64,000 bases of DNA from assembly GCA_949291515.1 (NCBI GenBank), contig CASEVY010000007.1:62001-126000 (forward strand), read 5' to 3'. Source of the stretch: an uncultured bacterium. GTDB taxonomy: Bacteria > Elusimicrobiota > Elusimicrobia > Elusimicrobiales > Elusimicrobiaceae. Position numbers and translations under genes: made by a program. Shown here piece after piece: positions 1-64,000 of the stretch; position 1 is the stretch's first letter; each line of letters opens with the position of its first letter. Under the pieces are notes generated by a model. It saw only the letters and a program-made list of their open reading frames with translations, was not told the origin of the DNA and did not search any database.

Positions 1-954
1 TAAAGAAGGATACAACTCCTGATTTAATACGGGCGAACCCAGCACCAAACCAGCGCTGTCCAACAGTTCCGTGGCGGCGTCGCTTCTGTGCGCGGCGTGC
101 AAAGACATCTGTTTTACTTCCACGCCCGCCGCTATCAAACCGTCGGTTACGGAAGCGGCCATCTTCTCCGTGCTGCCCCACATAGTATCGTATATTACCA
201 ATACTTTATTTTTGTTCTTCTGCGCCGCAAATTCCGCGTACATATTTATTATCTTTGAAGGGTCTTTGCGCCATATCGGGCCGTGGTCCGGGCAGATTAT
301 GCTCGGTTTTATGCCCAATTTGGTTACCTGCCCCAAAAAGGCCGTCACTATCTTGGAATAGGGCAATATGATATTGGCGTAATATTTTTTGGCTTCATAG
401 AGCCACTCCTTTTCGCAGACCTCATCGTCAAAACGTTTGCAGCTGGCATAATGCATACCGAAAATATCGTTGCAGAAAAGAACATTTTCTTTCTTTAAAA
501 GGCATATCATACTGTCCGGCCAATGCAGCATTCTGGATTCTATAAAAGTCAAACTGTCGCCGCCCAGGTCTATACTGCCGCCGTTTGCTATGGCTTCCAC
601 CGGCAGATCTTCACCTAAATGGGCCTTCAAATTAGCCGTACCCATTACTGATGCGTACACGTGTTCCGGCGCCATATCGGCTATCGCCATTTTTAAAGAA
701 CCGCTGTGGTCCAGCTCCGCGTGATTGGATATGATTATGTCGATTTTCTTAGGATCTATAACGCTTTTTATCCTTGAAAGCATTTCGTGGTAGAACTCTT
801 TCTTGACGGTGTCTATAAGCGTTACTTTATCGTCCAATATCAAAAAAGCGTTGTACGTAGTGCCTTTATTAGTCGAATATCCGTGGAAATCCCTAACATT
901 CCAATCTATCGCGCCTACCCAATATATCTTTTCCGTAACTTTTATCGCCTGCAT
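1..954 (-). CDS. fprA: Flavodiiron protein (A-type flavoprotein), 3' end cut by window edge
   Basis: Flavodiiron proteins reduce O2 to water (or NO to N2O) in the cytoplasm of anaerobes, using rubredoxin-type donors. The 318 visible codons show the metallo-beta-lactamase-like domain with the diiron ligand motif NHAELDH (His78, Glu80, Asp82, His83), further ligands in LHWPDS, CNDIFG and CPDHGP, and then from about residue 250 a flavodoxin domain with the FMN loop TMWGSTEKMA. The family is about 390-400 residues, so roughly 80 C-terminal residues lie outside the window. The ATG follows a GGGATAGGGA stretch, 24 bases after the dfx stop, so it is the last visible gene of the rbr-tpx-dfx-fprA operon. 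Whether O2 or NO is the substrate cannot be read from sequence. Confidence 0.93.
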   Translation of the reverse strand, partial: MQAIKVTEKIYWVGAIDWNVRDFHGYSTNKGTTYNAFLILDDKVTLIDTVKKEFYHEMLSRIKSVIDPKKIDIIISNHAELDHSGSLKMAIADMAPEHVYASVMGTANLKAHLGEDLPVEAIANGGSIDLGGDSLTFIESRMLHWPDSMICLLKKENVLFCNDIFGMHYASCKRFDDEVCEKEWLYEAKKYYANIILPYSKIVTAFLGQVTKLGIKPSIICPDHGPIWRKDPSKIINMYAEFAAQKNKNKVLVIYDTMWGSTEKMAASVTDGLIAAGVEVKQMSLHAAHRSDAATELLDSAGLVLGSPVLNQELYPSL

Positions 955-978
955 ATTCCCTATCCCTTATATTCTTGA

Positions 979-1362
979 TTATTTCTTCTCGGCCGACCAC
1001 AACCCGTGCAGATTGCAGTATTCTCTTGCTTTTACCACGCGGCCGTTAAAACTGAATTTAGCTTCCGGCTTGTCGCCCGGTTTTAAATATTTGCGCCCGA
1101 TTTTCCCGTCGTCCGTAATCACTTCTATGAATTCTATATAATGCTCCGCCAGCATCGGGTGCGCCGCGGAACCTACTTTAACCAAAATACCGTCTTCTAC
1201 ATATTCTATCACTGGAACGTGTTTTTCCAAAGCGCCGTCGCTGCTGCCTTCTTTCATTTTAATCATCGGCTTGCCGCAGCATACCAACTCGCCGCCGCCG
1301 ACATGAACCACTTCCACGATATTGCCGCACACCGGGCATTTATATACTTCGTTCAATTCCAT
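979..1362 (-). CDS. dfx: Desulfoferrodoxin / superoxide reductase
   Basis: Reduces superoxide to hydrogen peroxide without making O2, the usual anaerobe alternative to superoxide dismutase; cytoplasmic. The 127-residue protein is the two-domain type. The N-terminal desulforedoxin-like Fe(Cys)4 site uses Cys9, Cys12, Cys28 and Cys29. The C-terminal neelaredoxin-like catalytic iron site shows EKHVP (Glu47, His48), AAHPMLAEH (two His) and a terminal CNLHG (Cys, His). It begins one base after the tpx stop behind a strong AAGGGGGAA ribosome-binding site, so the genes are co-transcribed. Peroxide it makes would be handled by the adjacent Tpx and rubrerythrin. Confidence 0.97.
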
Positions 1363-1363
1363 A

Positions 1364-1879
1364 TTATTCCCCCTTAATTAAATCGTTAACTTTATCCAAA
1401 ACGGCTTTATAATCAGGTTCGTTTGACACTTCCTCTACAAATTGGATATATCTTATCACGCCTTGCGCGTCTATTATAAATACGGCGCGAGTAAGCAGAC
1501 ACAACCCTTTTATAAAAACCCCGTAATCTTTGGAAAAAGAAGTGTTTTTATAATCGGAAAGGGTCTGTACGTTTTTTATACCCTGCGCGGCGCACCATCT
1601 GCTTTGCGCGAAAGGCAAATCGCGGCTGACAGTAAGCACTTTAACCTTATCGCCGAGTTTTCCCGCCTCTTGATTAAAGCGAGCGGTTTCCAAAGAACAT
1701 GTTGGCGTATCAAGAGAAGGAACCGTAGATAAAATAACGATGCGTCCCTTAAAGTCTTTAAGGGACACATCGCTTAAATCATTGGCGCTGAGCGTAAAAT
1801 CAGGCGCTGCGAAACCGATTTTAAGTTCTTCGCCGCATAAAGAGAATTTATTCCCGTTAAGGGTTATTTCTCTTGCCAT
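1364..1879 (-). CDS. tpx: Thiol peroxidase (atypical 2-Cys peroxiredoxin)
   Basis: Reduces hydrogen peroxide and lipid hydroperoxides using a thioredoxin-type donor. From the ATG at 1879 the protein has 171 residues, the usual Tpx length. The peroxidatic cysteine is Cys61 in PSLDTPTC and the resolving cysteine is Cys96 in SRWCAAQG, matching the Tpx subfamily (E. coli Cys61/Cys95). A TTG four codons upstream keeps the frame open but overlaps the rubrerythrin stop, and the family alignment starts at MAREIT, so I prefer the ATG. It lies five bases downstream of the rubrerythrin gene. Confidence 0.96.
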
Positions 1880-1884
1880 ATTAT

Positions 1885-2457
1885 TTACCAATTCTCGCAG
1901 AGAAGCTCAAAATAAGCCTGGGCGTGCGCGCAAGCGGGGCATTTTTCCGGCGCTTCCTTGCCTTCGTGCAGGTATCCGCAGTTCATACATCTCCATACAA
2001 CGGGTGCGGATTTCTTGAATACCGTACCTTCAAGAATGTTTTTCCTGAGGCCTTTATATCTGTTGGAATGCTGTTTTTCGGCTATGGCTATATTTTCCAT
2101 AACTACGGCAATCTCTTCAAAGCCTTCTTCCCTGGCCACTTTGGCGAAATCGGGATACATATGCTGCCACTCGTGATCTTCGCCTGCGGCGGCTTCTTTA
2201 AGATTGTCTTCCGTACTGCCGATTACTCCGGCGGGGAAAGAAGCCGTTATTTCAACTTCTCCTCCTTCTAAAAACTTAAACAATCTTTCGGCATGCTCTT
2301 TCTCCTGCGCGGCCGTTTCCTCAAAAATCTTGCTTATTTGGACATACCCGTCTTTCTTGGCTTTGCTTGCAAAGAAAGTATATCTGTTCCTGGCTTGCGA
2401 TTCCCCGGCAAAAGCCGTAAGAATGTTTTTTTCTGTTTTTGTTCCTTTTAAGTTCAT
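1885..2457 (-). CDS. rbr: Rubrerythrin
   Basis: Cytoplasmic peroxidase of anaerobes that reduces H2O2 to water. The 190-residue protein has an N-terminal ferritin-like four-helix diiron domain (ARNRYTFFASKA, then EEKEHAERL-type Glu/His pairs from EETAAQEKEHAERL, later AIAEKQHSNRYKGL). A C-terminal rubredoxin-like domain binds iron through CMNCGY and CPACAH. The start at 2457 is set by GGAGG eleven bases upstream; a longer frame reaching 2502 would include the leader. It is the first gene of the rbr-tpx-dfx-fprA operon and is divergent from dnaA. Confidence 0.97.
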   Translation of the reverse strand: MNLKGTKTEKNILTAFAGESQARNRYTFFASKAKKDGYVQISKIFEETAAQEKEHAERLFKFLEGGEVEITASFPAGVIGSTEDNLKEAAAGEDHEWQHMYPDFAKVAREEGFEEIAVVMENIAIAEKQHSNRYKGLRKNILEGTVFKKSAPVVWRCMNCGYLHEGKEAPEKCPACAHAQAYFELLCENW

Positions 2458-2507
2458 AGTTTGTAATTTCCTCCGTATCAAAGAGTATATAAAATTAACC
2501 ATTATTA

Positions 2508-2535
2508 AGTATATAGCGGCAAATATATTTTACAA
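2508..2535 (-). promoter_or_regulatory. Promoter of the rbr-tpx-dfx-fprA operon
   Basis: On the minus strand TTGTAA (2535-2530) and TATACT (2513-2508) are separated by 16 bases, a good vegetative promoter. It predicts a start near 2501 and a leader of about 44 bases containing GGAGG. A short imperfect palindrome, TTAATAATGGTTAA, lies at the predicted start and could be an operator, but I cannot assign it to a regulator. Confidence 0.6.
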
Positions 2536-2594
2536 GTACCCTTTTTAAGTCTGTTTTATAAACTCTTTTTATTTATTTTACCAAATCCTATTTA

Positions 2595-2624
2595 TTGACT
2601 ACTTTTGCCAAAAACTGCTAAAAT
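2595..2624 (+). promoter_or_regulatory. dnaA promoter
   Basis: TTGACT (2595-2600) and TAAAAT (2619-2624) with an 18-base spacer form a vegetative promoter about 37 bases before the first possible dnaA start codon. It points away from the divergent rbr promoter. Confidence 0.65.
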
Positions 2625-2660
2625 TTAGGCGTGTTGCGTTTTTAATATTTTATAGGGTGT

Positions 2661-4031
2661 TTGGTATTTACGGTGGAAAATCTTAATATAAACGAAATTT
2701 GGGCCGATCTTTTAAAAAAGCTGGAAAGCAGTCTGGGTAAAGATATCTGCGAAATGTGGATAAAACCAATGAAAATTATCTCTTTTAACGGAGGTATTTT
2801 AAAAATAGAGCTACCCAGCGAAGTTTGGCTTAAAACGATTAAAGACAGATATGAAAATAATCTGTTGGAAGCCCTTACCGAAATTTTAAACACCACATTT
2901 TCCATAGAATATTCTATAACTTCTAAAGAAGACTATTCCAATGAGGATTATCACTTTGCCCCGGAACCTTCTTCATACCAAAACAGAAACCCTTTTATAA
3001 ACAAACTTAACTCTTATTTCACTTTTGAGGGCTTTATAGAAGGTCCGTCAAACAGATTCGCGTACAAAGCATCGGAAGCAGTAGTCAAAAAGATGGGGGA
3101 AAGATCAAATAATCCTTTTGTTATCTTCAGTGCGCCTGGTTTGGGCAAGACGCATCTGCTTCACGCTATAGGGAACCAGATTTTAAAGGAAAAACCCTTC
3201 GCGAAAGTATTATATATGTCTGGCGAGGGTTTCGTATCGGAATATATAGAGTCTTTACAAAAATCCACGCAGGATTCTTTCAGAAAGAAATACCGCTCTT
3301 TGGACTGCCTTCTGATAGACGATATACAATTCGTGGTGGGAAAAGAGCGCTGTGAGGAAGAATTTTTCTATACTTTTAACAGCTTATTTGACAATAGAAA
3401 ACAAATAGTTTTAACTTCCGACAGAACTCCCAATCAGCTTGGTTTGAGCGAAAGACTGTCGTCCAGGCTTCTTTCAGGAATCGTAGCCGAAATAAAACGG
3501 CCTGACCTTGAAACAAGAATAGCCATTTTAAGACAAAAAAGAGATTCAAACAGATTTGATATTACCGATGACGTTTTGGCTTTTATAGCCGAAGGGGTAC
3601 AAGGCAGCATAAGGGAATTGGAAGGTTGTCTTTTCCGTCTGTCTACATACTGCAATATACACGGTGTAAACGCCACAATTTCCATAGCAAAGGAAGTATT
3701 GGCAGACATACTGACGCTTGAAAGGGAAAAATACTCAATAAGCGTAAATCAGATAAAGAAAGTGGTATGCAAATACTTTAAGGTAAGTATAGAGGATCTA
3801 AATTCGAAGAAGAAGAATAATTCCATAGCGTGGCCAAGGCAGGTTTCTATGTATTTGGCTACGGAACTTACTTCTCTGTCATTGCCGGAAATAGGAAGGG
3901 AATTCAACAGGGATCACTCAACCGTAATCCACGCCAAGGAAAAGGTAAAGGAAGAAATAGACAATAATCTTCTTTTTGCCCCCATTATCAATGATTTGAT
4001 AACTAAGGTAAAAGCTGTTGATAACAATTAA
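2661..4031 (+). CDS. dnaA: Chromosomal replication initiator protein DnaA
   Basis: Binds DnaA boxes at oriC, opens the DNA and recruits the helicase. The protein has about 456 residues. Domain I is at the N-terminus, followed by an AAA+ domain with Walker A GLGKTH near residue 160 and Walker B LLIDDIQF near 217. The C-terminal helix-turn-helix ends in the DnaA-box recognition motif RDHSTVIHA near 418. No ATG start exists: TTG at 2661 or GTG at 2673 (giving [10 protein letters not shown]) are both possible, and the only SD-like bases are AGGG at 2654-2657. It heads the dnaA-dnaN-dciA-like-gyrB-gyrA cluster. Confidence 0.98.
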
Positions 4032-4134
4032 CAAAACCGTTTTTTGATAATTGATGTTTATAATGTTGACAAAAAATGACAACAATCAACAAATAAGACA
4101 AAAGATTTGTATAGTGCTATGAACATTATCAACA
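4016..4134 (+). other. Possible oriC segment between dnaA and dnaN
   Basis: The AT-rich gap between dnaA and dnaN is bracketed by two near-consensus DnaA boxes in inverted orientation, TTATCAACA on the minus strand (4024-4016, overlapping the dnaA 3' end) and on the plus strand (4126-4134). Each differs by one base from TTATCCACA. Between them are repeated CAACAAT and TTGACAAAAAATGACAACA motifs. Position next to dnaA-dnaN is typical of bacterial origins; the boundaries and function are inferred. Confidence 0.45.
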
Positions 4135-4167
4135 CAATTAACAGGATATAATAATAAGGATAATAAT

Positions 4168-5277
4168 ATGAAGATAAATATTACTAAGGAAAATTTTTTG
4201 GAAGGCATACAAATTATTCAATCGGGATTGTCAGGCAGAACAACATTGCCGATTCTGTATAATTTTCTTATGGAAGCGGAGGACGGCAATGTAAAACTAA
4301 CGCGCACCGATATGGAAATGGCGACCATACACAATATAAAAGCCGAAGTACTGGAAAACGGATCAATAACGGTACCTTTAAAGGAATTTGCCGACATACT
4401 TAAAAATTTGCCTTCAAACCAAGAGATAAATCTTGAAACCGACGAAAACAATAAACTTCATATTAAGAGCGGTAAATCAAAATTTTGGGTAATAGGAACT
4501 CCTAAGAGCGAATATCCCATAGTTCCGGAAATAGAAAGGAATGAAAATTTCAGCATAAAAGCCAAAGAAATAAAGGAAATGATAGAAAATACAATATTTT
4601 CTTCTTCCACCCAGGAAACCAGATATGTGTTAAACGGTCTTTTATGGGTAAATACTTCGGAAAAGTTCGAACTCGTCGCCACCGACGGCAGAAGATTAGC
4701 CTTGGCCAGCGCTCCCGCTTTGCAAAATTCCAAAGAATTTAAAATAATAGTTCCCAGCAAGATTTTAAACGAACTTTTAAAACTTTTGACCATAAATAAA
4801 CCTTCCGAAGAAGACTTTATAGAAGTTACGGTAAGCGCCAATCAGATAAGTTTTAATATGAAAGACACCACTTTCATATCCAGGCTTATAGAAGGTAATT
4901 TTCCCAATTACGAGCAAGTTATTCCGACAAAGAAGAACGTTGTCCTTAAAGCTAATACAAAGGATTTGTTGTCTTCTACAAAGCGTGCGGCTTTGTGCGC
5001 TGGAGATTTGGGCGGTACGGTAAAATATGCTTTAAGCAGCAATTTGCTTGGGATATCGGCCAGTTCTTCAAAGATGGATTTTTCGGACGAACTTAAAGTT
5101 GAATGTGAGTGTGAAGATTTTAACACTTCTTTTAATCCTCAGTATTTGATAGACGTCCTTAAGATAGTAGACAGCGACAATATAATATTTTCGTTTGTCA
5201 ACGGTTCAAACCCCGTATTGGTTGAACCGGAGGGCAAAGAACAATACAAATACGTCATTATGCCGGTAAAGGCTTAA
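4168..5277 (+). CDS. dnaN: DNA polymerase III beta subunit (sliding clamp)
   Basis: Dimeric ring that tethers polymerase III to DNA. The 369-residue protein has the normal clamp length, three repeated clamp folds (ATDGRRLALA in the second) and the conserved C-terminal tail VIMPVKA. It starts behind AAGGATAATAAT and lies 136 bases after dnaA across the putative origin. It is followed after four bases by the dciA-like gene. Confidence 0.98.
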   Translation: MKINITKENFLEGIQIIQSGLSGRTTLPILYNFLMEAEDGNVKLTRTDMEMATIHNIKAEVLENGSITVPLKEFADILKNLPSNQEINLETDENNKLHIKSGKSKFWVIGTPKSEYPIVPEIERNENFSIKAKEIKEMIENTIFSSSTQETRYVLNGLLWVNTSEKFELVATDGRRLALASAPALQNSKEFKIIVPSKILNELLKLLTINKPSEEDFIEVTVSANQISFNMKDTTFISRLIEGNFPNYEQVIPTKKNVVLKANTKDLLSSTKRAALCAGDLGGTVKYALSSNLLGISASSSKMDFSDELKVECECEDFNTSFNPQYLIDVLKIVDSDNIIFSFVNGSNPVLVEPEGKEQYKYVIMPVKA

Positions 5278-5281
5278 CATA

Positions 5282-5572
5282 ATGGAAATAAAAAAGAAGG
5301 AAATTTGGCATGAGTCAAAGGAGGTTTTAAACTCTTTTTCCAAGCTGAACGAAACGCTTGACCGTCTTATGATATTGGAAAGCATATGGGAAAAGGTTGT
5401 AGGCGACAATGCCAAATACTGGGTTATAGACGCCGTTCAGGGCGGTACCATATACGTGAGGGTGAAAGTTATGGCAGCCCGACACGAACTTAAACTTAAA
5501 GAGAAAGAAACAGTAAGAGAGTTAAATAAACGCTTTGATAAAGCGTGGATAAAGCGGATTTCTATAATTTAA
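5282..5572 (+). CDS. DUF721 / DciA-like protein
   Basis: A 96-residue protein with the DUF721 pattern: a helical start, LMILESIWEKVVGDNAKY, then a beta-strand and helix with TIYVRVKVMAARHELKLK. DciA members load or support the replicative helicase DnaB in bacteria lacking DnaC or DnaI. The place between dnaN and gyrB is where recF-DUF721 usually sits; here recF is missing and only the DUF721 gene remains. The assignment rests on motif and context, and the short length gives moderate certainty about function. Confidence 0.8.
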   Translation: MEIKKKEIWHESKEVLNSFSKLNETLDRLMILESIWEKVVGDNAKYWVIDAVQGGTIYVRVKVMAARHELKLKEKETVRELNKRFDKAWIKRISII

Positions 5573-5580
5573 AGGAGTAA

Positions 5581-8055
<2,475 letters not shown>

Positions 8056-8066
8056 GGAGTATTTAA

Positions 8067-10586
8067 ATGGCAGAGAATTTAAACAATAATCCGCAGGAAC
8101 AGGAAGTAAGAAGCGTAGATTTATTTGGGAACATAAAACAGCGCGACGTCGGCGAAGAGATGAAAAAATCCTTTATCGATTACGCTATGAGCGTAATCGT
8201 CAGCCGTGCGCTGCCTGATGTAAGGGACGGCTTAAAACCGGTACACAGACGTATTTTGTACGCCATGCAGGAAATGGGCCTGAAGTACAATAAACCTTTT
8301 AAGAAATCCGCTCGCGTGGTGGGAGACGTATTGGGTAAATACCACCCGCACGGCGATACTGCGGTATATGACGCTTTGGTGCGTATGGCGCAGGATTTTT
8401 CTATGAGGAAGATGTTGGTAAACGGGCAAGGCAACTTCGGCTCGGTAGACGGCGACAGCGCGGCGGCGATGAGGTATACCGAAGTCCGCCTTCAGGCCAT
8501 AGCGGACGAACTTTTGGAAGATATCGATAAAGATACCGTAAAATTTGTTCCTAACTATGACGGTTCTTTGCAGGAGCCTTCAGTGCTGCCGGGCAAAATG
8601 CCTCAGCTTTTGGTAAACGGGTCCAACGGTATCGCGGTAGGTATGGCGACGAATATTCCTACGCACAATTTGGGCGAAATATGCGACGGCATAATAGCCT
8701 TGATAAAAAACCCGGCGATAACCACCAAGGAAATGATGCAAATAGTAAAGGGGCCGGATTTTCCTACGGGCGGCATATTGCGCGGCACTAAGGGCGTATT
8801 TGACTATTTTGAAACCGGCAAAGGCTCCTTGAAGATCCAGGCCAAAGCGGAAATTGAGGAGATGAAAAGCGGCCGCGAAGCGATAATCGTTACGGAAATA
8901 CCGTATCAAGTCAACAAGACTAACCTTATCGAAACGATAGCGGGTCTGGTAAAAGACAAGAAAATAATGGAAATATCCGATATCCGCGACGAATCCGACC
9001 GCAGAGGTATGCGCTTGGTAATAGAATTAAAGAGAGACGGCAACGGCCAAGTGGTATTGAACCAGCTGTATAAACACACTCAGCTGCAGAGTTCTTTCAG
9101 CGTAAATATGCTTGCGATTGTTGACGGCAAGCCGCGCGTATTGGGTATGAAAGAAGCTATGCGTCAATATGTCAAACACCGTCAAGAAGTTATTACAAAC
9201 CGCACCCGTTTTGATTTGAACAAGGCCTTAAAGCGCGAGCATATTTTGGAAGGTTTGCTTGTAGCAATAGCCAATATGGACGAAGTAGTGAGCATAATCC
9301 GCAAATCCAAGGACGCGTCGGAAGCGAAACTAAACTTGATGACCCGCTTTAAACTTAGCGAAGCGCAAACGCAGGCCATTTTAGATATGAGGCTTCACCA
9401 GTTGACGCAGCTGTCTTCCATAGCGATAGAGCAGGAGCAGAAAGACTTGGTAGCCTTGATAAAGGAACTGCAGGACATTTTGGGTTCTACGCAGAGGATA
9501 TTGGATATTATCGTTACCGAGCTCAGCGATATGAAGAAGAATTACGGCGATCCTCGCCGGACGGAAATATCCAACGAGGTTTCGGACTTCTCCATAGAGG
9601 ATCTTATTGAGGAAGAGGAAGTCGTAATCACCTTATCCAACGACGGTTATGCCAAGAGAATACCTTTAGACACCTATAAATCGCAGAACCGCGGCGGCAA
9701 AGGCATAATAGGCGGCAAGACGAAAGAGGAAGATTTTATAGAGCATCTTTTCGTTACGTCGAGCCACTCCACGATACTGATGTTTACCAACAGGGGCAGA
9801 GTATTTGCGTTAAAGGCTTTTGAGATACCGGAAGGCAACAGGCAGTCCAAAGGCAAGGCGATAGTCAACCTGCTGCAAATAAGCGGGGAAGAGAAAGTGA
9901 CGTCGGCGATAGCGTTTAAGGATTTTGACCCTAAGAACTGCGGCGAGACCTACCTTACGATGTGCACCAGAATGGGGACGATAAAGAGGGTAGAGCTTAG
10001 CGAGTTTGCCAATATCAGACGTACGGGCATAATAGCGATCGGCCTTGAGGAAGGCGACGTATTGGTATCGGTGCAGGAAACGCACGGCAAGAGCGACATT
10101 ATAATTGCCACGAAGAACGGCAAATCGATTAGGTTTGACGAGAATCAAGTCAGAGCTATGGGCAGAACGGCCAAAGGCGTAAGGGGGATAAAACTTGCGC
10201 AAGGCGACAGCGTAATCGGTATGGAGCAAGCCGAGCGCGACGGCGAGCAGCCGGACGTTTTGTCGGTATGCGAAAACGGCTACGGCAAACGCACGGAGTT
10301 CAGCGAATACAGAACGCAGAACCGCGGCGGCAGCGGCGTAATCACGATAAAGACGACACAGCGCAACGGCTGCGTGGCGGGCATTAAGCTGGTGGACGAA
10401 AGCAAGGACCTTATGGTTATAACGGAAAAGGGCATGGCGATAAGGATCCGCTGCGAGGAAATCCGCTCCGTCGGAAGGAACGCGCAAGGCGTAAGATTGG
10501 TCAGGCTTGAGGAAAACGATAAAATCTCGCGCGTGGCGCCGGTGGTAAAAGAGGAAGAAGATAAGCCGGAAGAAAGCGCCAAATAA
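8067..10586 (+). CDS. gyrA: DNA gyrase subunit A
   Basis: Breakage-reunion subunit of gyrase, 839 residues. The catalytic tyrosine is Tyr137 in AAMRYTEVR. The quinolone-determining region reads [11 protein letters not shown], so the residue equivalent to E. coli Ser83 is Thr98 and Asp87 is Asp102. The C-terminal beta-pinwheel carries a GyrA box reading QNRGGKG near residue 540, one residue off the canonical QRRGGKG; a related QNRGGSG occurs later. The box identifies it as gyrase A, not ParC. It starts behind AAGGAG and ends before a strong terminator. Confidence 0.97.
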
Positions 10587-10607
10587 TTTAACCTAGCTGG
10601 TTAAAGT

Positions 10608-10641
10608 AAAAGCCCCGCTTGAAATATAGCGGGGCTTTTTT
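10608..10641 (+). terminator. Terminator of the dnaA-gyrA cluster
   Basis: AAAAGCCCCGCT, an eight-base loop and AGCGGGGCTTTTTT form a strong intrinsic terminator 22 bases after the gyrA stop. A smaller palindrome, TTAACC-TAGCT-GGTTAA (10588-10604), sits just before it. Confidence 0.9.
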
Positions 10642-10762
10642 GCGGATATTGCTTTTGAGCGGGAAATAAAATATATTAAGCTAACAAGTATGTGTTTTAA
10701 TTTTTCATATTTGATAAAATCTAAATAATAGACGTGAAATTTAACAATTTTCGGGACGATTT

Positions 10763-13172
<2,410 letters not shown>

Positions 13173-13180
13173 AGCAGAAA

Positions 13181-13211
13181 AGAGGCCCTGTTTGGAAAGG
13201 GCTCTTTTTTT
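13181..13211 (+). terminator. Terminator after ligA
   Basis: AGAGGCCCT and AGGGCTCT pair (one bulged G) around a short loop, followed by seven T residues. The T tract runs directly into the extended -10 of the glmU promoter. Confidence 0.75.
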
Positions 13212-13219
13212 GGTATAAT
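13191..13219 (+). promoter_or_regulatory. Promoter of the glmU-prs-rplY unit
   Basis: An extended -10, TGGTATAAT, has its TATAAT at 13214-13219, 42 bases before the glmU ATG. TTTGGA at 13191-13196 with a 17-base spacer is a weak -35 that lies inside the preceding terminator. Confidence 0.65.
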
Positions 13220-13261
13220 ATATGCAGTAGTAAAGATTCTACGGCAAGAGTAAAGGAAATT

Positions 13262-14659
13262 ATGGTAGCCAAAAAAAATCTGTGCGTGCTTATTCTCGCA
13301 GGCGGGAAAGGCACGAGAATGAAGTCTTCAACACCAAAACCATTGCATGAAATCTGCGGCGGGCCTATACTTTCGCATATACTTAAAACGGCCCAGAAAT
13401 TAAAGCCTTCGGCCATAGGCGTACTTACTGGCCATCAGGCCGACCTATTGAAGCAAACGGTAAAAGACAATTTGGGAAACTGGGGCATAAAAACCCCGGT
13501 GGAATTTTTATTGCAGAAAAATCTTACCGGCAGCGGAACGGCGGTAAAGGATTCTTTGCCGTTCATCAAGAAATACGACAATGTTCTGATTTTGGCGGGC
13601 GACGCTCCTTTGGTGCGTGCGGAAACGTTAAAACAACTGATTAAACGCCACACCGCCAAAAAAGCGTCTTGTACGGTGTTTACTGTAAATATAGACAATC
13701 CCTACGGTTACGGGCGTATAGTAAAGGAAGAGGACGGTTCTTTCAAGAAGATAGTGGAGCAGAGCGAAGCGGACGAAAAAACGGCTTTGATAAAGGAAGT
13801 CAATTCCGGCATGTACATTTTTGATACGCCTCTTTTGATAAAGATGTTGGCTTTTTTAAAACCGCAGGGCGCGAAAAAAGAATACTATCTTACCGATACT
13901 TTAGGTCTGCTTAAAGAGAACGGCAAGAAAGTGGAAGTGTATAAGGCGGAGGATTTTACTGAAGCTATGGGAATAAACTCCAAGAAGCAGCTTGCGCAAG
14001 CGGCCGCTATAATGAGGGCTAAAACTAACGACGATTTTATGGCCGCGGGCGTGACGATAATCCACCCCGAGGTCACCTATATAGACGCTACGGTCAAAAT
14101 AGGGGCCGACAGCGTAATATACCCCAACAGCCACATACAAGGCTCGACGATAATCGGCAAGAATTGCGTAATCGGGCCGGACTGCTGGATAGAAAACAGC
14201 AAGATAGAAGACGGCGCGATAATCAAAAGCGGCAGTTATATAACCGATTCGACAGTAGGCAAGAAGTGCCAGGTGGGGCCTTACGCCCATTTAAGGCCGA
14301 GCGCGGTTTTGAAGGAAGGCGCGAAGGTCGGCAATTACGTTGAGATAAAGAAGGCGGTTATAGGCAAAGGCTCAAAGGTATCGCATTTGACGTATATAGG
14401 CGATACGGAAATGGGCGCGGGGGTAAATGTAGGAGCTGGAACGATAACGTGCAATTATGACGGAATCAACAAGCACAAGACGGTAATAGGCGATGATGTT
14501 TTTGTAGGATCCAACACGAATTTTGTCGCGCCGGTAAAGATAGGGCGCGGCGCAAAGATAGGCGCGGGTTCCACCGTGACGGAAGATATACCTGCGGGCG
14601 AGTTGGCGATAGCCAGAGCGCGGCAGGTAAATTTAAACAGGAAAAAAGGGAAAAAATAA
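13262..14659 (+). CDS. glmU: Bifunctional UDP-GlcNAc pyrophosphorylase / GlcN-1-P acetyltransferase
   Basis: Makes UDP-GlcNAc, the precursor of peptidoglycan and lipid A. The N-terminal nucleotidyltransferase half has LILAGGKGTRMKSS near residue 12, LAGDAPLV and EVNSGMYIFD. The C-terminal half is a left-handed beta-helix of hexapeptide repeats with NYVEIKKAVIGKGSK and TITCNYDGINKHKT, the acetyltransferase site. Total 465 residues, usual length. It starts behind AAGGAAATT and is followed two bases later by prs. Confidence 0.97.
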   Translation: MVAKKNLCVLILAGGKGTRMKSSTPKPLHEICGGPILSHILKTAQKLKPSAIGVLTGHQADLLKQTVKDNLGNWGIKTPVEFLLQKNLTGSGTAVKDSLPFIKKYDNVLILAGDAPLVRAETLKQLIKRHTAKKASCTVFTVNIDNPYGYGRIVKEEDGSFKKIVEQSEADEKTALIKEVNSGMYIFDTPLLIKMLAFLKPQGAKKEYYLTDTLGLLKENGKKVEVYKAEDFTEAMGINSKKQLAQAAAIMRAKTNDDFMAAGVTIIHPEVTYIDATVKIGADSVIYPNSHIQGSTIIGKNCVIGPDCWIENSKIEDGAIIKSGSYITDSTVGKKCQVGPYAHLRPSAVLKEGAKVGNYVEIKKAVIGKGSKVSHLTYIGDTEMGAGVNVGAGTITCNYDGINKHKTVIGDDVFVGSNTNFVAPVKIGRGAKIGAGSTVTEDIPAGELAIARARQVNLNRKKGKK

Positions 14660-14661
14660 AA

Positions 14662-15612
14662 ATGATACGTTGCCAATGTACCAGAGATTTAAAAGTCTTT
14701 ACCTGTAACGCTAACAGGGCCTTGGCTGAAAAGATAGCCAAGCATTTGGGCAAAGAGTTGGGCGCTTTGCGCGTTGACCGCTTCGCCGACGGCGAAGTGG
14801 ACGTGCAAATACTGGAGAGCGTGCGCGGCGCGGATTGCTATATAATCCAGCCGACCTGTTCGCCCGCCAACGAAAATCTTATGGAACTGCTGGTGGCCAT
14901 AGACGCCATGCGCCGCGCGAGCGCCGGGCGCATAACGGCGGTAATACCTTATTTCGGATATGCCAGAGCCGACAGAAAGAGCAATCCCCGCGTGCCGATA
15001 ACAGCCAAACTGGTGTCTAACCTGATAGCTATGGCCGGGGCCGATAGGGTAATGTCGATGGATTTGCACGCCGGTCAGATACAAGGCTTCTTTGATATTC
15101 CGGTGGACCACTTAAGAGCCAGGGGCGTATTCTTGGAGTATTTCCTCAAGAATAAACCGAAAGATTTGGTAATAGTATCGCCCGATGTGGGCGGTGTGGA
15201 ACGCGCGAGAAAATTCGCCGCGAAGATGGAGGCGGGGCTGGTCATCATAGACAAACGCCGCCCCAAGAAGAACGAGGCCGTGGTGTACAACGTCATCGGC
15301 GACGTTAAGGACAAGACGGTAATCATCGTAGACGACATCGTCGATACGGCGGGTACATTGTCGGCGGTAGCCAATAAGGTAAAAGAGAACGGCGCGAAAA
15401 AGATTTACGCGGTTTGCACGCACGGTGTCCTTTCCAGAGACGGCGTGGACAAGGTGGAACACTCCGCGATAGAGAAGTTGTTTATTACCGATACTTTGCC
15501 GGAAAAACGCAAAGCGAGCGATAAAATACAAGTATTAAGCATATCGCATATATTTGCCGACGCGATAAAGAGAAATCATGACGGCACTTCAATAAGCGAG
15601 ATGTTTAAATAA
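14662..15612 (+). CDS. prs: Ribose-phosphate pyrophosphokinase
   Basis: Makes PRPP from ribose-5-phosphate and ATP for nucleotide, His and Trp synthesis. The 316 residues show FADGEVDVQILESVRG, the pyrophosphate-site YFGYARADRK, MDLHAGQIQGFFDIPVDHL and the PRPP loop VIIVDDIVDTAGTL near residue 219. The N-terminus reads MIRCQCTRDLKVFTCNANRA, a few residues longer than usual; the ATG two bases after glmU fits but has no clear ribosome-binding site. Confidence 0.97.
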   Translation: MIRCQCTRDLKVFTCNANRALAEKIAKHLGKELGALRVDRFADGEVDVQILESVRGADCYIIQPTCSPANENLMELLVAIDAMRRASAGRITAVIPYFGYARADRKSNPRVPITAKLVSNLIAMAGADRVMSMDLHAGQIQGFFDIPVDHLRARGVFLEYFLKNKPKDLVIVSPDVGGVERARKFAAKMEAGLVIIDKRRPKKNEAVVYNVIGDVKDKTVIIVDDIVDTAGTLSAVANKVKENGAKKIYAVCTHGVLSRDGVDKVEHSAIEKLFITDTLPEKRKASDKIQVLSISHIFADAIKRNHDGTSISEMFK

Positions 15613-15652
15613 AAATTTCAAATAAAAAACAGAAGTTGGAGGAAGCAGCACA

Positions 15653-16315
15653 ATGGAAAAGATAAAAGTAGAAGCCCAAGCCAGGCAGAAAGCCGGAGTA
15701 AGGGGCGAACTTTCTAAATTAAGAGCGATGAAACAAATTCCCGCCGTTATTTACGGTGCGGGCAAAGAGCCTGCCAGCATAACGGTATCGGAAAAAGATT
15801 TGATTGCCATACAGAAAGCGGGCGGAAACGTAATAGTAGAAATCAATTTGCCCACGGGTAAAGAGCAGGCCATTATCAAGGAAGTACAGTATCACGTAGT
15901 AAAAGATACGCCGATACATATAGATTTCCAGAGAGTATCCATGGACCACGCCATTGAAACGGTAGTGCCCGTGGTGCTTACCGGCGAATGCGCTTTTGCT
16001 AAAGCCAACGGCGCTATCGTTGACCACGTATTGCGCGAAGTAACGATAAAATGTTTGCCGGCCGATATCCCGCATCATATCGAAGTGGACGTTACCAACG
16101 TAACGCTTGAAAACCATATAACGGTAGCGGATATCAAAGCGCCTAAAGGCGTGACGATATTGGGCGAAGGCGACAGAACGGTAGTACACGTTCTTATGCC
16201 TAAGGACGAGCCCGCGCCCGCAGCTGCGGCTCCCGCCGCCGATGCGGCCGCTCAGCCTGAACTTTCCGCCACTAAAGGCAAGAAGGAAGAAGAAGGCGAA
16301 GCCGCAAAGAAATAA
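15653..16315 (+). CDS. rplY: Ribosomal protein bL25 (long, CTC-type)
   Basis: Binds 5S rRNA in the large subunit. The 220 residues form the CTC-type protein: an N-terminal L25 domain (RGELSKLRAMKQIPAVIYG onward), a C-terminal TL5/CTC domain and a low-complexity Ala/Pro/Glu/Lys tail. GGAGG ten bases upstream gives a firm start. It sits between prs and pth, the common prs-rplY-pth order, and ends before a terminator. Confidence 0.95.
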   Translation: MEKIKVEAQARQKAGVRGELSKLRAMKQIPAVIYGAGKEPASITVSEKDLIAIQKAGGNVIVEINLPTGKEQAIIKEVQYHVVKDTPIHIDFQRVSMDHAIETVVPVVLTGECAFAKANGAIVDHVLREVTIKCLPADIPHHIEVDVTNVTLENHITVADIKAPKGVTILGEGDRTVVHVLMPKDEPAPAAAAPAADAAAQPELSATKGKKEEEGEAAKK

Positions 16316-16325
16316 TCTTGCGTTT

Positions 16326-16359
16326 GAAGGGGCGCATTTTTATGCGCCCCTTCTTTTTT
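16326..16359 (+). terminator. Terminator after rplY
   Basis: GAAGGGGCGCAT, a short loop and ATGCGCCCCTTC followed by six T form a strong intrinsic terminator. Confidence 0.9.
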
Positions 16360-16364
16360 GGAAG

Positions 16365-16386
16365 GCCTGCTTTACGCAGGCATTTT
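16365..16386 (+). promoter_or_regulatory. Second hairpin directly before pth
   Basis: GCCTGC-TTTAC-GCAGGC followed by ATTTTTATAG lies between the rplY terminator and the pth ATG. It resembles a weak terminator or attenuator, and its role is unknown. Confidence 0.4.
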
Positions 16387-16396
16387 TATAGATTTT

Positions 16397-16972
16397 ATGG
16401 GCGAAATTTATTTAATAACAGGTCTTGGCAATCCCGGCCGACAATATGAACAAACCCGCCACAATGCGGGGTTTATGGCTTTGGACGTTTTTGCCGAAAG
16501 ATTTAATCTCTCGTGGGAGAAGTGGCAAAACGACAAAGGCTTGCTTGCCAAAGCGGACCTTGAGGGCAACACTCTTTACCTGCTTAAACCGATGACTTAT
16601 ATGAATTTATCGGGCCATGCGGTAAGAGGAGTAAGCTCTTTTTACAAAATAAAGCCCAAAAATATTTTGATAATTTTTGACGATATGAGCCTGCCTTTGG
16701 GGGCTGTTCGCCTGAGAGCCAAAGGCAGCGCAGGCGGGCAAAACGGAATGCGCCATATAATAGAGCAGCTTGGCACGCAGGATATAGCGCGCCTGAGAAT
16801 AGGCATAGGCCCGCGGCCGGAGTATTTTGAAGGGAAAGATTTTGTCCTTTCAAAATTCGGCGAAGATCAAAAAATTCTTCTCAAAGAAGCCTTGATTAAA
16901 GCCGACGCCGCCGTTTATGATTTTATCGTCGGCGGTATTGACGCCGCAATGACGAAAGCCAACGCAAAATAA
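16397..16972 (+). CDS. pth: Peptidyl-tRNA hydrolase
   Basis: Recycles tRNA from peptidyl-tRNA released by stalled ribosomes. From the ATG at 16397 the protein has 191 residues and begins MGEIYLITGLGNPG, the conserved start. The catalytic histidine is His22 in TRHNAGF, and FDDMSLPLG carries the conserved aspartate. An upstream TTG at 16358 would put the terminator hairpin inside the coding sequence, so I reject it. No Shine-Dalgarno sequence precedes the ATG. Confidence 0.95.
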   Translation: MGEIYLITGLGNPGRQYEQTRHNAGFMALDVFAERFNLSWEKWQNDKGLLAKADLEGNTLYLLKPMTYMNLSGHAVRGVSSFYKIKPKNILIIFDDMSLPLGAVRLRAKGSAGGQNGMRHIIEQLGTQDIARLRIGIGPRPEYFEGKDFVLSKFGEDQKILLKEALIKADAAVYDFIVGGIDAAMTKANAK

Positions 16973-16999
16973 AATTCTGATTTATGAAATTAAAACGAA

Positions 17000-17031
17000 A
17001 ACCCCGCTTAAACTGAGCGGGGTCTTTTGTT
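17000..17031 (+). terminator. Terminator after pth
   Basis: ACCCCGCT, a short loop and AGCGGGGT followed by CTTTTGTT, 28 bases after the pth stop. Confidence 0.85.
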
Positions 17032-17146
17032 AAATACACTGTTGCGCGGCGTGCTGGAACAAAGTTTCTGCAGGGTGTGGGGATGCTGGCGATAAAAATA
17101 TTTAACTATTGTTTGAAAAGAGATAAGGCAAAAGCCTTACAATAAA

Positions 17147-17175
17147 AACCCCCCTGCTTAAGCAGGGGGGTTACT
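17147..17175 (-). terminator. Terminator of the DUF1646-MgtC-DegT operon
   Basis: AACCCCCCTGC-TTAA-GCAGGGGGGTT is a nearly perfect palindrome, and on the minus strand it is followed by TTTTATTG, 12 bases after the DegT stop. A small AAGGC-AAAA-GCCTT hairpin lies just beyond it at 17125-17138. Confidence 0.85.
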
Positions 17176-17187
17176 GCAAAAGAATTG

Positions 17188-18315
17188 TTATTTGTTATAA
17201 AATTCTTTTATTTTATTGCATACGATATCGATTTGTTCTTCCGTAATTTCGGGGAACATCGGTATGGAGAGAACTTCCTGCGCCGCGGCTTCCGTATTGG
17301 GATAATCCTGCGCTTTGCAGTTTAAGTGCGCATAGCAGGGCTGTTTGTACAGCGGTACGGGATAGTAGACCGCATTGCCGATATTGTTCTCTTTCAAGAA
17401 AGCGCTTAGAGCGTCGCGGTCTTTTACGCGAATGGTAAAGACATAATAACTTTGGCTCCAGCCTTCTGGCGCCTGAGGCGGAAGAGTAACATCTTTAACT
17501 CCGCTTAATTTCTTGCGGTAAAGCTCGGCCGCTTTGGTGCGGTTTTCCGTCCATTTGGCAAGATGTTTAAGTTTTACGTCCAATATTGCGGCTTGGATTT
17601 CGTCCATTCTCAAAGTGGAGCCTTCCCTGTCGTATTCATAGGCTTTGCCCAAGGAACGGCCGCTGTGCCTGATGCTGACGCAAGCGTCGGCTATTTCTTT
17701 GTTGTTTGTTACGACCGCGCCGGCGTCGCCGCAAGCGCCGAGGTTCTTGCTGGGATAGAAGCTGAATGCGCCGGCATCGCCCCAGGTGCCGGTATACTTG
17801 CCCGCGCATAAGGCCAAGTGGCTTTGAGCGCAGTCTTCTATTACCTTAAGATTGTGTCTTTTGGCTATTGCCATAATTTCCGGCATATTGGCGGGGTAGC
17901 CGTATAAGTGTACGGGTACGATGGCTTTTGTTTTGGACGTTATTTTGCGCTCTACGTCTTTTGGGTCGAGGTTGTAGGTTAAAGGATCAATGTCGGCAAA
18001 GACGAAATCCGCGCCCGTAAGAGTTATTGACGTGGTCGTCGCTACGAAGGTAAAGGGAGTGGTAATAACTTCGTCGCCTTTGCCTATGCCCGCGGCCATA
18101 AGAGCGATTTGTATCGCGCTTGCCCCTGAAGAACAGGTAATACAATGCTCGGCGTTTAATGCTTTGGCGAAATCCGCCTCGAATTGCTGGGTCTTGGGGC
18201 CTAAGAGCCATTTCATCGAGTTTAAGGCTTCCAAGGCTTCTTTGTTTATTTCTTCTTTCAGACTTTCGTGCTGCTTCTGCAAATTAAATAAGGGTACTGC
18301 CGTATTGTTCGTCAT
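17188..18315 (-). CDS. DegT/DnrJ/EryC1/StrS-family PLP aminotransferase
   Basis: Type I fold PLP enzyme that transaminates nucleotide-linked keto-sugars, for cell-surface glycans. The 375 residues include GASAIQIALMA, the cofactor Asp161 in VIEDCAQSH, and the PLP lysine Lys190 in SFYPSKNLGACGDAG, followed by RHSGRS and DEIQAAILDVKL. The start is two bases after the MgtC-like stop, so it is the last gene of the DUF1646-MgtC-DegT operon. The specific sugar substrate cannot be read; no other sugar-nucleotide genes lie next to it. Confidence 0.9.
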   Translation of the reverse strand: MTNNTAVPLFNLQKQHESLKEEINKEALEALNSMKWLLGPKTQQFEADFAKALNAEHCITCSSGASAIQIALMAAGIGKGDEVITTPFTFVATTTSITLTGADFVFADIDPLTYNLDPKDVERKITSKTKAIVPVHLYGYPANMPEIMAIAKRHNLKVIEDCAQSHLALCAGKYTGTWGDAGAFSFYPSKNLGACGDAGAVVTNNKEIADACVSIRHSGRSLGKAYEYDREGSTLRMDEIQAAILDVKLKHLAKWTENRTKAAELYRKKLSGVKDVTLPPQAPEGWSQSYYVFTIRVKDRDALSAFLKENNIGNAVYYPVPLYKQPCYAHLNCKAQDYPNTEAAAQEVLSIPMFPEITEEQIDIVCNKIKEFYNK

Positions 18316-18317
18316 AA

Positions 18318-18959
18318 TTATTTATCCAGTGATTTTATTTCTTTTAACAATATAAGTTCCTTAAAGCTTTCGGTGAAAGCTTTCTTGGACATATTTATTA
18401 TCATTTTGATAACGAATAGTCCGTCTTCCTTAAACAAATCTTCTTTTATTATTTCCGCCTTATGTTTTTTGAGGGTTTCGTTTATTTTCTGCACTATATC
18501 GGGTGAAGGTTCGCACTTGATGGTGAGAGAATCGTATAACCTCACATAATCGAAGCTGTTCATAAGTTTGCGGATAAAAAGCTGCAGTATCAATACGAAT
18601 ATCGTGGCGGAGCCCGCTATAATAAACTCGCCGTATCCCGCGGCCATACCTACCGCCGCTACAAGCCATATCCCCGCCGCAGTGGTAAGGCCGGATATTT
18701 TGTTGCCGTCTCTTAGTATCGAACCCGCGCCCAAAAAGCCTACGCCCGCAACTATCTGGGCCGCTATCCTGGCGGGATCGCCGCCGTAGTTAAAGGCCGA
18801 AGTTATAGACAATAACGTAAATACCGCCGAACCCGCGCAGATTAAGGTATTGGTCGCAAAGCCGGCAGGCTTATCGTGATATTGTCTTTCAAGACCAATA
18901 ATCCCGCCTAAAATTAAGGCGGCTAAAATCCTTATTATTATTTCTTCCGTTGTTATCAT
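18318..18959 (-). CDS. MgtC/SapB-family membrane protein
   Basis: A 213-residue inner-membrane protein. The N-terminal half holds four or five hydrophobic helices with the MgtC signatures GGIIGLERQ, GVGFLGAGSI and GLTTAAGIW. The C-terminal soluble part resembles the small regulatory domain seen in many members. MgtC proteins affect Mg2+ homeostasis, ATP synthase and survival under low Mg2+, but the exact activity is unsettled. The start is one base after the DUF1646 stop. Confidence 0.9.
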   Translation of the reverse strand: MITTEEIIIRILAALILGGIIGLERQYHDKPAGFATNTLICAGSAVFTLLSITSAFNYGGDPARIAAQIVAGVGFLGAGSILRDGNKISGLTTAAGIWLVAAVGMAAGYGEFIIAGSATIFVLILQLFIRKLMNSFDYVRLYDSLTIKCEPSPDIVQKINETLKKHKAEIIKEDLFKEDGLFVIKMIINMSKKAFTESFKELILLKEIKSLDK

Positions 18960-18960
18960 A

Positions 18961-20010
18961 TCAATATTTGGACGCGACCGGTACCAAGTTTAATATTACG
19001 AAATAAACCAACATTACCGCTATGCCTATCGGTAAAGCGTCTTTCGCCCACTCCTTGCTTTTTATTTTAAATTTGGACGCGCAGATAATATTGGGAATAT
19101 TGCCCGGTATCAAAAAACCGCCCGATATTATCAAAGCCATAAGCAAAAATTCTATTTGTTTGTTTGTCATACTGGGTACTATTTCCGCGGCGGCTAGGGT
19201 GGCGTTGTCCAATATCGCCGAGATGGAGTTCGCCCAATAAAGCGCCCATTCCGGCAGTTTTAATATGCTGATTTCCGCCAGCGGCGTCAGCCCTTTGCCG
19301 AAGAACACCAAAGCCATCACAAAGAGAAATACTTTCGCCGCTCTTATCAAAATGTCTTTTTTGCTTTCGTGTTCTACGCTTTGTTTCGTGACGTTCTGCG
19401 GGTCTTTTGTTCTTGCCGCCAAGAGCGAAAAGAGCAATACTCCCGGCAATATAAACTCCCACAGCAAATTGAATAAGTAGAAAAATCCCGCATTATGCGG
19501 CGCTTCCGACAGTTTGCTGGTAACTATCGTAGACAAAGGCTCGCCCAAAGGCGTGAGTACCGCGCCCATACCTATCGCGAAACAGCCCATGACTATAACG
19601 TGTATCGTATCTCTTTTGGAAAGGCGCAATGTCGCCGCGATTTCGCACAGTATCAATGCGGCTATTATGGCGGTGATTACGCTGGATAAAAGCGATAAGA
19701 CGAATACGAATAGAACAATGGTCGGCCTAAGCCCGATTTTATCTTCCACCAGTTCTATAAACTTGGTTATTATCGTGCGGAACTGCCTGAAAAGCAAACC
19801 CGTTATCAATACCGCCAAAGATATCGCTACGGGTTCTTTAAGGGCATGAGTTACAAGTTCCCAACTCCACAAGCCCGTAATGCTCACGGCCAATATGCCG
19901 AGTACGAACAAAAACGCTTCAAGCTCCTTTTCCACCGCATGTACGGTAAAAGGAAGAAACAGCGCCAAACATATTATAATGCTTAATAAAACAATTACCG
20001 TTATCGTCAT
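18961..20010 (-). CDS. DUF1646 family membrane transporter-like protein
   Basis: A 349-residue integral membrane protein with about ten hydrophobic segments. Motifs fit DUF1646, a family related in fold to ArsB/NhaD-type ion transporters: SLLSSVITAIIAALILCEIA, GAVLTPLGEPLSTIV and LMALIISGGFLIPGNIPNI. The substrate is unknown; cation or anion export is inference. First gene of a three-gene operon. Its ATG has no Shine-Dalgarno sequence and lies exactly six bases after TATAAT, predicting a leaderless transcript. Confidence 0.85.
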   Translation of the reverse strand: MTITVIVLLSIIICLALFLPFTVHAVEKELEAFLFVLGILAVSITGLWSWELVTHALKEPVAISLAVLITGLLFRQFRTIITKFIELVEDKIGLRPTIVLFVFVLSLLSSVITAIIAALILCEIAATLRLSKRDTIHVIVMGCFAIGMGAVLTPLGEPLSTIVTSKLSEAPHNAGFFYLFNLLWEFILPGVLLFSLLAARTKDPQNVTKQSVEHESKKDILIRAAKVFLFVMALVFFGKGLTPLAEISILKLPEWALYWANSISAILDNATLAAAEIVPSMTNKQIEFLLMALIISGGFLIPGNIPNIICASKFKIKSKEWAKDALPIGIAVMLVYFVILNLVPVASKY

Positions 20011-20016
20011 AACTTT

Positions 20017-20025
20017 ATTATATCA
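20017..20025 (-). promoter_or_regulatory. Extended -10 of the DUF1646 operon, leaderless arrangement
   Basis: Minus strand TGATATAAT (TATAAT at 20022-20017), then AAAGTT, then the ATG at 20010. The +1 position expected six to seven bases after the hexamer falls on the A of the ATG. Confidence 0.6.
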
Positions 20026-20043
20026 AAAACATTTGTGCGCAAA

Positions 20044-20078
20044 TAAAAAAAGCCCGCCTGTGCGGGCGGGCTTTTTTG
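20044..20078 (-). terminator. Terminator after the beta-barrel gene
   Basis: AAAAAAGCCCGCC, a short loop and GGGCGGGCTTTTTT form a symmetric hairpin with A and T tracts on both sides. It serves the gene ending at 20091 on the minus strand. Confidence 0.85.
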
Positions 20079-20090
20079 TGACTTGTCAAA

Positions 20091-20729
20091 TTACAATTTG
20101 ATGCCGACTTTTAAAAGAAGCGAAATATCGGAAAGATAGCTTGTATCGGCAAATTTGCTGTCGTCGAGCCACCAGTGGTTGTATCTGGCTTCCAAGCCCC
20201 AAATAAATATGTCGTTTAAATCGCTTTCCAGCCCCAGTCCCGCATAAAAAGCGGGTTTCGTGGAGGATTGATCCTCATTGCCAAAAAAATTATGTTCCAT
20301 TTTCGCTTTATATTTTGCGAAACCGACTCCCACGGGTATATACATTCTGGTTTTGGCGTCGGGCGCAAAGTTGAATTTGCCCGCCAAAAACAAAGAGTAC
20401 TTATCGGCGGAAGTTTTTATAGTATCGGAAAGGACCATGGCGGAAATATCGTATTCCGCTTTGTCATAGTTCGTGGCATTAAATTCCAAGCCCAAGCCGA
20501 TATTTTTGGTAAGGTAGTGCATTATTTGCAGCCCGTAAGTGGGGCCGACGTCGCCATAGTCGTAATTTTCCCAATTGGGTAAAGGGGAAAAGCCGTATTC
20601 TGTGGTGGGAACGGCGAATCCGCCCAAAAGGGATATATGGGTCATTCCCTTGTCAATGCCTTGATCTATGCCCGCGAAAACGGGAGTGAAAAAGGCGCAT
20701 AATACTGCGGTTGCGAGTAATTTTTTCAT
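20091..20729 (-). CDS. Small outer-membrane beta-barrel protein
   Basis: A 212-residue exported protein. Residues 1-19 are a signal peptide (KKLLATAVLCAFF then PVFAG). The rest alternates polar and hydrophobic residues with many Gly/Tyr/Asn, as in eight-stranded barrels of the OmpW/opacity class: ISLLGGFAVP, PTYGLQIMHY, KYSLFLAGKFNF, YIPVGVGFAKYKAK, AFYAGLGLESDL and the final strand LLLKVGIKL. Function unknown; specific homologues not identified. AAGGAG ten bases upstream sets the start. It has its own terminator. Confidence 0.75.
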   Translation of the reverse strand: MKKLLATAVLCAFFTPVFAGIDQGIDKGMTHISLLGGFAVPTTEYGFSPLPNWENYDYGDVGPTYGLQIMHYLTKNIGLGLEFNATNYDKAEYDISAMVLSDTIKTSADKYSLFLAGKFNFAPDAKTRMYIPVGVGFAKYKAKMEHNFFGNEDQSSTKPAFYAGLGLESDLNDIFIWGLEARYNHWWLDDSKFADTSYLSDISLLLKVGIKL

Positions 20730-20791
20730 TGTATAGTCTCCTTAAAATTTATAACTTTTCCAAAAAATTAGACAAAAACGGCGCGGGGAAC

Positions 20792-21415
20792 TTAAAACAC
20801 TCCGTTGTAAGAAGGATCCCAAGATTTATAATCTATTACAGTGGTTTTCTTCTTCTCGCTTTTACCGATAGTGCCCTCTTGCGCGCTTAACATTGTTTGG
20901 GCCCAAAAGCCTTGCTCTTTTAGGACTTTTTCCGCCACTTCCCTAAAAGCGCCGCGCCCGCCCGGCGTTTGCGTTACATAAAGGCAGCAGTCTTTGACTT
21001 CCTGCCGGCTGTTTGCCACCGCACAGGGCAGACCGACTTCTTTTAGGGCGGGAATATCGATAAAATCGTCGCCTATAAAAATTATTTCTTCCGCTTTAAG
21101 GCCGCTTCGCTTGATAAAATCCTGCAAAGGGGGCAGTTTGGAAAGAAAATTATAATACAAAAAATCCATTCCCAAAGAGGCGGCCCTTCTTTCCGTAGCG
21201 GGCGCGTTGCCGCCGGTTATTATGCCGGTGATAATGCCGCAGTCCCTAAGCATATGGAAAGCGATGCCGTCATAGGCGCTGAATTTCTTTATCTCTACCG
21301 TTTTGCCTTCCGGCGTTACGAAGAAGTTCATCGTAGAATCCGTCAAGACGCCGTCGACGTCGGTAAGAACGGCTTTGATTTTCTTGAATTTATCCGAAAG
21401 TTCTTTCTCTGTCAT
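20792..21415 (-). CDS. KdsC-like HAD phosphatase (3-deoxy-manno-octulosonate-8-phosphate phosphatase)
   Basis: HAD-superfamily phosphatase of the cap-less C0 type; KdsC removes phosphate from KDO-8-P in LPS inner-core synthesis. Motif I is DVDGVLTD (Asp19 nucleophile, Asp21), motif II region ITGIITGGN, motif III Lys in FLSKLPPL and motif IV FIGDDFIDIPAL. The PGGRGAFREVAE stretch near the end of the core is characteristic of KdsC. A C-terminal extension of about 40 residues goes beyond the usual 170-190. Related enzymes act on sialic-acid type phosphates, so substrate is likely but not certain. The start is divergent from the CsgG-like gene, 53 bases apart, and lacks a Shine-Dalgarno sequence. 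Confidence 0.85.
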   Translation of the reverse strand: MTEKELSDKFKKIKAVLTDVDGVLTDSTMNFFVTPEGKTVEIKKFSAYDGIAFHMLRDCGIITGIITGGNAPATERRAASLGMDFLYYNFLSKLPPLQDFIKRSGLKAEEIIFIGDDFIDIPALKEVGLPCAVANSRQEVKDCCLYVTQTPGGRGAFREVAEKVLKEQGFWAQTMLSAQEGTIGKSEKKKTTVIDYKSWDPSYNGVF

Positions 21416-21456
21416 AGATATATATTATTAAATTTAGGCGTAAAGGTAAAAAATTA

Positions 21457-21462
21457 TATAAT
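21457..21462 (+). promoter_or_regulatory. -10 element of the CsgG-like gene, leaderless arrangement
   Basis: TATAAT, then GGTAAT, then the ATG at 21469. The signal peptide and lipobox fix that ATG as the true start, so the 5' leader should be absent. Confidence 0.6.
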
Positions 21463-21468
21463 GGTAAT

Positions 21469-22164
21469 ATGAGAAATATACTTATATTAGCCCTTTGTTT
21501 TTTTGTTTCGGCCTGCGCGCCGAAAACTTATATAAGCAAAAGTTATAACTTTAACAACTTAAAGAGAATAGGCGTTTTGCCTTTTGCTTCGCCCGACGAC
21601 GCTTTTAGCGGAGCGGAAAATCTTTTTACCAAGAGTCTCATTAAATACGGCTATACGGTGGTGGAACGGGCCCAAATAGAGGAAGTGTTAAACGAGCATA
21701 ATTTGTCCGCAACCTCTTACCTTTCGCCGGCGGTAACGCGCCAATTGGGGAAAGTGCTGGGCGTAGACGTCCTTTTGACCGGCGAAATTACCTCCTATAT
21801 GCCGGAACAAAAACAACTTGTTTACAATGTAAGCAGGCGGACTTCAAGCGAGCCGGTATTCTCAAAAGAGGTGGTAAAAAACCCAGACGGCAATATCCAA
21901 ATAAAAAGTACTTATGCGGGGCAGCAGCACACAAGCAGCAGGGATATATATCCGGTAGAATACACCATTTACGCGCAAGTGGGAGTGGTGGCAAAAATGA
22001 TTGATGTGGATACGGCCGAGATTATTTGGGTGGGCGACGATACCAAAGAGGGCGTAAGCGGATTGGACGCACTCTCTTCAAGCGCGAACGCTCTGATAAA
22101 AAGTTTTGACAAGAAAGTGCGCAAAGCAAAGCAGGAATATCAGGAAAAACAGGAAAAAATATGA
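21469..22164 (+). CDS. CsgG/FlgO-like lipoprotein
   Basis: A 231-residue exported lipoprotein: hydrophobic leader then lipobox FFVSAC with Cys16. The mature part has the pattern shared by CsgG, FlgO and LpoB-type proteins: LKRIGVLPFASPDD, a helix ending FTKSLIKYGYTVVERAQIE, then LGKVLGVDVLLTGEI and a late strand KMIDVDTAEIIWVG. CsgG secretes curli subunits; relatives act in flagellar or cell-wall assembly. No curli or flagellar genes are nearby, so the role is open. It overlaps the next gene by four bases (ATGA). Confidence 0.75.
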   Translation: MRNILILALCFFVSACAPKTYISKSYNFNNLKRIGVLPFASPDDAFSGAENLFTKSLIKYGYTVVERAQIEEVLNEHNLSATSYLSPAVTRQLGKVLGVDVLLTGEITSYMPEQKQLVYNVSRRTSSEPVFSKEVVKNPDGNIQIKSTYAGQQHTSSRDIYPVEYTIYAQVGVVAKMIDVDTAEIIWVGDDTKEGVSGLDALSSSANALIKSFDKKVRKAKQEYQEKQEKI

Positions 22165-22412
22165 AAATAGGCGGGGAAGAAGAATTTGAATTTCACGGCG
22201 CGAGCCCCGCTTTTTGGCTTATACTGTGCGCCGTGTTGATACCATTGGCTTTGTTTTTTGCCAGACAGATGATATATGTGCCAGTTGACACCGGCGTGGT
22301 AAAGGATTTCGTATTGGACGAAAGCAAAGAAAAGGCCAGCCCGATAAAGAAATACTTTCCAAAGCCATATTCCGTCAACGATTTGGCGAGAGGAGATTAT
22401 GATAGACATTAA
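22161..22412 (+). CDS. Small single-pass membrane protein of unknown function
   Basis: 83 residues: a short acidic N-terminus, one transmembrane helix (AFWLILCAVLIPLALFFA, residues about 17-34) and a charged C-terminal region containing SPIKKYFPKPYSVNDLA. I do not recognise the family. Its ATG overlaps the CsgG-like stop by four bases and its end overlaps serS by 14 bases, so all three are probably made together. Confidence 0.75.
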   Translation: MKIGGEEEFEFHGASPAFWLILCAVLIPLALFFARQMIYVPVDTGVVKDFVLDESKEKASPIKKYFPKPYSVNDLARGDYDRH

Positions 22413-23691
22413 AATTTTAAACGCCGATACTGAAGGAACTAAGAAGAAACTTGCCTCCAGAAATCCCAATTTGACGCAGCTTGCCGATAAAGTGCTGGAA
22501 GAAGAAAAGGAATATAAAGCGGCGCTGTTGGAAGTGGAAAATTTAAGAGCCAAAAGGAACGATCTTTCCAAGAAGATAGGCATAGTGCGCGCCAAAGAAG
22601 GCCCCGAAGCGGCCAAAGCCGTAATGGAAGAAGCCAATAAACTTAAAGAGAGTATGCAGGGAAAAGAGAGCGAAGTCGCCGCTCTTAAAGAAAAAATCCG
22701 CCAAACGCTTTTGACGATTCCCAATCTTCCCGCGGACGAGGTGCCCGTCGGGCCGGACGAAACGGCCAATATCGTGGTAAAAGAAAACACCTTGCCTATC
22801 CCTCAGTTTGATTTTAAAGTAAAGGACCATCACGAAATAGGGGAAAGTTTGGGCATATTGGATTTTGCTACCGCGGCGAAACTTTCCGGCAGCAGATTCG
22901 CTTTGCTAAGAGGAGACGGCGCCCACTTGGAAAGGAGCTTAATCTCCTTTATGATAGATTTGCACGTCAAAAACGGCTATACCGAATTTATGCCTCCCGC
23001 CATAGTAAACGCGGAAGTGCTTTACGGCACCGGCCAGCTGCCCAAATTTAAGGAAGATATGTATCACGTAGACGGCGAGGGCGATCAGTATTTGATTTCC
23101 ACCGCGGAAATACCGCTTACCAATATGCACAGGGGCGAAACTTTGCAAGACACCGATTTGCCAAAAGCCTTTACGGCTTATACGCCCTGTTTCAGGAAGG
23201 AAGCCGGTTCCTACGGGAAAGACACCAGAGGCCTTATCAGGCAGCATCAATTTAACAAGGTGGAAATGGTTTGGCTTGCCAAGCCGGAAGAATCTATGGA
23301 TATACTCGAAAAGATGACGCAGGAAGCGGAACTCGTTTTAAAAACTTTGGGGCTTCCTTACAGAAGGGTATTGCTTTCTACGGGCGATATGGGTTTTTCT
23401 TCCGCCAAGACTTTTGATTTGGAAGTGTGGTTCCCCAGCCAAAATATGTTTAGGGAAATATCCTCCTGTTCCAACTGCACCGACTTCCAAGCCAGACGCA
23501 TGAACTTGAGATTCAAACGCGGCGGCGGGAAAGGTACGGAATTCGTGCATACCTTAAACGGCAGCGGCGTGGCGGTCGGCAGGACTTTTGCCGCCATATT
23601 GGAAAATTATCAACAGGCCGATGGCAGCGTGATAATTCCGGAGGCTTTGCGTCCGTACTTCGGCAAAGACAGGATTACCCGCAATGATTAA
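22399..23691 (+). CDS. serS: Seryl-tRNA synthetase
   Basis: Class II synthetase that charges tRNA-Ser. The 430 residues have the N-terminal antiparallel coiled-coil arm (about residues 30-100, rich in Lys/Glu), then TAEIPLTNMHRGE, motif 2 CFRKEAGSYGKDTRG and motif 3 GVAVGRTFAAILENYQ. GAGAGGAG precedes the ATG inside the upstream gene. The TPR gene overlaps its last eight bases. Confidence 0.98.
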   Translation: MIDIKILNADTEGTKKKLASRNPNLTQLADKVLEEEKEYKAALLEVENLRAKRNDLSKKIGIVRAKEGPEAAKAVMEEANKLKESMQGKESEVAALKEKIRQTLLTIPNLPADEVPVGPDETANIVVKENTLPIPQFDFKVKDHHEIGESLGILDFATAAKLSGSRFALLRGDGAHLERSLISFMIDLHVKNGYTEFMPPAIVNAEVLYGTGQLPKFKEDMYHVDGEGDQYLISTAEIPLTNMHRGETLQDTDLPKAFTAYTPCFRKEAGSYGKDTRGLIRQHQFNKVEMVWLAKPEESMDILEKMTQEAELVLKTLGLPYRRVLLSTGDMGFSSAKTFDLEVWFPSQNMFREISSCSNCTDFQARRMNLRFKRGGGKGTEFVHTLNGSGVAVGRTFAAILENYQQADGSVIIPEALRPYFGKDRITRND

Positions 23692-24853
23692 AAAGCTGGT
23701 TTTAATCGCGGGCTTGGCTGTGTGTTTCAGCGCGGGGTGGGCTAATTCTCTTACGCCGGAAGTTTTGGCTTTGGCGGACGCGGGCGTGCGGGCGGTATAT
23801 GCTTTGGATTTCGATACCGCGCGCCAAAATATAGATACTCTTCTGCAAAAATATCCAAATTATCCTTTGGCATTGTTCGGAAGGACTATGATAGAATGGT
23901 CCCGCTTCGAATACGAGTTTGAAAAGAGCAATCCCGCGCAGGCGGAAATATTCCAAGACAGCATTTCAAGCTCGATAGAAGGTATAAAAGAATGGATTAA
24001 AGACAACGGCGAGGAAGCGCAGGCCTATATGGCGCTTGGCGGCGTATACGGCGTTAAAGCGCGATTTGAGCTTGCCAACAGAAGTTATATAAAGGCTTAT
24101 TTTTCCGGCAGGAAGGGCCTTAAATATATGAATAAAGCCACCAAGCTCGACCCTGAAATGTACGATGCGTATTTGGGCGAAGCGATTTATCAATATTATG
24201 CCGGCACCTTGCCGGCGGTGGTAAAGGTGTTGGCGAAATTGGTCGTCAGCGGCGACGCTCAGAAGGGAATAGATTATCTTAATATGATAAAAGAAAAGGG
24301 CCGTTTCAGCGCCGATACCGCCAAATTGCTTTTGGTGGAGATATCGATAGAAAGCGACAAATACTACAATCCCCCTTTAGCCGATAAGTATATACACGAG
24401 ATATTGGAAAAATACCCGGATAATCCTCTCTATAATTTTGTGGCGATAATCGCTTCTTACGAGAATAAGGATTATGACAATGTCTATAAACAAGCGTCTG
24501 ATTTTTTAAACAATATCGGCGTAAAGCCTTTCTATAAAGACATATACATTGCCCGCTCTTATACGGCGATGGGTACGGCTTTAATGGCAAAGGGCGAGTA
24601 TGAGGAAGCGGCGAAGGTATTTGAACAAAGCAGACAGGCGACAAAAGATCAGGAAATGAGCCGCTGGCAGCTGTACAATGAATTTCGTCTGGCGCAATGC
24701 TATGACGCGCAAGGGCGGACGGATCTTTCCGAGCCGCTTTACAAAAACATAATAGCGCGCAAACAGAATTGGGGCATAGATGAAGTCGCTAAAGCCAGTT
24801 TAAAAGAACCTTTTAAGCCCGGTACGGAACTTGGGAGAATGTCTCCTCCATAA
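23684..24853 (+). CDS. Exported TPR-repeat protein
   Basis: 389 residues with a signal peptide (MIKKLVLIAGLAVCFSAGWA, cleavage after about residue 20). The mature protein is helical with degenerate tetratricopeptide repeats: ALDFDTARQNIDTLLQKYPN near the N-terminus, and AMGTALMAKGEYEEAAKVFE plus FRLAQCYDAQGRTDLSEPLY near the C-terminus. Probably periplasmic or outer-membrane associated; partner unknown. Coupled to serS by an eight-base overlap. Confidence 0.8.
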   Translation: MIKKLVLIAGLAVCFSAGWANSLTPEVLALADAGVRAVYALDFDTARQNIDTLLQKYPNYPLALFGRTMIEWSRFEYEFEKSNPAQAEIFQDSISSSIEGIKEWIKDNGEEAQAYMALGGVYGVKARFELANRSYIKAYFSGRKGLKYMNKATKLDPEMYDAYLGEAIYQYYAGTLPAVVKVLAKLVVSGDAQKGIDYLNMIKEKGRFSADTAKLLLVEISIESDKYYNPPLADKYIHEILEKYPDNPLYNFVAIIASYENKDYDNVYKQASDFLNNIGVKPFYKDIYIARSYTAMGTALMAKGEYEEAAKVFEQSRQATKDQEMSRWQLYNEFRLAQCYDAQGRTDLSEPLYKNIIARKQNWGIDEVAKASLKEPFKPGTELGRMSPP

Positions 24854-24898
24854 AAATGGGGGCTTGTTTTTATTTTAAAATACGGCATACTATATAAG

Positions 24899-24919
24899 GC
24901 CGGCCGAAAGCCGGCTTTT
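24899..24919 (+). terminator. Terminator after the TPR gene
   Basis: GCCGGC-CGAAA-GCCGGC followed by TTTTAG, 45 bases after the stop. The T run is short, so termination may be partial. Confidence 0.6.
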
Positions 24920-24948
24920 AGTAGGCCTGTATAAAAAGGAGGGGTTAA

Positions 24949-25728
24949 ATGAAAACTAAGAAGTATGCAGGACTGTTGTTGAGCGTCGCGTTTATAGTAA
25001 GTGCGACCGCGGCTTTTGCAAGACCTGATGACAGAGGAGTAAGACGCGAAGACAGAAGAAATTTCCGCGCCCACAATTATATTGCACAGGATTGCGCGGT
25101 GATGTTCCCCAGAGCGTTGCACGGCAATATGGACGCTTTTGAAGACGATATGGAATATTATATGGAAACGTCTTCTTTCTGGGAGAAATGCGTAGCACCG
25201 TATTTGGACAGAGGCCAAAACGCGGTAATAAGCTATCAAGTTTATACCGACGGGAATATGCCCAATGCAAGAGAAGTGGCTCAGGGCGTAAAATCGGCCA
25301 AGGAATTTACGGAAGAATTGACTGATTATATCGAGGACGTGCAGGAATATACCGGCATATACGAAAGACCGGAACGGTTTACCTATTTGCAGGTTCCCGC
25401 TTCAGTCAATATGAGCAAACAGCTTTTGCGTGAAGTGAAAAAAACGAACAAAAAATATAAAGCCAAAAGCGATATGCCCAAAATATGGGTTGAGCTGAGC
25501 TTTGTTCCGGCCGATACTCGCGCGGATATCGGCGCGATAACGGTGCTCGGCCCCGGTTCCAAAGGGATAGTAAAGCCGGAACCCAGGCCGGCCCGCGGCG
25601 TCGTACCGGCGGAACATTTGCGTCCCGCTCATCATGGCGCTGCGCCTGATGCCCTAAGGCCTGAAGCCGCCCCTAAACCGGCAGCCGACCCTGCGGCTAA
25701 ACCGGCGCCGGCTGCGCCCGCCAAATAA
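24949..25728 (+). CDS. Exported protein of unknown function with Pro/Ala-rich tail
   Basis: 259 residues. A signal peptide (KKYAGLLLSVAFIVSATAAFA, cut after about residue 24) is followed by an Arg/Asp-rich segment, a central domain (DCAVMFPRALHGNMDAFEDD; FTEELTDYIEDVQEY; MPKIWVELSFVPAD) and, from about residue 210, a low-complexity tail of Pro, Ala, Lys and Glu that could reach across the wall. Only two cysteines occur in the mature part, so a disulfide is possible. I do not recognise the family. AAGGAGGGG gives a strong start, and it is a single-gene unit with its own terminator. Confidence 0.75.
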   Translation: MKTKKYAGLLLSVAFIVSATAAFARPDDRGVRREDRRNFRAHNYIAQDCAVMFPRALHGNMDAFEDDMEYYMETSSFWEKCVAPYLDRGQNAVISYQVYTDGNMPNAREVAQGVKSAKEFTEELTDYIEDVQEYTGIYERPERFTYLQVPASVNMSKQLLREVKKTNKKYKAKSDMPKIWVELSFVPADTRADIGAITVLGPGSKGIVKPEPRPARGVVPAEHLRPAHHGAAPDALRPEAAPKPAADPAAKPAPAAPAK

Positions 25729-25746
25729 GATAATTTACGCGGAGAA

Positions 25747-25775
25747 AACCCCGGCTTTGAAAGCCGGGGTTTTTG
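25747..25775 (+). terminator. Terminator after the Pro/Ala-rich exported protein
   Basis: AACCCCGGCTTT-GA-AAGCCGGGGTTTTTG, 18 bases after the stop. The stretch from here to 25950 holds no gene or RNA that I can support. Confidence 0.9.
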
Positions 25776-25952
25776 TTTGCTCTGTACTTAAAATTTTTTA
25801 TTAGAGTTCTTAATAATGGCAGGTGTTTAGCGATGAACAAGAGATGGGAGGGCCGTCTGATTAAATAAATTCGTTTTTATCTTTCGGGCTGATGATTATA
25901 ATAAATCTTTTTTTGTCAGGCCATTTATAAAGACGAACCATCGCTCAAAAAC

Positions 25953-25983
25953 AAAAGCCCCCGTCCATATGGCGGGGGCTTCA
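25953..25983 (-). terminator. Terminator of the small duplicated protein gene
   Basis: On the minus strand GAAGCCCCCG, a loop and CGGGGGCTTTTGTTTTTG follow the stop at 26003 by 20 bases. Confidence 0.85.
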
Positions 25984-26002
25984 AATCAATGCGTAAACTT
26001 TA

Positions 26003-26227
26003 TTATTTCGCGTTTACCATTTTCGCTCTGGAGATATCGCCTTTCTTATCTAAGAAATAAAGAAAGCCTTTCTCTTTTTTGATGCCGGCTTTGGCTACTT
26101 TTTTGGCTTTTCCGCCTTTTTTGCCGCCGCGGGCCATCTGTACTCTGGAGACGTCGCCGTCTTTATCGATGTAATAAAGGAAGCCGTCTTCGCGTTCTAC
26201 GCCAACTTTAAGAACTTTTTCTGCCAT
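26003..26227 (-). CDS. Small basic protein with an internal duplication (GFLYYIDK module)
   Basis: 74 residues, strongly basic. It is two copies of one unit of about 28 residues: KVGVEREDGFLYYIDKDGD then VSRVQMARG, and KAGIKKEKGFLYFLDKKGD then ISRAKMVNA, joined by a Lys/Gly linker (GKKGGKAKKVAK). The repeated G-F-L-Y-[YF]-[IL]-D-K-x-G-D-[VI]-S-R pattern suggests two small beta-hairpins. AGGAG nine bases before the ATG and a dedicated terminator support a real single gene. Function unknown; basic character would allow nucleic-acid binding, which is inference. Confidence 0.85.
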   Translation of the reverse strand: MAEKVLKVGVEREDGFLYYIDKDGDVSRVQMARGGKKGGKAKKVAKAGIKKEKGFLYFLDKKGDISRAKMVNAK

Positions 26228-26345
26228 GGTATTTCTCCTGCTTGGAATAGGGCCTTTAAGCCCGATACCACAAGTCTAATAAAAAAATGAAATATATGCA
26301 AGGGGTTTTTTAGTCGGGCGCTCCGTCTGAGAAATTTGACGTTTT

Positions 26346-29300
26346 TTATTTCATTTCAAAATCCCAGGCCTTTTGTCCGAAGTTTTCTTCTATAAAATTT
26401 ACCAGCGAATTGTGAATAATTATTCTGTGCGGAGTTTTTATCAATGTCTTTTTGCCGTTTTCTTCTATATCCAAATAGACTTCCGTCAAACCTTGGGCGG
26501 CTTGCAGCAGGGCATTGAGTCTAAACAGGTCTTCCTTTTTGTAGGAGCAAGGCAGATGTACGATAAAACGGGCGGCTTTCCTTGATATCGCATTGAGGAT
26601 AGGCTCCACGGAAGAGACCATAATCTCGGGCTTTGCGGAGAATTCGTCGCCCCTGATATCGCCCGTAACTATTACCGCTTGGTTGATTTCCACTTTTCCG
26701 TTTATGGCGCTCCATGCGCGGCTGAAAGCGTTTGCCGTAATGGATTGCGATTCGTCCTCAATGGTTAGCTGTGCCCAGTTGTCTTTGTTTTTTGTCTGGC
26801 GTTTTTTTATTCTGGAGATTATGCCGGCCACTTCCACCGTGCCGACTGTAGGATTGTCGTGTACGGAGGATATGTCCGTTTTAAGAAATTTCTTTATATG
26901 TCTTTGGTATTTGCTCAGCGGGTGGCCCGATAGATATAGACCAAGGACTTCTCTTTCGTTGTTGAGCAGCTCGGCCTTTGTCAAAGGCGGCACTTTCTTG
27001 AGGACCGGCTTTGACTGTATGGTTATATCGACCATACCGTCGCCAAAAAGAGTCGAGGCCGCACTCTCTTTTTCCTGTTTGATTTTTATGGAATGTGTAA
27101 CGACAGGGTCTATATCGCTTAAAAGCTGGGCTCTTAACGCAAGAGGATCTTCTTTTGGATATAAGGAGTCGAAAGCGCCCGCCATCGCGAAAGATTCCAA
27201 AGATTTTCTGTTTGCCAAATAAAGGTTTATCCTTACGCAGAAGTCGTACAAATCTTTATAAGGGCCGTTTTCTTCCCTTTCCTTCACTATATTTTTACAG
27301 CCTTCTTCGCCTACGTTTTTTATGGCGGTAAGGCCGAAGCGAATGGCCTCTTTTCCGTTTGGCAATTTCTCTACGCTGAAGTACGGTTTCGATTTTTGGA
27401 TGTCGGGCGGGAGAACGTCAAATCCCATTCTTCTGGCTTCTTCCAGATAGGTAACGATTTTGTTTTCTTTATCGGAAGAACCGATGGCGTTATGGCCTAT
27501 TTCGTTGGTAAGAGAGGCGCACATAAATTCTATCGGGTAATTGGCTTTTAAATAGGCGGTTTGATAAGATACCAAAGCGTATGCCACCGAATGGGACTTG
27601 TTGAAACCGTATTCGGCGAATTTGGCCATTTGGTCGAAAATCTTGTTTGAGAGTTTTGCGGGTACGCGGTTCTTCTCGGCGCCGGTGATAAACTTCTCGC
27701 GGAATTTTTCCATAATGTCTATCTTCTTCTTACCCATTGCTTTACGCAGAGTATCGGCTTCGCCGGGCGTAAAACCGCTAAGCGCTTTGGAGACCTCCAT
27801 AATCTGCTCTTGGTAAATCATCGTGCCGTAAGTTTCTGCCAGGATAGGCTCCATCAGTTTGTGGTCTACGGTAATTTTTTCCGTACCGTTTTTTCGTTTG
27901 ACGAAACTTTCCAGCATACCGCTTTGCATCGGGCCCGGCCTGTATAGCGCGACCAAAGCCGAAATATCGCTGAATACGCTTGGTTTTAAACGTTTTACCA
28001 AATCTTTCATTCCCCCGCTTTCCAGCTGGAACACGCAGGTGGTATGCGCCGCCTGAAGCAGTTCGTAAGTTTTTTTGTCGTCAAGGGGGATATTGTCTAT
28101 ATCGATGTCTATGCCGCGCAGCTCTTTTACCATTTTTATGGTATTGTCTATAACCGTTAGAGTTTTTAGGCCGAGGAAGTCTATTTTCAAAAGGCCCATA
28201 TCCGATACGGTGTTGCCTTCAAACTGCGTTGTTATAATACCTTTTGACCCTTTTGCCAAAGGCGTGTATTTTGTTACTTCCTCTTTTGTTACCAGAAGCC
28301 CCGCGGCGTGTACGCCGGTATGTCGTTTAAGTCCTTCGATTTTCATTGCATATTCAAAAAGTTGTTTGACTTTGGGGTTCTTTTCCATTTCCGAACGGAT
28401 TTCAGGCACTTGCTCTATCGCTCCGTGAATGGTGGCTTTTAAATCGTCCGGTATATATTTGGCAAGACGGTTGGTGTCCGTTACGCTGAAACCCAAAACG
28501 CGGGCGGTGTCTTTTAGAGCCAATTTCGCTTTCATCGTACCGAAGGTTATTATCTGCGCCACGTTTTTATTGCCGTATTTATGACGCATATATTCTATTA
28601 CCTTCTCGCGGCCCGCGTCGGAAAAGTCGATATCCAAATCCGGCATGCTGACGCGGTCCGGGTTAAGAAAGCGTTCAAAAAGCAATTTGTTCTTTATCGG
28701 ATCGAGTTTTGTTATGTCCATACTGTAAGCCACTATGGAGCCCGCACCCGATCCTCTGCCCGGCCCTACCGGTATGTCATTGTTGCGGGCATAGCTGATA
28801 AAATCAGCTACTATAAGGAAGTATACCGCGAAACCCATTGATGATATTACAGACAGTTCATAGTCCAATCTTTGCTGGTATTGAGAAGGAATTTTATCGG
28901 TTTTAAGTTTCTTTTTTAGGCCTTCTAGGCATTTAAACCTAAGGTAATCGGCGTGGGAGGCGAATTCTTTGGGAATTTCGAAGTTGGGCATTACGAAGCC
29001 TTCTTTCTTGAATTCCAGATTGCATTTTTCCGCCACTTCCAAAGTGTTTTTTATCGCGTCGGGCGCGTAGTCGAACAATTTGGCCATTTCTTCGCCGCTT
29101 TTAAAGTACAATTCGTGGGTGGTCATTTTAAGGCGGTCCGGATCGTCGAGCGTTTTGCCCATGGCTATACACATATGTATATCGTGTGCCTGCCAGTCTT
29201 CCCGTTTTTCGTAGTGGCAGTCATTAGTGGCTACTAGCGGTATCCCGGTTTTTTTGGAGACTTCCAAAAGCACTTTAAGCGCGGCCTGTTCTTCCGGTAT

Positions 29301-29849
29301 GCCGTGGTCCATAATTTCGATGTAATAATTGCCTTTGCCCAGCGCTTCCTGATATTTCAAAGCCAATTTTATGGCTTCTTCCTCTCCTTTATACAGGGCG
29401 GTTTGTGCCAATTCGCCTTTAAGGCAGCCCGACAGCACCAAAAGACCCTCTTTATTTTTACACAGCAAGTCGAAGTCTATTCTTGGGTGATAATAAAAGC
29501 CGTCCACCCAAGCGTCGGAGTTTAACTGCATCAAATTGTGATAGCCTTGCAAATCCTTGCTCAAGACGGTAAGGTGGTTATAGGAACTTTTGTCCTTATC
29601 GATGACATTGTATTTGAAAGGAGTCGAATAAAATTCACAGCCTATTATGGGCTTTACGCCCACTTCACGCGTGTTTCTGTAAAATTCCATTGCGCCGTAC
29701 ATATTGCCGTGATCGGTCATTGCGAAGGCTTTTATTTTTTGTTCGGCCAAACCTTTAAGAAATGAAGACGGCCCCTTGCCCGCGATGCGTATCATACCGT
29801 CAAGCAGGGAGTATTCCGTATGATTGTGAAGGTGTACAAATTCCGTCAT
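26346..29849 (-). CDS. dnaE: DNA polymerase III alpha subunit
   Basis: Replicative polymerase, 1167 residues, usual DnaE length. The N-terminal PHP domain keeps its metal ligands: VHLHNH (His8, His10), Asp17, MTDHGNMYG, the Glu of IGCEFY, the His of HLTVLSKD, the Cys of SGCLKGE and NDCHY. The polymerase core has GPGRGSGAGSIVAYS and the catalytic aspartates in PDLDIDFSD near residue 400. HhH, an OB fold (VEVAGIISRIKKRQTKNK) and the C-terminal tau-binding region follow. No Shine-Dalgarno sequence is visible before the ATG. It is divergent from the NUDIX gene. Confidence 0.98.
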   Translation of the reverse strand: MTEFVHLHNHTEYSLLDGMIRIAGKGPSSFLKGLAEQKIKAFAMTDHGNMYGAMEFYRNTREVGVKPIIGCEFYSTPFKYNVIDKDKSSYNHLTVLSKDLQGYHNLMQLNSDAWVDGFYYHPRIDFDLLCKNKEGLLVLSGCLKGELAQTALYKGEEEAIKLALKYQEALGKGNYYIEIMDHGIPEEQAALKVLLEVSKKTGIPLVATNDCHYEKREDWQAHDIHMCIAMGKTLDDPDRLKMTTHELYFKSGEEMAKLFDYAPDAIKNTLEVAEKCNLEFKKEGFVMPNFEIPKEFASHADYLRFKCLEGLKKKLKTDKIPSQYQQRLDYELSVISSMGFAVYFLIVADFISYARNNDIPVGPGRGSGAGSIVAYSMDITKLDPIKNKLLFERFLNPDRVSMPDLDIDFSDAGREKVIEYMRHKYGNKNVAQIITFGTMKAKLALKDTARVLGFSVTDTNRLAKYIPDDLKATIHGAIEQVPEIRSEMEKNPKVKQLFEYAMKIEGLKRHTGVHAAGLLVTKEEVTKYTPLAKGSKGIITTQFEGNTVSDMGLLKIDFLGLKTLTVIDNTIKMVKELRGIDIDIDNIPLDDKKTYELLQAAHTTCVFQLESGGMKDLVKRLKPSVFSDISALVALYRPGPMQSGMLESFVKRKNGTEKITVDHKLMEPILAETYGTMIYQEQIMEVSKALSGFTPGEADTLRKAMGKKKIDIMEKFREKFITGAEKNRVPAKLSNKIFDQMAKFAEYGFNKSHSVAYALVSYQTAYLKANYPIEFMCASLTNEIGHNAIGSSDKENKIVTYLEEARRMGFDVLPPDIQKSKPYFSVEKLPNGKEAIRFGLTAIKNVGEEGCKNIVKEREENGPYKDLYDFCVRINLYLANRKSLESFAMAGAFDSLYPKEDPLALRAQLLSDIDPVVTHSIKIKQEKESAASTLFGDGMVDITIQSKPVLKKVPPLTKAELLNNEREVLGLYLSGHPLSKYQRHIKKFLKTDISSVHDNPTVGTVEVAGIISRIKKRQTKNKDNWAQLTIEDESQSITANAFSRAWSAINGKVEINQAVIVTGDIRGDEFSAKPEIMVSSVEPILNAISRKAARFIVHLPCSYKKEDLFRLNALLQAAQGLTEVYLDIEENGKKTLIKTPHRIIIHNSLVNFIEENFGQKAWDFEMK

Positions 29850-29903
29850 TTTATTTTGCCGAATAAAAAGCTAATATAAAAACAAGCTGCAAATGGAGGC
29901 TCT

Positions 29904-30446
29904 ATGACACATTATAGTAAATTAGTAGAAAAGAAAATAAAGAGCAAAAAGATTTACAGAGGCGTAACCGGTTTTAACGTCGATACGGTAAGACTGGTAA
30001 ACGGGAAGACTTCTTTTAGGGAATATATGCTGCACCCCGGCGCCAGCGCGGTATTGGCTTTTATAGAGGGGAAAGTTTTGTTTGTGGAACAATATCGTTA
30101 TCCGGTTAAGAAGGTGACATTGGAGCTTCCGGCCGGCAAAATGAAGAAGGGTCAAAGTCCTCTTGCCTGCGCTCGCGCGGAGCTGGAGGAGGAAACCGGC
30201 TATAAAGCGGGCAAAATAAAGAAAATGCTCAGTTTTAACACGTCCGTCGCTTTTTCCGACGAAGTCCTGCACATATATTTGGCCGAGGATTTAAAGAGAG
30301 GGGAAATGCATCTGGACGCGGACGAATTTGTCAACGTAAAACTTATTGATTACGAAAAGGCCCTAAAAATGGTAAAAAGCGGTAAAATAACAGATTCCAA
30401 AACAATAATAGCCCTGCTTTATTATAAAGCGCTGTGTTTGGCCTGA
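29904..30446 (+). CDS. NUDIX hydrolase, ADP-ribose pyrophosphatase type
   Basis: 180 residues. Context motifs LFVEQYRYPV and LELPAGK are those of ADP-ribose pyrophosphatases (ADP-ribose to AMP plus ribose-5-phosphate). The Nudix box reads GKMKKGQSPLAC then ARAELEEETGY: the metal-binding ELxEE core is intact, but the first conserved Glu is Gln and the Arg of RE is Ala. It should still bind metal; activity may be altered. GGAGG eight bases upstream gives the start. It stands alone between dnaE and the unknown exported protein. Confidence 0.88.
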   Translation: MTHYSKLVEKKIKSKKIYRGVTGFNVDTVRLVNGKTSFREYMLHPGASAVLAFIEGKVLFVEQYRYPVKKVTLELPAGKMKKGQSPLACARAELEEETGYKAGKIKKMLSFNTSVAFSDEVLHIYLAEDLKRGEMHLDADEFVNVKLIDYEKALKMVKSGKITDSKTIIALLYYKALCLA

Positions 30447-30448
30447 AG

Positions 30449-30477
30449 TTGACAATGTAAGGGTGCGCATATATAAT
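30449..30477 (+). promoter_or_regulatory. Perfect consensus promoter of an unknown exported protein
   Basis: TTGACA (30449-30454), a 17-base spacer and TATAAT (30472-30477) match the vegetative consensus at all twelve positions. The predicted start is near 30484, giving a leader of about 44 bases with a GAGAGG ribosome-binding site. Confidence 0.9.
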
Positions 30478-30527
30478 TTAAATATATACACTCGCGAATG
30501 TAATGCGCGAAACAGAGAGGTTTGTCT

Positions 30528-31331
30528 ATGACGAAAAAGAAAATATTTGCTATAGCGGTTTTTATGACTGCTTTCGGCTTGGCAAATGCGGCTATGCCTG
30601 ACTTTGTGCCTTCATCTCAAGTTAGCGAGCAGGATTTCACGAAATGTCTTTTAAATGCCCAGCAAACATATTATGATTCGCAATCCGCAGAACATTGCGC
30701 GGAGATAAGGGCCGTTTTCTACGGGGAAACGGTGGACTGGCTTTCGGGAATGGAGTCCGGCGGTTTCATAAATAAAATAAACGGATACGCTCTTGATTCC
30801 GAACAATTTGACAATTCGGCAATGGCGTTGAATTTAATTACGTCCGCCCAAATCCTTAACAACACGCACGAGTTTTTTGCCAATCTGTCGGAGAGGTTTA
30901 AGAACGGAAGATCCGGTACCCCCTCCGATATCAAGCTGGCGGACCTGGACGAGAACGCTGAGGCGTCGTTTGTAAAACTTTCTAACAGCGATGCGTTTGC
31001 GGCGTATTTCCGCGCTGTCGCCAAAGCGATAAGGCTAAGCCTGATGATTGACGAAGCCAAGGCCAAAACTTCTGCACAGTCTTCGATGGGGAATTTTGGG
31101 AGCATTAAGGTGGATTTGGCGACGATGATGGAAACTTTTGCGAGGCCTTCGGAAGGCCAAATAATGAACGGCGCTTCCTACGAGAGCCGTCTTAACGGTT
31201 TGGAAAGCAAATTCGTCAAATTGCTTTCAGACGACGGTTCCTCTAAAGGCAAAGACAGCTTGAAGATGTCTAAAGAAGATATTTTCGGCGGGAGCTTATT
31301 GGACGAAGACTTCGACAGTTATTTTAAATAA
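30528..31331 (+). CDS. Exported protein of unknown function, strongly promoted
   Basis: 267 residues from the ATG at 30528; a TTG two codons upstream is in frame but is poorly placed relative to GAGAGG. A signal peptide (MTKKKIFAIAVFMTAFGLANA) precedes a soluble, mainly helical mature protein: FTKCLLNAQQTYYDSQSAEH, MALNLITSAQILNNTHEFFA, DAFAAYFRAVAKAIRLSLM and an acidic end SLLDEDFDSYFK. Two cysteines near the mature N-terminus (about residues 41 and 56) could form a disulfide. I do not recognise a family. The perfect promoter and private terminator suggest an abundant periplasmic or secreted product. Confidence 0.8.
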   Translation: MTKKKIFAIAVFMTAFGLANAAMPDFVPSSQVSEQDFTKCLLNAQQTYYDSQSAEHCAEIRAVFYGETVDWLSGMESGGFINKINGYALDSEQFDNSAMALNLITSAQILNNTHEFFANLSERFKNGRSGTPSDIKLADLDENAEASFVKLSNSDAFAAYFRAVAKAIRLSLMIDEAKAKTSAQSSMGNFGSIKVDLATMMETFARPSEGQIMNGASYESRLNGLESKFVKLLSDDGSSKGKDSLKMSKEDIFGGSLLDEDFDSYFK

Positions 31332-31353
31332 AAAGGAAACACCTTTCACGATA

Positions 31354-31390
31354 TTTGCCCCTCTTAATAGAAAAGAGGGGCAAAATTTTA
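31354..31390 (+). terminator. Terminator before folD
   Basis: TTTGCCCCTCTT, a short loop and AAGAGGGGCAAA followed by ATTTTAT. Its trailing AT-rich bases also contain the likely folD -10. Confidence 0.85.
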
Positions 31391-31403
31391 TAAAATTTTT
31401 GTA

Positions 31404-32276
31404 ATGGCAACGATATTGGAAGGCAAAACTTTGGCGGCCGCGATAAGGGAAAGCCTGCCTCAAAAAGCGAAAGAAATAAGCGCTAAGCTGGGGCGCGCGC
31501 CAAGATTGGTCGGTGTTTCCTGGCAAGGCGATTACTCCGGGCATTTGTATCTGACAAAAGAGGTAAACGCCGCGCGTAAAACCGGGATACAGGCCGATAT
31601 TGTATTGGTGGAAGAAAGTACTTCTCCGGCCGATTTCGTCAAACTTTTGTCCAAGATTTATGACGATAAAACAATAGACGCTTTGTTGATACCCCGTCCT
31701 TTGCCGCCCGTTTTAAACGGAATGGATATTTCTTTGTTGATAAATCCGGATCAAGATATAGACGGATCGGGCCTGATAAGTATGGGGCGGCTGTTTATGT
31801 GCAAGAGCTGGGAAGACGTTTTAAAGCTGGACAGTTTTATTCCGTGCTGCCCTCTTGCGGTAATTCGTCTTTTAGAGTATCATAAAATAGAGCTTGGCGG
31901 AAAGAAAGTGTGCGTAATCGGGCGCAGCAATACGGTAGGCGGGCCTTTGGCGAAGATGCTTATGTGCAAAGACGCGACCGTAACGGTATGCCATACAAAG
32001 ACGAGAGATTTAAGGGAAGTGCTGTTGGAGCAGGATATAGTGGTTAGTGCCGCGGGGCAAGCGCGATTTATCACAAAAGAGATGATAAAAAAAGGTACAA
32101 TACTGATAGATGTCGGCACCAATCAGGACGAGAGCGGAATATTCTGCGGAGATATTGATTTTGAAAATATAAAAGATAGCTGTGCGATATCGCCTGTGCC
32201 GGGCGGAGTGGGGCCGGTGACATTAGCGTGTTTGCTGGAGCACACTTTACGCGCAGCCGAGAGGAAAATAAAATGA
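31404..32276 (+). CDS. folD: Methylenetetrahydrofolate dehydrogenase / cyclohydrolase
   Basis: Interconverts methylene-, methenyl- and formyl-tetrahydrofolate in one-carbon metabolism. The 290 residues match FolD: SWQGDYSGHLYLTKEVNAARKTG region with Lys of the active site, PRPLPP, DQDIDG, and the NADP-binding CVIGRSNTVGGPLA, then SPVPGGVGPVT at the end. No Shine-Dalgarno sequence precedes the ATG; TATAAA (31389-31394) and TAAAAT (31391-31396) lie nine and seven bases upstream, so the mRNA may have almost no leader. The next gene overlaps its stop by four bases. Confidence 0.95.
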   Translation: MATILEGKTLAAAIRESLPQKAKEISAKLGRAPRLVGVSWQGDYSGHLYLTKEVNAARKTGIQADIVLVEESTSPADFVKLLSKIYDDKTIDALLIPRPLPPVLNGMDISLLINPDQDIDGSGLISMGRLFMCKSWEDVLKLDSFIPCCPLAVIRLLEYHKIELGGKKVCVIGRSNTVGGPLAKMLMCKDATVTVCHTKTRDLREVLLEQDIVVSAAGQARFITKEMIKKGTILIDVGTNQDESGIFCGDIDFENIKDSCAISPVPGGVGPVTLACLLEHTLRAAERKIK

Positions 32277-32731
32277 AAAAACTTCTACTTTTCATAATAC
32301 TCCCCGCGTTTTTTGCCGGTTGTTACGGCGGCGGGACGTCTGCCGGCAATTTGAAAGGGCGGACGTTTAACGAACAGATAGCCGAATTGGAACGGGAACC
32401 CGTCCCGGAAGATTATGACAGTCTTGATTCTTCTGCCGGCGCGCTGCAAAGCGACGTAGACCGCGCCTTGGACGTATCCGCGCAGGCGCAAAGGGAACGC
32501 CGCGGCGTGGCGCCTTTGGTCGAATCGGATTATATCTTCAGGGTAATGCCCGATAAAGGCACTTATAGTTTTGACGAATACAATCAAGTCTGGACCGACG
32601 ATCCAAAATTGGCGGACTATAAAAACACAAAAAGACTTTGGACCAAACCCAAAGCGTTTAAGCCGGAAGAAGTTGCCTCCGATTCAGGTTCTGAGGAAGA
32701 ATTTGTCGACGAGTATTCTTACGAAGAGTAA
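32273..32731 (+). CDS. Small lipoprotein of unknown function
   Basis: 152 residues from the ATG overlapping the folD stop (ATGA), with GAGAGGAA upstream. Residues 1-16 form a lipoprotein signal with lipobox FFAGC (Cys17). The mature part is polar and acidic: a helical segment rich in Asp/Gln/Arg (SDVDRALDVSAQAQRERRG), then YIFRVMPDKGTYSFDEYNQVW and a Glu/Ser tail. No family recognised. Coupling to folD may only be positional. Confidence 0.75.
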   Translation: MKKLLLFIILPAFFAGCYGGGTSAGNLKGRTFNEQIAELEREPVPEDYDSLDSSAGALQSDVDRALDVSAQAQRERRGVAPLVESDYIFRVMPDKGTYSFDEYNQVWTDDPKLADYKNTKRLWTKPKAFKPEEVASDSGSEEEFVDEYSYEE

Positions 32732-32751
32732 AAACGCTTTGCTAATTTGAA

Positions 32752-32784
32752 AACCCCCGATGATTTGATCGGGGGCTTTTATTT
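32752..32784 (+). terminator. Bidirectional terminator between the lipoprotein and glpQ-like genes
   Basis: AACCCCCGATGATTTGATCGGGGGCTTTTATTTT works as a terminator on the plus strand; the minus-strand copy ends GGGTTTTCAAATT and serves the convergent gene ending at 32784. Confidence 0.85.
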
Positions 32785-33464
32785 TAAACGGAAAGCCCGA
32801 TATTGAGAAAGTTCGGATTTAGCAGTTGCGGGAAATCGCTGAAAATTCCGTCAACACCCATCTTTTGCAGTTTCAAAGCTGTGCGGTAATCGTTGACCGT
32901 ATAAATAAAGGTTTTTAAATGGTGTTTTCTGCATGTTTTTACTATGGAAGAGTTTATTCTTTTTACGCTCATATTAACGCTGTAAGCATTGATTTGCAGG
33001 GCTTGCGCGAGGTTAAAATCTCTGGTAAGCAGGCCGATTTTTACGGAAGGGTTTAGCCGCCTCACTTGCCTGAGCGTGTCAAAATCGAAAGAAGATATTA
33101 ACAGCCGGTCAAGGTGTGCGGAAGGTTCGTCTTTAAGGAAAGAGAAGAGCTGTTTCTCGATATTGGGATATAGGTTGCCGTCATTTTTTATTTCAATATT
33201 TATTTTTATATTCGGATTTTTTGCCGTTTTAAACAGCTCCTGCAGGGTGGGGACGTGCAATTTCCGCAGGGCGGAATAATTAAGGTCTTTGATATTTTGT
33301 CCGTTCGGCAGGCTATAGTCGTGATACAAAACGAGGACGCCGTCTTTGGAGCGCTGCAAATCGGTTTCCATAAAAAGCGCGCCCAAATCAAAAGCTGCTT
33401 TAAATGCAGGGAGGGTGTTCTCTTTAAAATAAGCGCTTGCTCCGCGATGGGCTATAGTTATCAT
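32784..33464 (-). CDS. Glycerophosphodiester phosphodiesterase
   Basis: Hydrolyses glycerophosphodiesters to glycerol-3-phosphate and an alcohol. The 226 residues form a single GDPD domain: IAHRGASAYFKENTLPAF, then METDLQRSKDGVLVLYHDY (metal-binding Glu/Asp and His), later IKINIEIKND and the terminal GVDGIFSDFPQLL. No signal peptide, so it is cytoplasmic (UgpQ-like). It starts two bases after the PHP gene stop. Confidence 0.93.
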   Translation of the reverse strand: MITIAHRGASAYFKENTLPAFKAAFDLGALFMETDLQRSKDGVLVLYHDYSLPNGQNIKDLNYSALRKLHVPTLQELFKTAKNPNIKINIEIKNDGNLYPNIEKQLFSFLKDEPSAHLDRLLISSFDFDTLRQVRRLNPSVKIGLLTRDFNLAQALQINAYSVNMSVKRINSSIVKTCRKHHLKTFIYTVNDYRTALKLQKMGVDGIFSDFPQLLNPNFLNIGLSV

Positions 33465-33466
33465 AA

Positions 33467-34279
33467 TTATAATCCGAAAGCCTGCTTCAATTCTTGGAAA
33501 GTATGTTGCGGGATATCAAATCCCGGAGTGCAGGATCTGCCGCTTTTGGTTCCGTGGAAATCGGTTCCCGCGCTTATAAGCAGGTTATATTTTTCCGCTA
33601 TTGTAAAAAGGTCCTGCTTGGTTTGAAAAGAGTGTGCGGGGTAGTAAATTTCTATTCCGCTTAAACCCGCGTTGACCCACGCGGGGAAGTTCCAGCAATC
33701 TTTGACGATGCCCGGGTGTGCGATAAAAGCCAAACCGCCGGCCTGGCGGATAATTTTTATCGTTTCTGCTACAGAAGCGCCTCTGGGCGGGGCGTATCCG
33801 GGTCGGCCTTGTACGAGGTACTTTTTAAACCCTTCCTGCCTGCTTGAAACTATCTTTTTATTTTTTAGCGCGTCGGCTATATGTGCGCGCGAGGCTACTG
33901 TTTTTACCAGACGGAAGACGTCTTCCTGCGCTATATCCACGCCCGCGTCTTGCAGTTGTCTGATTATGGTTTTTACTCTTTGGTTTCTTTCCTGCCTGCT
34001 GAAGTCCAGGAATTCTAAAAGAGTTTTGTTTTCCGGATCTACGTTAAAACCGAGTATGTGCAGATGGTCGTGTTCTTTTGTGCTGATTTCCACGCCGTTT
34101 ACGTAGAGGATATTTTGTTCTTTGGCTTTTTCGCGCGCTTCTTTTGTTGCCGAGAGGGTGTCGTGATCTGTTACGGCCATCAGGATTACGCCCGCCCTTT
34201 TGTAATAGTAAACGACTTCAGACGGGCTGTTTGTCCCGTCTGAATGTTTTGTATGCGCGTGCAAATCGACCAAAGGCAT
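33467..34279 (-). CDS. PHP-domain phosphoesterase (RNase AM/YciV-like)
   Basis: 270-residue stand-alone PHP protein: LVDLHAHTKHSDGT, AVTDHDTLSA, VNGVEIST, LHILGF, SRAHIADAL, FIAHPGI and SAGTDFHG are the metal-binding motifs in order. An insert of about 100 residues between motifs is typical of the YciV/Trph family, which removes nucleotides from 5' ends of short RNA or 3',5'-nucleoside bisphosphates. Substrate inferred from family. Its start codon overlaps the nfu stop (TAATG). Confidence 0.88.
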   Translation of the reverse strand: MPLVDLHAHTKHSDGTNSPSEVVYYYKRAGVILMAVTDHDTLSATKEAREKAKEQNILYVNGVEISTKEHDHLHILGFNVDPENKTLLEFLDFSRQERNQRVKTIIRQLQDAGVDIAQEDVFRLVKTVASRAHIADALKNKKIVSSRQEGFKKYLVQGRPGYAPPRGASVAETIKIIRQAGGLAFIAHPGIVKDCWNFPAWVNAGLSGIEIYYPAHSFQTKQDLFTIAEKYNLLISAGTDFHGTKSGRSCTPGFDIPQHTFQELKQAFGL

Positions 34280-34503
34280 TATGCTTTTTCTACGCTGGTT
34301 ATCTGCGGAATGGCTTCTTTAAGATATCTTTCTATGCCGTTTTTAAGAGTCATAGTAGCCATAGGGCAGGAACCGCAGGCTCCTTTAAGTTTCACGGTAA
34401 CTACGCCGGTTTTTTCGTCAAAATTTACGAATTCCACGTCGCCGCCGTCGGCTTGCAGAGCGGGGCGAACTTTTTGCAAAAGCGCTATAATTTGTTCTTT
34501 CAT
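34279..34503 (-). CDS. Nfu-type iron-sulfur scaffold
   Basis: A 74-residue stand-alone NifU C-terminal domain: LQADGGDVEFVNFDEKTG, then the cluster-binding CGSCPMA (CxxC) and a final helix. Carries 4Fe-4S clusters to target proteins. AGGAG nine bases upstream sets the start. It leads a three-gene minus-strand unit with the PHP and glycerophosphodiesterase genes. A full-length NifU is encoded nearby at 35828. Confidence 0.93.
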   Translation of the reverse strand: MKEQIIALLQKVRPALQADGGDVEFVNFDEKTGVVTVKLKGACGSCPMATMTLKNGIERYLKEAIPQITSVEKA

Positions 34504-34603
34504 CTGTAAAACTCCTGATTTTTGCTTTTAAATAATGATAGCATTTTTATATAATAAGTAGGAAACCGGCAAACGTCAAGAGAGGCGCAACGGCAATATA
34601 TGC

Positions 34604-34631
34604 TTGCGGAAACGAAAAAATATGATATACT
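34604..34631 (+). promoter_or_regulatory. Promoter of the SH3b protein gene
   Basis: TTGCGG (34604-34609), a 16-base spacer and extended -10 TGATATACT (TATACT at 34626-34631) precede the ATG at 34677, with ACGGAG in the leader. Confidence 0.55.
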
Positions 34632-34676
34632 GTTTCCAGCGGGTAAATTAGATATTTAACGGAGTATGTGTAAAAT

Positions 34677-35141
34677 ATGAAGAACATAACAAAAATTTCG
34701 GCGGCTTTTATAGCCTTGTTTTTAGGAGTAAACGCTTTTGCCGCGGCGGAATATGCGAGCGTAGGCGTGCAAGAGGGCAATATAAGGACTTGCGCGAGCA
34801 CCAGATGCAAAGTGGCTTTTAAAGTTTGGAAGTATACTCCGCTTAGAATGCTCGGCGTAAGCAAAGATAAGAATTGGGTGGAAGTAAAGGACTTCCAGGG
34901 TTTCAAAGGCTGGATACACAAGAGCCTGCTTTCGGAAACGCCGGGCCTTTCCGCCAAGAGCGACGCCAATATAAGAGTATCTCCCAGCAGCGATGCGGAA
35001 GTTGCGTGGGTTGTGCAAGAGGGATATCCTTTGAAGTTCATAAAGAAGCAGGGCAATTGGCTTCAGGTTGAAGGCACGGACGGCGTAAAAGGGTGGATAC
35101 ATTCTTCGGTAGTCTGGGGCTTTTTGGAATACAAGAAATAA
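34677..35141 (+). CDS. Exported protein with two SH3b domains
   Basis: 154 residues with a signal peptide (KKISAAFIALFLGVNAFA-like, cut after about residue 22). Two bacterial SH3 domains follow: residues about 25-80 (NIRTCASTRCKVAFKVWKY, then WVEVKDFQGFKGWIHKSLL) and 90-150 (NIRVSPSSDAEVAWVVQEG, then WLQVEGTDGVKGWIHSSVV). Such proteins bind peptidoglycan or other wall ligands in the periplasm. No catalytic domain is attached. It is a single-gene unit. Confidence 0.88.
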   Translation: MKNITKISAAFIALFLGVNAFAAAEYASVGVQEGNIRTCASTRCKVAFKVWKYTPLRMLGVSKDKNWVEVKDFQGFKGWIHKSLLSETPGLSAKSDANIRVSPSSDAEVAWVVQEGYPLKFIKKQGNWLQVEGTDGVKGWIHSSVVWGFLEYKK

Positions 35142-35154
35142 ATTTTGATACTGT

Positions 35155-35187
35155 AAAGCGGAACGCTTAGGCGTTCCGCTTTTTTTA
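35155..35187 (+). terminator. Terminator after the SH3b gene
   Basis: AAAGCGGAACGC-TTAG-GCGTTCCGCTTTTTTT, a perfect stem with a T tract, 13 bases after the stop. Confidence 0.92.
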
Positions 35188-35234
35188 TGCTTTGTCCGTA
35201 AAACGGACCCCTGTTTAAAACGGACAAAAAAAGG

Positions 35235-35240
35235 TATAAT
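35235..35240 (+). promoter_or_regulatory. -10 element of the small exported protein gene
   Basis: TATAAT ends nine bases before the ATG at 35250, so the leader can be only about three bases long. Upstream, GTCCGTAAAACGGAC (35193-35207) is a short palindrome, followed by a further AACGGAC copy. Confidence 0.5.
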
Positions 35241-35249
35241 ATTTCTAAT

Positions 35250-35717
35250 ATGAAATACTTGGTAATAACATTCACGTTTTTGGTACTCGCTTTTGGCGGG
35301 TACGTGATAAGCACGACGAAAGCCGATGAGGGCTTTACGCTCTCAGGCCGCGTAGACGTGGCGGAAAGGCTGCGCAAACCCGCGCAGGCCGACAATGTTT
35401 CATGCTCCATAGTCGTAAAGAACGAGGCTGATGTGCCCATAGCGATAAAGAGGATAATCAATCCTAAGTTCCCTATGAACTTCAATATCGGCAAGGAAGA
35501 TTTGCTTATTGACGATGTCGAAGGGAACATAAAACTTGAGGTCCAAATAAATTCGCACGGCAATTTGGGCGTTTTGAAAAGCGGCGATATATTTGGCGAA
35601 AGCAAGGAACTTTATGCTTCCGGCCGCAAGGATATAGTGTTGGTTGCCGATAAGATGATGGGCAAACCGACGCTTGGTTCCAACAGGGGCAATTTTTTCA
35701 GGACCGCAGCCAGGTAA
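35250..35717 (+). CDS. Exported or membrane-anchored protein of unknown function
   Basis: 155 residues. The first 20 or so are a signal peptide or anchor (MKYLVITFTFLVLAFGGYVI). The mature part looks beta-rich: GFTLSGRVDVAERL, VSCSIVVKNEADVPIAIKRI, INPKFPMNFNIGKEDLL and a basic C-terminus NRGNFFRTAAR. Not recognised. Single gene, with a -10 close to the start codon and its own terminator. Confidence 0.72.
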   Translation: MKYLVITFTFLVLAFGGYVISTTKADEGFTLSGRVDVAERLRKPAQADNVSCSIVVKNEADVPIAIKRIINPKFPMNFNIGKEDLLIDDVEGNIKLEVQINSHGNLGVLKSGDIFGESKELYASGRKDIVLVADKMMGKPTLGSNRGNFFRTAAR

Positions 35718-35741
35718 AAGGATTTGGACAAAAGGGAAAAG

Positions 35742-35766
35742 GCCCTCGCGTAAAGCGAGGGCTTTT
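35742..35766 (+). terminator. Terminator before nifU
   Basis: GCCCTCGC-GTAAA-GCGAGGGC followed by TTTTG, 25 bases after the stop. Confidence 0.85.
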
Positions 35767-35794
35767 GCGTCGTGAGAGGCAAAACGTTTTATAG

Positions 35795-35800
35795 TATAAT
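35795..35800 (+). promoter_or_regulatory. -10 element of the nifU-nifS unit
   Basis: TATAAT, 28 bases before the nifU ATG. No convincing -35 is seen at 16-18 bases upstream. Confidence 0.45.
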
Positions 35801-35827
35801 ATACTTAACAGATTTGGAGATATAATT

Positions 35828-36688
35828 ATGTGGGATTACACAGATAAAGTGATGGATCATTTTAAAAATCCGCGCAATGTGGGGGAAATAAAAGACGCGG
35901 ACGGTACGGGCCAAGTAGGCAGTCTGATTTGCGGCGACGCTTTAAAACTTACCATAAAAGTAAACAAAGAGACGGAAGTTATAGAGGACGTAAAATTCCA
36001 AACTTTCGGATGCGCGAGCGCTATAGCATCTTCGTCGATACTGACGGAGATGGTAAAAGGCAAGACATTGGAAGAAGCCTTAAAAATAACCAACAGGGAC
36101 ATAGCTGAGGCTTTAGGCAGCCTCCCGGAAGAGAAAATGCATTGTTCCGTTATGGGAATGGAGGCTTTAGATGCGGCTGTCAAATCATACAGACAGGGCG
36201 GCGCGCCTGTAATATTCGAGCAAGAACCCGGCACAAATATAGTATGCCATTGTTTTAACGTCAGCGAACAGGCGATAATACAGGCGATACACAACAATAA
36301 TCTTAAGACAGTGGAAGACGTAACGCACTTTACCAAAGCTGGCGGCGCGTGCGGTAAATGCAAAGAGGAAATAGGGCGGATATTAAGCAAAGTCCTATCC
36401 TGCGAGGTACCCTCCGCGCCAAAGGAAGAGAAGAAGAAACCCTACGCCGAAATGACTATAGTGGAAAAGATAAAAGCGGTGGAAGAGGTTCTAAACACCG
36501 ATATAAAGCCCAAACTTAACTTAGACGGCGGCAGCGTGGAACTTACCGACATTAACGGCAATATCGTAACGGTAAAATTGCTGGGTATGTGCGGCGGGTG
36601 TATGAATGCGGGCGCTACGCTTAAAGGTTTTGTGGAAAAAACTTTAAGGGAGAAGATTTCCCAAGATATAGAGGTAAAACAGGCATGA
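35828..36688 (+). CDS. nifU: NifU-type iron-sulfur cluster scaffold, three domains
   Basis: 286 residues with the full NifU architecture. An N-terminal IscU-like domain has its three cysteines in SLICGDAL, FGCASA and MHCSVM. A central 2Fe-2S BFD-like domain has CHCFNV and GACGKCKEE. A C-terminal Nfu domain has GMCGGCMNAG. It assembles clusters from sulfur supplied by NifS. There are no nitrogenase genes here, so general cluster assembly is more likely than nitrogen fixation. GGAGA nine bases upstream gives the start; it overlaps nifS by four bases. Confidence 0.96.
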   Translation: MWDYTDKVMDHFKNPRNVGEIKDADGTGQVGSLICGDALKLTIKVNKETEVIEDVKFQTFGCASAIASSSILTEMVKGKTLEEALKITNRDIAEALGSLPEEKMHCSVMGMEALDAAVKSYRQGGAPVIFEQEPGTNIVCHCFNVSEQAIIQAIHNNNLKTVEDVTHFTKAGGACGKCKEEIGRILSKVLSCEVPSAPKEEKKKPYAEMTIVEKIKAVEEVLNTDIKPKLNLDGGSVELTDINGNIVTVKLLGMCGGCMNAGATLKGFVEKTLREKISQDIEVKQA

Positions 36689-37866
36689 GCTTGATTTACT
36701 TTGACAACAATGCCACCACCGGAGTATTGCCGGAAGTATTTGAGGCAATGGCTCCGTATTTTACGGAGAAATACGGCAATGCCAGCAGTATGCACCATTT
36801 TGGCGGCGGCAATAAGAAAGCGATAGAACGAGCGCGTATGTATGTTGCGTCTTTAATCAACGCGAGTGCGGCGGAAGTGGTGTTTACTTCCGGCGGTACG
36901 GAATCGGACAGCAGCGCGATCTATTCCGCTTTGCATTTTTATCCCAACAAAAAGCATATAATCACTTCCGCGGTGGAGCACCCTGCGGTATTGGAAGTTT
37001 TTAAGAAGCTGGGCAAAGAAGGGTATAGAGTGGATTTTATCGGGGTCGACGGCGACGGCCGGTTCAATATGGAGCAATACAAAGCCGTATTGGATAAAGA
37101 TACCGCGCTTGTCAGCGTAATGTGGGCCAACAGCGAAACGGGCACGATTTTCCCGATAAAAGATATTTGCGCTTTGGCGCATGAAGCTGGGGCTTTATTC
37201 CATACGGACGCGGTTCAGGCGGTCGGCAAGATAGCCGTAGACGTAAAAGAGGCGGGCGTGGATATGCTTTCGTGTTCTTCCCACAAGATAAACGGGCCAA
37301 AGGGGATAGGCGGTTTATATATAAGGCAAGGTCTTAGGTTCTTCCCGTTTATGGTGGGGGGGCATCAGGAGCGTTTGCGCCGCGCGGGAACGGAAAACGT
37401 GCCTGCCATAGTAGGCTTCGGCGAGGCTGCGCGAATAGCGAAAGAAACTTTATTTTTGTATGAGGACAATGTCCGCATATTAAGGGACAATTTGGAAAAC
37501 GCTCTTTTAAAGGCCATACCCGACTGCCGCGTCAACGGCGATAGGGAACACCGTCTGCCCAATACCAGCAATATCAGTTTCGGCTACGTTGAAGGAGAGT
37601 CGATACTGATGATGTTGGACGAATATGATATTTGTGCGTCTTCGGGTTCGGCATGTACGTCCGGCTCTTTGGAGCCTTCGCACGTACTGATGGCGATGGG
37701 CGTGCCGTTTCAGTTTGCGCACGGCTCGATAAGGTTTTCGCTGGGGAAGTTCAACACGGAAGAGGAAGTGGAACAAGTTATTAAAGTGCTTCCGCCGATA
37801 ATAAAAAGACTGCGGGAAATATCTCCGTTCCACGGGGAGAAAAGAGCCTGCGCCGCCAGGCAGTAA
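36685..37866 (+). CDS. nifS: Cysteine desulfurase (NifS/IscS type)
   Basis: PLP enzyme releasing sulfur from cysteine for Fe-S clusters. The 393 residues start YFDNNATTGVLPEV, with TEAVQA-type HTDAVQAVGK, the PLP lysine in SSHKINGPKG near residue 200 and the active-site cysteine in SSGSACTSGS near 323, in the long flexible loop of group I enzymes. Overlap with nifU indicates one operon. Confidence 0.96.
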   Translation: MSLIYFDNNATTGVLPEVFEAMAPYFTEKYGNASSMHHFGGGNKKAIERARMYVASLINASAAEVVFTSGGTESDSSAIYSALHFYPNKKHIITSAVEHPAVLEVFKKLGKEGYRVDFIGVDGDGRFNMEQYKAVLDKDTALVSVMWANSETGTIFPIKDICALAHEAGALFHTDAVQAVGKIAVDVKEAGVDMLSCSSHKINGPKGIGGLYIRQGLRFFPFMVGGHQERLRRAGTENVPAIVGFGEAARIAKETLFLYEDNVRILRDNLENALLKAIPDCRVNGDREHRLPNTSNISFGYVEGESILMMLDEYDICASSGSACTSGSLEPSHVLMAMGVPFQFAHGSIRFSLGKFNTEEEVEQVIKVLPPIIKRLREISPFHGEKRACAARQ

Positions 37867-37888
37867 AATTTATATTAAAAGAGGAAAT

Positions 37889-40471
37889 ATGCTTACCTAT
37901 ATAGTTGATAAAATAATCGGAACAAAAAGTGAAAGACAGTTAAAGAAATACCAACCTGCGGTAGAAAAGATAAACTCGTTGGAGAAGGATTTTTCCTCTT
38001 TGACAGACGATGCTTTAAAAGCCAAGACTGAAGAGTTTAAGCAAAGGCTTAATAAAGGCGAAACATTAAACGATATTTTGCCCGAGGCTTTCGCCGCGGT
38101 AAGAGAAGCGGCAAAAAGGGTGTTGGGCTTAAGGCATTATGACGTGCAGCTTTTGGGCGGAATGGTATTGCACGACGGCAAAATAGCGGAGATGAGAACG
38201 GGCGAAGGAAAGACTTTGGTGGCCACTTTGCCTTCCTACCTTAACGCTTTGACGGGCAAGGGCGTGCATGTGGTAACCGTAAACGACTATTTGGCCAAAC
38301 GCGACAGACAGTGGATGGGCCCTATACACGAATTTTTGGGTTTAACGGTGGGTTATATCAGCCACGATATGGATAATGCCGAAAGGCGGGAGATGTACCT
38401 TAAGGATATAACTTATGTAACCAACAACGAACTCGGCTTCGATTACCTGCGCGATAATATGGTGGTGCGCGCGGGCGACAGAGTGCAAAGGAAACTGAAC
38501 TATTGTATCGTCGACGAGGTGGACTCCATCTTGATAGACGAAGCCAGAACGCCTTTAATAATATCCGGTCCTTCGGACCAAAAGACGGATAAATACTATA
38601 TAGTAAACCGAATGATACCCTCTCTTAAAATCCGCAAGATAACGGAAAAGGACGAGGTAAACGCCAAATACGCTGGCGAGGATTTGTCCAAAGGCTATGA
38701 CGCTTTAATAGACGAAAAGAACCACACCGTAACTTTGACCGACGAAGGCGTAGCCAAGGCCGAAAAGATGCTGGGCGTACCCAATTTGTATAACGACGTG
38801 GAATCGGAATGGGTGCACCATATCAATCAGGCTTTGCGCGCGCACCATTTGTATGAGAAAGACGTGCATTATGTAATCAAGGACGGGGAGGTTATCATTG
38901 TTGACGAATTTACCGGCAGGCTAATGCCGGGGCGCCGCTGGTCCGACGGTTTGCATCAGGCGGTGGAAGCCAAAGAACATTTGCCGATAAAGGAAGAGAA
39001 CCAAACTTTGGCTACGATAACTTTCCAAAACTTCTTTAAGCTGTACAATAAACTTTCGGGTATGACGGGTACGGCGATGACGGAAGCCAATGAGTTTTGG
39101 ACCATTTACAAACTCGATGTGGTGGAAATACCTTCCAACAAACCTTGCCTGAGGAAAGACGATCCCGATATAATCTATAAGACCGAGCGGGAGAAGTTTA
39201 ACGCCGTCATTGACGACGTCGAGCAGCTTTGGCGCAAGGGTATGCCGGTATTGGTGGGCACCAGATCCATAGAAAAGTCGGAAAAACTTTCCGAACTTTT
39301 AAGAAAGCGCGGCATACCGCATAAAGTATTAAACGCGAAATATCACGAAATGGAAGCGCAGATAATCAGTCAAGCCGGGCGCAAGGGCGCCGTAACGATA
39401 GCTACCAACATGGCGGGGCGCGGAACGGATATAGTATTGGGCGGCAATCCGTGCGACAAGGCCGAGCAGGAATACGTAGCCGAACACGGCGGACTTACGG
39501 TAATAGGCACAGAGCGCCACGAAAGCAGACGCATAGACAATCAGCTGCGCGGACGCTGCGCGAGGCAGGGCGATAAAGGCTCAAGCAGATTTTATGTCGC
39601 TCTGGACGATGAACTTATGCGACTGTTCGGCAGCGAAAGAATAGCTTCCGTAATGACTACCTTGGGTATGAAAGAGGGCGAAAGCATAAAATCGCGCATA
39701 ATATCTAAGCAGATAGAAGGCGCGCAAAGACGAGTTGAAGGACATAACTTCGATATAAGGAAACACCTCCTGGATTATGATAAGGTAATGAACCAGCAGA
39801 GAACGGCCGTCTACAATTTGAGGAACGCCATTTTGGACGGCGCCAATTTTACCGAACGCATCAATCAGATGATAGAGGAAACTGCGGAAGAGATTTTCTA
39901 TAAATTTTATAACCGCCACCATCACAGGCAGAGCGATTTCGCCAGTTTGAACGCCGTACTGAAAAGGCATTTTACTCTTGAGGAAAGCTACACGGCGGAA
40001 AACACCGCGGGCAGAAGCGACAAAGAACTGCTAAACGAAATAATAGAGAAAATAAAAACCATATACAATCAAAGAGCCAATTATTTTCTTGAGCAGGGCA
40101 TTTTATTTGACGAGATAGAAAGAATGCTTCTCTTGCAGCTTCTTGACCAAAGCTGGAAACAGCATTTATACGAGTTGGACCAAATCCAAAAGAGCGTTGG
40201 GCTGAGGGCTTACGGGCAGAAAGATCCGCTGATAGAATATCAGAAGGAATCTTTCAATTTATATCAGAATATGATGACGCGCGTGAGGGATATGTTTGTG
40301 GATTATATTTTCCGTTTGCAATTGCCCCCGCAAAGACGTCAGCCGATAGTAAAGAGAACGGCGGAAAACGAAAAAGGAGAGGCCTCTTCGCAGGAGCAGC
40401 ACAAAATCGGACGCAATGATTTATGTCCCTGCGGAAGCGGCAAGAAATACAAAAAATGTTGCGGAAGATAA
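37889..40471 (+). CDS. secA: Preprotein translocase ATPase SecA
   Basis: Motor that drives exported proteins through SecYEG. 860 residues: motor domain with MRTGEGKTLVATLP near residue 104 and VDEVDSILIDEART, preprotein cross-linking domain, second motor half with NMAGRGTDIVLGGNP, and a C-terminal zinc tail [13 protein letters not shown] that binds SecB or the ribosome. AGAGGAAAT precedes the ATG. Its 3' end overlaps lnt. Confidence 0.98.
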   Translation: MLTYIVDKIIGTKSERQLKKYQPAVEKINSLEKDFSSLTDDALKAKTEEFKQRLNKGETLNDILPEAFAAVREAAKRVLGLRHYDVQLLGGMVLHDGKIAEMRTGEGKTLVATLPSYLNALTGKGVHVVTVNDYLAKRDRQWMGPIHEFLGLTVGYISHDMDNAERREMYLKDITYVTNNELGFDYLRDNMVVRAGDRVQRKLNYCIVDEVDSILIDEARTPLIISGPSDQKTDKYYIVNRMIPSLKIRKITEKDEVNAKYAGEDLSKGYDALIDEKNHTVTLTDEGVAKAEKMLGVPNLYNDVESEWVHHINQALRAHHLYEKDVHYVIKDGEVIIVDEFTGRLMPGRRWSDGLHQAVEAKEHLPIKEENQTLATITFQNFFKLYNKLSGMTGTAMTEANEFWTIYKLDVVEIPSNKPCLRKDDPDIIYKTEREKFNAVIDDVEQLWRKGMPVLVGTRSIEKSEKLSELLRKRGIPHKVLNAKYHEMEAQIISQAGRKGAVTIATNMAGRGTDIVLGGNPCDKAEQEYVAEHGGLTVIGTERHESRRIDNQLRGRCARQGDKGSSRFYVALDDELMRLFGSERIASVMTTLGMKEGESIKSRIISKQIEGAQRRVEGHNFDIRKHLLDYDKVMNQQRTAVYNLRNAILDGANFTERINQMIEETAEEIFYKFYNRHHHRQSDFASLNAVLKRHFTLEESYTAENTAGRSDKELLNEIIEKIKTIYNQRANYFLEQGILFDEIERMLLLQLLDQSWKQHLYELDQIQKSVGLRAYGQKDPLIEYQKESFNLYQNMMTRVRDMFVDYIFRLQLPPQRRQPIVKRTAENEKGEASSQEQHKIGRNDLCPCGSGKKYKKCCGR

Positions 40472-42444
40472 ATTTTGATTTTGTAAAAGAAAAGCTAAAC
40501 GCCTTGCGCGATAAGGCCAACGGCCTGTTAAAGGGCAAGAAGTCCGATGGTCCGGCAAATAATCGCTCCGTTAAAACTGAACCTGCCGCAGCAAAAGCGT
40601 CTGCCGCGCCAAAGCCTCACAAGACGGGTTTGGGCAAACCGTCAAATACTGTTGCGGGGCTTATTCCCGAAGATGATATTTACGCTTCGTCCGCCGGAAA
40701 TAATCCTTCCTTGAAGATAAAGGAAGAGGACTTGTTTATGGGCAATAGCGGCGATTTTTTAAGGCCGATATCCGAATCCGACGTGGAAGATATCGACTTG
40801 AAGCCTTTAGGCGACGATTTGCCTCAAATGGTCAAGGCCAGGAAGAAAATTCTTATTTCCCAAATTTTCAGGGATTTATTTTCCGGCCTGATCGTAGCGA
40901 TATGCGCGATAGCCTGCGCTTTGCTGTTGGCGGAAAGCTACATAACCAAGCCTGCCCCCGTTTATGCGTGGTTGGCGTTTATTCCGTTTGCTATAGCCAT
41001 ATTTAATATGAGAAGCGCGGTATACAGCTTTATAGTTGGCTGGCTTACTGGCGGGATATTTTATTTTGTAATATTGCACTGGATATCGGGTACGGTTTTT
41101 GAGGGGCTGGGCAACAACGGCATAGCGACGCTTAGCCTTACGGCATTATCCTGCGTATTGGCTGTTCAGTTTGCGTTGTTTTCTTTGGGCTCTTATTATC
41201 TTAAGAGATTGCCGCTCCTTTGGCCGTTGGCTTGCGCCTGCTTGTGGGTGGGGTTGGAAATACTTCATCAGTTGATAGCCTTAAAATTCATGGCGTTTCC
41301 GTGGTTTGTGCTGGGCTATACTCAGTTTAACTTTCTGTATCTGATACAGATAAGCTCATATACGGGAGTATACGGCGTAAGTTTTGTGGTAATATTCACG
41401 TCGCTTGTGGCCGGATATTTATTCTTGAGGATACACCGCGCGGCCAAAGTTTTCTATTTTATATTGGCAGTCTGCGTACTGTTGCTCACATTAAGTTTTG
41501 GACATCAGGTAATAAAAGAACAGCTGAATTATATGCAGGCTTCTCCCAACAATTTACGCATAGCTTTAATGCAGCCTTATACGCATAAGCTGTTTATAGC
41601 CGGGTATGATGAGGACGTCGTTTATACGATAGCGGGCCAGATGGAAGCGCTTAAAGGCAAGAAGGCGTCGCTGGTAATATGGCCGGAGAGTTCTCTGCCG
41701 GGCGATTTGCTCAGCAGCGAGTATATGGACTATATCAAAGAGCAGAGCAAAGAGCTTAATGTTTGGCAGATATTCGGCGGGACGGAGGTAATCGGCGGGG
41801 AACAATATGTCGCGGCGGTGCTCGTCAATGAAGAAGGGATAAGCGACGATTATAAAAAGACGCGCTTGGTCCCTTTTGGCGAATTTTTGCCGTTCCAAGG
41901 CATTTTGGGCGGTTTTTACGAAGGCAACGGGATAACTTCTCTTACGGGCACTTTTACCGAGGGGAAGGATCCGGGCAAGGTTTTCGTAATAACGGCCGAC
42001 GTGCCGGGCAAAAACAAGAAGGCGGAATACCAGTTCGGTACGGAGATTTGCTTTGAATCTATATTCCCTTCAATATATAGGGCGCAGGCATTAAGCGGGG
42101 CGGATTTCTTCGTGAACATATCCAATGACGGTTGGTTTTTGGTAAGCGCGGCGCCGTATCAGCATCTGCGAGCGAATGTATTTAGGGCGGTTGAGAACCG
42201 CAGGCCTTTGCTTCGTTCGACCAATACCGGCATTTCCGCGTGGATAGACAGTTTGGGCAAGATAAGATTTGAAACCGGTTTGGACAAACAGGAAAGTTCG
42301 GTATTTAATTTTGTTTTTCAAGATAGGGATACAAAGACTTTCTATACCACGCACGGCGATTTGTTTGCATATATTTGCTTGGCTTTGGCGGTGCCGCTGG
42401 TAATATTCAGCATGGTGTTTTTGAGCGTAAGAAATGAGTATTGA
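40456..42444 (+). CDS. lnt: Apolipoprotein N-acyltransferase with a long N-terminal extension
   Basis: Adds the third acyl chain to lipoproteins in the inner membrane; a diderm enzyme. From the ATG at 40456 the protein has 662 residues; ATG 40423 would add 11 and lie deeper inside secA. Residues about 1-130 are soluble and low-complexity (Lys-rich, then Pro/Ala/Ser, then acidic), not part of standard Lnt. Then come the transmembrane block ([20 protein letters not shown] onward) and the nitrilase domain with the triad Glu in WPESSLP, Lys in [13 protein letters not shown] and Cys in GTEICFES. It overlaps prfB by 11 bases. Confidence 0.93.
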
Positions 42445-43543
42445 AACGAAAGACTTACATCAGCTTGCGGGGGAGATATCTCAAAGGTTGGATAAACTTT
42501 TCGAGATACAGCACATAACATCAAAGCGGGCTTTGCTTAAGGAGAAAGAGGCCCTGAGCGCCGCGCCCGATTTTTGGCAAGATGCCGATAAAGCCAAAGC
42601 GGTATCCAAGGAAATAGACTCTTTAAAAACGGATATAGAAACTTATCAAGAGATGCGCCGCTGTTTGGAGGACGCGCAGACATTAATTTCTTTGGCGGAG
42701 GAAATGTCGGACGAAACCGAACTGGAAAACGCCGCTTCCGCTTTAAAGAAATTGGACGAGACTTTAAAATCGGTAGAATTTAAGACAAAGCTGTCCCGCC
42801 CGGAAGACAAACTAAACGCGATAGTAAGCATACACGCCGGCGCCGGCGGTACGGAATCGTGCGATTGGGCGGATATGCTTTTAAGAATGTATACCCGCTG
42901 GGCCGAGCAGCATAATTTTAAAGTACACATTACCGATATTTTACCCGGCGAAGAGGCTGGGGTAAAGAACGTTACTTTATTTATAGAAGGCCCTTACGCC
43001 TACGGTTTTTTAAAGAGCGAAAACGGCGTGCACAGGCTTGTAAGAATATCGCCTTTTGACGCAAACAGCCGCAGACACACGTCTTTTGCCTCTTTGGATA
43101 TTTTGCCCGATATTGAAGATGAAATTAACATAGAAATATCCGATAAGGATATAGAGGTTACCACCTGCCGAAGCGGCGGCGCGGGCGGGCAGAACGTAAA
43201 CAAGGTGGAAACGGCGGTGCGCATTTTGCATAAGCCTACGGGTATAGTGGTGGCGTGCCAGGTGGAGCGTTCGCAGCTGCAGAACAAGACCCGCGCTATG
43301 AAGATGCTTAAGGCCAAACTCTACGAAATGGAGCTGGACAAAAAACGCTCCGAGATGGAGCGCCACTACAGCGAAAAGGGCGATATAGCCTGGGGCCATC
43401 AAATTCGTTCTTACGTTTTTATGCCTTATCAAATGGTAAAGGATTTAAGAACGGGTTATGAAACTTCCAACATACAAGGCGTAATGGACGGCGATCTTGA
43501 TCCGTTTATGCAGGCCTATCTTGATTATAAAGCCGGTGCGTAA
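42434..43543 (+). CDS. prfB: Peptide chain release factor 2, without programmed frameshift
   Basis: Releases peptides at UAA and UGA. The 369-residue protein is RF2 by the SPF recognition tripeptide in [10 protein letters not shown]; the catalytic motif is [11 protein letters not shown]. The frame is open from the ATG at 42434 with no in-frame UGA or CTTTGA slippery site in the N-terminal region where many bacteria carry the autoregulatory +1 frameshift. It overlaps lnt by 11 bases and hemW by one (TAATG). Confidence 0.97.
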
Positions 43544-44628
43544 TGGCGGGGCTTTACATACACATTCCCTTTTGCGTAAGCAAATGTTTTTACTGCGATT
43601 TCGTATCATACGGCGGGAAGCTCAATCTTGCGCAAGATTATCTTAAGGCGGTAAAAAAAGAGTCTTCTTTTTACGATATCGCGAAGCCGCCTCGGACCGT
43701 CTACATCGGCGGCGGTACGCCGAGCGTTCTGCCTTTGCGCGATATTGAGTTTCTTCTTAAATTCATTAGCGAAAAATACGGCGCAGGCTTTGAGGAATTT
43801 ACTTTTGAATGTAATCCCGAAAGCGTAAACGAAGAAAAACTTTCCCTGCTTAAAGACTATGGAGTGAACAGAATTAGCTTGGGACTTCAGAGCTTTAACG
43901 ACGAAGAATTAAAGCTGATAGGTCGCGCGCACCGCGCGGCGGATTTCTTAAGAGCATATGAGGCGGCCTCAAAATATTTCAATAACATAAACGTAGATTT
44001 GATAGCCGCGCTGCCTTCTCAAAGCGAGGCAAGTTTTTTGGCGGGTCTTAAAAAACTTATCTCTTTAAATCCGAAGCATATTTCACTTTACGGTCTTCAG
44101 ATTGAACAGGGGACGGGCTTGTATGAACGGGGATATTCTTACGATGAGGATTTTTACGTACGGCTTTTGGAACTTGGTTATAAAGAACTTACTGCAAACG
44201 GCTTTAAGCAGTATGAGATTTCCAACTATGCCCGCGAAGGTTTTGAGAGCGTTCATAACATCAACTATTGGTTTAACGGCGAATATTTGGGTTTGGGCGC
44301 GGCGGCGAGCGGATATTTGAAGGGCGTGCGTTATCAAAATATTTGCGGGATAGAAGAATATATCAAGCGCGTAAACGAGGGTATTCGCCCCGCGGCTTCG
44401 GAAGAAAAACTTAAAGGCAAAGCCAAGATTGGGGAAGAAGTTCTGCTGCGCTTTAGATATCTTAAAGGTTTTAAACCGGGCGTGCAAATGTTAAAATATT
44501 TCGGCGGCGAATTTGAAAATCTTAAACGGGAAGGCCTTATAGAAACCGAAGGCGCGCTTTTAAAACTATCGCGGCGCGGCAAATATTTGGCCAATGAGGT
44601 GTTCCGCCGCTTTGTGGAGCCCTTTTAA
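43543..44628 (+). CDS. hemW: Radical SAM protein HemW (coproporphyrinogen oxidase-like)
   Basis: 361 residues with the radical SAM motif CVSKCFYC (Cys11, Cys15, Cys18), followed by YIGGGTPSVLP, FECNPESV and GLQSFNDEELKLIGR, then a C-terminal HemN-type domain. The short N-terminus and CxxxCxxC placement indicate HemW, a heme-binding chaperone, over HemN. Coupled to prfB by TAATG and to the cofE-like gene by TAAATG. Confidence 0.93.
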   Translation: MAGLYIHIPFCVSKCFYCDFVSYGGKLNLAQDYLKAVKKESSFYDIAKPPRTVYIGGGTPSVLPLRDIEFLLKFISEKYGAGFEEFTFECNPESVNEEKLSLLKDYGVNRISLGLQSFNDEELKLIGRAHRAADFLRAYEAASKYFNNINVDLIAALPSQSEASFLAGLKKLISLNPKHISLYGLQIEQGTGLYERGYSYDEDFYVRLLELGYKELTANGFKQYEISNYAREGFESVHNINYWFNGEYLGLGAAASGYLKGVRYQNICGIEEYIKRVNEGIRPAASEEKLKGKAKIGEEVLLRFRYLKGFKPGVQMLKYFGGEFENLKREGLIETEGALLKLSRRGKYLANEVFRRFVEPF

Positions 44629-45327
44629 ATGAAAGTAACAGCTTATAAAACGCGTTTGTTTAAGGAAGGCGGGAATCTGCCTTTATTTATCAAGAAACAC
44701 TTGCCTGCTTTAAAAGAGGGCACTATCGTTGCGGTGTCATCTAAGGTGGCGGGGCTTTGGGAAAGCAATACGGCGGCATTGTCCCGCAAAGAGGAGATAA
44801 TAAAAAAGGAGAGCGATTTTTATTTAAAAACCTCGCTTTGCTATTTTACCGTCAAAGACGGAATGGCTATGACAAACGCGGGGGTAGACGAGAGCAATAT
44901 AAAGGGGAAACTTTCTCTTCTTCCGAAGCGTCCGTATAAAACGGCGGAAGTTTTAAGAACGGAGCTTAAAAAGATATACGGCGTAAAGAAGCTTGGCGTT
45001 ATTTTGACCGACAGTATGATCTTGCCTTTACGGGCGGGGGTAATATCCGCGGCGGTTGCTTATGCCGGCTTTAAGGGCGTAAAGGATTACCGCGGCAAAG
45101 GCGATATATTCGGGCGGAAACTTAAAATGACGATGGTAAACGTCGCCGACACTTTGGCGGCGTGCGCCGGCCTTTTGATGGGCGAGGGCAAAGAGAAAAA
45201 ACCTTTTGCCGTTATAGAAGACGCGCCTGTAATTTTTTGCGCCAAACAAAAAGAGGGCGAAATAAGGTACCCTCTTAAAGACGATTTGTACTATCCCTTT
45301 TTTAAACCTTATCTAAAAAAGAAGTAA
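44629..45327 (+). CDS. CofE-like F420-0:gamma-glutamyl ligase family protein
   Basis: 232 residues of the CofE family (PF01996). Recognisable blocks are GTIVAVSSKVAGLWES, ILTDSMILPLRAGVISAAVAY, and FKGVKDYRGKGDIFGRKLK then MVNVADTLAACAGLLMGEG, in the order and spacing of CofE. CofE adds glutamate to coenzyme F420, but no F420 genes are seen here. Stand-alone homologues in bacteria without F420 may form another gamma-glutamyl amide; that is inference. Last gene of secA-lnt-prfB-hemW-cofE-like; it converges on coaD with two bases between stops. Confidence 0.85.
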   Translation: MKVTAYKTRLFKEGGNLPLFIKKHLPALKEGTIVAVSSKVAGLWESNTAALSRKEEIIKKESDFYLKTSLCYFTVKDGMAMTNAGVDESNIKGKLSLLPKRPYKTAEVLRTELKKIYGVKKLGVILTDSMILPLRAGVISAAVAYAGFKGVKDYRGKGDIFGRKLKMTMVNVADTLAACAGLLMGEGKEKKPFAVIEDAPVIFCAKQKEGEIRYPLKDDLYYPFFKPYLKKK

Positions 45328-45329
45328 AC

Positions 45330-45812
45330 CTATTTTTTATATGCTTTGCGCAGTTCCTTTTCTACATAAGGGGGGACGCTGTTTTTAAGGCGTCCGCCGA
45401 AGGCATAAGCCTCACGCACCATAGAGGAAGTAAGATAAGTATATTTTGCGCTTGGCATAAGGAAAACGGTTTCCATATCGGGGTTGAGTTCGCTGTTGGT
45501 ATTGGCGAGGATAAATTCATATTCCAAATCTGTCAGGGCGCGCAGTCCGCGTATGGCGACTTTGGCTTTTTTTATTCTCATATAGTCGGCCAAGAGTCCG
45601 TCGAAGCTGTCCACCTCGACGTTCTTCATTCCTTTTGTACAGTGTTTTAGATGGTCAAGGCGCTGCTTTGCGGTAAAAATCGGTTTTTTGTTTTTGTTTA
45701 TCAAAACGGCGACGATGACTTTGTCGAATATCTCGGCCGCGCGGCGGATAATATCAAGATGTCCGTTTGTTACGGGATCGAAAGTTCCGGGGTATACGGC
45801 AATATTTTTCAT
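45330..45812 (-). CDS. coaD: Phosphopantetheine adenylyltransferase
   Basis: Fourth step of coenzyme A synthesis. The 160 residues show AVYPGTFDPVTNGHLDII (ATP-binding TxGH motif as TNGH), IRGLRALTDLEYE and SSMVREAYAFGG. GAGAGGTG precedes the ATG. It is divergent from dgt, and its -10 overlaps that of dgt. Confidence 0.97.
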   Translation of the reverse strand: MKNIAVYPGTFDPVTNGHLDIIRRAAEIFDKVIVAVLINKNKKPIFTAKQRLDHLKHCTKGMKNVEVDSFDGLLADYMRIKKAKVAIRGLRALTDLEYEFILANTNSELNPDMETVFLMPSAKYTYLTSSMVREAYAFGGRLKNSVPPYVEKELRKAYKK

Positions 45813-45831
45813 AAAACACCTCTCTAACTTT

Positions 45832-45839
45832 ATTATAAT
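45832..45839. promoter_or_regulatory. Overlapping back-to-back -10 elements for coaD and dgt
   Basis: The palindrome TTATTATAATAA around 45830-45841 contains TATAAT on the plus strand (45834-45839) and on the minus strand (45837-45832). Plus: six bases (AATTCT) then the dgt ATG, so leaderless. Minus: a leader of about 12-13 bases with GAGAGGTG before the coaD ATG. Confidence 0.55.
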
Positions 45840-45845
45840 AATTCT

Positions 45846-46955
45846 ATGAACAAAAATCCCTTTTCAGATGAGATATATTTAAAGAGAACTTATAAAGCGG
45901 ACCCGGATTTCCGCGGGGAATATTTCAGGGATCAAACCAAAATAATCCATTCCCAGCCTTTTAGGCGGCTAAAGAGCAAGACGCAAGTCTTCGCCGCGCC
46001 TGACAATGACCATATTTGCACCCGTATAGAGCACGTATTGCACGTGGCTACCATCGCCGCGTCCATCTGTAAGGGCTTGAACAAGACGGGCAATTGGCAG
46101 CTGAATGAGGAACTGGCCTATGCAATCGGTCTTGCGCACGATTTGGGGCATGCCCCGTTCGGCCATGAAGGCGAAAGAGCGATAGCCAAAAAAATCGCGC
46201 CCGCCAATTTTATGCACGAACTTAACGGCTACCGAGTAGTGGAACATCTTACCTGTTACGGAAAAGGCTTGAACCTTACCTATGCAGTAAAGGACGGAAT
46301 ATTGTGCCACTGCGGGGAGGATTTTAACAATAATGCTTTAAAGCCGGGCAAAGAACCCAATGATTTGGAAGCGATAAAAGACAGGAAACATCTCCCTTCC
46401 ACATATGAAGGCTGCGTCGTGCGTCTTTCCGATAAAATAGCCTATCTGGGCAGGGATATAGAAGACGCCGTCCGCGCCGGCATAATAACATATGACGACG
46501 TACCCGTCATAATCAAAAAAGAACTGGGGGAGAACAACGGCGAGATAATAAACACTCTAGTTTTGGATCTCACGAATAATTCCGCCGATAAAGACAGTCT
46601 TGGCTTTTCGGACGATAAATTCGCGATAATGGGCGAGCTTAAAACCTTCAACTATAAGCATATTTACAATCATTCTTCCATAGCCAAACAAAAAGACGTC
46701 CTGACTTATGCCGTAGGCGAATTGTTTGATTATTATATGGATTTGTTCTGTAAATATTCCTTAGGAGAAGGGTACGAAAAAGAACAGAAAAAGGCGGCCA
46801 GGAGTTTCGGCCATTATATAGACTCTATGAGGAAGATCTATGAAGGCGTTGACCCTAAAGTCATTGTTACGGATTATATAGCCGGTATGACTGATTCTTA
46901 CGCCCAGGAGTGTATAAAAGAAGCGCTGGGGATAAATCTTAACTTTAACTTTTAG
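45846..46955 (+). CDS. dgt: dGTP triphosphohydrolase (dGTPase-like HD protein)
   Basis: 369 residues with the HD phosphohydrolase pattern TRIEHVLHVATIAASI, then AIGLAHDLGHAPFGHEGE and VVRLSDKIAYLGRDIEDAV. Releases triphosphate from dGTP or other dNTPs. The N-terminal IIHSQPFRRLKSKTQVF is the standard dGTPase block, supporting the ATG at 45846. No Shine-Dalgarno sequence; the ATG lies exactly six bases after TATAAT. Confidence 0.92.
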   Translation: MNKNPFSDEIYLKRTYKADPDFRGEYFRDQTKIIHSQPFRRLKSKTQVFAAPDNDHICTRIEHVLHVATIAASICKGLNKTGNWQLNEELAYAIGLAHDLGHAPFGHEGERAIAKKIAPANFMHELNGYRVVEHLTCYGKGLNLTYAVKDGILCHCGEDFNNNALKPGKEPNDLEAIKDRKHLPSTYEGCVVRLSDKIAYLGRDIEDAVRAGIITYDDVPVIIKKELGENNGEIINTLVLDLTNNSADKDSLGFSDDKFAIMGELKTFNYKHIYNHSSIAKQKDVLTYAVGELFDYYMDLFCKYSLGEGYEKEQKKAARSFGHYIDSMRKIYEGVDPKVIVTDYIAGMTDSYAQECIKEALGINLNFNF

Positions 46956-46976
46956 CTTGCGAAAACGTAATTCAAA

Positions 46977-47009
46977 AAGCCGCGCTTTTGCGCGGCTTAA
47001 TATTTTTAT
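46977..47009. terminator. Terminator downstream of dgt, also facing mutL
   Basis: AAGCCGCGC-TTTT-GCGCGGCTT with AATATTTTT on the plus side and TTTTTGAATT on the minus side. It is close to the dgt stop; for mutL it lies about 125 bases downstream. The rest of 47010-47133 shows nothing recognisable. Confidence 0.8.
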
Positions 47010-47133
47010 AGGCAATGATTTCCAATCGTAAATTTAAAATGTCGCAATTATGCTAGAAGATATTTCGCATCGGCCGCTTGGCGTGCAAATCCGCCGCGCC
47101 GAAAGACTGTTTTTAAAGTGTGCGTTATTTGTT

Positions 47134-49038
47134 TTACGATCGTCCGAACTTGCGCGTAATTTCCTTCATTTCCAAGGTAATTAAAGTCGGCCTGCCGTGC
47201 GGACAATGCAGGGCGTCTTTGCACTTTTTCATATTTTCCACAAGGGCAAGGGCCTGCACTTTTTCCAGCTTTTCGCCCGCTTTGATGGCCTTTTTGCAGG
47301 CCATAGTGGAAATCAAGCGGTATTTTAAAGAGTCGTCCGATTTGGAGGGCTCGCCTATAACGTCGGAAAGGGAAAGTATAAAATCTTTTATGTTTTCTTC
47401 TTTAAACTTGAGCAAATTAGGGACGGAATTTATCGTCAAAGTACCGCTTGAAAAACGCGAAATTTCAAAGCCGGCCTTTTCCAATATTTTACTCCAAGCC
47501 AATACGGCCTCCAGTTTGCTCGCGGGCAGCTGCAGGCTTACCGGGAACATTAAAGGCTGGATTTGTACGGAAGAGTTTTCTATTTGTTGCATATATTCTT
47601 CGAAGTAAATTCTTTCCTGCGCGGCGTGTTGGTCTATCATTACCAATCCTTGCGGGTTTTCAAATAACAGATAACTCTGCTGGAGCTGGCCGATATATGT
47701 ATAGGGGCCTTTAAACCAAAGGGGCTGATTCTGCGGCGTTTCATCTATAAGAGCGGGTTCGGGTTGAACTGTTTGGCTTATTTGATTTTGAGGCTCTTCT
47801 TTTGTTTCGTCTTCACTGTTAAAGCTGTAAACGGGCGGGGCTTCAAAATCGCGAGTTTGCACCGATTGCAGAGTTTTTTGTGCGGCGGTATTTAACAGCT
47901 GCCCCAAATTTTGAGCCTGCTCTTTGAAGTCGGGTTTCTTTTCGAAGGAAGGCACGGGCGGGCAAAGGAAATTAAGCGGCTGTAGCGACGGCTGGGCCGT
48001 TTTGTTCAACTCCATATTTTGGCTTTGCGCGTTTTGTAAAAGGACATTGGCGATTTTGGAGTATATGAAATTAAAAATTTCGCCTTCTTTTACGAATTTT
48101 ATGTCTTTTTTTTGCGGGTGGATATTAACGTCGAACTCGCTTGGCGGCAGCGTCATAAAAATTACGGCGGAGGGATGTTTGTCTTTTTCTCTGTAAGGCT
48201 GATAGGCTTTATATAGAGCCTGCTGCATCAGCTTGCAGGAAACAGGGCGTTTGTTTATAAAGAAGAACTGCCTGTCGCGCGCGGGATAGAGTTTATCCGC
48301 CGGAGAAACAAAAGCCTTAAAACCGTAAGTTTCGTCTTGTATATAAATCATTGTTTTGGCAATATCCTCGCCCAATATTTTGCCCAAACGGTTTCTTAGG
48401 CCTTGTTCGTCGTCTTTCTGAGCGGTCAAAGAATATATCTTAGAGCCGTCAGTTTTTACGTTGAAGACAATCTGCGGATTGGCCATTGCCGCCTCTTCCG
48501 CGCAGGAAAGCAGATGCCCTCTTTCGACATTATCCGATTTTAAAAATTTAAGTCTTGCCGGAGTATTGAAAAACAAATCCCGCACCTCAACGGTAGTGCC
48601 CTTTATGGCAGGCGCAGGCGCTTGGTTTGTTATTTTGCCGCCCTCGGCCTGTATCATTGCGCCTTTTTGGTCCTGTACGCAGGAGGATATGCTCAGGCGG
48701 CTTATGGCCGCGATAGAGTAAAGAGCTTCGCCCCTAAAGCCGAAAGTGTTTAAACTGTCCAGATCCTCAAAGTTCTCTATTTTGCTGGTAGAGTGGCGCA
48801 AAAGCGCAAGCGGGAGATCCTCCTGCGAAATTCCTTGGCCGTTGTCGTTGACGCGAATCAGCTTTTTGCCAGCTTTCTCTATTTCAATATTGATTAGAGT
48901 CGCGCCGGAATCAAGACTGTTTTCCAGCAGTTCTTTTAACACTCCGCTTGGCCGTTCGATAACTTCGCCCGCGGCTATTTTGCCTGCGGTTTTAGGGTCT
49001 AAAATTTTGATGTTTTTCACTCTAACCTCTTTTTCCAT
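47134..49038 (-). CDS. mutL: DNA mismatch repair protein MutL (endonuclease type)
   Basis: Couples mismatch recognition to strand incision. 634 residues: GHKL ATPase motifs KIAAGEVIERP, NDNGQGI and GFRGEALYSIAA; a Pro/Gln-rich linker about residues 340-460; and a C-terminal domain with the metal-binding endonuclease motif DQHAAQERIYFE (DQHAx2Ex4E), ACKKAIKAGE and CPHGRPT. The motif shows intrinsic nicking, so MutH is not needed. Its start overlaps the mutS end by 22 bases. Confidence 0.97.
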   Translation of the reverse strand: MEKEVRVKNIKILDPKTAGKIAAGEVIERPSGVLKELLENSLDSGATLINIEIEKAGKKLIRVNDNGQGISQEDLPLALLRHSTSKIENFEDLDSLNTFGFRGEALYSIAAISRLSISSCVQDQKGAMIQAEGGKITNQAPAPAIKGTTVEVRDLFFNTPARLKFLKSDNVERGHLLSCAEEAAMANPQIVFNVKTDGSKIYSLTAQKDDEQGLRNRLGKILGEDIAKTMIYIQDETYGFKAFVSPADKLYPARDRQFFFINKRPVSCKLMQQALYKAYQPYREKDKHPSAVIFMTLPPSEFDVNIHPQKKDIKFVKEGEIFNFIYSKIANVLLQNAQSQNMELNKTAQPSLQPLNFLCPPVPSFEKKPDFKEQAQNLGQLLNTAAQKTLQSVQTRDFEAPPVYSFNSEDETKEEPQNQISQTVQPEPALIDETPQNQPLWFKGPYTYIGQLQQSYLLFENPQGLVMIDQHAAQERIYFEEYMQQIENSSVQIQPLMFPVSLQLPASKLEAVLAWSKILEKAGFEISRFSSGTLTINSVPNLLKFKEENIKDFILSLSDVIGEPSKSDDSLKYRLISTMACKKAIKAGEKLEKVQALALVENMKKCKDALHCPHGRPTLITLEMKEITRKFGRS

Positions 49039-51563
49039 TCCGATATAATCTGCAGGGCCTGCAGCGGCGTTATTTTATTTAAGTCTACCATTTTTATTTC
49101 CTGTACTATCGGGCTGGAGAACAAATCCGGCGCGCTGTCTTCCTGCATGGTATTGCTCATAGCCTGTTTTTCGCCCAGGTCCGCCAAGATTTTCTTGGCT
49201 CTTAATATGCAGCTGTGCGGCAGGCCGGCTATCTCGGCTACGTGTACGCCGTAGGACTTATCGGCTCCGCCGGGCTGGATCTCAAAGAGGAAGTTTAGTT
49301 TTATTTCGCCGCCGGGCGTTTTATATTCGCTTGCCGTCACGTGAAAATTCTTTATGCGGGCATATTTGTCTTCCAGTTCGGTCAGTTCGAAGTAATGCGT
49401 AGCAAAAAGGACCTTCGGTCCGCAGCCGTGCGGCTTATACAAAAATTCCGTTATGGCCCAAGCTATAGAAATGCCGTCGTAGGTGGAAGTGCCCCTGCCG
49501 ACTTCGTCAAACAGTATCAAAGTGGCGGGCGTGGCGCATGCAAGGATATTGGCCGTTTCGCGCATTTCAACCATAAATGTAGATTCGCCCCTGCTCAAAG
49601 CGTCCTGCGCTCCGATACGCGTAAGGATTTTGTCGGTCAAAGGTATTTCCGCATGGTCGGCCGGCACAAAACTGCCCATCTGCGCCATAATCGTTATGAG
49701 GGCAGTCTGCTTTAAAAACACGCTTTTGCCACCCATATTCGGGCCCGTTAAAAGTATTATTTGCGGGCCTTGTCCGCCCAAGAACAAGTCGTTGGGCACG
49801 AAACTGCCGCTGGGAATATTCTGTTCCACTATCGGGTGGCGGCCCTTTTCTATCGTCAACGCAGAATTGGACGGCGCTATTTGCGGTTTTTTGTAATTGC
49901 CGTTAAGCGCGGCGCAGGCCAAAGAGAATAGGCAGTCGCTCTTGGCGATAATTTTGGCCGTCTTTTTTAATACGGACAAGTTTTGGTATAGGTAGGATTT
50001 TATCTCCTCGAAAAGAGAGAGTTCTATACGTAGGCTCTTTTCCTCCGCGGAAAGGATTTTCTTTTCCAGTTCCTTTAGCTCTTCCGTTACGAATCTTTCC
50101 GCACCCGTCAGGGTTTGTTTGCGGATATAGTCATATGGCACTTTGGATATATGCGTTTTGGTTACTTCGATATAGTATCCGAATACGGAGTTGAAGCCCA
50201 CCTTCAAAGATGATATCCCCGTACGTTCCTTTTCCCTTTGGCAGATGGCCATAAGGGCTTGGTCGGCGTGTTGTTTAAGGTCTATAATTTCGTCCAGTTC
50301 GGCATTGTAGCCGGGCTTTATGATGCCGCCGTCGGAAAGTTTCGCCGGCGGGTTTTCGTTCAGAGCTCTGGAAAGCAAATCAGAAATTTCCTTTATTTTG
50401 TTAAAGTGCTTGGCAAAAACGTCGCGCAATTCCGGCAGCAGGGAGCCGTAGTTGAGCAGCCAGTCTTTAAATTTGTCGCATAAATTTAAAGATTGCCTCA
50501 GCCCCGCCAAATCCCTCGGCGTAGCCGAAGATGTCGCGACGCGGCTCATAATCCTTTCTATGTCGCAGACGTCTTTTAATATTAAGGCCAGTTCGTCGCG
50601 GGCCGCTTCGTTTTCAAGAAGGGCCTGCACCGCTGTTTGCCTGGCCGAAATCTCTTTCGTGTCAAGCAGAGGCCTCAGTATCCATTCTTTTAAGGTCCTG
50701 GAACCCATTGGCGTTTTGGTATAATCCAATATCCCCCAAAGAGTATTTCTTCGTCCGCCCAACGGGCTTGAAGTAAGCTCTAAAGTCGCAACCGCGGCGC
50801 TGTCGAGCTGCAGATAGTCCGATATTTCTTTGTAGAAAGGCGCGAAGTATTCCTTAAAATTGTCGTTTGTTCCGGCCATATATTTAAGACAGCTAAGGCC
50901 GGCTTTTAAGGCTAAAGGATAGTTGGTCAGACTGCCGGGCCAATTTTCCGGCAGTTTGTCGGTTTCATAAGATGGTTCGCAGGGCGAAAGCGTAATATCC
51001 TGCGGAAGAATAATTTTTGTTTTCAGTTTGTTTAAACTTTCTTTCCCGCCGATAATTTCGGAAGGATTAATAGTCGCCATCAGCGCGGAAAGCGAGGTCA
51101 TATCTTCGTCGTTGTCTTTTTGGGTTATCCAAAAATCACCGGTGGAGGCCTCTAGGCATGCTATGCCCCAGCCGTTTTTGTCGGTTTCTACCGCCAAGAG
51201 ATAATTGGAATTGCCCGCTTCCAACATAGAATCTTCCAATACCGTACCCGGAGTTATTATTTTTACTATTTTCCTTTCGAACAGCTTGGTCTTCGGGTTT
51301 GTAATATTTGAGGTTTGTTCGCATATCGCTATTTTTTTGCCCGCTTTAAGCAGTTTGGCGATATAAGAATTAGCCGAATGGTACGGTACTCCGCACATGG
51401 GTTGATCGCCGCGCGCGGTCAGCGCGAGGCCGAGCAGGCGCGAACCTTCTTTGGCGTCGTCGCCGAACATCTCGTAGAAGTCGCCCAGTCTAAAGAACAG
51501 CAAAGCGTCAGGATTTTGATTTTTTATTTCGTAATACTGGCGCATGAGGGGGGTTAGTGTCAT
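49017..51563 (-). CDS. mutS: DNA mismatch repair protein MutS
   Basis: Binds mismatches and small loops. 848 residues: the N-terminal mismatch-binding FFRLGDFYEMF motif (Phe-x-Glu), connector, lever and clamp domains, then the ABC ATPase with GPNMGGKSVFLKQ, signature STFMVEMRETANIL and LILFDEVGRGTST. It starts six bases after dusB and overlaps mutL. Confidence 0.98.
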   Translation of the reverse strand: MTLTPLMRQYYEIKNQNPDALLFFRLGDFYEMFGDDAKEGSRLLGLALTARGDQPMCGVPYHSANSYIAKLLKAGKKIAICEQTSNITNPKTKLFERKIVKIITPGTVLEDSMLEAGNSNYLLAVETDKNGWGIACLEASTGDFWITQKDNDEDMTSLSALMATINPSEIIGGKESLNKLKTKIILPQDITLSPCEPSYETDKLPENWPGSLTNYPLALKAGLSCLKYMAGTNDNFKEYFAPFYKEISDYLQLDSAAVATLELTSSPLGGRRNTLWGILDYTKTPMGSRTLKEWILRPLLDTKEISARQTAVQALLENEAARDELALILKDVCDIERIMSRVATSSATPRDLAGLRQSLNLCDKFKDWLLNYGSLLPELRDVFAKHFNKIKEISDLLSRALNENPPAKLSDGGIIKPGYNAELDEIIDLKQHADQALMAICQREKERTGISSLKVGFNSVFGYYIEVTKTHISKVPYDYIRKQTLTGAERFVTEELKELEKKILSAEEKSLRIELSLFEEIKSYLYQNLSVLKKTAKIIAKSDCLFSLACAALNGNYKKPQIAPSNSALTIEKGRHPIVEQNIPSGSFVPNDLFLGGQGPQIILLTGPNMGGKSVFLKQTALITIMAQMGSFVPADHAEIPLTDKILTRIGAQDALSRGESTFMVEMRETANILACATPATLILFDEVGRGTSTYDGISIAWAITEFLYKPHGCGPKVLFATHYFELTELEDKYARIKNFHVTASEYKTPGGEIKLNFLFEIQPGGADKSYGVHVAEIAGLPHSCILRAKKILADLGEKQAMSNTMQEDSAPDLFSSPIVQEIKMVDLNKITPLQALQIISEWKKRLE

Positions 51564-51569
51564 ACTGAA

Positions 51570-52547
51570 TTATTGCTTCTCCTTTATAACGAGAGAAAGT
51601 ATTTCCTTCGCGTCCGACAGCTTCTCGCATCGGACGAATTTTTCTCTAACCGCCGCGGCATTGTTAAATCCGTGCAGCCAATAACCAACCGTTTTTTTGC
51701 TGCGGCTTATTCCTACTTTCTCTCCGTAAAATTTTACGTTTTCTTCAACAAGCGCAAGAAATATTTCCGCCTTGCGGACATTGTCTACGGGAGTATAGTC
51801 CGCCCCGTTGAGAGCTTGCGCTATTTCCTTAAATATAAAAGGGTTTCCTATTGCGCCGCGGCCTATCATTACGGCTTGCGCGCCCGCTTCAAACATTTCT
51901 TTCGCGTCGCGCGCGTTTAATACGCCGCCGTTGGCTATTACCGGTATTTTGGCGACGCGGCAGGCGCTTTCCAAAAATTTTATGTTAGGCGCGCCGTTAT
52001 GTACGTCGAGCGCCGCGCGAGCATGCAAAGTTATGGCCGCGGCGCCGTTATCCTGCGCTATTTTGGTAAGCAGCGGAGCCAAATTATCTTGCCTGTTGAG
52101 CGAAACCCTGGTCTTTAAAGTTACGGGTATTTTTACGCTTCTTACGGCGGCTTGCAGAATCTCCGCTATTTTTTCGGGCGTTTTCATTAAGACGCAGCCC
52201 GCACCCGCCTTGTTGACTTTCTTTACCGGGCAGCCCGCGTTGATGTCTATTATGTCCGCGCCCTGGTCCTGAGCCTGTTTGCAGGCCAAAGCTATGCTTT
52301 GCGCATCGCCGCCGAATACCTGCATCGATATAGGGTGTTCCTCTTGCGCAACCTTTAGCATTCTTACGCTTTTGGCATTATTGTATTTTAAGGCAGAGGC
52401 GGATACCATCTCCGCGCATACAAGCCCCGCCCCGCCTTTAAGGCATAGTATTCTGAACGGAGTATCCGTTATCCCAGCCATTGGCGCCAATACTAAATTT
52501 GAGGGACAGGTAAAGTCCCCTATCTTTAACTCTTTTATCAAAACCAT
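51570..52547 (-). CDS. dusB: tRNA-dihydrouridine synthase (Dus family)
   Basis: FMN enzyme reducing uridines in tRNA D-loops. 325 residues with LVLAPMAGITDTPFRIL, the catalytic cysteine in INAGCPVKKV, ITLHARAAL and VIANGGVLNARDA, then GRGAIGNPFIF. DusB type by overall pattern. Its ATG directly follows the stop of the upstream gene (TAAATG) with GGAAGGA just before. Confidence 0.93.
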   Translation of the reverse strand: MVLIKELKIGDFTCPSNLVLAPMAGITDTPFRILCLKGGAGLVCAEMVSASALKYNNAKSVRMLKVAQEEHPISMQVFGGDAQSIALACKQAQDQGADIIDINAGCPVKKVNKAGAGCVLMKTPEKIAEILQAAVRSVKIPVTLKTRVSLNRQDNLAPLLTKIAQDNGAAAITLHARAALDVHNGAPNIKFLESACRVAKIPVIANGGVLNARDAKEMFEAGAQAVMIGRGAIGNPFIFKEIAQALNGADYTPVDNVRKAEIFLALVEENVKFYGEKVGISRSKKTVGYWLHGFNNAAAVREKFVRCEKLSDAKEILSLVIKEKQ

Positions 52548-54041
52548 TTATCCTTCCTTCCAGACGTCTTGCGTGACGGAAGTTACTTCCTTGTCCCTGT
52601 TTAGGCACCAACGCAGGATATCGCGTACCGTTCTGTCGGTATTTTTAAATTCGAAAACGTTTAAAAATTCGTTATGGCCCATTCCGCCCGCGACGATATG
52701 GTCCGACAGCGATATCGAATAAAGCCTTGCCGCCTGTACGGGCGCGCCGTTTACGTATAATTTCTTTATTTTTTTGCCCAAAGGCGCATCGGCGTCGTAA
52801 AGCACTCTTAGTCCGGAGGTTTGCGGCCAGTTGTTTTTTGTCGCGATGCTGTATTCTAGGGCGTTTTTAAGTTCGTCGCCGCGCATTTTGACGAACATTA
52901 CTCTATCGTTAAACGGAATGGCGTTGCTCAATTGTACTTCGCTTAACGGCCCTTTTTCGAAACCGTTTAAAAAGGCGTCGGAATTTATTATGCCCAGCTC
53001 ATTTTTCCCCCAGCGTTTTATACATTGTGCGGTATAGGCTCCGAGAGGTGAGGGCTTGTCGCTGTAAGTGGGCAAATCGTCGCCGAGAGAGGCTATTTTA
53101 CGGCTTGTCGTTCTCAGTGCGACTTTGCGCATATTCTCTATTTCGTGATCCAACCCCTCGTCTTGCCCCAAAGTGTCTTTGTCCAAAATTACGGGTTCGA
53201 ACTGGTAAGCGGACAACTGCTTGTTCTTGTTGAATTTCAGCGTTATTTTGGCCGTTTCAAACAGCATCGGCGGGCAGCGCGTTACCAAAGTTTTGGAAAT
53301 TTCTTCCGTTTCGGAGCCGGATACGTCGCTGTTGCCGCCCAAAATTACCGTAAGTTCGGGCAGTTCTTCCGCGAGAGTTTTTTCGTCCGTCTTTTTGCTG
53401 TTTAAGTCCAAGTCGAAGCCGACGCTGCTTAAAAGTATTATTATGTCGGGATTATGTTTCTCTATTTGCGGAAGAAGCTCGCGTATCGCCGAGATCTCGT
53501 CTTTTACCAAAAGAGAGGAGTTCCTTAAAGTATCCGGGAAATCCTGTTTCGACATTACTCCCAAAACCGCCGCCTTTATGCCGTTCTCTTCCGCGATTAC
53601 GTATTTTTTGATGTATTTTGGCTGTGTTCCATCTTTATTCTCCAGGTTGGATACGACTATGGGGAAATTGGCTTTTTTCAAGCCCGATTCAACCACGTCC
53701 CAGCCCAAAGCCAAATCGGCCGAACTCAAAGTTGCGGCGGTATAGCCCAGTTTGTTCATTAAGGTTACGGCGCCGTCTAGTTTAAACTGTTTTCCCACTT
53801 GCGTCTTGGAAAAAGTATTGCCGCTGTCAAAGAGCATATAATGTTCTTCTTGTTTTGCCAACAAGTTTTTCAGCACCGCTATTCCGCCAGTAGGACGGTT
53901 TTCGTTCTCGGCGGAATTGCGGGCCCAATAAAAACCTTGTATATCGTTCGTATGAAAAATAACAAGCTCTATCCCGGGGTCGCGGCTGCATGCGCTTATC
54001 AACAGCGCGCCCGACAATATGAAAGGCAAAAGATATTTCAT
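52548..54041 (-). CDS. Degenerate 5'-nucleotidase paralogue (lipoprotein, predicted pseudoenzyme)
   Basis: 497 residues, exported with lipobox LISAC (Cys18). Overall UshA/5'-nucleotidase layout, collinear with the neighbour at 54038-55522, but the metal and substrate motifs are lost. HTxDxHG is HTNDIQG (His to Gln35), DSGD is DSGN (Asp to Asn75), GNHE is SSAD (106-109), GGHxH is GGNSD, and the nucleotide-binding NxGGxR is NSDAFLNG. The frame is intact at full length with a normal lipobox. It overlaps its paralogue by four bases (ATGA) and dusB follows at once. A binding, scaffold or regulatory role is inference. Confidence 0.85.
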   Translation of the reverse strand: MKYLLPFILSGALLISACSRDPGIELVIFHTNDIQGFYWARNSAENENRPTGGIAVLKNLLAKQEEHYMLFDSGNTFSKTQVGKQFKLDGAVTLMNKLGYTAATLSSADLALGWDVVESGLKKANFPIVVSNLENKDGTQPKYIKKYVIAEENGIKAAVLGVMSKQDFPDTLRNSSLLVKDEISAIRELLPQIEKHNPDIIILLSSVGFDLDLNSKKTDEKTLAEELPELTVILGGNSDVSGSETEEISKTLVTRCPPMLFETAKITLKFNKNKQLSAYQFEPVILDKDTLGQDEGLDHEIENMRKVALRTTSRKIASLGDDLPTYSDKPSPLGAYTAQCIKRWGKNELGIINSDAFLNGFEKGPLSEVQLSNAIPFNDRVMFVKMRGDELKNALEYSIATKNNWPQTSGLRVLYDADAPLGKKIKKLYVNGAPVQAARLYSISLSDHIVAGGMGHNEFLNVFEFKNTDRTVRDILRWCLNRDKEVTSVTQDVWKEG

Positions 54042-55522
54042 TTTTGATTAACTTTTTTTATCCTTCCGTTCTTCACGCCTTTTATGCCGTCTGGGTTGGC
54101 TTTAACATAATCGATAAACAGTTCGGTAATAGTCTTTTGGGAATAAGGTTCTTTATCCTCTATTTTCTTGAACATATAGCCTTCCGATCCGCCTTTGGCG
54201 GTATAATCGTTGGTGCCTATGGAATAAGTTCTTTCCGGGTCCAAAGGTTCGCCGTTGACTTTTATCGAAATTATTTGCGGTTTTTTATGTTTATATTCGT
54301 ATTCGACCGCCACTCCCGAATATTGGAACAGGCTCCTGTTTTGCTTTAGGCTTTTGAGTATCAGTTTTTTTAGGAAGTCGCCTTTTACTCTTACTACATA
54401 AGGCTTGTTGGGGAACGGGAAAATCTGATATGCCGTCCTTGTGGTGATATCGCCTTTTGGCAGGGCCTCGCGAACTCCGCCGGTGTTCTGCAGCCCTATT
54501 TCGGCGCCGGTGTGTTTCTTGACCAAATCCGCAAAGAGATTGCCCAGCGGGGAATCGATGTATTCCGCATTTTTGGGGGCATTGTTTGGTATGGTTTCCA
54601 ATGCTTTGCCGATGGGTTTATCCATATATTTGGCGCGGTTGGCTTCCGCGAACTCCTGCATATAAGGATCGGGGGTATATTTATCTGCGTCCAGCTCGAC
54701 AAATTCCGAATAGGCTTTTACGAATTTACCTGTTTCGTCGTCAAATTCCAGCGTGATATGGCTTACGTGCGTCAGGGCCGTTCCGCTTTCCACGAAAAGC
54801 GTTCCGTTTTTGTATACGTTTTGGAAGACTTTATGGGCATGTCCGCCCAATACTACGTTTATGCCGTCAAGGCCTTTTATAAGATCGCGGTTGTTTTTTT
54901 CGTCGGTATGTTTGTCGTCTTCAATGGAGGAGTGCACAAGCAGGACGACGGCGTCGGGCTCCTGCAGTTTTAACTGATGCAAGGCTTTTTTTAGGGCTTT
55001 TCTGTCGCCCGATATTTTTATGCCGTCCGCTTTGGTGGAAAACTCCTTGCCTATTCCTATCACGCCTATCTTTTTCCCGTTTATAATATAAGTTTTAAAC
55101 GGCTTCACCTTGGAAAGAGCGGCATTGTCGGAAGAGTCTTTCAGGTTCGCGGCCAGAACGTCGAAAGATGCCGAATCTATGTTCTTTATAAGATTGGCTT
55201 TGCCAAAATCGTTTTCGTGATTGCCGATTGCTGCGGCGTTGTAGCCGAGCTTGTTCATAAACTGGACGGAAAGATTCCCGCCCGATTGTTTAGCCTCGTA
55301 AGTGCCGGAGGTAAAATCGCCGCTGTCAAGCAGAAGGTAAGGCGTTTGCCATTGCTGCAGGTAAGCGTCCAAAACGGCGAATCCGCCGATGTTTTTGCCG
55401 TCTGATTTCCTGGGGAAATAGAAGCCGTGCGTATCTGAAGTGTGAAAGATGTCCACGGTTGCGGCAAAAGCGAAAGAGCCGAAAACCGAGAGAAAGGCCA
55501 AGCAAAATAATTTTTTAAGCAT
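54038..55522 (-). CDS. 5'-nucleotidase / UshA-family metallophosphoesterase
   Basis: 494 residues with a signal peptide (MLKKLFCLAFLSVFGSFAFA). Periplasmic enzyme that dephosphorylates nucleotides or UDP-sugars. Motifs are intact: HTSDTHG (Asp30, His32), DSGD (Asp66, Asp69), GNHE (100-103), LLVHSS, GGHAHKV, and the C-terminal substrate domain with NTGGVREALPKGD and NDYTAKGG. GGAGG four bases before the ATG. First of a five-gene minus-strand run with its degenerate paralogue, dusB, mutS and mutL. Confidence 0.93.
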   Translation of the reverse strand: MLKKLFCLAFLSVFGSFAFAATVDIFHTSDTHGFYFPRKSDGKNIGGFAVLDAYLQQWQTPYLLLDSGDFTSGTYEAKQSGGNLSVQFMNKLGYNAAAIGNHENDFGKANLIKNIDSASFDVLAANLKDSSDNAALSKVKPFKTYIINGKKIGVIGIGKEFSTKADGIKISGDRKALKKALHQLKLQEPDAVVLLVHSSIEDDKHTDEKNNRDLIKGLDGINVVLGGHAHKVFQNVYKNGTLFVESGTALTHVSHITLEFDDETGKFVKAYSEFVELDADKYTPDPYMQEFAEANRAKYMDKPIGKALETIPNNAPKNAEYIDSPLGNLFADLVKKHTGAEIGLQNTGGVREALPKGDITTRTAYQIFPFPNKPYVVRVKGDFLKKLILKSLKQNRSLFQYSGVAVEYEYKHKKPQIISIKVNGEPLDPERTYSIGTNDYTAKGGSEGYMFKKIEDKEPYSQKTITELFIDYVKANPDGIKGVKNGRIKKVNQK

Positions 55523-55703
55523 GAAACCTCCGTTCTAATAGAAGCGGCGTCGATAACGCCGTCGAATAATAATATATAAAAGGATAACAAAATTAGATAT
55601 AATATGCAAAAGGCCAAGCGTACCAGATTGACAGTTCGGCGCGTGGTTTAATATAATATATAAGTCCCTTAAAAAGGGCGGATTTATTTCAGTTAGGAAA
55701 TAG

Positions 55704-56237
55704 ATGAAAATAACAAATAACAAAAGCAGTAAGGATCTTTTAAGAAAGAACGAACAAATCCGCGCCGCCGAAGTCCGATTGATAGACGAAGACGGAACAA
55801 TGCTGGGCATAGTCAACATACGCGAAGCCTTGGCAAAAGCGAGAGAAAAAGAGCTTGACTTGGTGGAGATATCTCCCACAGCGCAGCCTCCTGTTTGTAA
55901 GATATTGGAATACTCCAAATATATCTATGAGCAGGGCAAGAAGAATAAAGACGCTAAGAAGAAGCAAAAGGCGGTATCTTTAAAAGAGATACGGTTGAAG
56001 TCCAGAATAGCGTCCCACGACTTGGAAGTGAAAGTTAGGCAAATAGAAGGATTTCTTAAAAAGAAAGACATGGTCCGCGTGTCCGTCGTGTTCTACGGGC
56101 GCGAGAATCAGCATAAAGATATCGGCTTTGCGATGCTTAACGATATGAAAGCTAAGCTCGAGCAGGTAGGCGATATCGATGGCACTATACAGACGCAAGG
56201 CAACAGGGTAACCGTTACCTTCGTCCCAAAAGCATAA
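55704..56237 (+). CDS. infC: Translation initiation factor IF-3
   Basis: 177 residues: N-domain (NEQIRAAEVRLIDEDGTMLG, then SPTAQPPVCKILEYSKY) and C-domain (KEIRLKSRIASHDLEVKVRQ, then VVFYGRENQH). The start is ATG, not the AUU or other rare codon used for IF3 autoregulation in many bacteria. A -10 TATAAT is at about 55650-55655 and the leader has a CCCTTAAAAAGGG hairpin. Leads infC-rpmI-rplT. Confidence 0.97.
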   Translation: MKITNNKSSKDLLRKNEQIRAAEVRLIDEDGTMLGIVNIREALAKAREKELDLVEISPTAQPPVCKILEYSKYIYEQGKKNKDAKKKQKAVSLKEIRLKSRIASHDLEVKVRQIEGFLKKKDMVRVSVVFYGRENQHKDIGFAMLNDMKAKLEQVGDIDGTIQTQGNRVTVTFVPKA

Positions 56238-56260
56238 GAAAAGAGGTAAGGAAAGTTAAT

Positions 56261-56464
56261 ATGCCAAAACTAAAGAATCATACCGGAGCGAAGAAGAGAT
56301 TTAGAGTTACGGCTTCCGGTAATTATAAAAACAGAAAGGCCGGCAGGCGGCACTTACTCGCCCCTGAAAAGGCAAGCATTAAGAGAGAAAGAAGAGAAGC
56401 CTCTATAATAGCGGCGAACTCGGCGGAAGGTAAATTCCTTAAGAAATACCTTCCCATGAAATAA
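56261..56464 (+). CDS. rpmI: Ribosomal protein bL35
   Basis: 67 residues, very basic: KLKNHTGAKKRFRVTASG at the start and KKYLPMK at the end, the standard bL35 protein. AAGGAAAG precedes the ATG. Middle gene of infC-rpmI-rplT. Confidence 0.98.
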   Translation: MPKLKNHTGAKKRFRVTASGNYKNRKAGRRHLLAPEKASIKRERREASIIAANSAEGKFLKKYLPMK

Positions 56465-56479
56465 GGTTGGAGTGGCAAA

Positions 56480-56836
56480 ATGAGAATAAAATTTAGCGTC
56501 GCGAGACACGCGAGAAAGAAAAAAGTTCTTAACAGAGCAAGCGGATACTACGGTGATAAATCCCGCCGCTTGAGAATGGCCACCCAGCAGGTGGACAAGT
56601 CCCTTGTACACGCGTACACGGACAGAAAAGACAAGAAAGGCAATTACCGCTCGCTTTGGATTACCAGAATCAACGCGGCGGTGCGCGAAGAAGGTATGAA
56701 TTATTCCACCTTCATCAGCGGCCTGAGCAAAGCCAATATTACGCTTAACAGGAAAATGCTTTCGGAAATGGCGATTAAAGATCCGACTTCGTTTAAACAG
56801 TTGGTCGATATAGCCAAGACCGCCGTAGCGAAATAA
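56480..56836 (+). CDS. rplT: Ribosomal protein bL20
   Basis: 118 residues: RHARKKKVLNRASGYYGDKS, YRSLWITRINAAVREEGMNY, and SEMAIKDPTSFKQLVD, a complete bL20. In other bacteria L20 represses its own operon through the infC-rpmI leader; no such structure is proven here. Ends 18 bases before a terminator. Confidence 0.98.
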   Translation: MRIKFSVARHARKKKVLNRASGYYGDKSRRLRMATQQVDKSLVHAYTDRKDKKGNYRSLWITRINAAVREEGMNYSTFISGLSKANITLNRKMLSEMAIKDPTSFKQLVDIAKTAVAK

Positions 56837-56854
56837 AAGGCTTGATAAAATCTT

Positions 56855-56887
56855 AACGCCCCCGTTTGTAAAAGCGGGGGCGTTTTT
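56855..56887. terminator. Terminator after rplT
   Basis: AACGCCCCCGTTT, a short loop and AAAGCGGGGGCGTTTTT. A minus-strand T run also exists, so it may serve tatD, though 165 bases away. The stretch 56888-57052 shows nothing recognisable. Confidence 0.9.
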
Positions 56888-57052
56888 GCATAGAAATTCC
56901 GTACCGCACTGTTTTTGCGCCTGCCGTAAAGGCCTGAGTTTTTGGCAAACATCTATAATCAAAGGCTAAAAATCGATTGGCCAAAAGCCTTTGCTCGCCA
57001 AAACATTTCTCGCAAACGGTTTTAAATTTATTGATAAATCGATATGTCGGGA

Positions 57053-57853
57053 TTATTTGAGTTTATAAAGCTCTATGGTGTTTTGAGTGGTAATATCAGC
57101 CACTTTGCCTAGCGTTTCGCCGGTAACTTCCGCTATGGTTTGGGCGATTTCCGGTATATAGGCTGGAGAATTTCTTTGTCCGCGTTTGCTTTGCGGCGGC
57201 AGATAGGGGCAATCGGTTTCCAAATGGATATATTTTAGGCCGACTTTCTTTACTGTTTGTCGCAAGTCGTCATTTTTCTTATATCCTATAATACCGTTTA
57301 TGCCGAGCTTAAAACCCATATCAAGCGCTTTAAAAGCGTCTTGTTCGCGCCCGCTGAAGCAATGCATAATGCCGCCGGTATATACGGCGTTTTTTAGTAT
57401 GGAGAACATATCTTCATAGGCGGAGAAATCTTGCGCTTCCCTGCTCTTTCTGCAATGCAGTATAACGGGCAGGTTTACTTTCGCCGCCAATTTTAACAAG
57501 GTTTGAAAGGCTTGTTTTTGGATTTCTCTGTCTTTTGGCTGGTCGTCGTATTCGTTGTAGTCCAAGCCTATTTCGCCCAGCGCTTTGACTTCCGGGTTAA
57601 GAAGATATTTTTCTAAATCGTTTAATGATTTTTCGTTAAGAGTAGGGGCATAGTCTGGGTGTATGCCGCAGACGGGGAATATAATGCCCTTATATTGGCG
57701 GCTCAATTCCAAAGCCGGCTGCCATTCTTCGATTTCGCAGGCGATTTCCGCTATGCGTTTTACGTCGGAGTTGAGACATTGTTCTATAACTTCTTTACGG
57801 TCCGCGTCAAAAGCGGGGTCGTTAAGATGGGCGTGCGAATCTATAAATTCCAT
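57053..57853 (-). CDS. tatD: TatD-family metal-dependent DNase
   Basis: 266 residues from the ATG at 57853, giving MEFIDSHAHLNDP, the family start; an ATG two codons upstream abuts the -10 and is probably not used. Metal ligands are in SHAHLND, CGIHPD, LGEIGLD, PVILHCRKS, HCFSG and ETDCPYL. The family acts on DNA 3' ends and D-amino-acyl or other substrates. No Shine-Dalgarno sequence; predicted leaderless. Confidence 0.93.
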   Translation of the reverse strand: MEFIDSHAHLNDPAFDADRKEVIEQCLNSDVKRIAEIACEIEEWQPALELSRQYKGIIFPVCGIHPDYAPTLNEKSLNDLEKYLLNPEVKALGEIGLDYNEYDDQPKDREIQKQAFQTLLKLAAKVNLPVILHCRKSREAQDFSAYEDMFSILKNAVYTGGIMHCFSGREQDAFKALDMGFKLGINGIIGYKKNDDLRQTVKKVGLKYIHLETDCPYLPPQSKRGQRNSPAYIPEIAQTIAEVTGETLGKVADITTQNTIELYKLK

Positions 57854-57859
57854 ATACAT

Positions 57860-57868
57860 ATTATAGCA
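57860..57868 (-). promoter_or_regulatory. Extended -10 of tatD, leaderless arrangement
   Basis: Minus strand TGCTATAAT (TATAAT at 57865-57860), then ATGTAT, then the ATG at 57853: six bases between hexamer and start codon. Confidence 0.6.
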
Positions 57869-57995
57869 ATTTTAAAAGCGGCATCGCGTTTGAAAAGAGG
57901 TTGCTTGCCGACGGGGCAAAATATTTTTTGTCTTTAAGGATTCGCTTGGCGCGGGCGTTTTTTTGCGGGTTATTTTTAGCAGACTAAAAAGGGGA

Positions 57996-58024
57996 TTGAC
58001 AATTTTGGATTTATTAGCTAGAAT
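57996..58024 (+). promoter_or_regulatory. hrcA-grpE-dnaK promoter
   Basis: TTGACA (57996-58001), 17 bases, TAGAAT (58019-58024): eleven of twelve consensus positions. The expected start near 58031 lies inside the CIRCE operator. Confidence 0.88.
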
Positions 58025-58025
58025 A

Positions 58026-58052
58026 TTAGCAGTCGTGATAAAGGTTTGCTAA
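58026..58052 (+). promoter_or_regulatory. CIRCE operator (HrcA-binding site), imperfect
   Basis: TTAGCAGTC, nine bases, GTTTGCTAA. The CIRCE consensus is TTAGCACTC-N9-GAGTGCTAA, so 15 of 18 arm bases match and the nine-base spacing is exact. It starts two bases after the -10 and covers the transcription start, a position suited to repression by the HrcA encoded just downstream. Confidence 0.85.
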
Positions 58053-58078
58053 TAAATAAGCAAGAAGGTCGCCGAGAG

Positions 58079-59185
58079 ATGAGGATACTTAAACCTGAGA
58101 TAGCCAAAGAGCGGGAAGAGAAAATACTAAGAATGGTAATCCAAGAATATGTGGAGACCAGAAAACCCGTAGGCTCGGAACTGGTAGCGCAGAAAGGACT
58201 GCCCGGGGTATCCAGCGCGACGATAAGAAACACGATGAAGAAGCTGGAAGAGGAAGGCTATTTATATCAGCCGCACGCTTCCGGCGGGCGAATCCCCACC
58301 GACAAAGCATACCGCTTTTACGTAGACTATTTGTCCAAGATCCAGAAGATAGCCGTCAAGGAACGGGAAAGGATAGAAAGCGAATACAAACAGAGCCATG
58401 CGGAAATCAACCGCGTAATGACGCAGACATGCAAGATGCTGTCGATGTTATCGCATTCGGCGGGCTTTGTGTTCAGGAGCAGTGTAGAAGATCTAAGCGT
58501 ACAGAGGCTTGATTTTATACCGCTTGGGCCATATAATATTTTGGCCATACTGGTAACAGAGGAGGGGGTAATAAAACATTGGCCGCTTAGAGTGAACCGC
58601 GCGGTATCGCCTGCTTGGCTTATGATGTTCAATCATTTCATAAACGAGCAAATATCTGGTTTGACGCTTAAAGATGCGCACAGGGTGCTGTCGGAGAATA
58701 TGAGAAGAGGCGTCGGCGATCGCGAAGGTTTTACCGAACTGGCCTGCGACATACTGAACGAAATGTCGGCCAACCAGCATAGGGAAGAGCGTCTTTATAT
58801 AGACGGAATAAGCCAGCTGGTGGATACTATGACGCAGGAAGAATACAGTCAGCTTGGTCAAATGATGCGGGTTATGGAGGAACGGGAAAGATTTGCCGGG
58901 CTGCTTAGCGAGAAGATGCAGCAGCTTGAAAACGAAAACGGCAAAAGGATAGACGTGAGCATAGGTTCGGAGAACGAACTTAGCGAGCTTAGAGATCTGA
59001 GCATAATATCCTCCGCGTGCAAGGTTGGCGGCAAGACTATAGGGCTAATAGGGATAGTCGGCCCCAAGCATATGGAATACAACAGAATGATGTCGCTGGT
59101 AAATTTTATAGGAGATATGCTAGGCGCAACGATCAAGAATTGGCGAGCCTCGTTGGAGTTAAAGGAAAGGAGCGACAATGAATAA
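58079..59185 (+). CDS. hrcA: Heat-inducible transcription repressor HrcA
   Basis: Represses chaperone genes at CIRCE; activity depends on GroE in other bacteria. 368 residues from the ATG at 58079: an N-terminal winged helix (ILRMVIQEYVETRKPVGSEL and SSATIRNTMKKLEEEGYL) and a GAF-like C-terminal domain. A TTG at 58046 is in frame but falls inside CIRCE, so it is rejected. Overlaps grpE by eight bases; autoregulated by the operator upstream. Confidence 0.95.
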   Translation: MRILKPEIAKEREEKILRMVIQEYVETRKPVGSELVAQKGLPGVSSATIRNTMKKLEEEGYLYQPHASGGRIPTDKAYRFYVDYLSKIQKIAVKERERIESEYKQSHAEINRVMTQTCKMLSMLSHSAGFVFRSSVEDLSVQRLDFIPLGPYNILAILVTEEGVIKHWPLRVNRAVSPAWLMMFNHFINEQISGLTLKDAHRVLSENMRRGVGDREGFTELACDILNEMSANQHREERLYIDGISQLVDTMTQEEYSQLGQMMRVMEERERFAGLLSEKMQQLENENGKRIDVSIGSENELSELRDLSIISSACKVGGKTIGLIGIVGPKHMEYNRMMSLVNFIGDMLGATIKNWRASLELKERSDNE

Positions 59186-59747
59186 GAAGAAACATTGCAA
59201 ACCGCAGGGGGAAGAGGAGCTTCTGGAAGAAGATTTGCCGGAGCCTCAAGAGAAGGCGGTTTGCGAGGAAAAGAAAGAGCAGGAAAGCGAGAAAGCCGCG
59301 CAGTATCTGGAGCAGTTGGTAAGATTGCAGGCGGACTTTGAAAATTATCGCAAAAGGACGGAGAAGGAAAAACCGCAGCTTATAAATTACGGCAAGCTGG
59401 AAACTTTAAAGAAACTTTTGCCGCTTTACGATACGCTTTTAAAGGCTGAAGGCGAAAGCGCGAAGCCTGGGGCGAATGTAGAGCATATAAAACAAGGCCT
59501 TAAAATGATATTCGATCAATTCGACAAACTTTTTAAGGCGGAGGGCGTAAAGATAATCAGCGCCAAGGGCAAACCATATGACCCTATGACGCAGGAAGTA
59601 ATAACCACGATCGCATGCCCGCCGGAACAGGATGGCATAGTTCTTGAGGAACTGGCCGCGGGGGTGGAAATAGACGGGAAGACTGTCCGGCCTGCGCAGG
59701 TGATAGTGGGCAAAAGCAGTGAAGAAGCGAAAGAAAGCGAAAAATAA
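59178..59747 (+). CDS. grpE: Nucleotide exchange factor GrpE
   Basis: Releases ADP from DnaK. 189 residues: a charged disordered N-terminus, a long coiled coil with LQADFENYRKRTEKEK, then the beta-domain HDPMTQE-type YDPMTQEVITTIA and GKTVRPAQVIVGK. Coupled to hrcA by overlap; dnaK follows after 23 bases. Confidence 0.95.
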   Translation: MNKKKHCKPQGEEELLEEDLPEPQEKAVCEEKKEQESEKAAQYLEQLVRLQADFENYRKRTEKEKPQLINYGKLETLKKLLPLYDTLLKAEGESAKPGANVEHIKQGLKMIFDQFDKLFKAEGVKIISAKGKPYDPMTQEVITTIACPPEQDGIVLEELAAGVEIDGKTVRPAQVIVGKSSEEAKESEK

Positions 59748-59770
59748 GGAATTTATAAGGAGAAAATAAT

Positions 59771-61642
59771 ATGTCTAAAATAATAGGTATTGATTTAGGA
59801 ACGTCCAACACGGCGGCAGCCGTGATGGAAGGCGGAAGAGCGACGATAATCCCTTCGGCGGAAGGCAGCTCTATCGGCGGAAAGGCGTTCCCCTCTTACG
59901 TGGCTTTTACCAAAGACGGGCAGCGCTTGGTGGGCGAGCCCGCGAGAAGGCAGGCCGTATCCAACCCGGAAGGAACCGCTACTGCTTTCAAGAGAAAAAT
60001 GGGCGAGAACTTTAAATACGATTTAAGGGGCAACGAGTTTACGCCTCAACAGCTTTCGGCTTTCATTTTGCAGAAAGTGAAAAAAGACGCGGAAGCCTTT
60101 TTGGGGCAGCCTGTGGAAAAAGCGGTAATTACCGTTCCGGCCTACTTTAACGACAACCAGCGCCAGGCTACAAAAGACGCGGGCAAAATCGCGGGATTGG
60201 AAGTCGTAAGACTTTTGAACGAACCTACGGCCGCGGCCTTGGCCTATGGTATCGACAAAACCGGCAAAGAGCAGAAGATATTGGTCTTTGACTTGGGCGG
60301 CGGTACTTTGGATGTAACCATTATGGAAATGGGCAAGGAAGGCACTTTTGACGTATTGGCCACTTCCGGCGATACGAAACTGGGCGGTACCGATATGGAT
60401 AATGCCATTATCGATTGGATAGTGGACGAGTTTAAAAAGACTTCCGGCCTCGATCTTAAGAACGACAAACAGGCGATGATGCGTCTTAAAGACGCGGCTG
60501 AAAAAGCGAAGATAGAACTTTCCACCACTATGGAAACGGATATCAACCTGCCGTTTATCACTTCGGACAGCACCGGCGCCAAACACTTGGAGCTTAAACT
60601 TTCAAGGGCGAAATTGGAGAGCTTGGTAACACCGATAGTTGAGCGCTGCGGCGCTTCAATAGACAGGGCGGTAAGCGATTCGAAACTTTCGATGAGCAAT
60701 ATCGACAAGATTATTATGGTAGGCGGCCCTACTCGTATGCCGATAGTACAGGAATACGTAGAAAAGCACGTCGGCAAGAAAATAGAACGCGGCATCGATC
60801 CTATGGAATGCGTCGCGGACGGCGCGGCGATACAGGCTGGCGTACTTACAGGCGACGTAAAAGACATCTTGCTGTTGGACGTGACGCCTTTGTCTTTGGG
60901 TCTTGAAACTCTGGGCGGCGTATTTACGAAACTTATCGACAGGAACACTACTATACCGGTGCGCAAGACGCAGGTGTTCTCTACCGCGGCGGACAATCAG
61001 CCGGCGGTAACGGTAAACGTATTGCAGGGCGAGCGCCCTATGGCCAAGGACAATGTGCCTTTGGGCAAATTCGACTTGGACGGAATCCCGCCAGCTCCCA
61101 GAGGCGTGCCTCAGATAGAGGTAACCTTCGATATCGACGCCAACGGTATATTGAAGGTCTCGGCCAAGGACTTGGGCACCAACAAAGAGCAGCATATAAC
61201 GATTACCGCTCCCAACAAACTCAGCGAGGCCGAGGTTGAAAACTTCGTCAAACAAGCGGAGAAATTCGCCGAGGAAGACAAAAAGACGAAGGAAAGAATA
61301 GAAGCTAAGAATGAAGCCGACAGCGTGCTTTATCAGACGGAGAAAGCGTTAAAGGAGCACGGCGATAAAGTTCCGCAGGACGAGCGTCTTAAAATCGACC
61401 AGGCTTTAAGCGAACTTAAAGAAGCGATCAAGTCTGAAGATACTGAGAGAATCAAAAAAGCCAAGGACGAGGCTTTGGCGGCCAGCCAGAAACTGGGCGA
61501 GATAATATATAAAGAATCTCAGGCCAAAGCGCAGGCGGCGCAAGGCGCGGCGAGTGCAAGCCAGGCGGGCGCGCAGGAAGCTGCGCAGGGCGAGGCCAAG
61601 AAAGACGACGTCGTGGAAGCTGAAGTCGTAGACGGCAAATAA
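59771..61642 (+). CDS. dnaK: Chaperone DnaK (Hsp70)
   Basis: 623 residues. The N-terminal ATPase has [33 protein letters not shown] and [14 protein letters not shown]. The substrate domain begins after [12 protein letters not shown] Gln/Ala-rich C-terminal tail follows. TAAGGAG precedes the ATG. Last gene of hrcA-grpE-dnaK, with a strong terminator after it. Confidence 0.98.
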
Positions 61643-61656
61643 GAATTGTTTAACGA

Positions 61657-61690
61657 ACAAGGGCGGGGTTTCTCCGCCCTTGTTTTTTTT
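61657..61690 (+). terminator. Terminator after dnaK
   Basis: ACAAGGGCGG, a seven-base loop and CCGCCCTTGT followed by eight T. It separates dnaJ from the hrcA-grpE-dnaK transcript. The rest of the 205-base gap holds a possible -10 TATACT (61795-61800) for dnaJ and a TCCGC-GAAAG-GCGGA hairpin in its leader. Confidence 0.92.
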
Positions 61691-61847
61691 GTCGAAACGT
61701 TAAACAAACGGCTCGGCGTGAATGCGGCCAAAGGCCAAGTTTGATAAAATTTATATAAAGCCGCAAAAGCAAGATTTTAAATTGATGGCAATTATACTGT
61801 GCAAAACGGTCCGCGAAAGGCGGAGAATGTAACGGGAAATTTTTGAA

Positions 61848-62963
61848 ATGGCAAAGAAAGAAGATTATTATTCGGTACTTGGCGTAAACAGAAACGCCGA
61901 CCAAAACGAACTAAAAAGCGCTTACAGGAAACTGGCTATGAAGTATCACCCCGACAGAAATCCGGGCAATCCTGAAGCGGAAGAGAAATTTAAAACTATA
62001 AACGAAGCCTTTGAGGTTCTTTCCGATCCGCAGAAAAGGCAAATATACGACAATTACGGCGCCGAAGGTTTAAACGGGGCCGGTGCGGGCGGATTTCACG
62101 GCGGCTTTGGCGGGTTTGAGGATATATTCAGCTCGGTATTCGGGGATATGTTCGGCGGCAGTTTTGGCGGTGCGGCCGCTGGCGGCAGGCGCAGAGCCCA
62201 GCGCGGCAACGATTTGAAAGAAGAAGTAGAAGTAACCTTGGAAGAGGCTTACGACGGTATAGAGAAGGAAGTCTCTTATACCCGTGTGGACACTTGTTCT
62301 ACGTGCCACGGTACGGGTGCGCAGGAAGGCAGCGGACGAAAGACTTGCCCCACTTGCCGCGGAAGCGGAGTGGTGCAGTTTAGTCAGGGGTTTTTCTCCA
62401 TGAGGCAATCCTGCCCCGATTGCGGCGGACAGGGCAGTATAGTTGAAAAGCCTTGCCGCGACTGTAAAGGTACGGGCCGCCAGCGCAGCAAAGCGAAGTT
62501 TACCGTTAAAATACCTGCGGGCGTAAAGGAAGGCATAGTATTAAGAGTGCCCAACGGCGGCGATATCGGTACAAACGACGGCGGATACGGCGATCTGTAT
62601 ATACAAACGCACGTAAAAAAGCATAAGATCTTCCAGCGCGACGGCGACGATTTGGTGTTGGAAATACCGCTCTCGTACCCGCAGGCGGCTTTGGGCGCGG
62701 CGATTAAAATACAGAATATCAAAAAAGAAGAAATACAAGTGGTTATACCGCAAGGTTCCCAACACGGACGTGTGGTTACGGTTGATGGGGAAGGTATGCC
62801 GGTGCTTGGCAAAGCGGGTAAAAAAGGCAATATGAGGGTTATAGTAAATCTTGAAGTGCCCAAGAAGCTGACGCAGAGGCAAAAGAAACTTATAGAGGAA
62901 CTCGGTCAAGCCTTTGAGGAAGAGGGCCAAAAGAAAACATTATTCGAGAGGATTTTCGGTTAA
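61848..62963 (+). CDS. dnaJ: Chaperone DnaJ (Hsp40)
   Basis: DnaK co-chaperone, 371 residues. J domain residues 1-70 with the essential HPD in YHPDRNPG; a Gly/Phe-rich linker ([14 protein letters not shown]); four zinc motifs [32 protein letters not shown]; and the C-terminal substrate domains. It lies 205 bases after dnaK behind a strong terminator, so it has its own promoter and no CIRCE is visible in its leader. The ribosome-binding site is weak (ACGGGAA). Confidence 0.98.
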
Positions 62964-62975
62964 AATCTCTTTTTA

Positions 62976-63017
62976 CAAAAAACAACCTCCGAGTTTCGTT
63001 TCGGGGTTGTTTTTTTA
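62976..63017. terminator. Terminator after dnaJ
   Basis: AACAACCTCCGA, a loop and TCGGGGTTGTT with one bulge, followed by seven T on the plus strand. The minus side has AAAAAA reading as TTTTTT, so it may also end the convergent ankyrin gene. Confidence 0.85.
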
Positions 63018-63062
63018 TTGGCCGGCCGCCTTGTAATTATAAGTAAAAAGTATTGCGCTTGA

Positions 63063-63311
63063 TTATTTCTTGTTTGCTTTCTTGGGGGCAGCCTTATTTG
63101 ATGTTTTGTTTTTGTCGGGCTTTTCAATGAAAGTGATAGGAGGCTTATCGGGATCAAATTCTATGTTTACGTTTTTTCTTTGTAAATAATTATAAATTTC
63201 TCTGTTCGGAGTTGTCATCCCTATATCCGGTATAGTTGCTCCGTTAGCGAGTAAATATCGCATTGCTTCCGGGAACCCTTCCTCGACGGTCAGAATCAAA
63301 GCCGGGGTCAT
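63063..63311 (-). pseudogene. 3' part of a frameshifted ankyrin-repeat gene
   Basis: An 82-codon frame that continues the ankyrin repeats of the upstream frame: MTPALILTVEEGFPEAMRYL then LANGATIPDIG, followed by a Lys-rich C-terminus. Read upstream past its ATG, this frame gives YIVAKGRKYKDFNMTPALI, which fits directly onto the repeat interrupted in the 63308-63976 frame. It has no ribosome-binding site of its own. The most economical reading is one gene of about 300 codons split by loss of one base near 63351-63353. Independent translation from the ATGA overlap is possible but less likely. Confidence 0.7.
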
Positions 63312-63976
63312 ATTAAAATCTTTGTATTTTCGTCCTTTGGCAACGATGTATTTATTGTCGGCATATCATTAAATTCGGCGGCGTTTAAGAGAACAGGGGA
63401 CAGATTCTTACCGTTTATTTTATATCCTTTGTGTATCAGATATTTGATTATGTTTAGATTGTTGGCTTGGGAAAGAGCATCTTCTTCGTATTTAAATTGA
63501 TAAATAATTTTGTCACCTTTTTTTATTTGATAATAAGAATCCAGTCCGTTCTTCGAATTAATATCGGCGCCGTTTTCAAGCAGCATATCAATAATTTCGA
63601 TATTGCCGACTTTTGATGCGTATAAAATAGGAGTAAAATTGTGTCTATCTTTTATATTTACGTCGGCTCCGCATTTAATAATGTATTTTACTGTTTCGGG
63701 GGAGTTTACGTAAATGGCGATATGTAAAGCCGAGAAGCCTTTATCAAGGTTGTTTATATCCGCACCGGCAATCAGGGCGTTGTAAATGCCGCGCAGATGC
63801 ATTTTGCGCGCCGATTCAATAAGAGCTTCATTGGTGGATTTTTGTTTTAATGTGTCTTTTTCTTGTTTCTTAGGCTGAGAATAAGACGCAGTCTTTTCTG
63901 TTTTTGGCAGAGTCAATTCCGCACGGCACAAATTAAAAGCGGGCACTAACAACAATAATGCGACGATGTATTTCAT
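63308..63976 (-). CDS. Exported ankyrin-repeat protein, truncated by a frameshift
   Basis: 222 residues as read. Signal peptide KYIVALLLLVPAFNLCRA, a Lys/Gln-rich spacer, then ankyrin repeats: IYNALIAGADINNLDKGFSA, TVKYIIKCGADVNIKD, IIDMLLENGADINSKN and IIKYLIHKGYKINGKN. The next repeat begins SPVLLNAAEFNDMPTI and then leaves the repeat pattern (NTSLPKDENTKILI), while the -1 frame carries on with KYIVAKG. So the last roughly 16 residues are out-of-frame sequence. AGAGGAA precedes the ATG. Periplasmic protein-binding role inferred from repeats. Confidence 0.8.
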   Translation of the reverse strand: MKYIVALLLLVPAFNLCRAELTLPKTEKTASYSQPKKQEKDTLKQKSTNEALIESARKMHLRGIYNALIAGADINNLDKGFSALHIAIYVNSPETVKYIIKCGADVNIKDRHNFTPILYASKVGNIEIIDMLLENGADINSKNGLDSYYQIKKGDKIIYQFKYEEDALSQANNLNIIKYLIHKGYKINGKNLSPVLLNAAEFNDMPTINTSLPKDENTKILI

Positions 63977-64000
63977 AAATATTCCTCTTTTAGGACTCTT

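Follow-up and report, generated by a model that had tools for sequence, protein, structure and literature searches.

Two homologous genes, here named A and P, lie one behind the other on the minus strand of the window (the whole stretch of DNA analysed, 64,000 nucleotides from an uncultured bacterium of the family Elusimicrobiaceae whose assembled genome comprises 1.5 Mb in 13 contigs), and are followed by dusB; their coordinates, together with those of the motifs discussed below, are collected in Table 1. Downstream of P, the genes dusB, mutS and mutL occupy the same strand (window positions 47134-52547), a run common to the relatives in the genus, with mutL overlapping the end of mutS by 22 bases in the window. 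The gene order A>P>dusB, with mutS and mutL next, is found in all the inspected loci of the Elusimicrobiaceae (family f1) whose contig reaches dusB. In the two loci checked of the sister family of the order Elusimicrobiales (f2) the flanks are unlike those of f1, L073 carrying rpsI/rplM and dnaG, and L069 dnaG; as these surroundings differ from those in f1, the A-P pair is conserved independently of them. Wherever A and P were both read, P lies directly downstream of an intact A on the same strand. In most loci it starts about -8 to +13 bases from the A stop codon, the distance being 60-140 bases in four f2 loci.

Table 1: Features of the A-P locus, in window coordinates (all on the minus strand).
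Feature	Positions	Strand	Description
A	54038..55522 (read 55522->54038)	minus	Intact, predicted Sec-exported UshA/CD73-type metallophosphatase; 494 aa; 8/8 metal/catalytic residues
A end/P start	54038..54041	minus	ATGA stop/start overlap, 4 bases
P	52548..54041 (read 54041->52548)	minus	Full-length two-domain protein of 497 aa, a putative lipoprotein and pseudo-5'-nucleotidase
Lipobox	53985..53999	minus	ISAC/S; Cys18
HTNDIQG	53934..53954	minus	DxH metal motif, His to Gln
DSGN	53817..53828	minus	GD motif, metal-bridging Asp to Asn
SSAD	53715..53726	minus	GNH(E/D) motif lost, Asn to Ser, catalytic His to Ala; Asp109 kept, 98% conserved in P
LSSVG	53418..53432	minus	VH motif lost, His to Ser206
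GGNSD	53325..53339	minus	GHxH motif lost
C340 + W344	53010..53051	minus	SPLGAYTAQCIKRW; first half of the C/W/C signature common to intact enzymes of other orders
INSDAFLNG	52962..52988	minus	Nucleotide-binding motif NxGGxR, still with its Asn (N354) but no longer with GG and Arg
PFNDR	52902..52916	minus	F377, site of a base-stacking residue
SDHIVAGGMGH	52674..52706	minus	D447; H448, where active enzymes have the second stacking aromatic
E464-F465-x-N467 + C479	52596..52652	minus	P-specific motif; C479, probable disulfide partner of C340
dusB	51570..52547 (read 52547->51570)	minus	Third in the run A>P>dusB, first base directly after P

Motifs, fold and constraint of P

Eight positions were scored, namely the dimetal ligands D, H, D, N, H, H, H and the catalytic His of the GNH motif; all eight are present in A and in the 16 outgroup enzymes, and only one, D33, in P, where the other seven are replaced (H to Q35, D to N75, N to S107, H to A108, H to S206, H to N237 and H to D239). 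Besides these positions, the Arg of NxGGxR is also gone, and of the C-terminal features of active enzymes, i.e., NxGGxR and two stacking aromatics, P is missing the GG and the Arg, and H448 occupies the site of the second aromatic. The first-pass annotation, according to which P has lost all its metal and substrate motifs, read correctly every motif that it listed, but its wording is slightly too strong: D33 (the Asp of DxH), D72 (the first Asp of DSGD), N354 (the Asn of NxGGxR) and F377 (the aromatic after Pro) are retained. The five motifs that it listed as lost are indeed lost, and a further loss, that of the His of the VH motif (S206), had been overlooked. The correspondence of the stacking residues in P is based on the alignment and on the CD73 numbering. 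The signal peptide of P carries a good lipobox, as had been claimed at the outset (LISAC, with the predicted lipidated Cys at C18); a Cys is aligned at this position in 98% of the P proteins, a figure preferred to the count by automatic regular expression, which is too low for P (52/62). The Cys is not found in A, which has a plain Sec signal, and the 8/86 matches of the same expression among A proteins probably lie in sequence upstream of the true start.

A Pfam search of P recognised the C-terminal domain PF02872 (E 1.5e-22), while the metallophosphatase domain PF00149 was not recognised at E<=0.1; A matches both domains. By phmmer, residues 27-459 of P align to 3ivd, the solved structure of a putative nucleotidase (E 1.6e-29), and the AlphaFold2 model of P, calculated from 54 aligned sequences (pLDDT 90.1, pTM 0.83), superposes on CD73, UshA and 3ivd with Z of 34-35 over about 455 residues. 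Because the model is confident and the alignment to CD73, UshA and 3ivd is full-length, P can be regarded as a full, folded two-domain protein, a member by descent of the UshA/CD73 family (PF00149 + PF02872) which retains the complete fold and the PF02872 match and differs from the other members in having no dimetal site, no catalytic His and no NxGGxR Arg, and in carrying a lipoprotein signal. The initial description of P as an intact frame with both domains is therefore borne out. As for the relative position of the domains, the whole-chain rmsd of the P model to closed and open CD73 is 7-9 Å (4.7 Å at best), compared with 2.5 Å for the model of A on closed CD73; since P fits neither state and A fits the closed one, the models hint that the domains of P are arranged differently, and perhaps rigidly.

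The comparison of the two copies in closely related genomes yielded dN/dS values for P (window-G001 0.043, window-G011 0.046, G001-G011 0.046) similar to those for A (0.041, 0.055 and 0.059 for the same pairs), all obtained by the NG86 method from pairs at dS 0.7-1.0, YN00 being unusable for many pairs owing to saturation or errors; for the window-G001 pair, the corresponding values are 0.033 for mutS and 0.083 for dusB. Since its dN/dS is like that of A, P is constrained among the closest relatives about as a working enzyme is; over longer spans it is somewhat more loosely constrained, the distances between P proteins being 1.28 times those between A proteins (median ratio, 44 loci).

The constraint is differently distributed in the two proteins: conservation in A is stronger in the N-domain than in the C-domain, and in P of both families the order is reversed, the eight former metal positions, which are at the 100th percentile of conservation in A, falling mostly at average or low percentiles in P. 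In the C-domain pocket of f1 P, Asn354 and an aromatic (F/Y) at 377 are each found in 40/41 proteins, D447 is invariant and H448 is present in 37/41; the substrate Arg is kept in 23/41 and is absent from P in the genus of the window. In UshA, the base is stacked by two Phe (PMC7922932). In f2 the pocket positions are poorly conserved, the exceptions being 447, which is an Asp, and 448, which is a Ser. Most P proteins of both families have in common the lipobox, the Cys pair, W344, D447 and E464-F465-x-N467, besides being paired with A.

Distribution and origin of P

About 120 loci of the phylum were compared. Of 60 relatives, 58 gave P-like matches, and the two others are genomes of 64-66% completeness. 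Searching the whole phylum with a profile of P gave, by hand counts from tables of which not all strong matches were read at the residue level, a strong P in 61/64 f1 genomes and in 28/36 f2 genomes. Among the other three f1 genomes, one (G020) has a diverged P and two (G019, G158) have P cut by a contig end; the remaining eight f2 genomes comprise five in which the P behind A, complete or partial, is very diverged, one with a split P and two (G043, G047) without P. The absence of P from all these eight, considered at first sight from the search, is thus rejected save for G043 and G047, which keep A without P; no genome with P but without an A-type gene was found among those inspected. P is a full-length ORF without stops in nearly all genomes, being split into two frames in G041 alone, and a frameshift or assembly artefact was rejected for the window, orthologues being present in separate assemblies. 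An intact P was not found in the order: the 71 P rows (some of which are one gene under two locus ids, and some fragments) keep 0-5 of the 8 residues, and the succession A>P is kept in two families; the conservation of the pair was a point which the first reading had put forward for checking.

Some loci depart from the simple pair. Arrays of the type A-A-P, with a second intact A upstream, occur in several relatives, f1 genomes among them, at L040, L041, L055, L057, L058, L060 and L066, and further ones at L156, L157, L158, L160 and L161; P is single and last throughout. In the genera g8 and g14 (L146, L147, L094, L095, L151) the P behind A has almost no metal motifs left, its frame being long and in place; the Cys pair is gone from these proteins where readable, L151 being cut by a contig end.

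In a tree of 53 proteins built under a site-heterogeneous model, P and A each form one clade (100/100 in both cases); the sister group of P consists of intact single-copy enzymes from other orders of the class, in families f7 and f8 (96/92), and A is weakly grouped with f5 (91/69). The separation of P from A is also recovered in a larger quick tree. A signature composed of C340, W344 and C479 is shared by P and the intact f7/f8 enzymes and is found in no A protein; C340 and C479 are both present in 71 rows (62 P, 9 outgroup), both absent from 101 (4 P, 90 A, 7 outgroup) and found singly in 2, a pattern from which a disulfide between them may be inferred. The tree, the intact f7/f8 sisters and the shared signature thus show P to descend from a lineage of intact enzymes distinct from A, with the dimetal site lost, as judged from the phylogeny, at the root of the Elusimicrobiales. 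A recent tandem duplication of A is rejected on the grounds that P and A are reciprocally monophyletic and that P is sister to outgroup enzymes; of the earlier designation of P as a tandem paralogue there remains that the two neighbours are homologous (28% identity), P being no recent duplicate of A. The f7/f8 enzymes (e.g., L126, L127, L130), unlike P, have all eight residues intact, and no degenerate partner was found for them, nearly all of their genomes giving one match each.

The P of G021 (L065:5374-6999 / L144:8374-9999), the first branch of the P clade, has 5/8 catalytic residues left; it may represent an evolutionary intermediate, a position to be taken with caution, as G021 is filed in f1 yet branches below both families.

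A catalytic loss shared by descent across a clade, and purifying selection acting after that loss (here among the closest relatives), are what is expected of a selected pseudoenzyme, and both are found in P. For a physical or allosteric contact of P with A the evidence is indirect, consisting of the gene pairing, the overlap and the correlated rates.

The relationship between P and A

Over 31 genomes, the distances of P and A correlate at 0.90; the partial correlation of P with A given dusB is 0.74 (jackknife 0.69-0.83), that of P with dusB given A 0.31. As far as such distances, which are not independent, can be read, P appears to co-evolve with A beyond what is shared with the neighbouring dusB, although operon linkage, location and homology could contribute. 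The selection for a non-enzymatic role suggested by the first-pass annotation is well supported, since no intact P occurs in the order, its dN/dS is as low as that of A and the A>P pair is conserved in two families. On the sequence evidence, i.e., the order-wide pairing, the origin separate from that of A, the dN/dS like that of A and the co-evolution, P is an ancient, selected pseudoenzyme of the UshA/CD73 family.

The best-supported role of P would be that of a membrane-anchored, non-catalytic partner of A, a proposal that we regard as evenly balanced between right and wrong. According to this model, P, the second gene product of the pair, would be tethered by its lipid at the membrane and would bind the soluble periplasmic A in a hetero-complex of two homologous two-domain proteins, holding it at the membrane surface and setting the equilibrium of its domain closure; in the Elusimicrobiaceae, the remodelled C-domain pocket of P would be the ligand-sensing part. 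A step of ligand sensing or binding is plausible in this family because N354, F/Y377, D447 and H448 are conserved in the pocket; the role of P may differ between families, because the pocket is not conserved in f2 and P of g8 and g14 has no Cys pair. The most complete version of the proposal, an order-wide two-component periplasmic nucleotidase in which the soluble A depends on, or is gated through, a dead homologue of like fold that is anchored by lipid, serves as its regulatory subunit and senses a ligand in its remodelled pocket, is put forward as a tentative possibility.

The main rival to the partner model is that P acts alone, as a periplasmic binding lipoprotein for ligands of the nucleotide or nucleoside type, its pocket capturing the product or the substrate of A for uptake or sensing without any contact with A. 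The pocket residues kept in f1 P while most metal positions vary, and the location of the substrate-binding site of UshA in the C-domain (PMC8071527; PMC7922932), are in agreement with such a function, which we consider nonetheless rather unlikely: the substrate Arg is gone in the genus of the window, the pocket is poorly conserved in f2 though P persists there, and no transporter was found among the genes checked beside the pair. The lipoprotein signal of P and its evolution faster than that of A, as is often the case for surface proteins, could also suit a surface or adhesin-like lipoprotein unrelated to A and kept beside it by operon inertia; this is improbable, in that A and P remain neighbours in both families, although the flanking genes in the f2 loci checked have nothing in common with those of f1, and the rates of P track those of A more than those of dusB.

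Equally improbable is that P is an enzyme endowed with a different chemistry, metal-independent or relying on a single metal, built on K58, D109, N132, D447, E464 and N467; several residues are indeed conserved in P of both families, some of them P-specific, and the fold is retained, but such residues occur throughout the two domains and, as several of them are also conserved in A and in the outgroup enzymes, they may be structural. Finally, P might be a decaying pseudogene derived from a recent duplication of A, as the loss of at least five motifs, the split gene of G041 and the two f2 genomes without P could suggest. This explanation has a negligible probability: relatives with an intact P and relaxed selection on P were both looked for and neither was found, and recent decay is rejected by the tree (in which P and A are each monophyletic and P has other intact enzymes as its sister group), by a dN/dS of about 0.04 and by the conservation of P across the order, where nearly all ORFs are full-length.

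Precedents and significance

Pseudoenzyme partners are known in many families. By analogy, the conversion proposed here for P, with A as its partner, would have precedents in three systems. The AdoMetDC prozyme of Trypanosoma is a dead paralogue which activates the enzyme, the heterodimer and its activation having been solved experimentally (PMC5201418); like P, it is a catalytically dead paralogue kept beside an active one, and the two may be compared in the way they work, but its fold is unrelated, and heterodimer and activation, experimental in that case, are inferred for P. The B-subunits of eukaryotic DNA polymerases are inactive calcineurin-like phosphoesterases with scaffold or regulatory functions (PMC4996933), which share with P the superfamily of the N-domain and the loss of the catalytic motifs; unlike P, they function in replication inside the cell and have no 5'-nucleotidase C-domain. 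DipM, an inactive LytM-domain regulator, binds and stimulates active autolysins (PMC10336132); like P, it belongs to the bacterial envelope and has a catalytic domain that is inactive, whereas its fold and substrates are unrelated and its targets are several rather than one operon partner. A pseudo-5'-nucleotidase partner for nucleotidases of the UshA/CD73 type was not found in the open-access literature searched.

Many UshA-like proteins are present in the Elusimicrobiota, phylum-wide (L126-L141), contrary to a survey which scores the phylum as having no ushA-like or cpdB-like genes (PMC10454023); in view of this negative score, the enzymes of the Elusimicrobiota, which are divergent, seem to have been overlooked.

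A whole order thus keeps a dead homologue with a predicted lipoprotein signal beside the operon copy of A. The loss at the base of the order, the intact sister lineage and the possible intermediate of G021 would together make up a natural series leading from an extracellular hydrolase to a regulator or binding protein; and if P does gate A, the pair would represent a way of controlling the breakdown of extracellular nucleotides.
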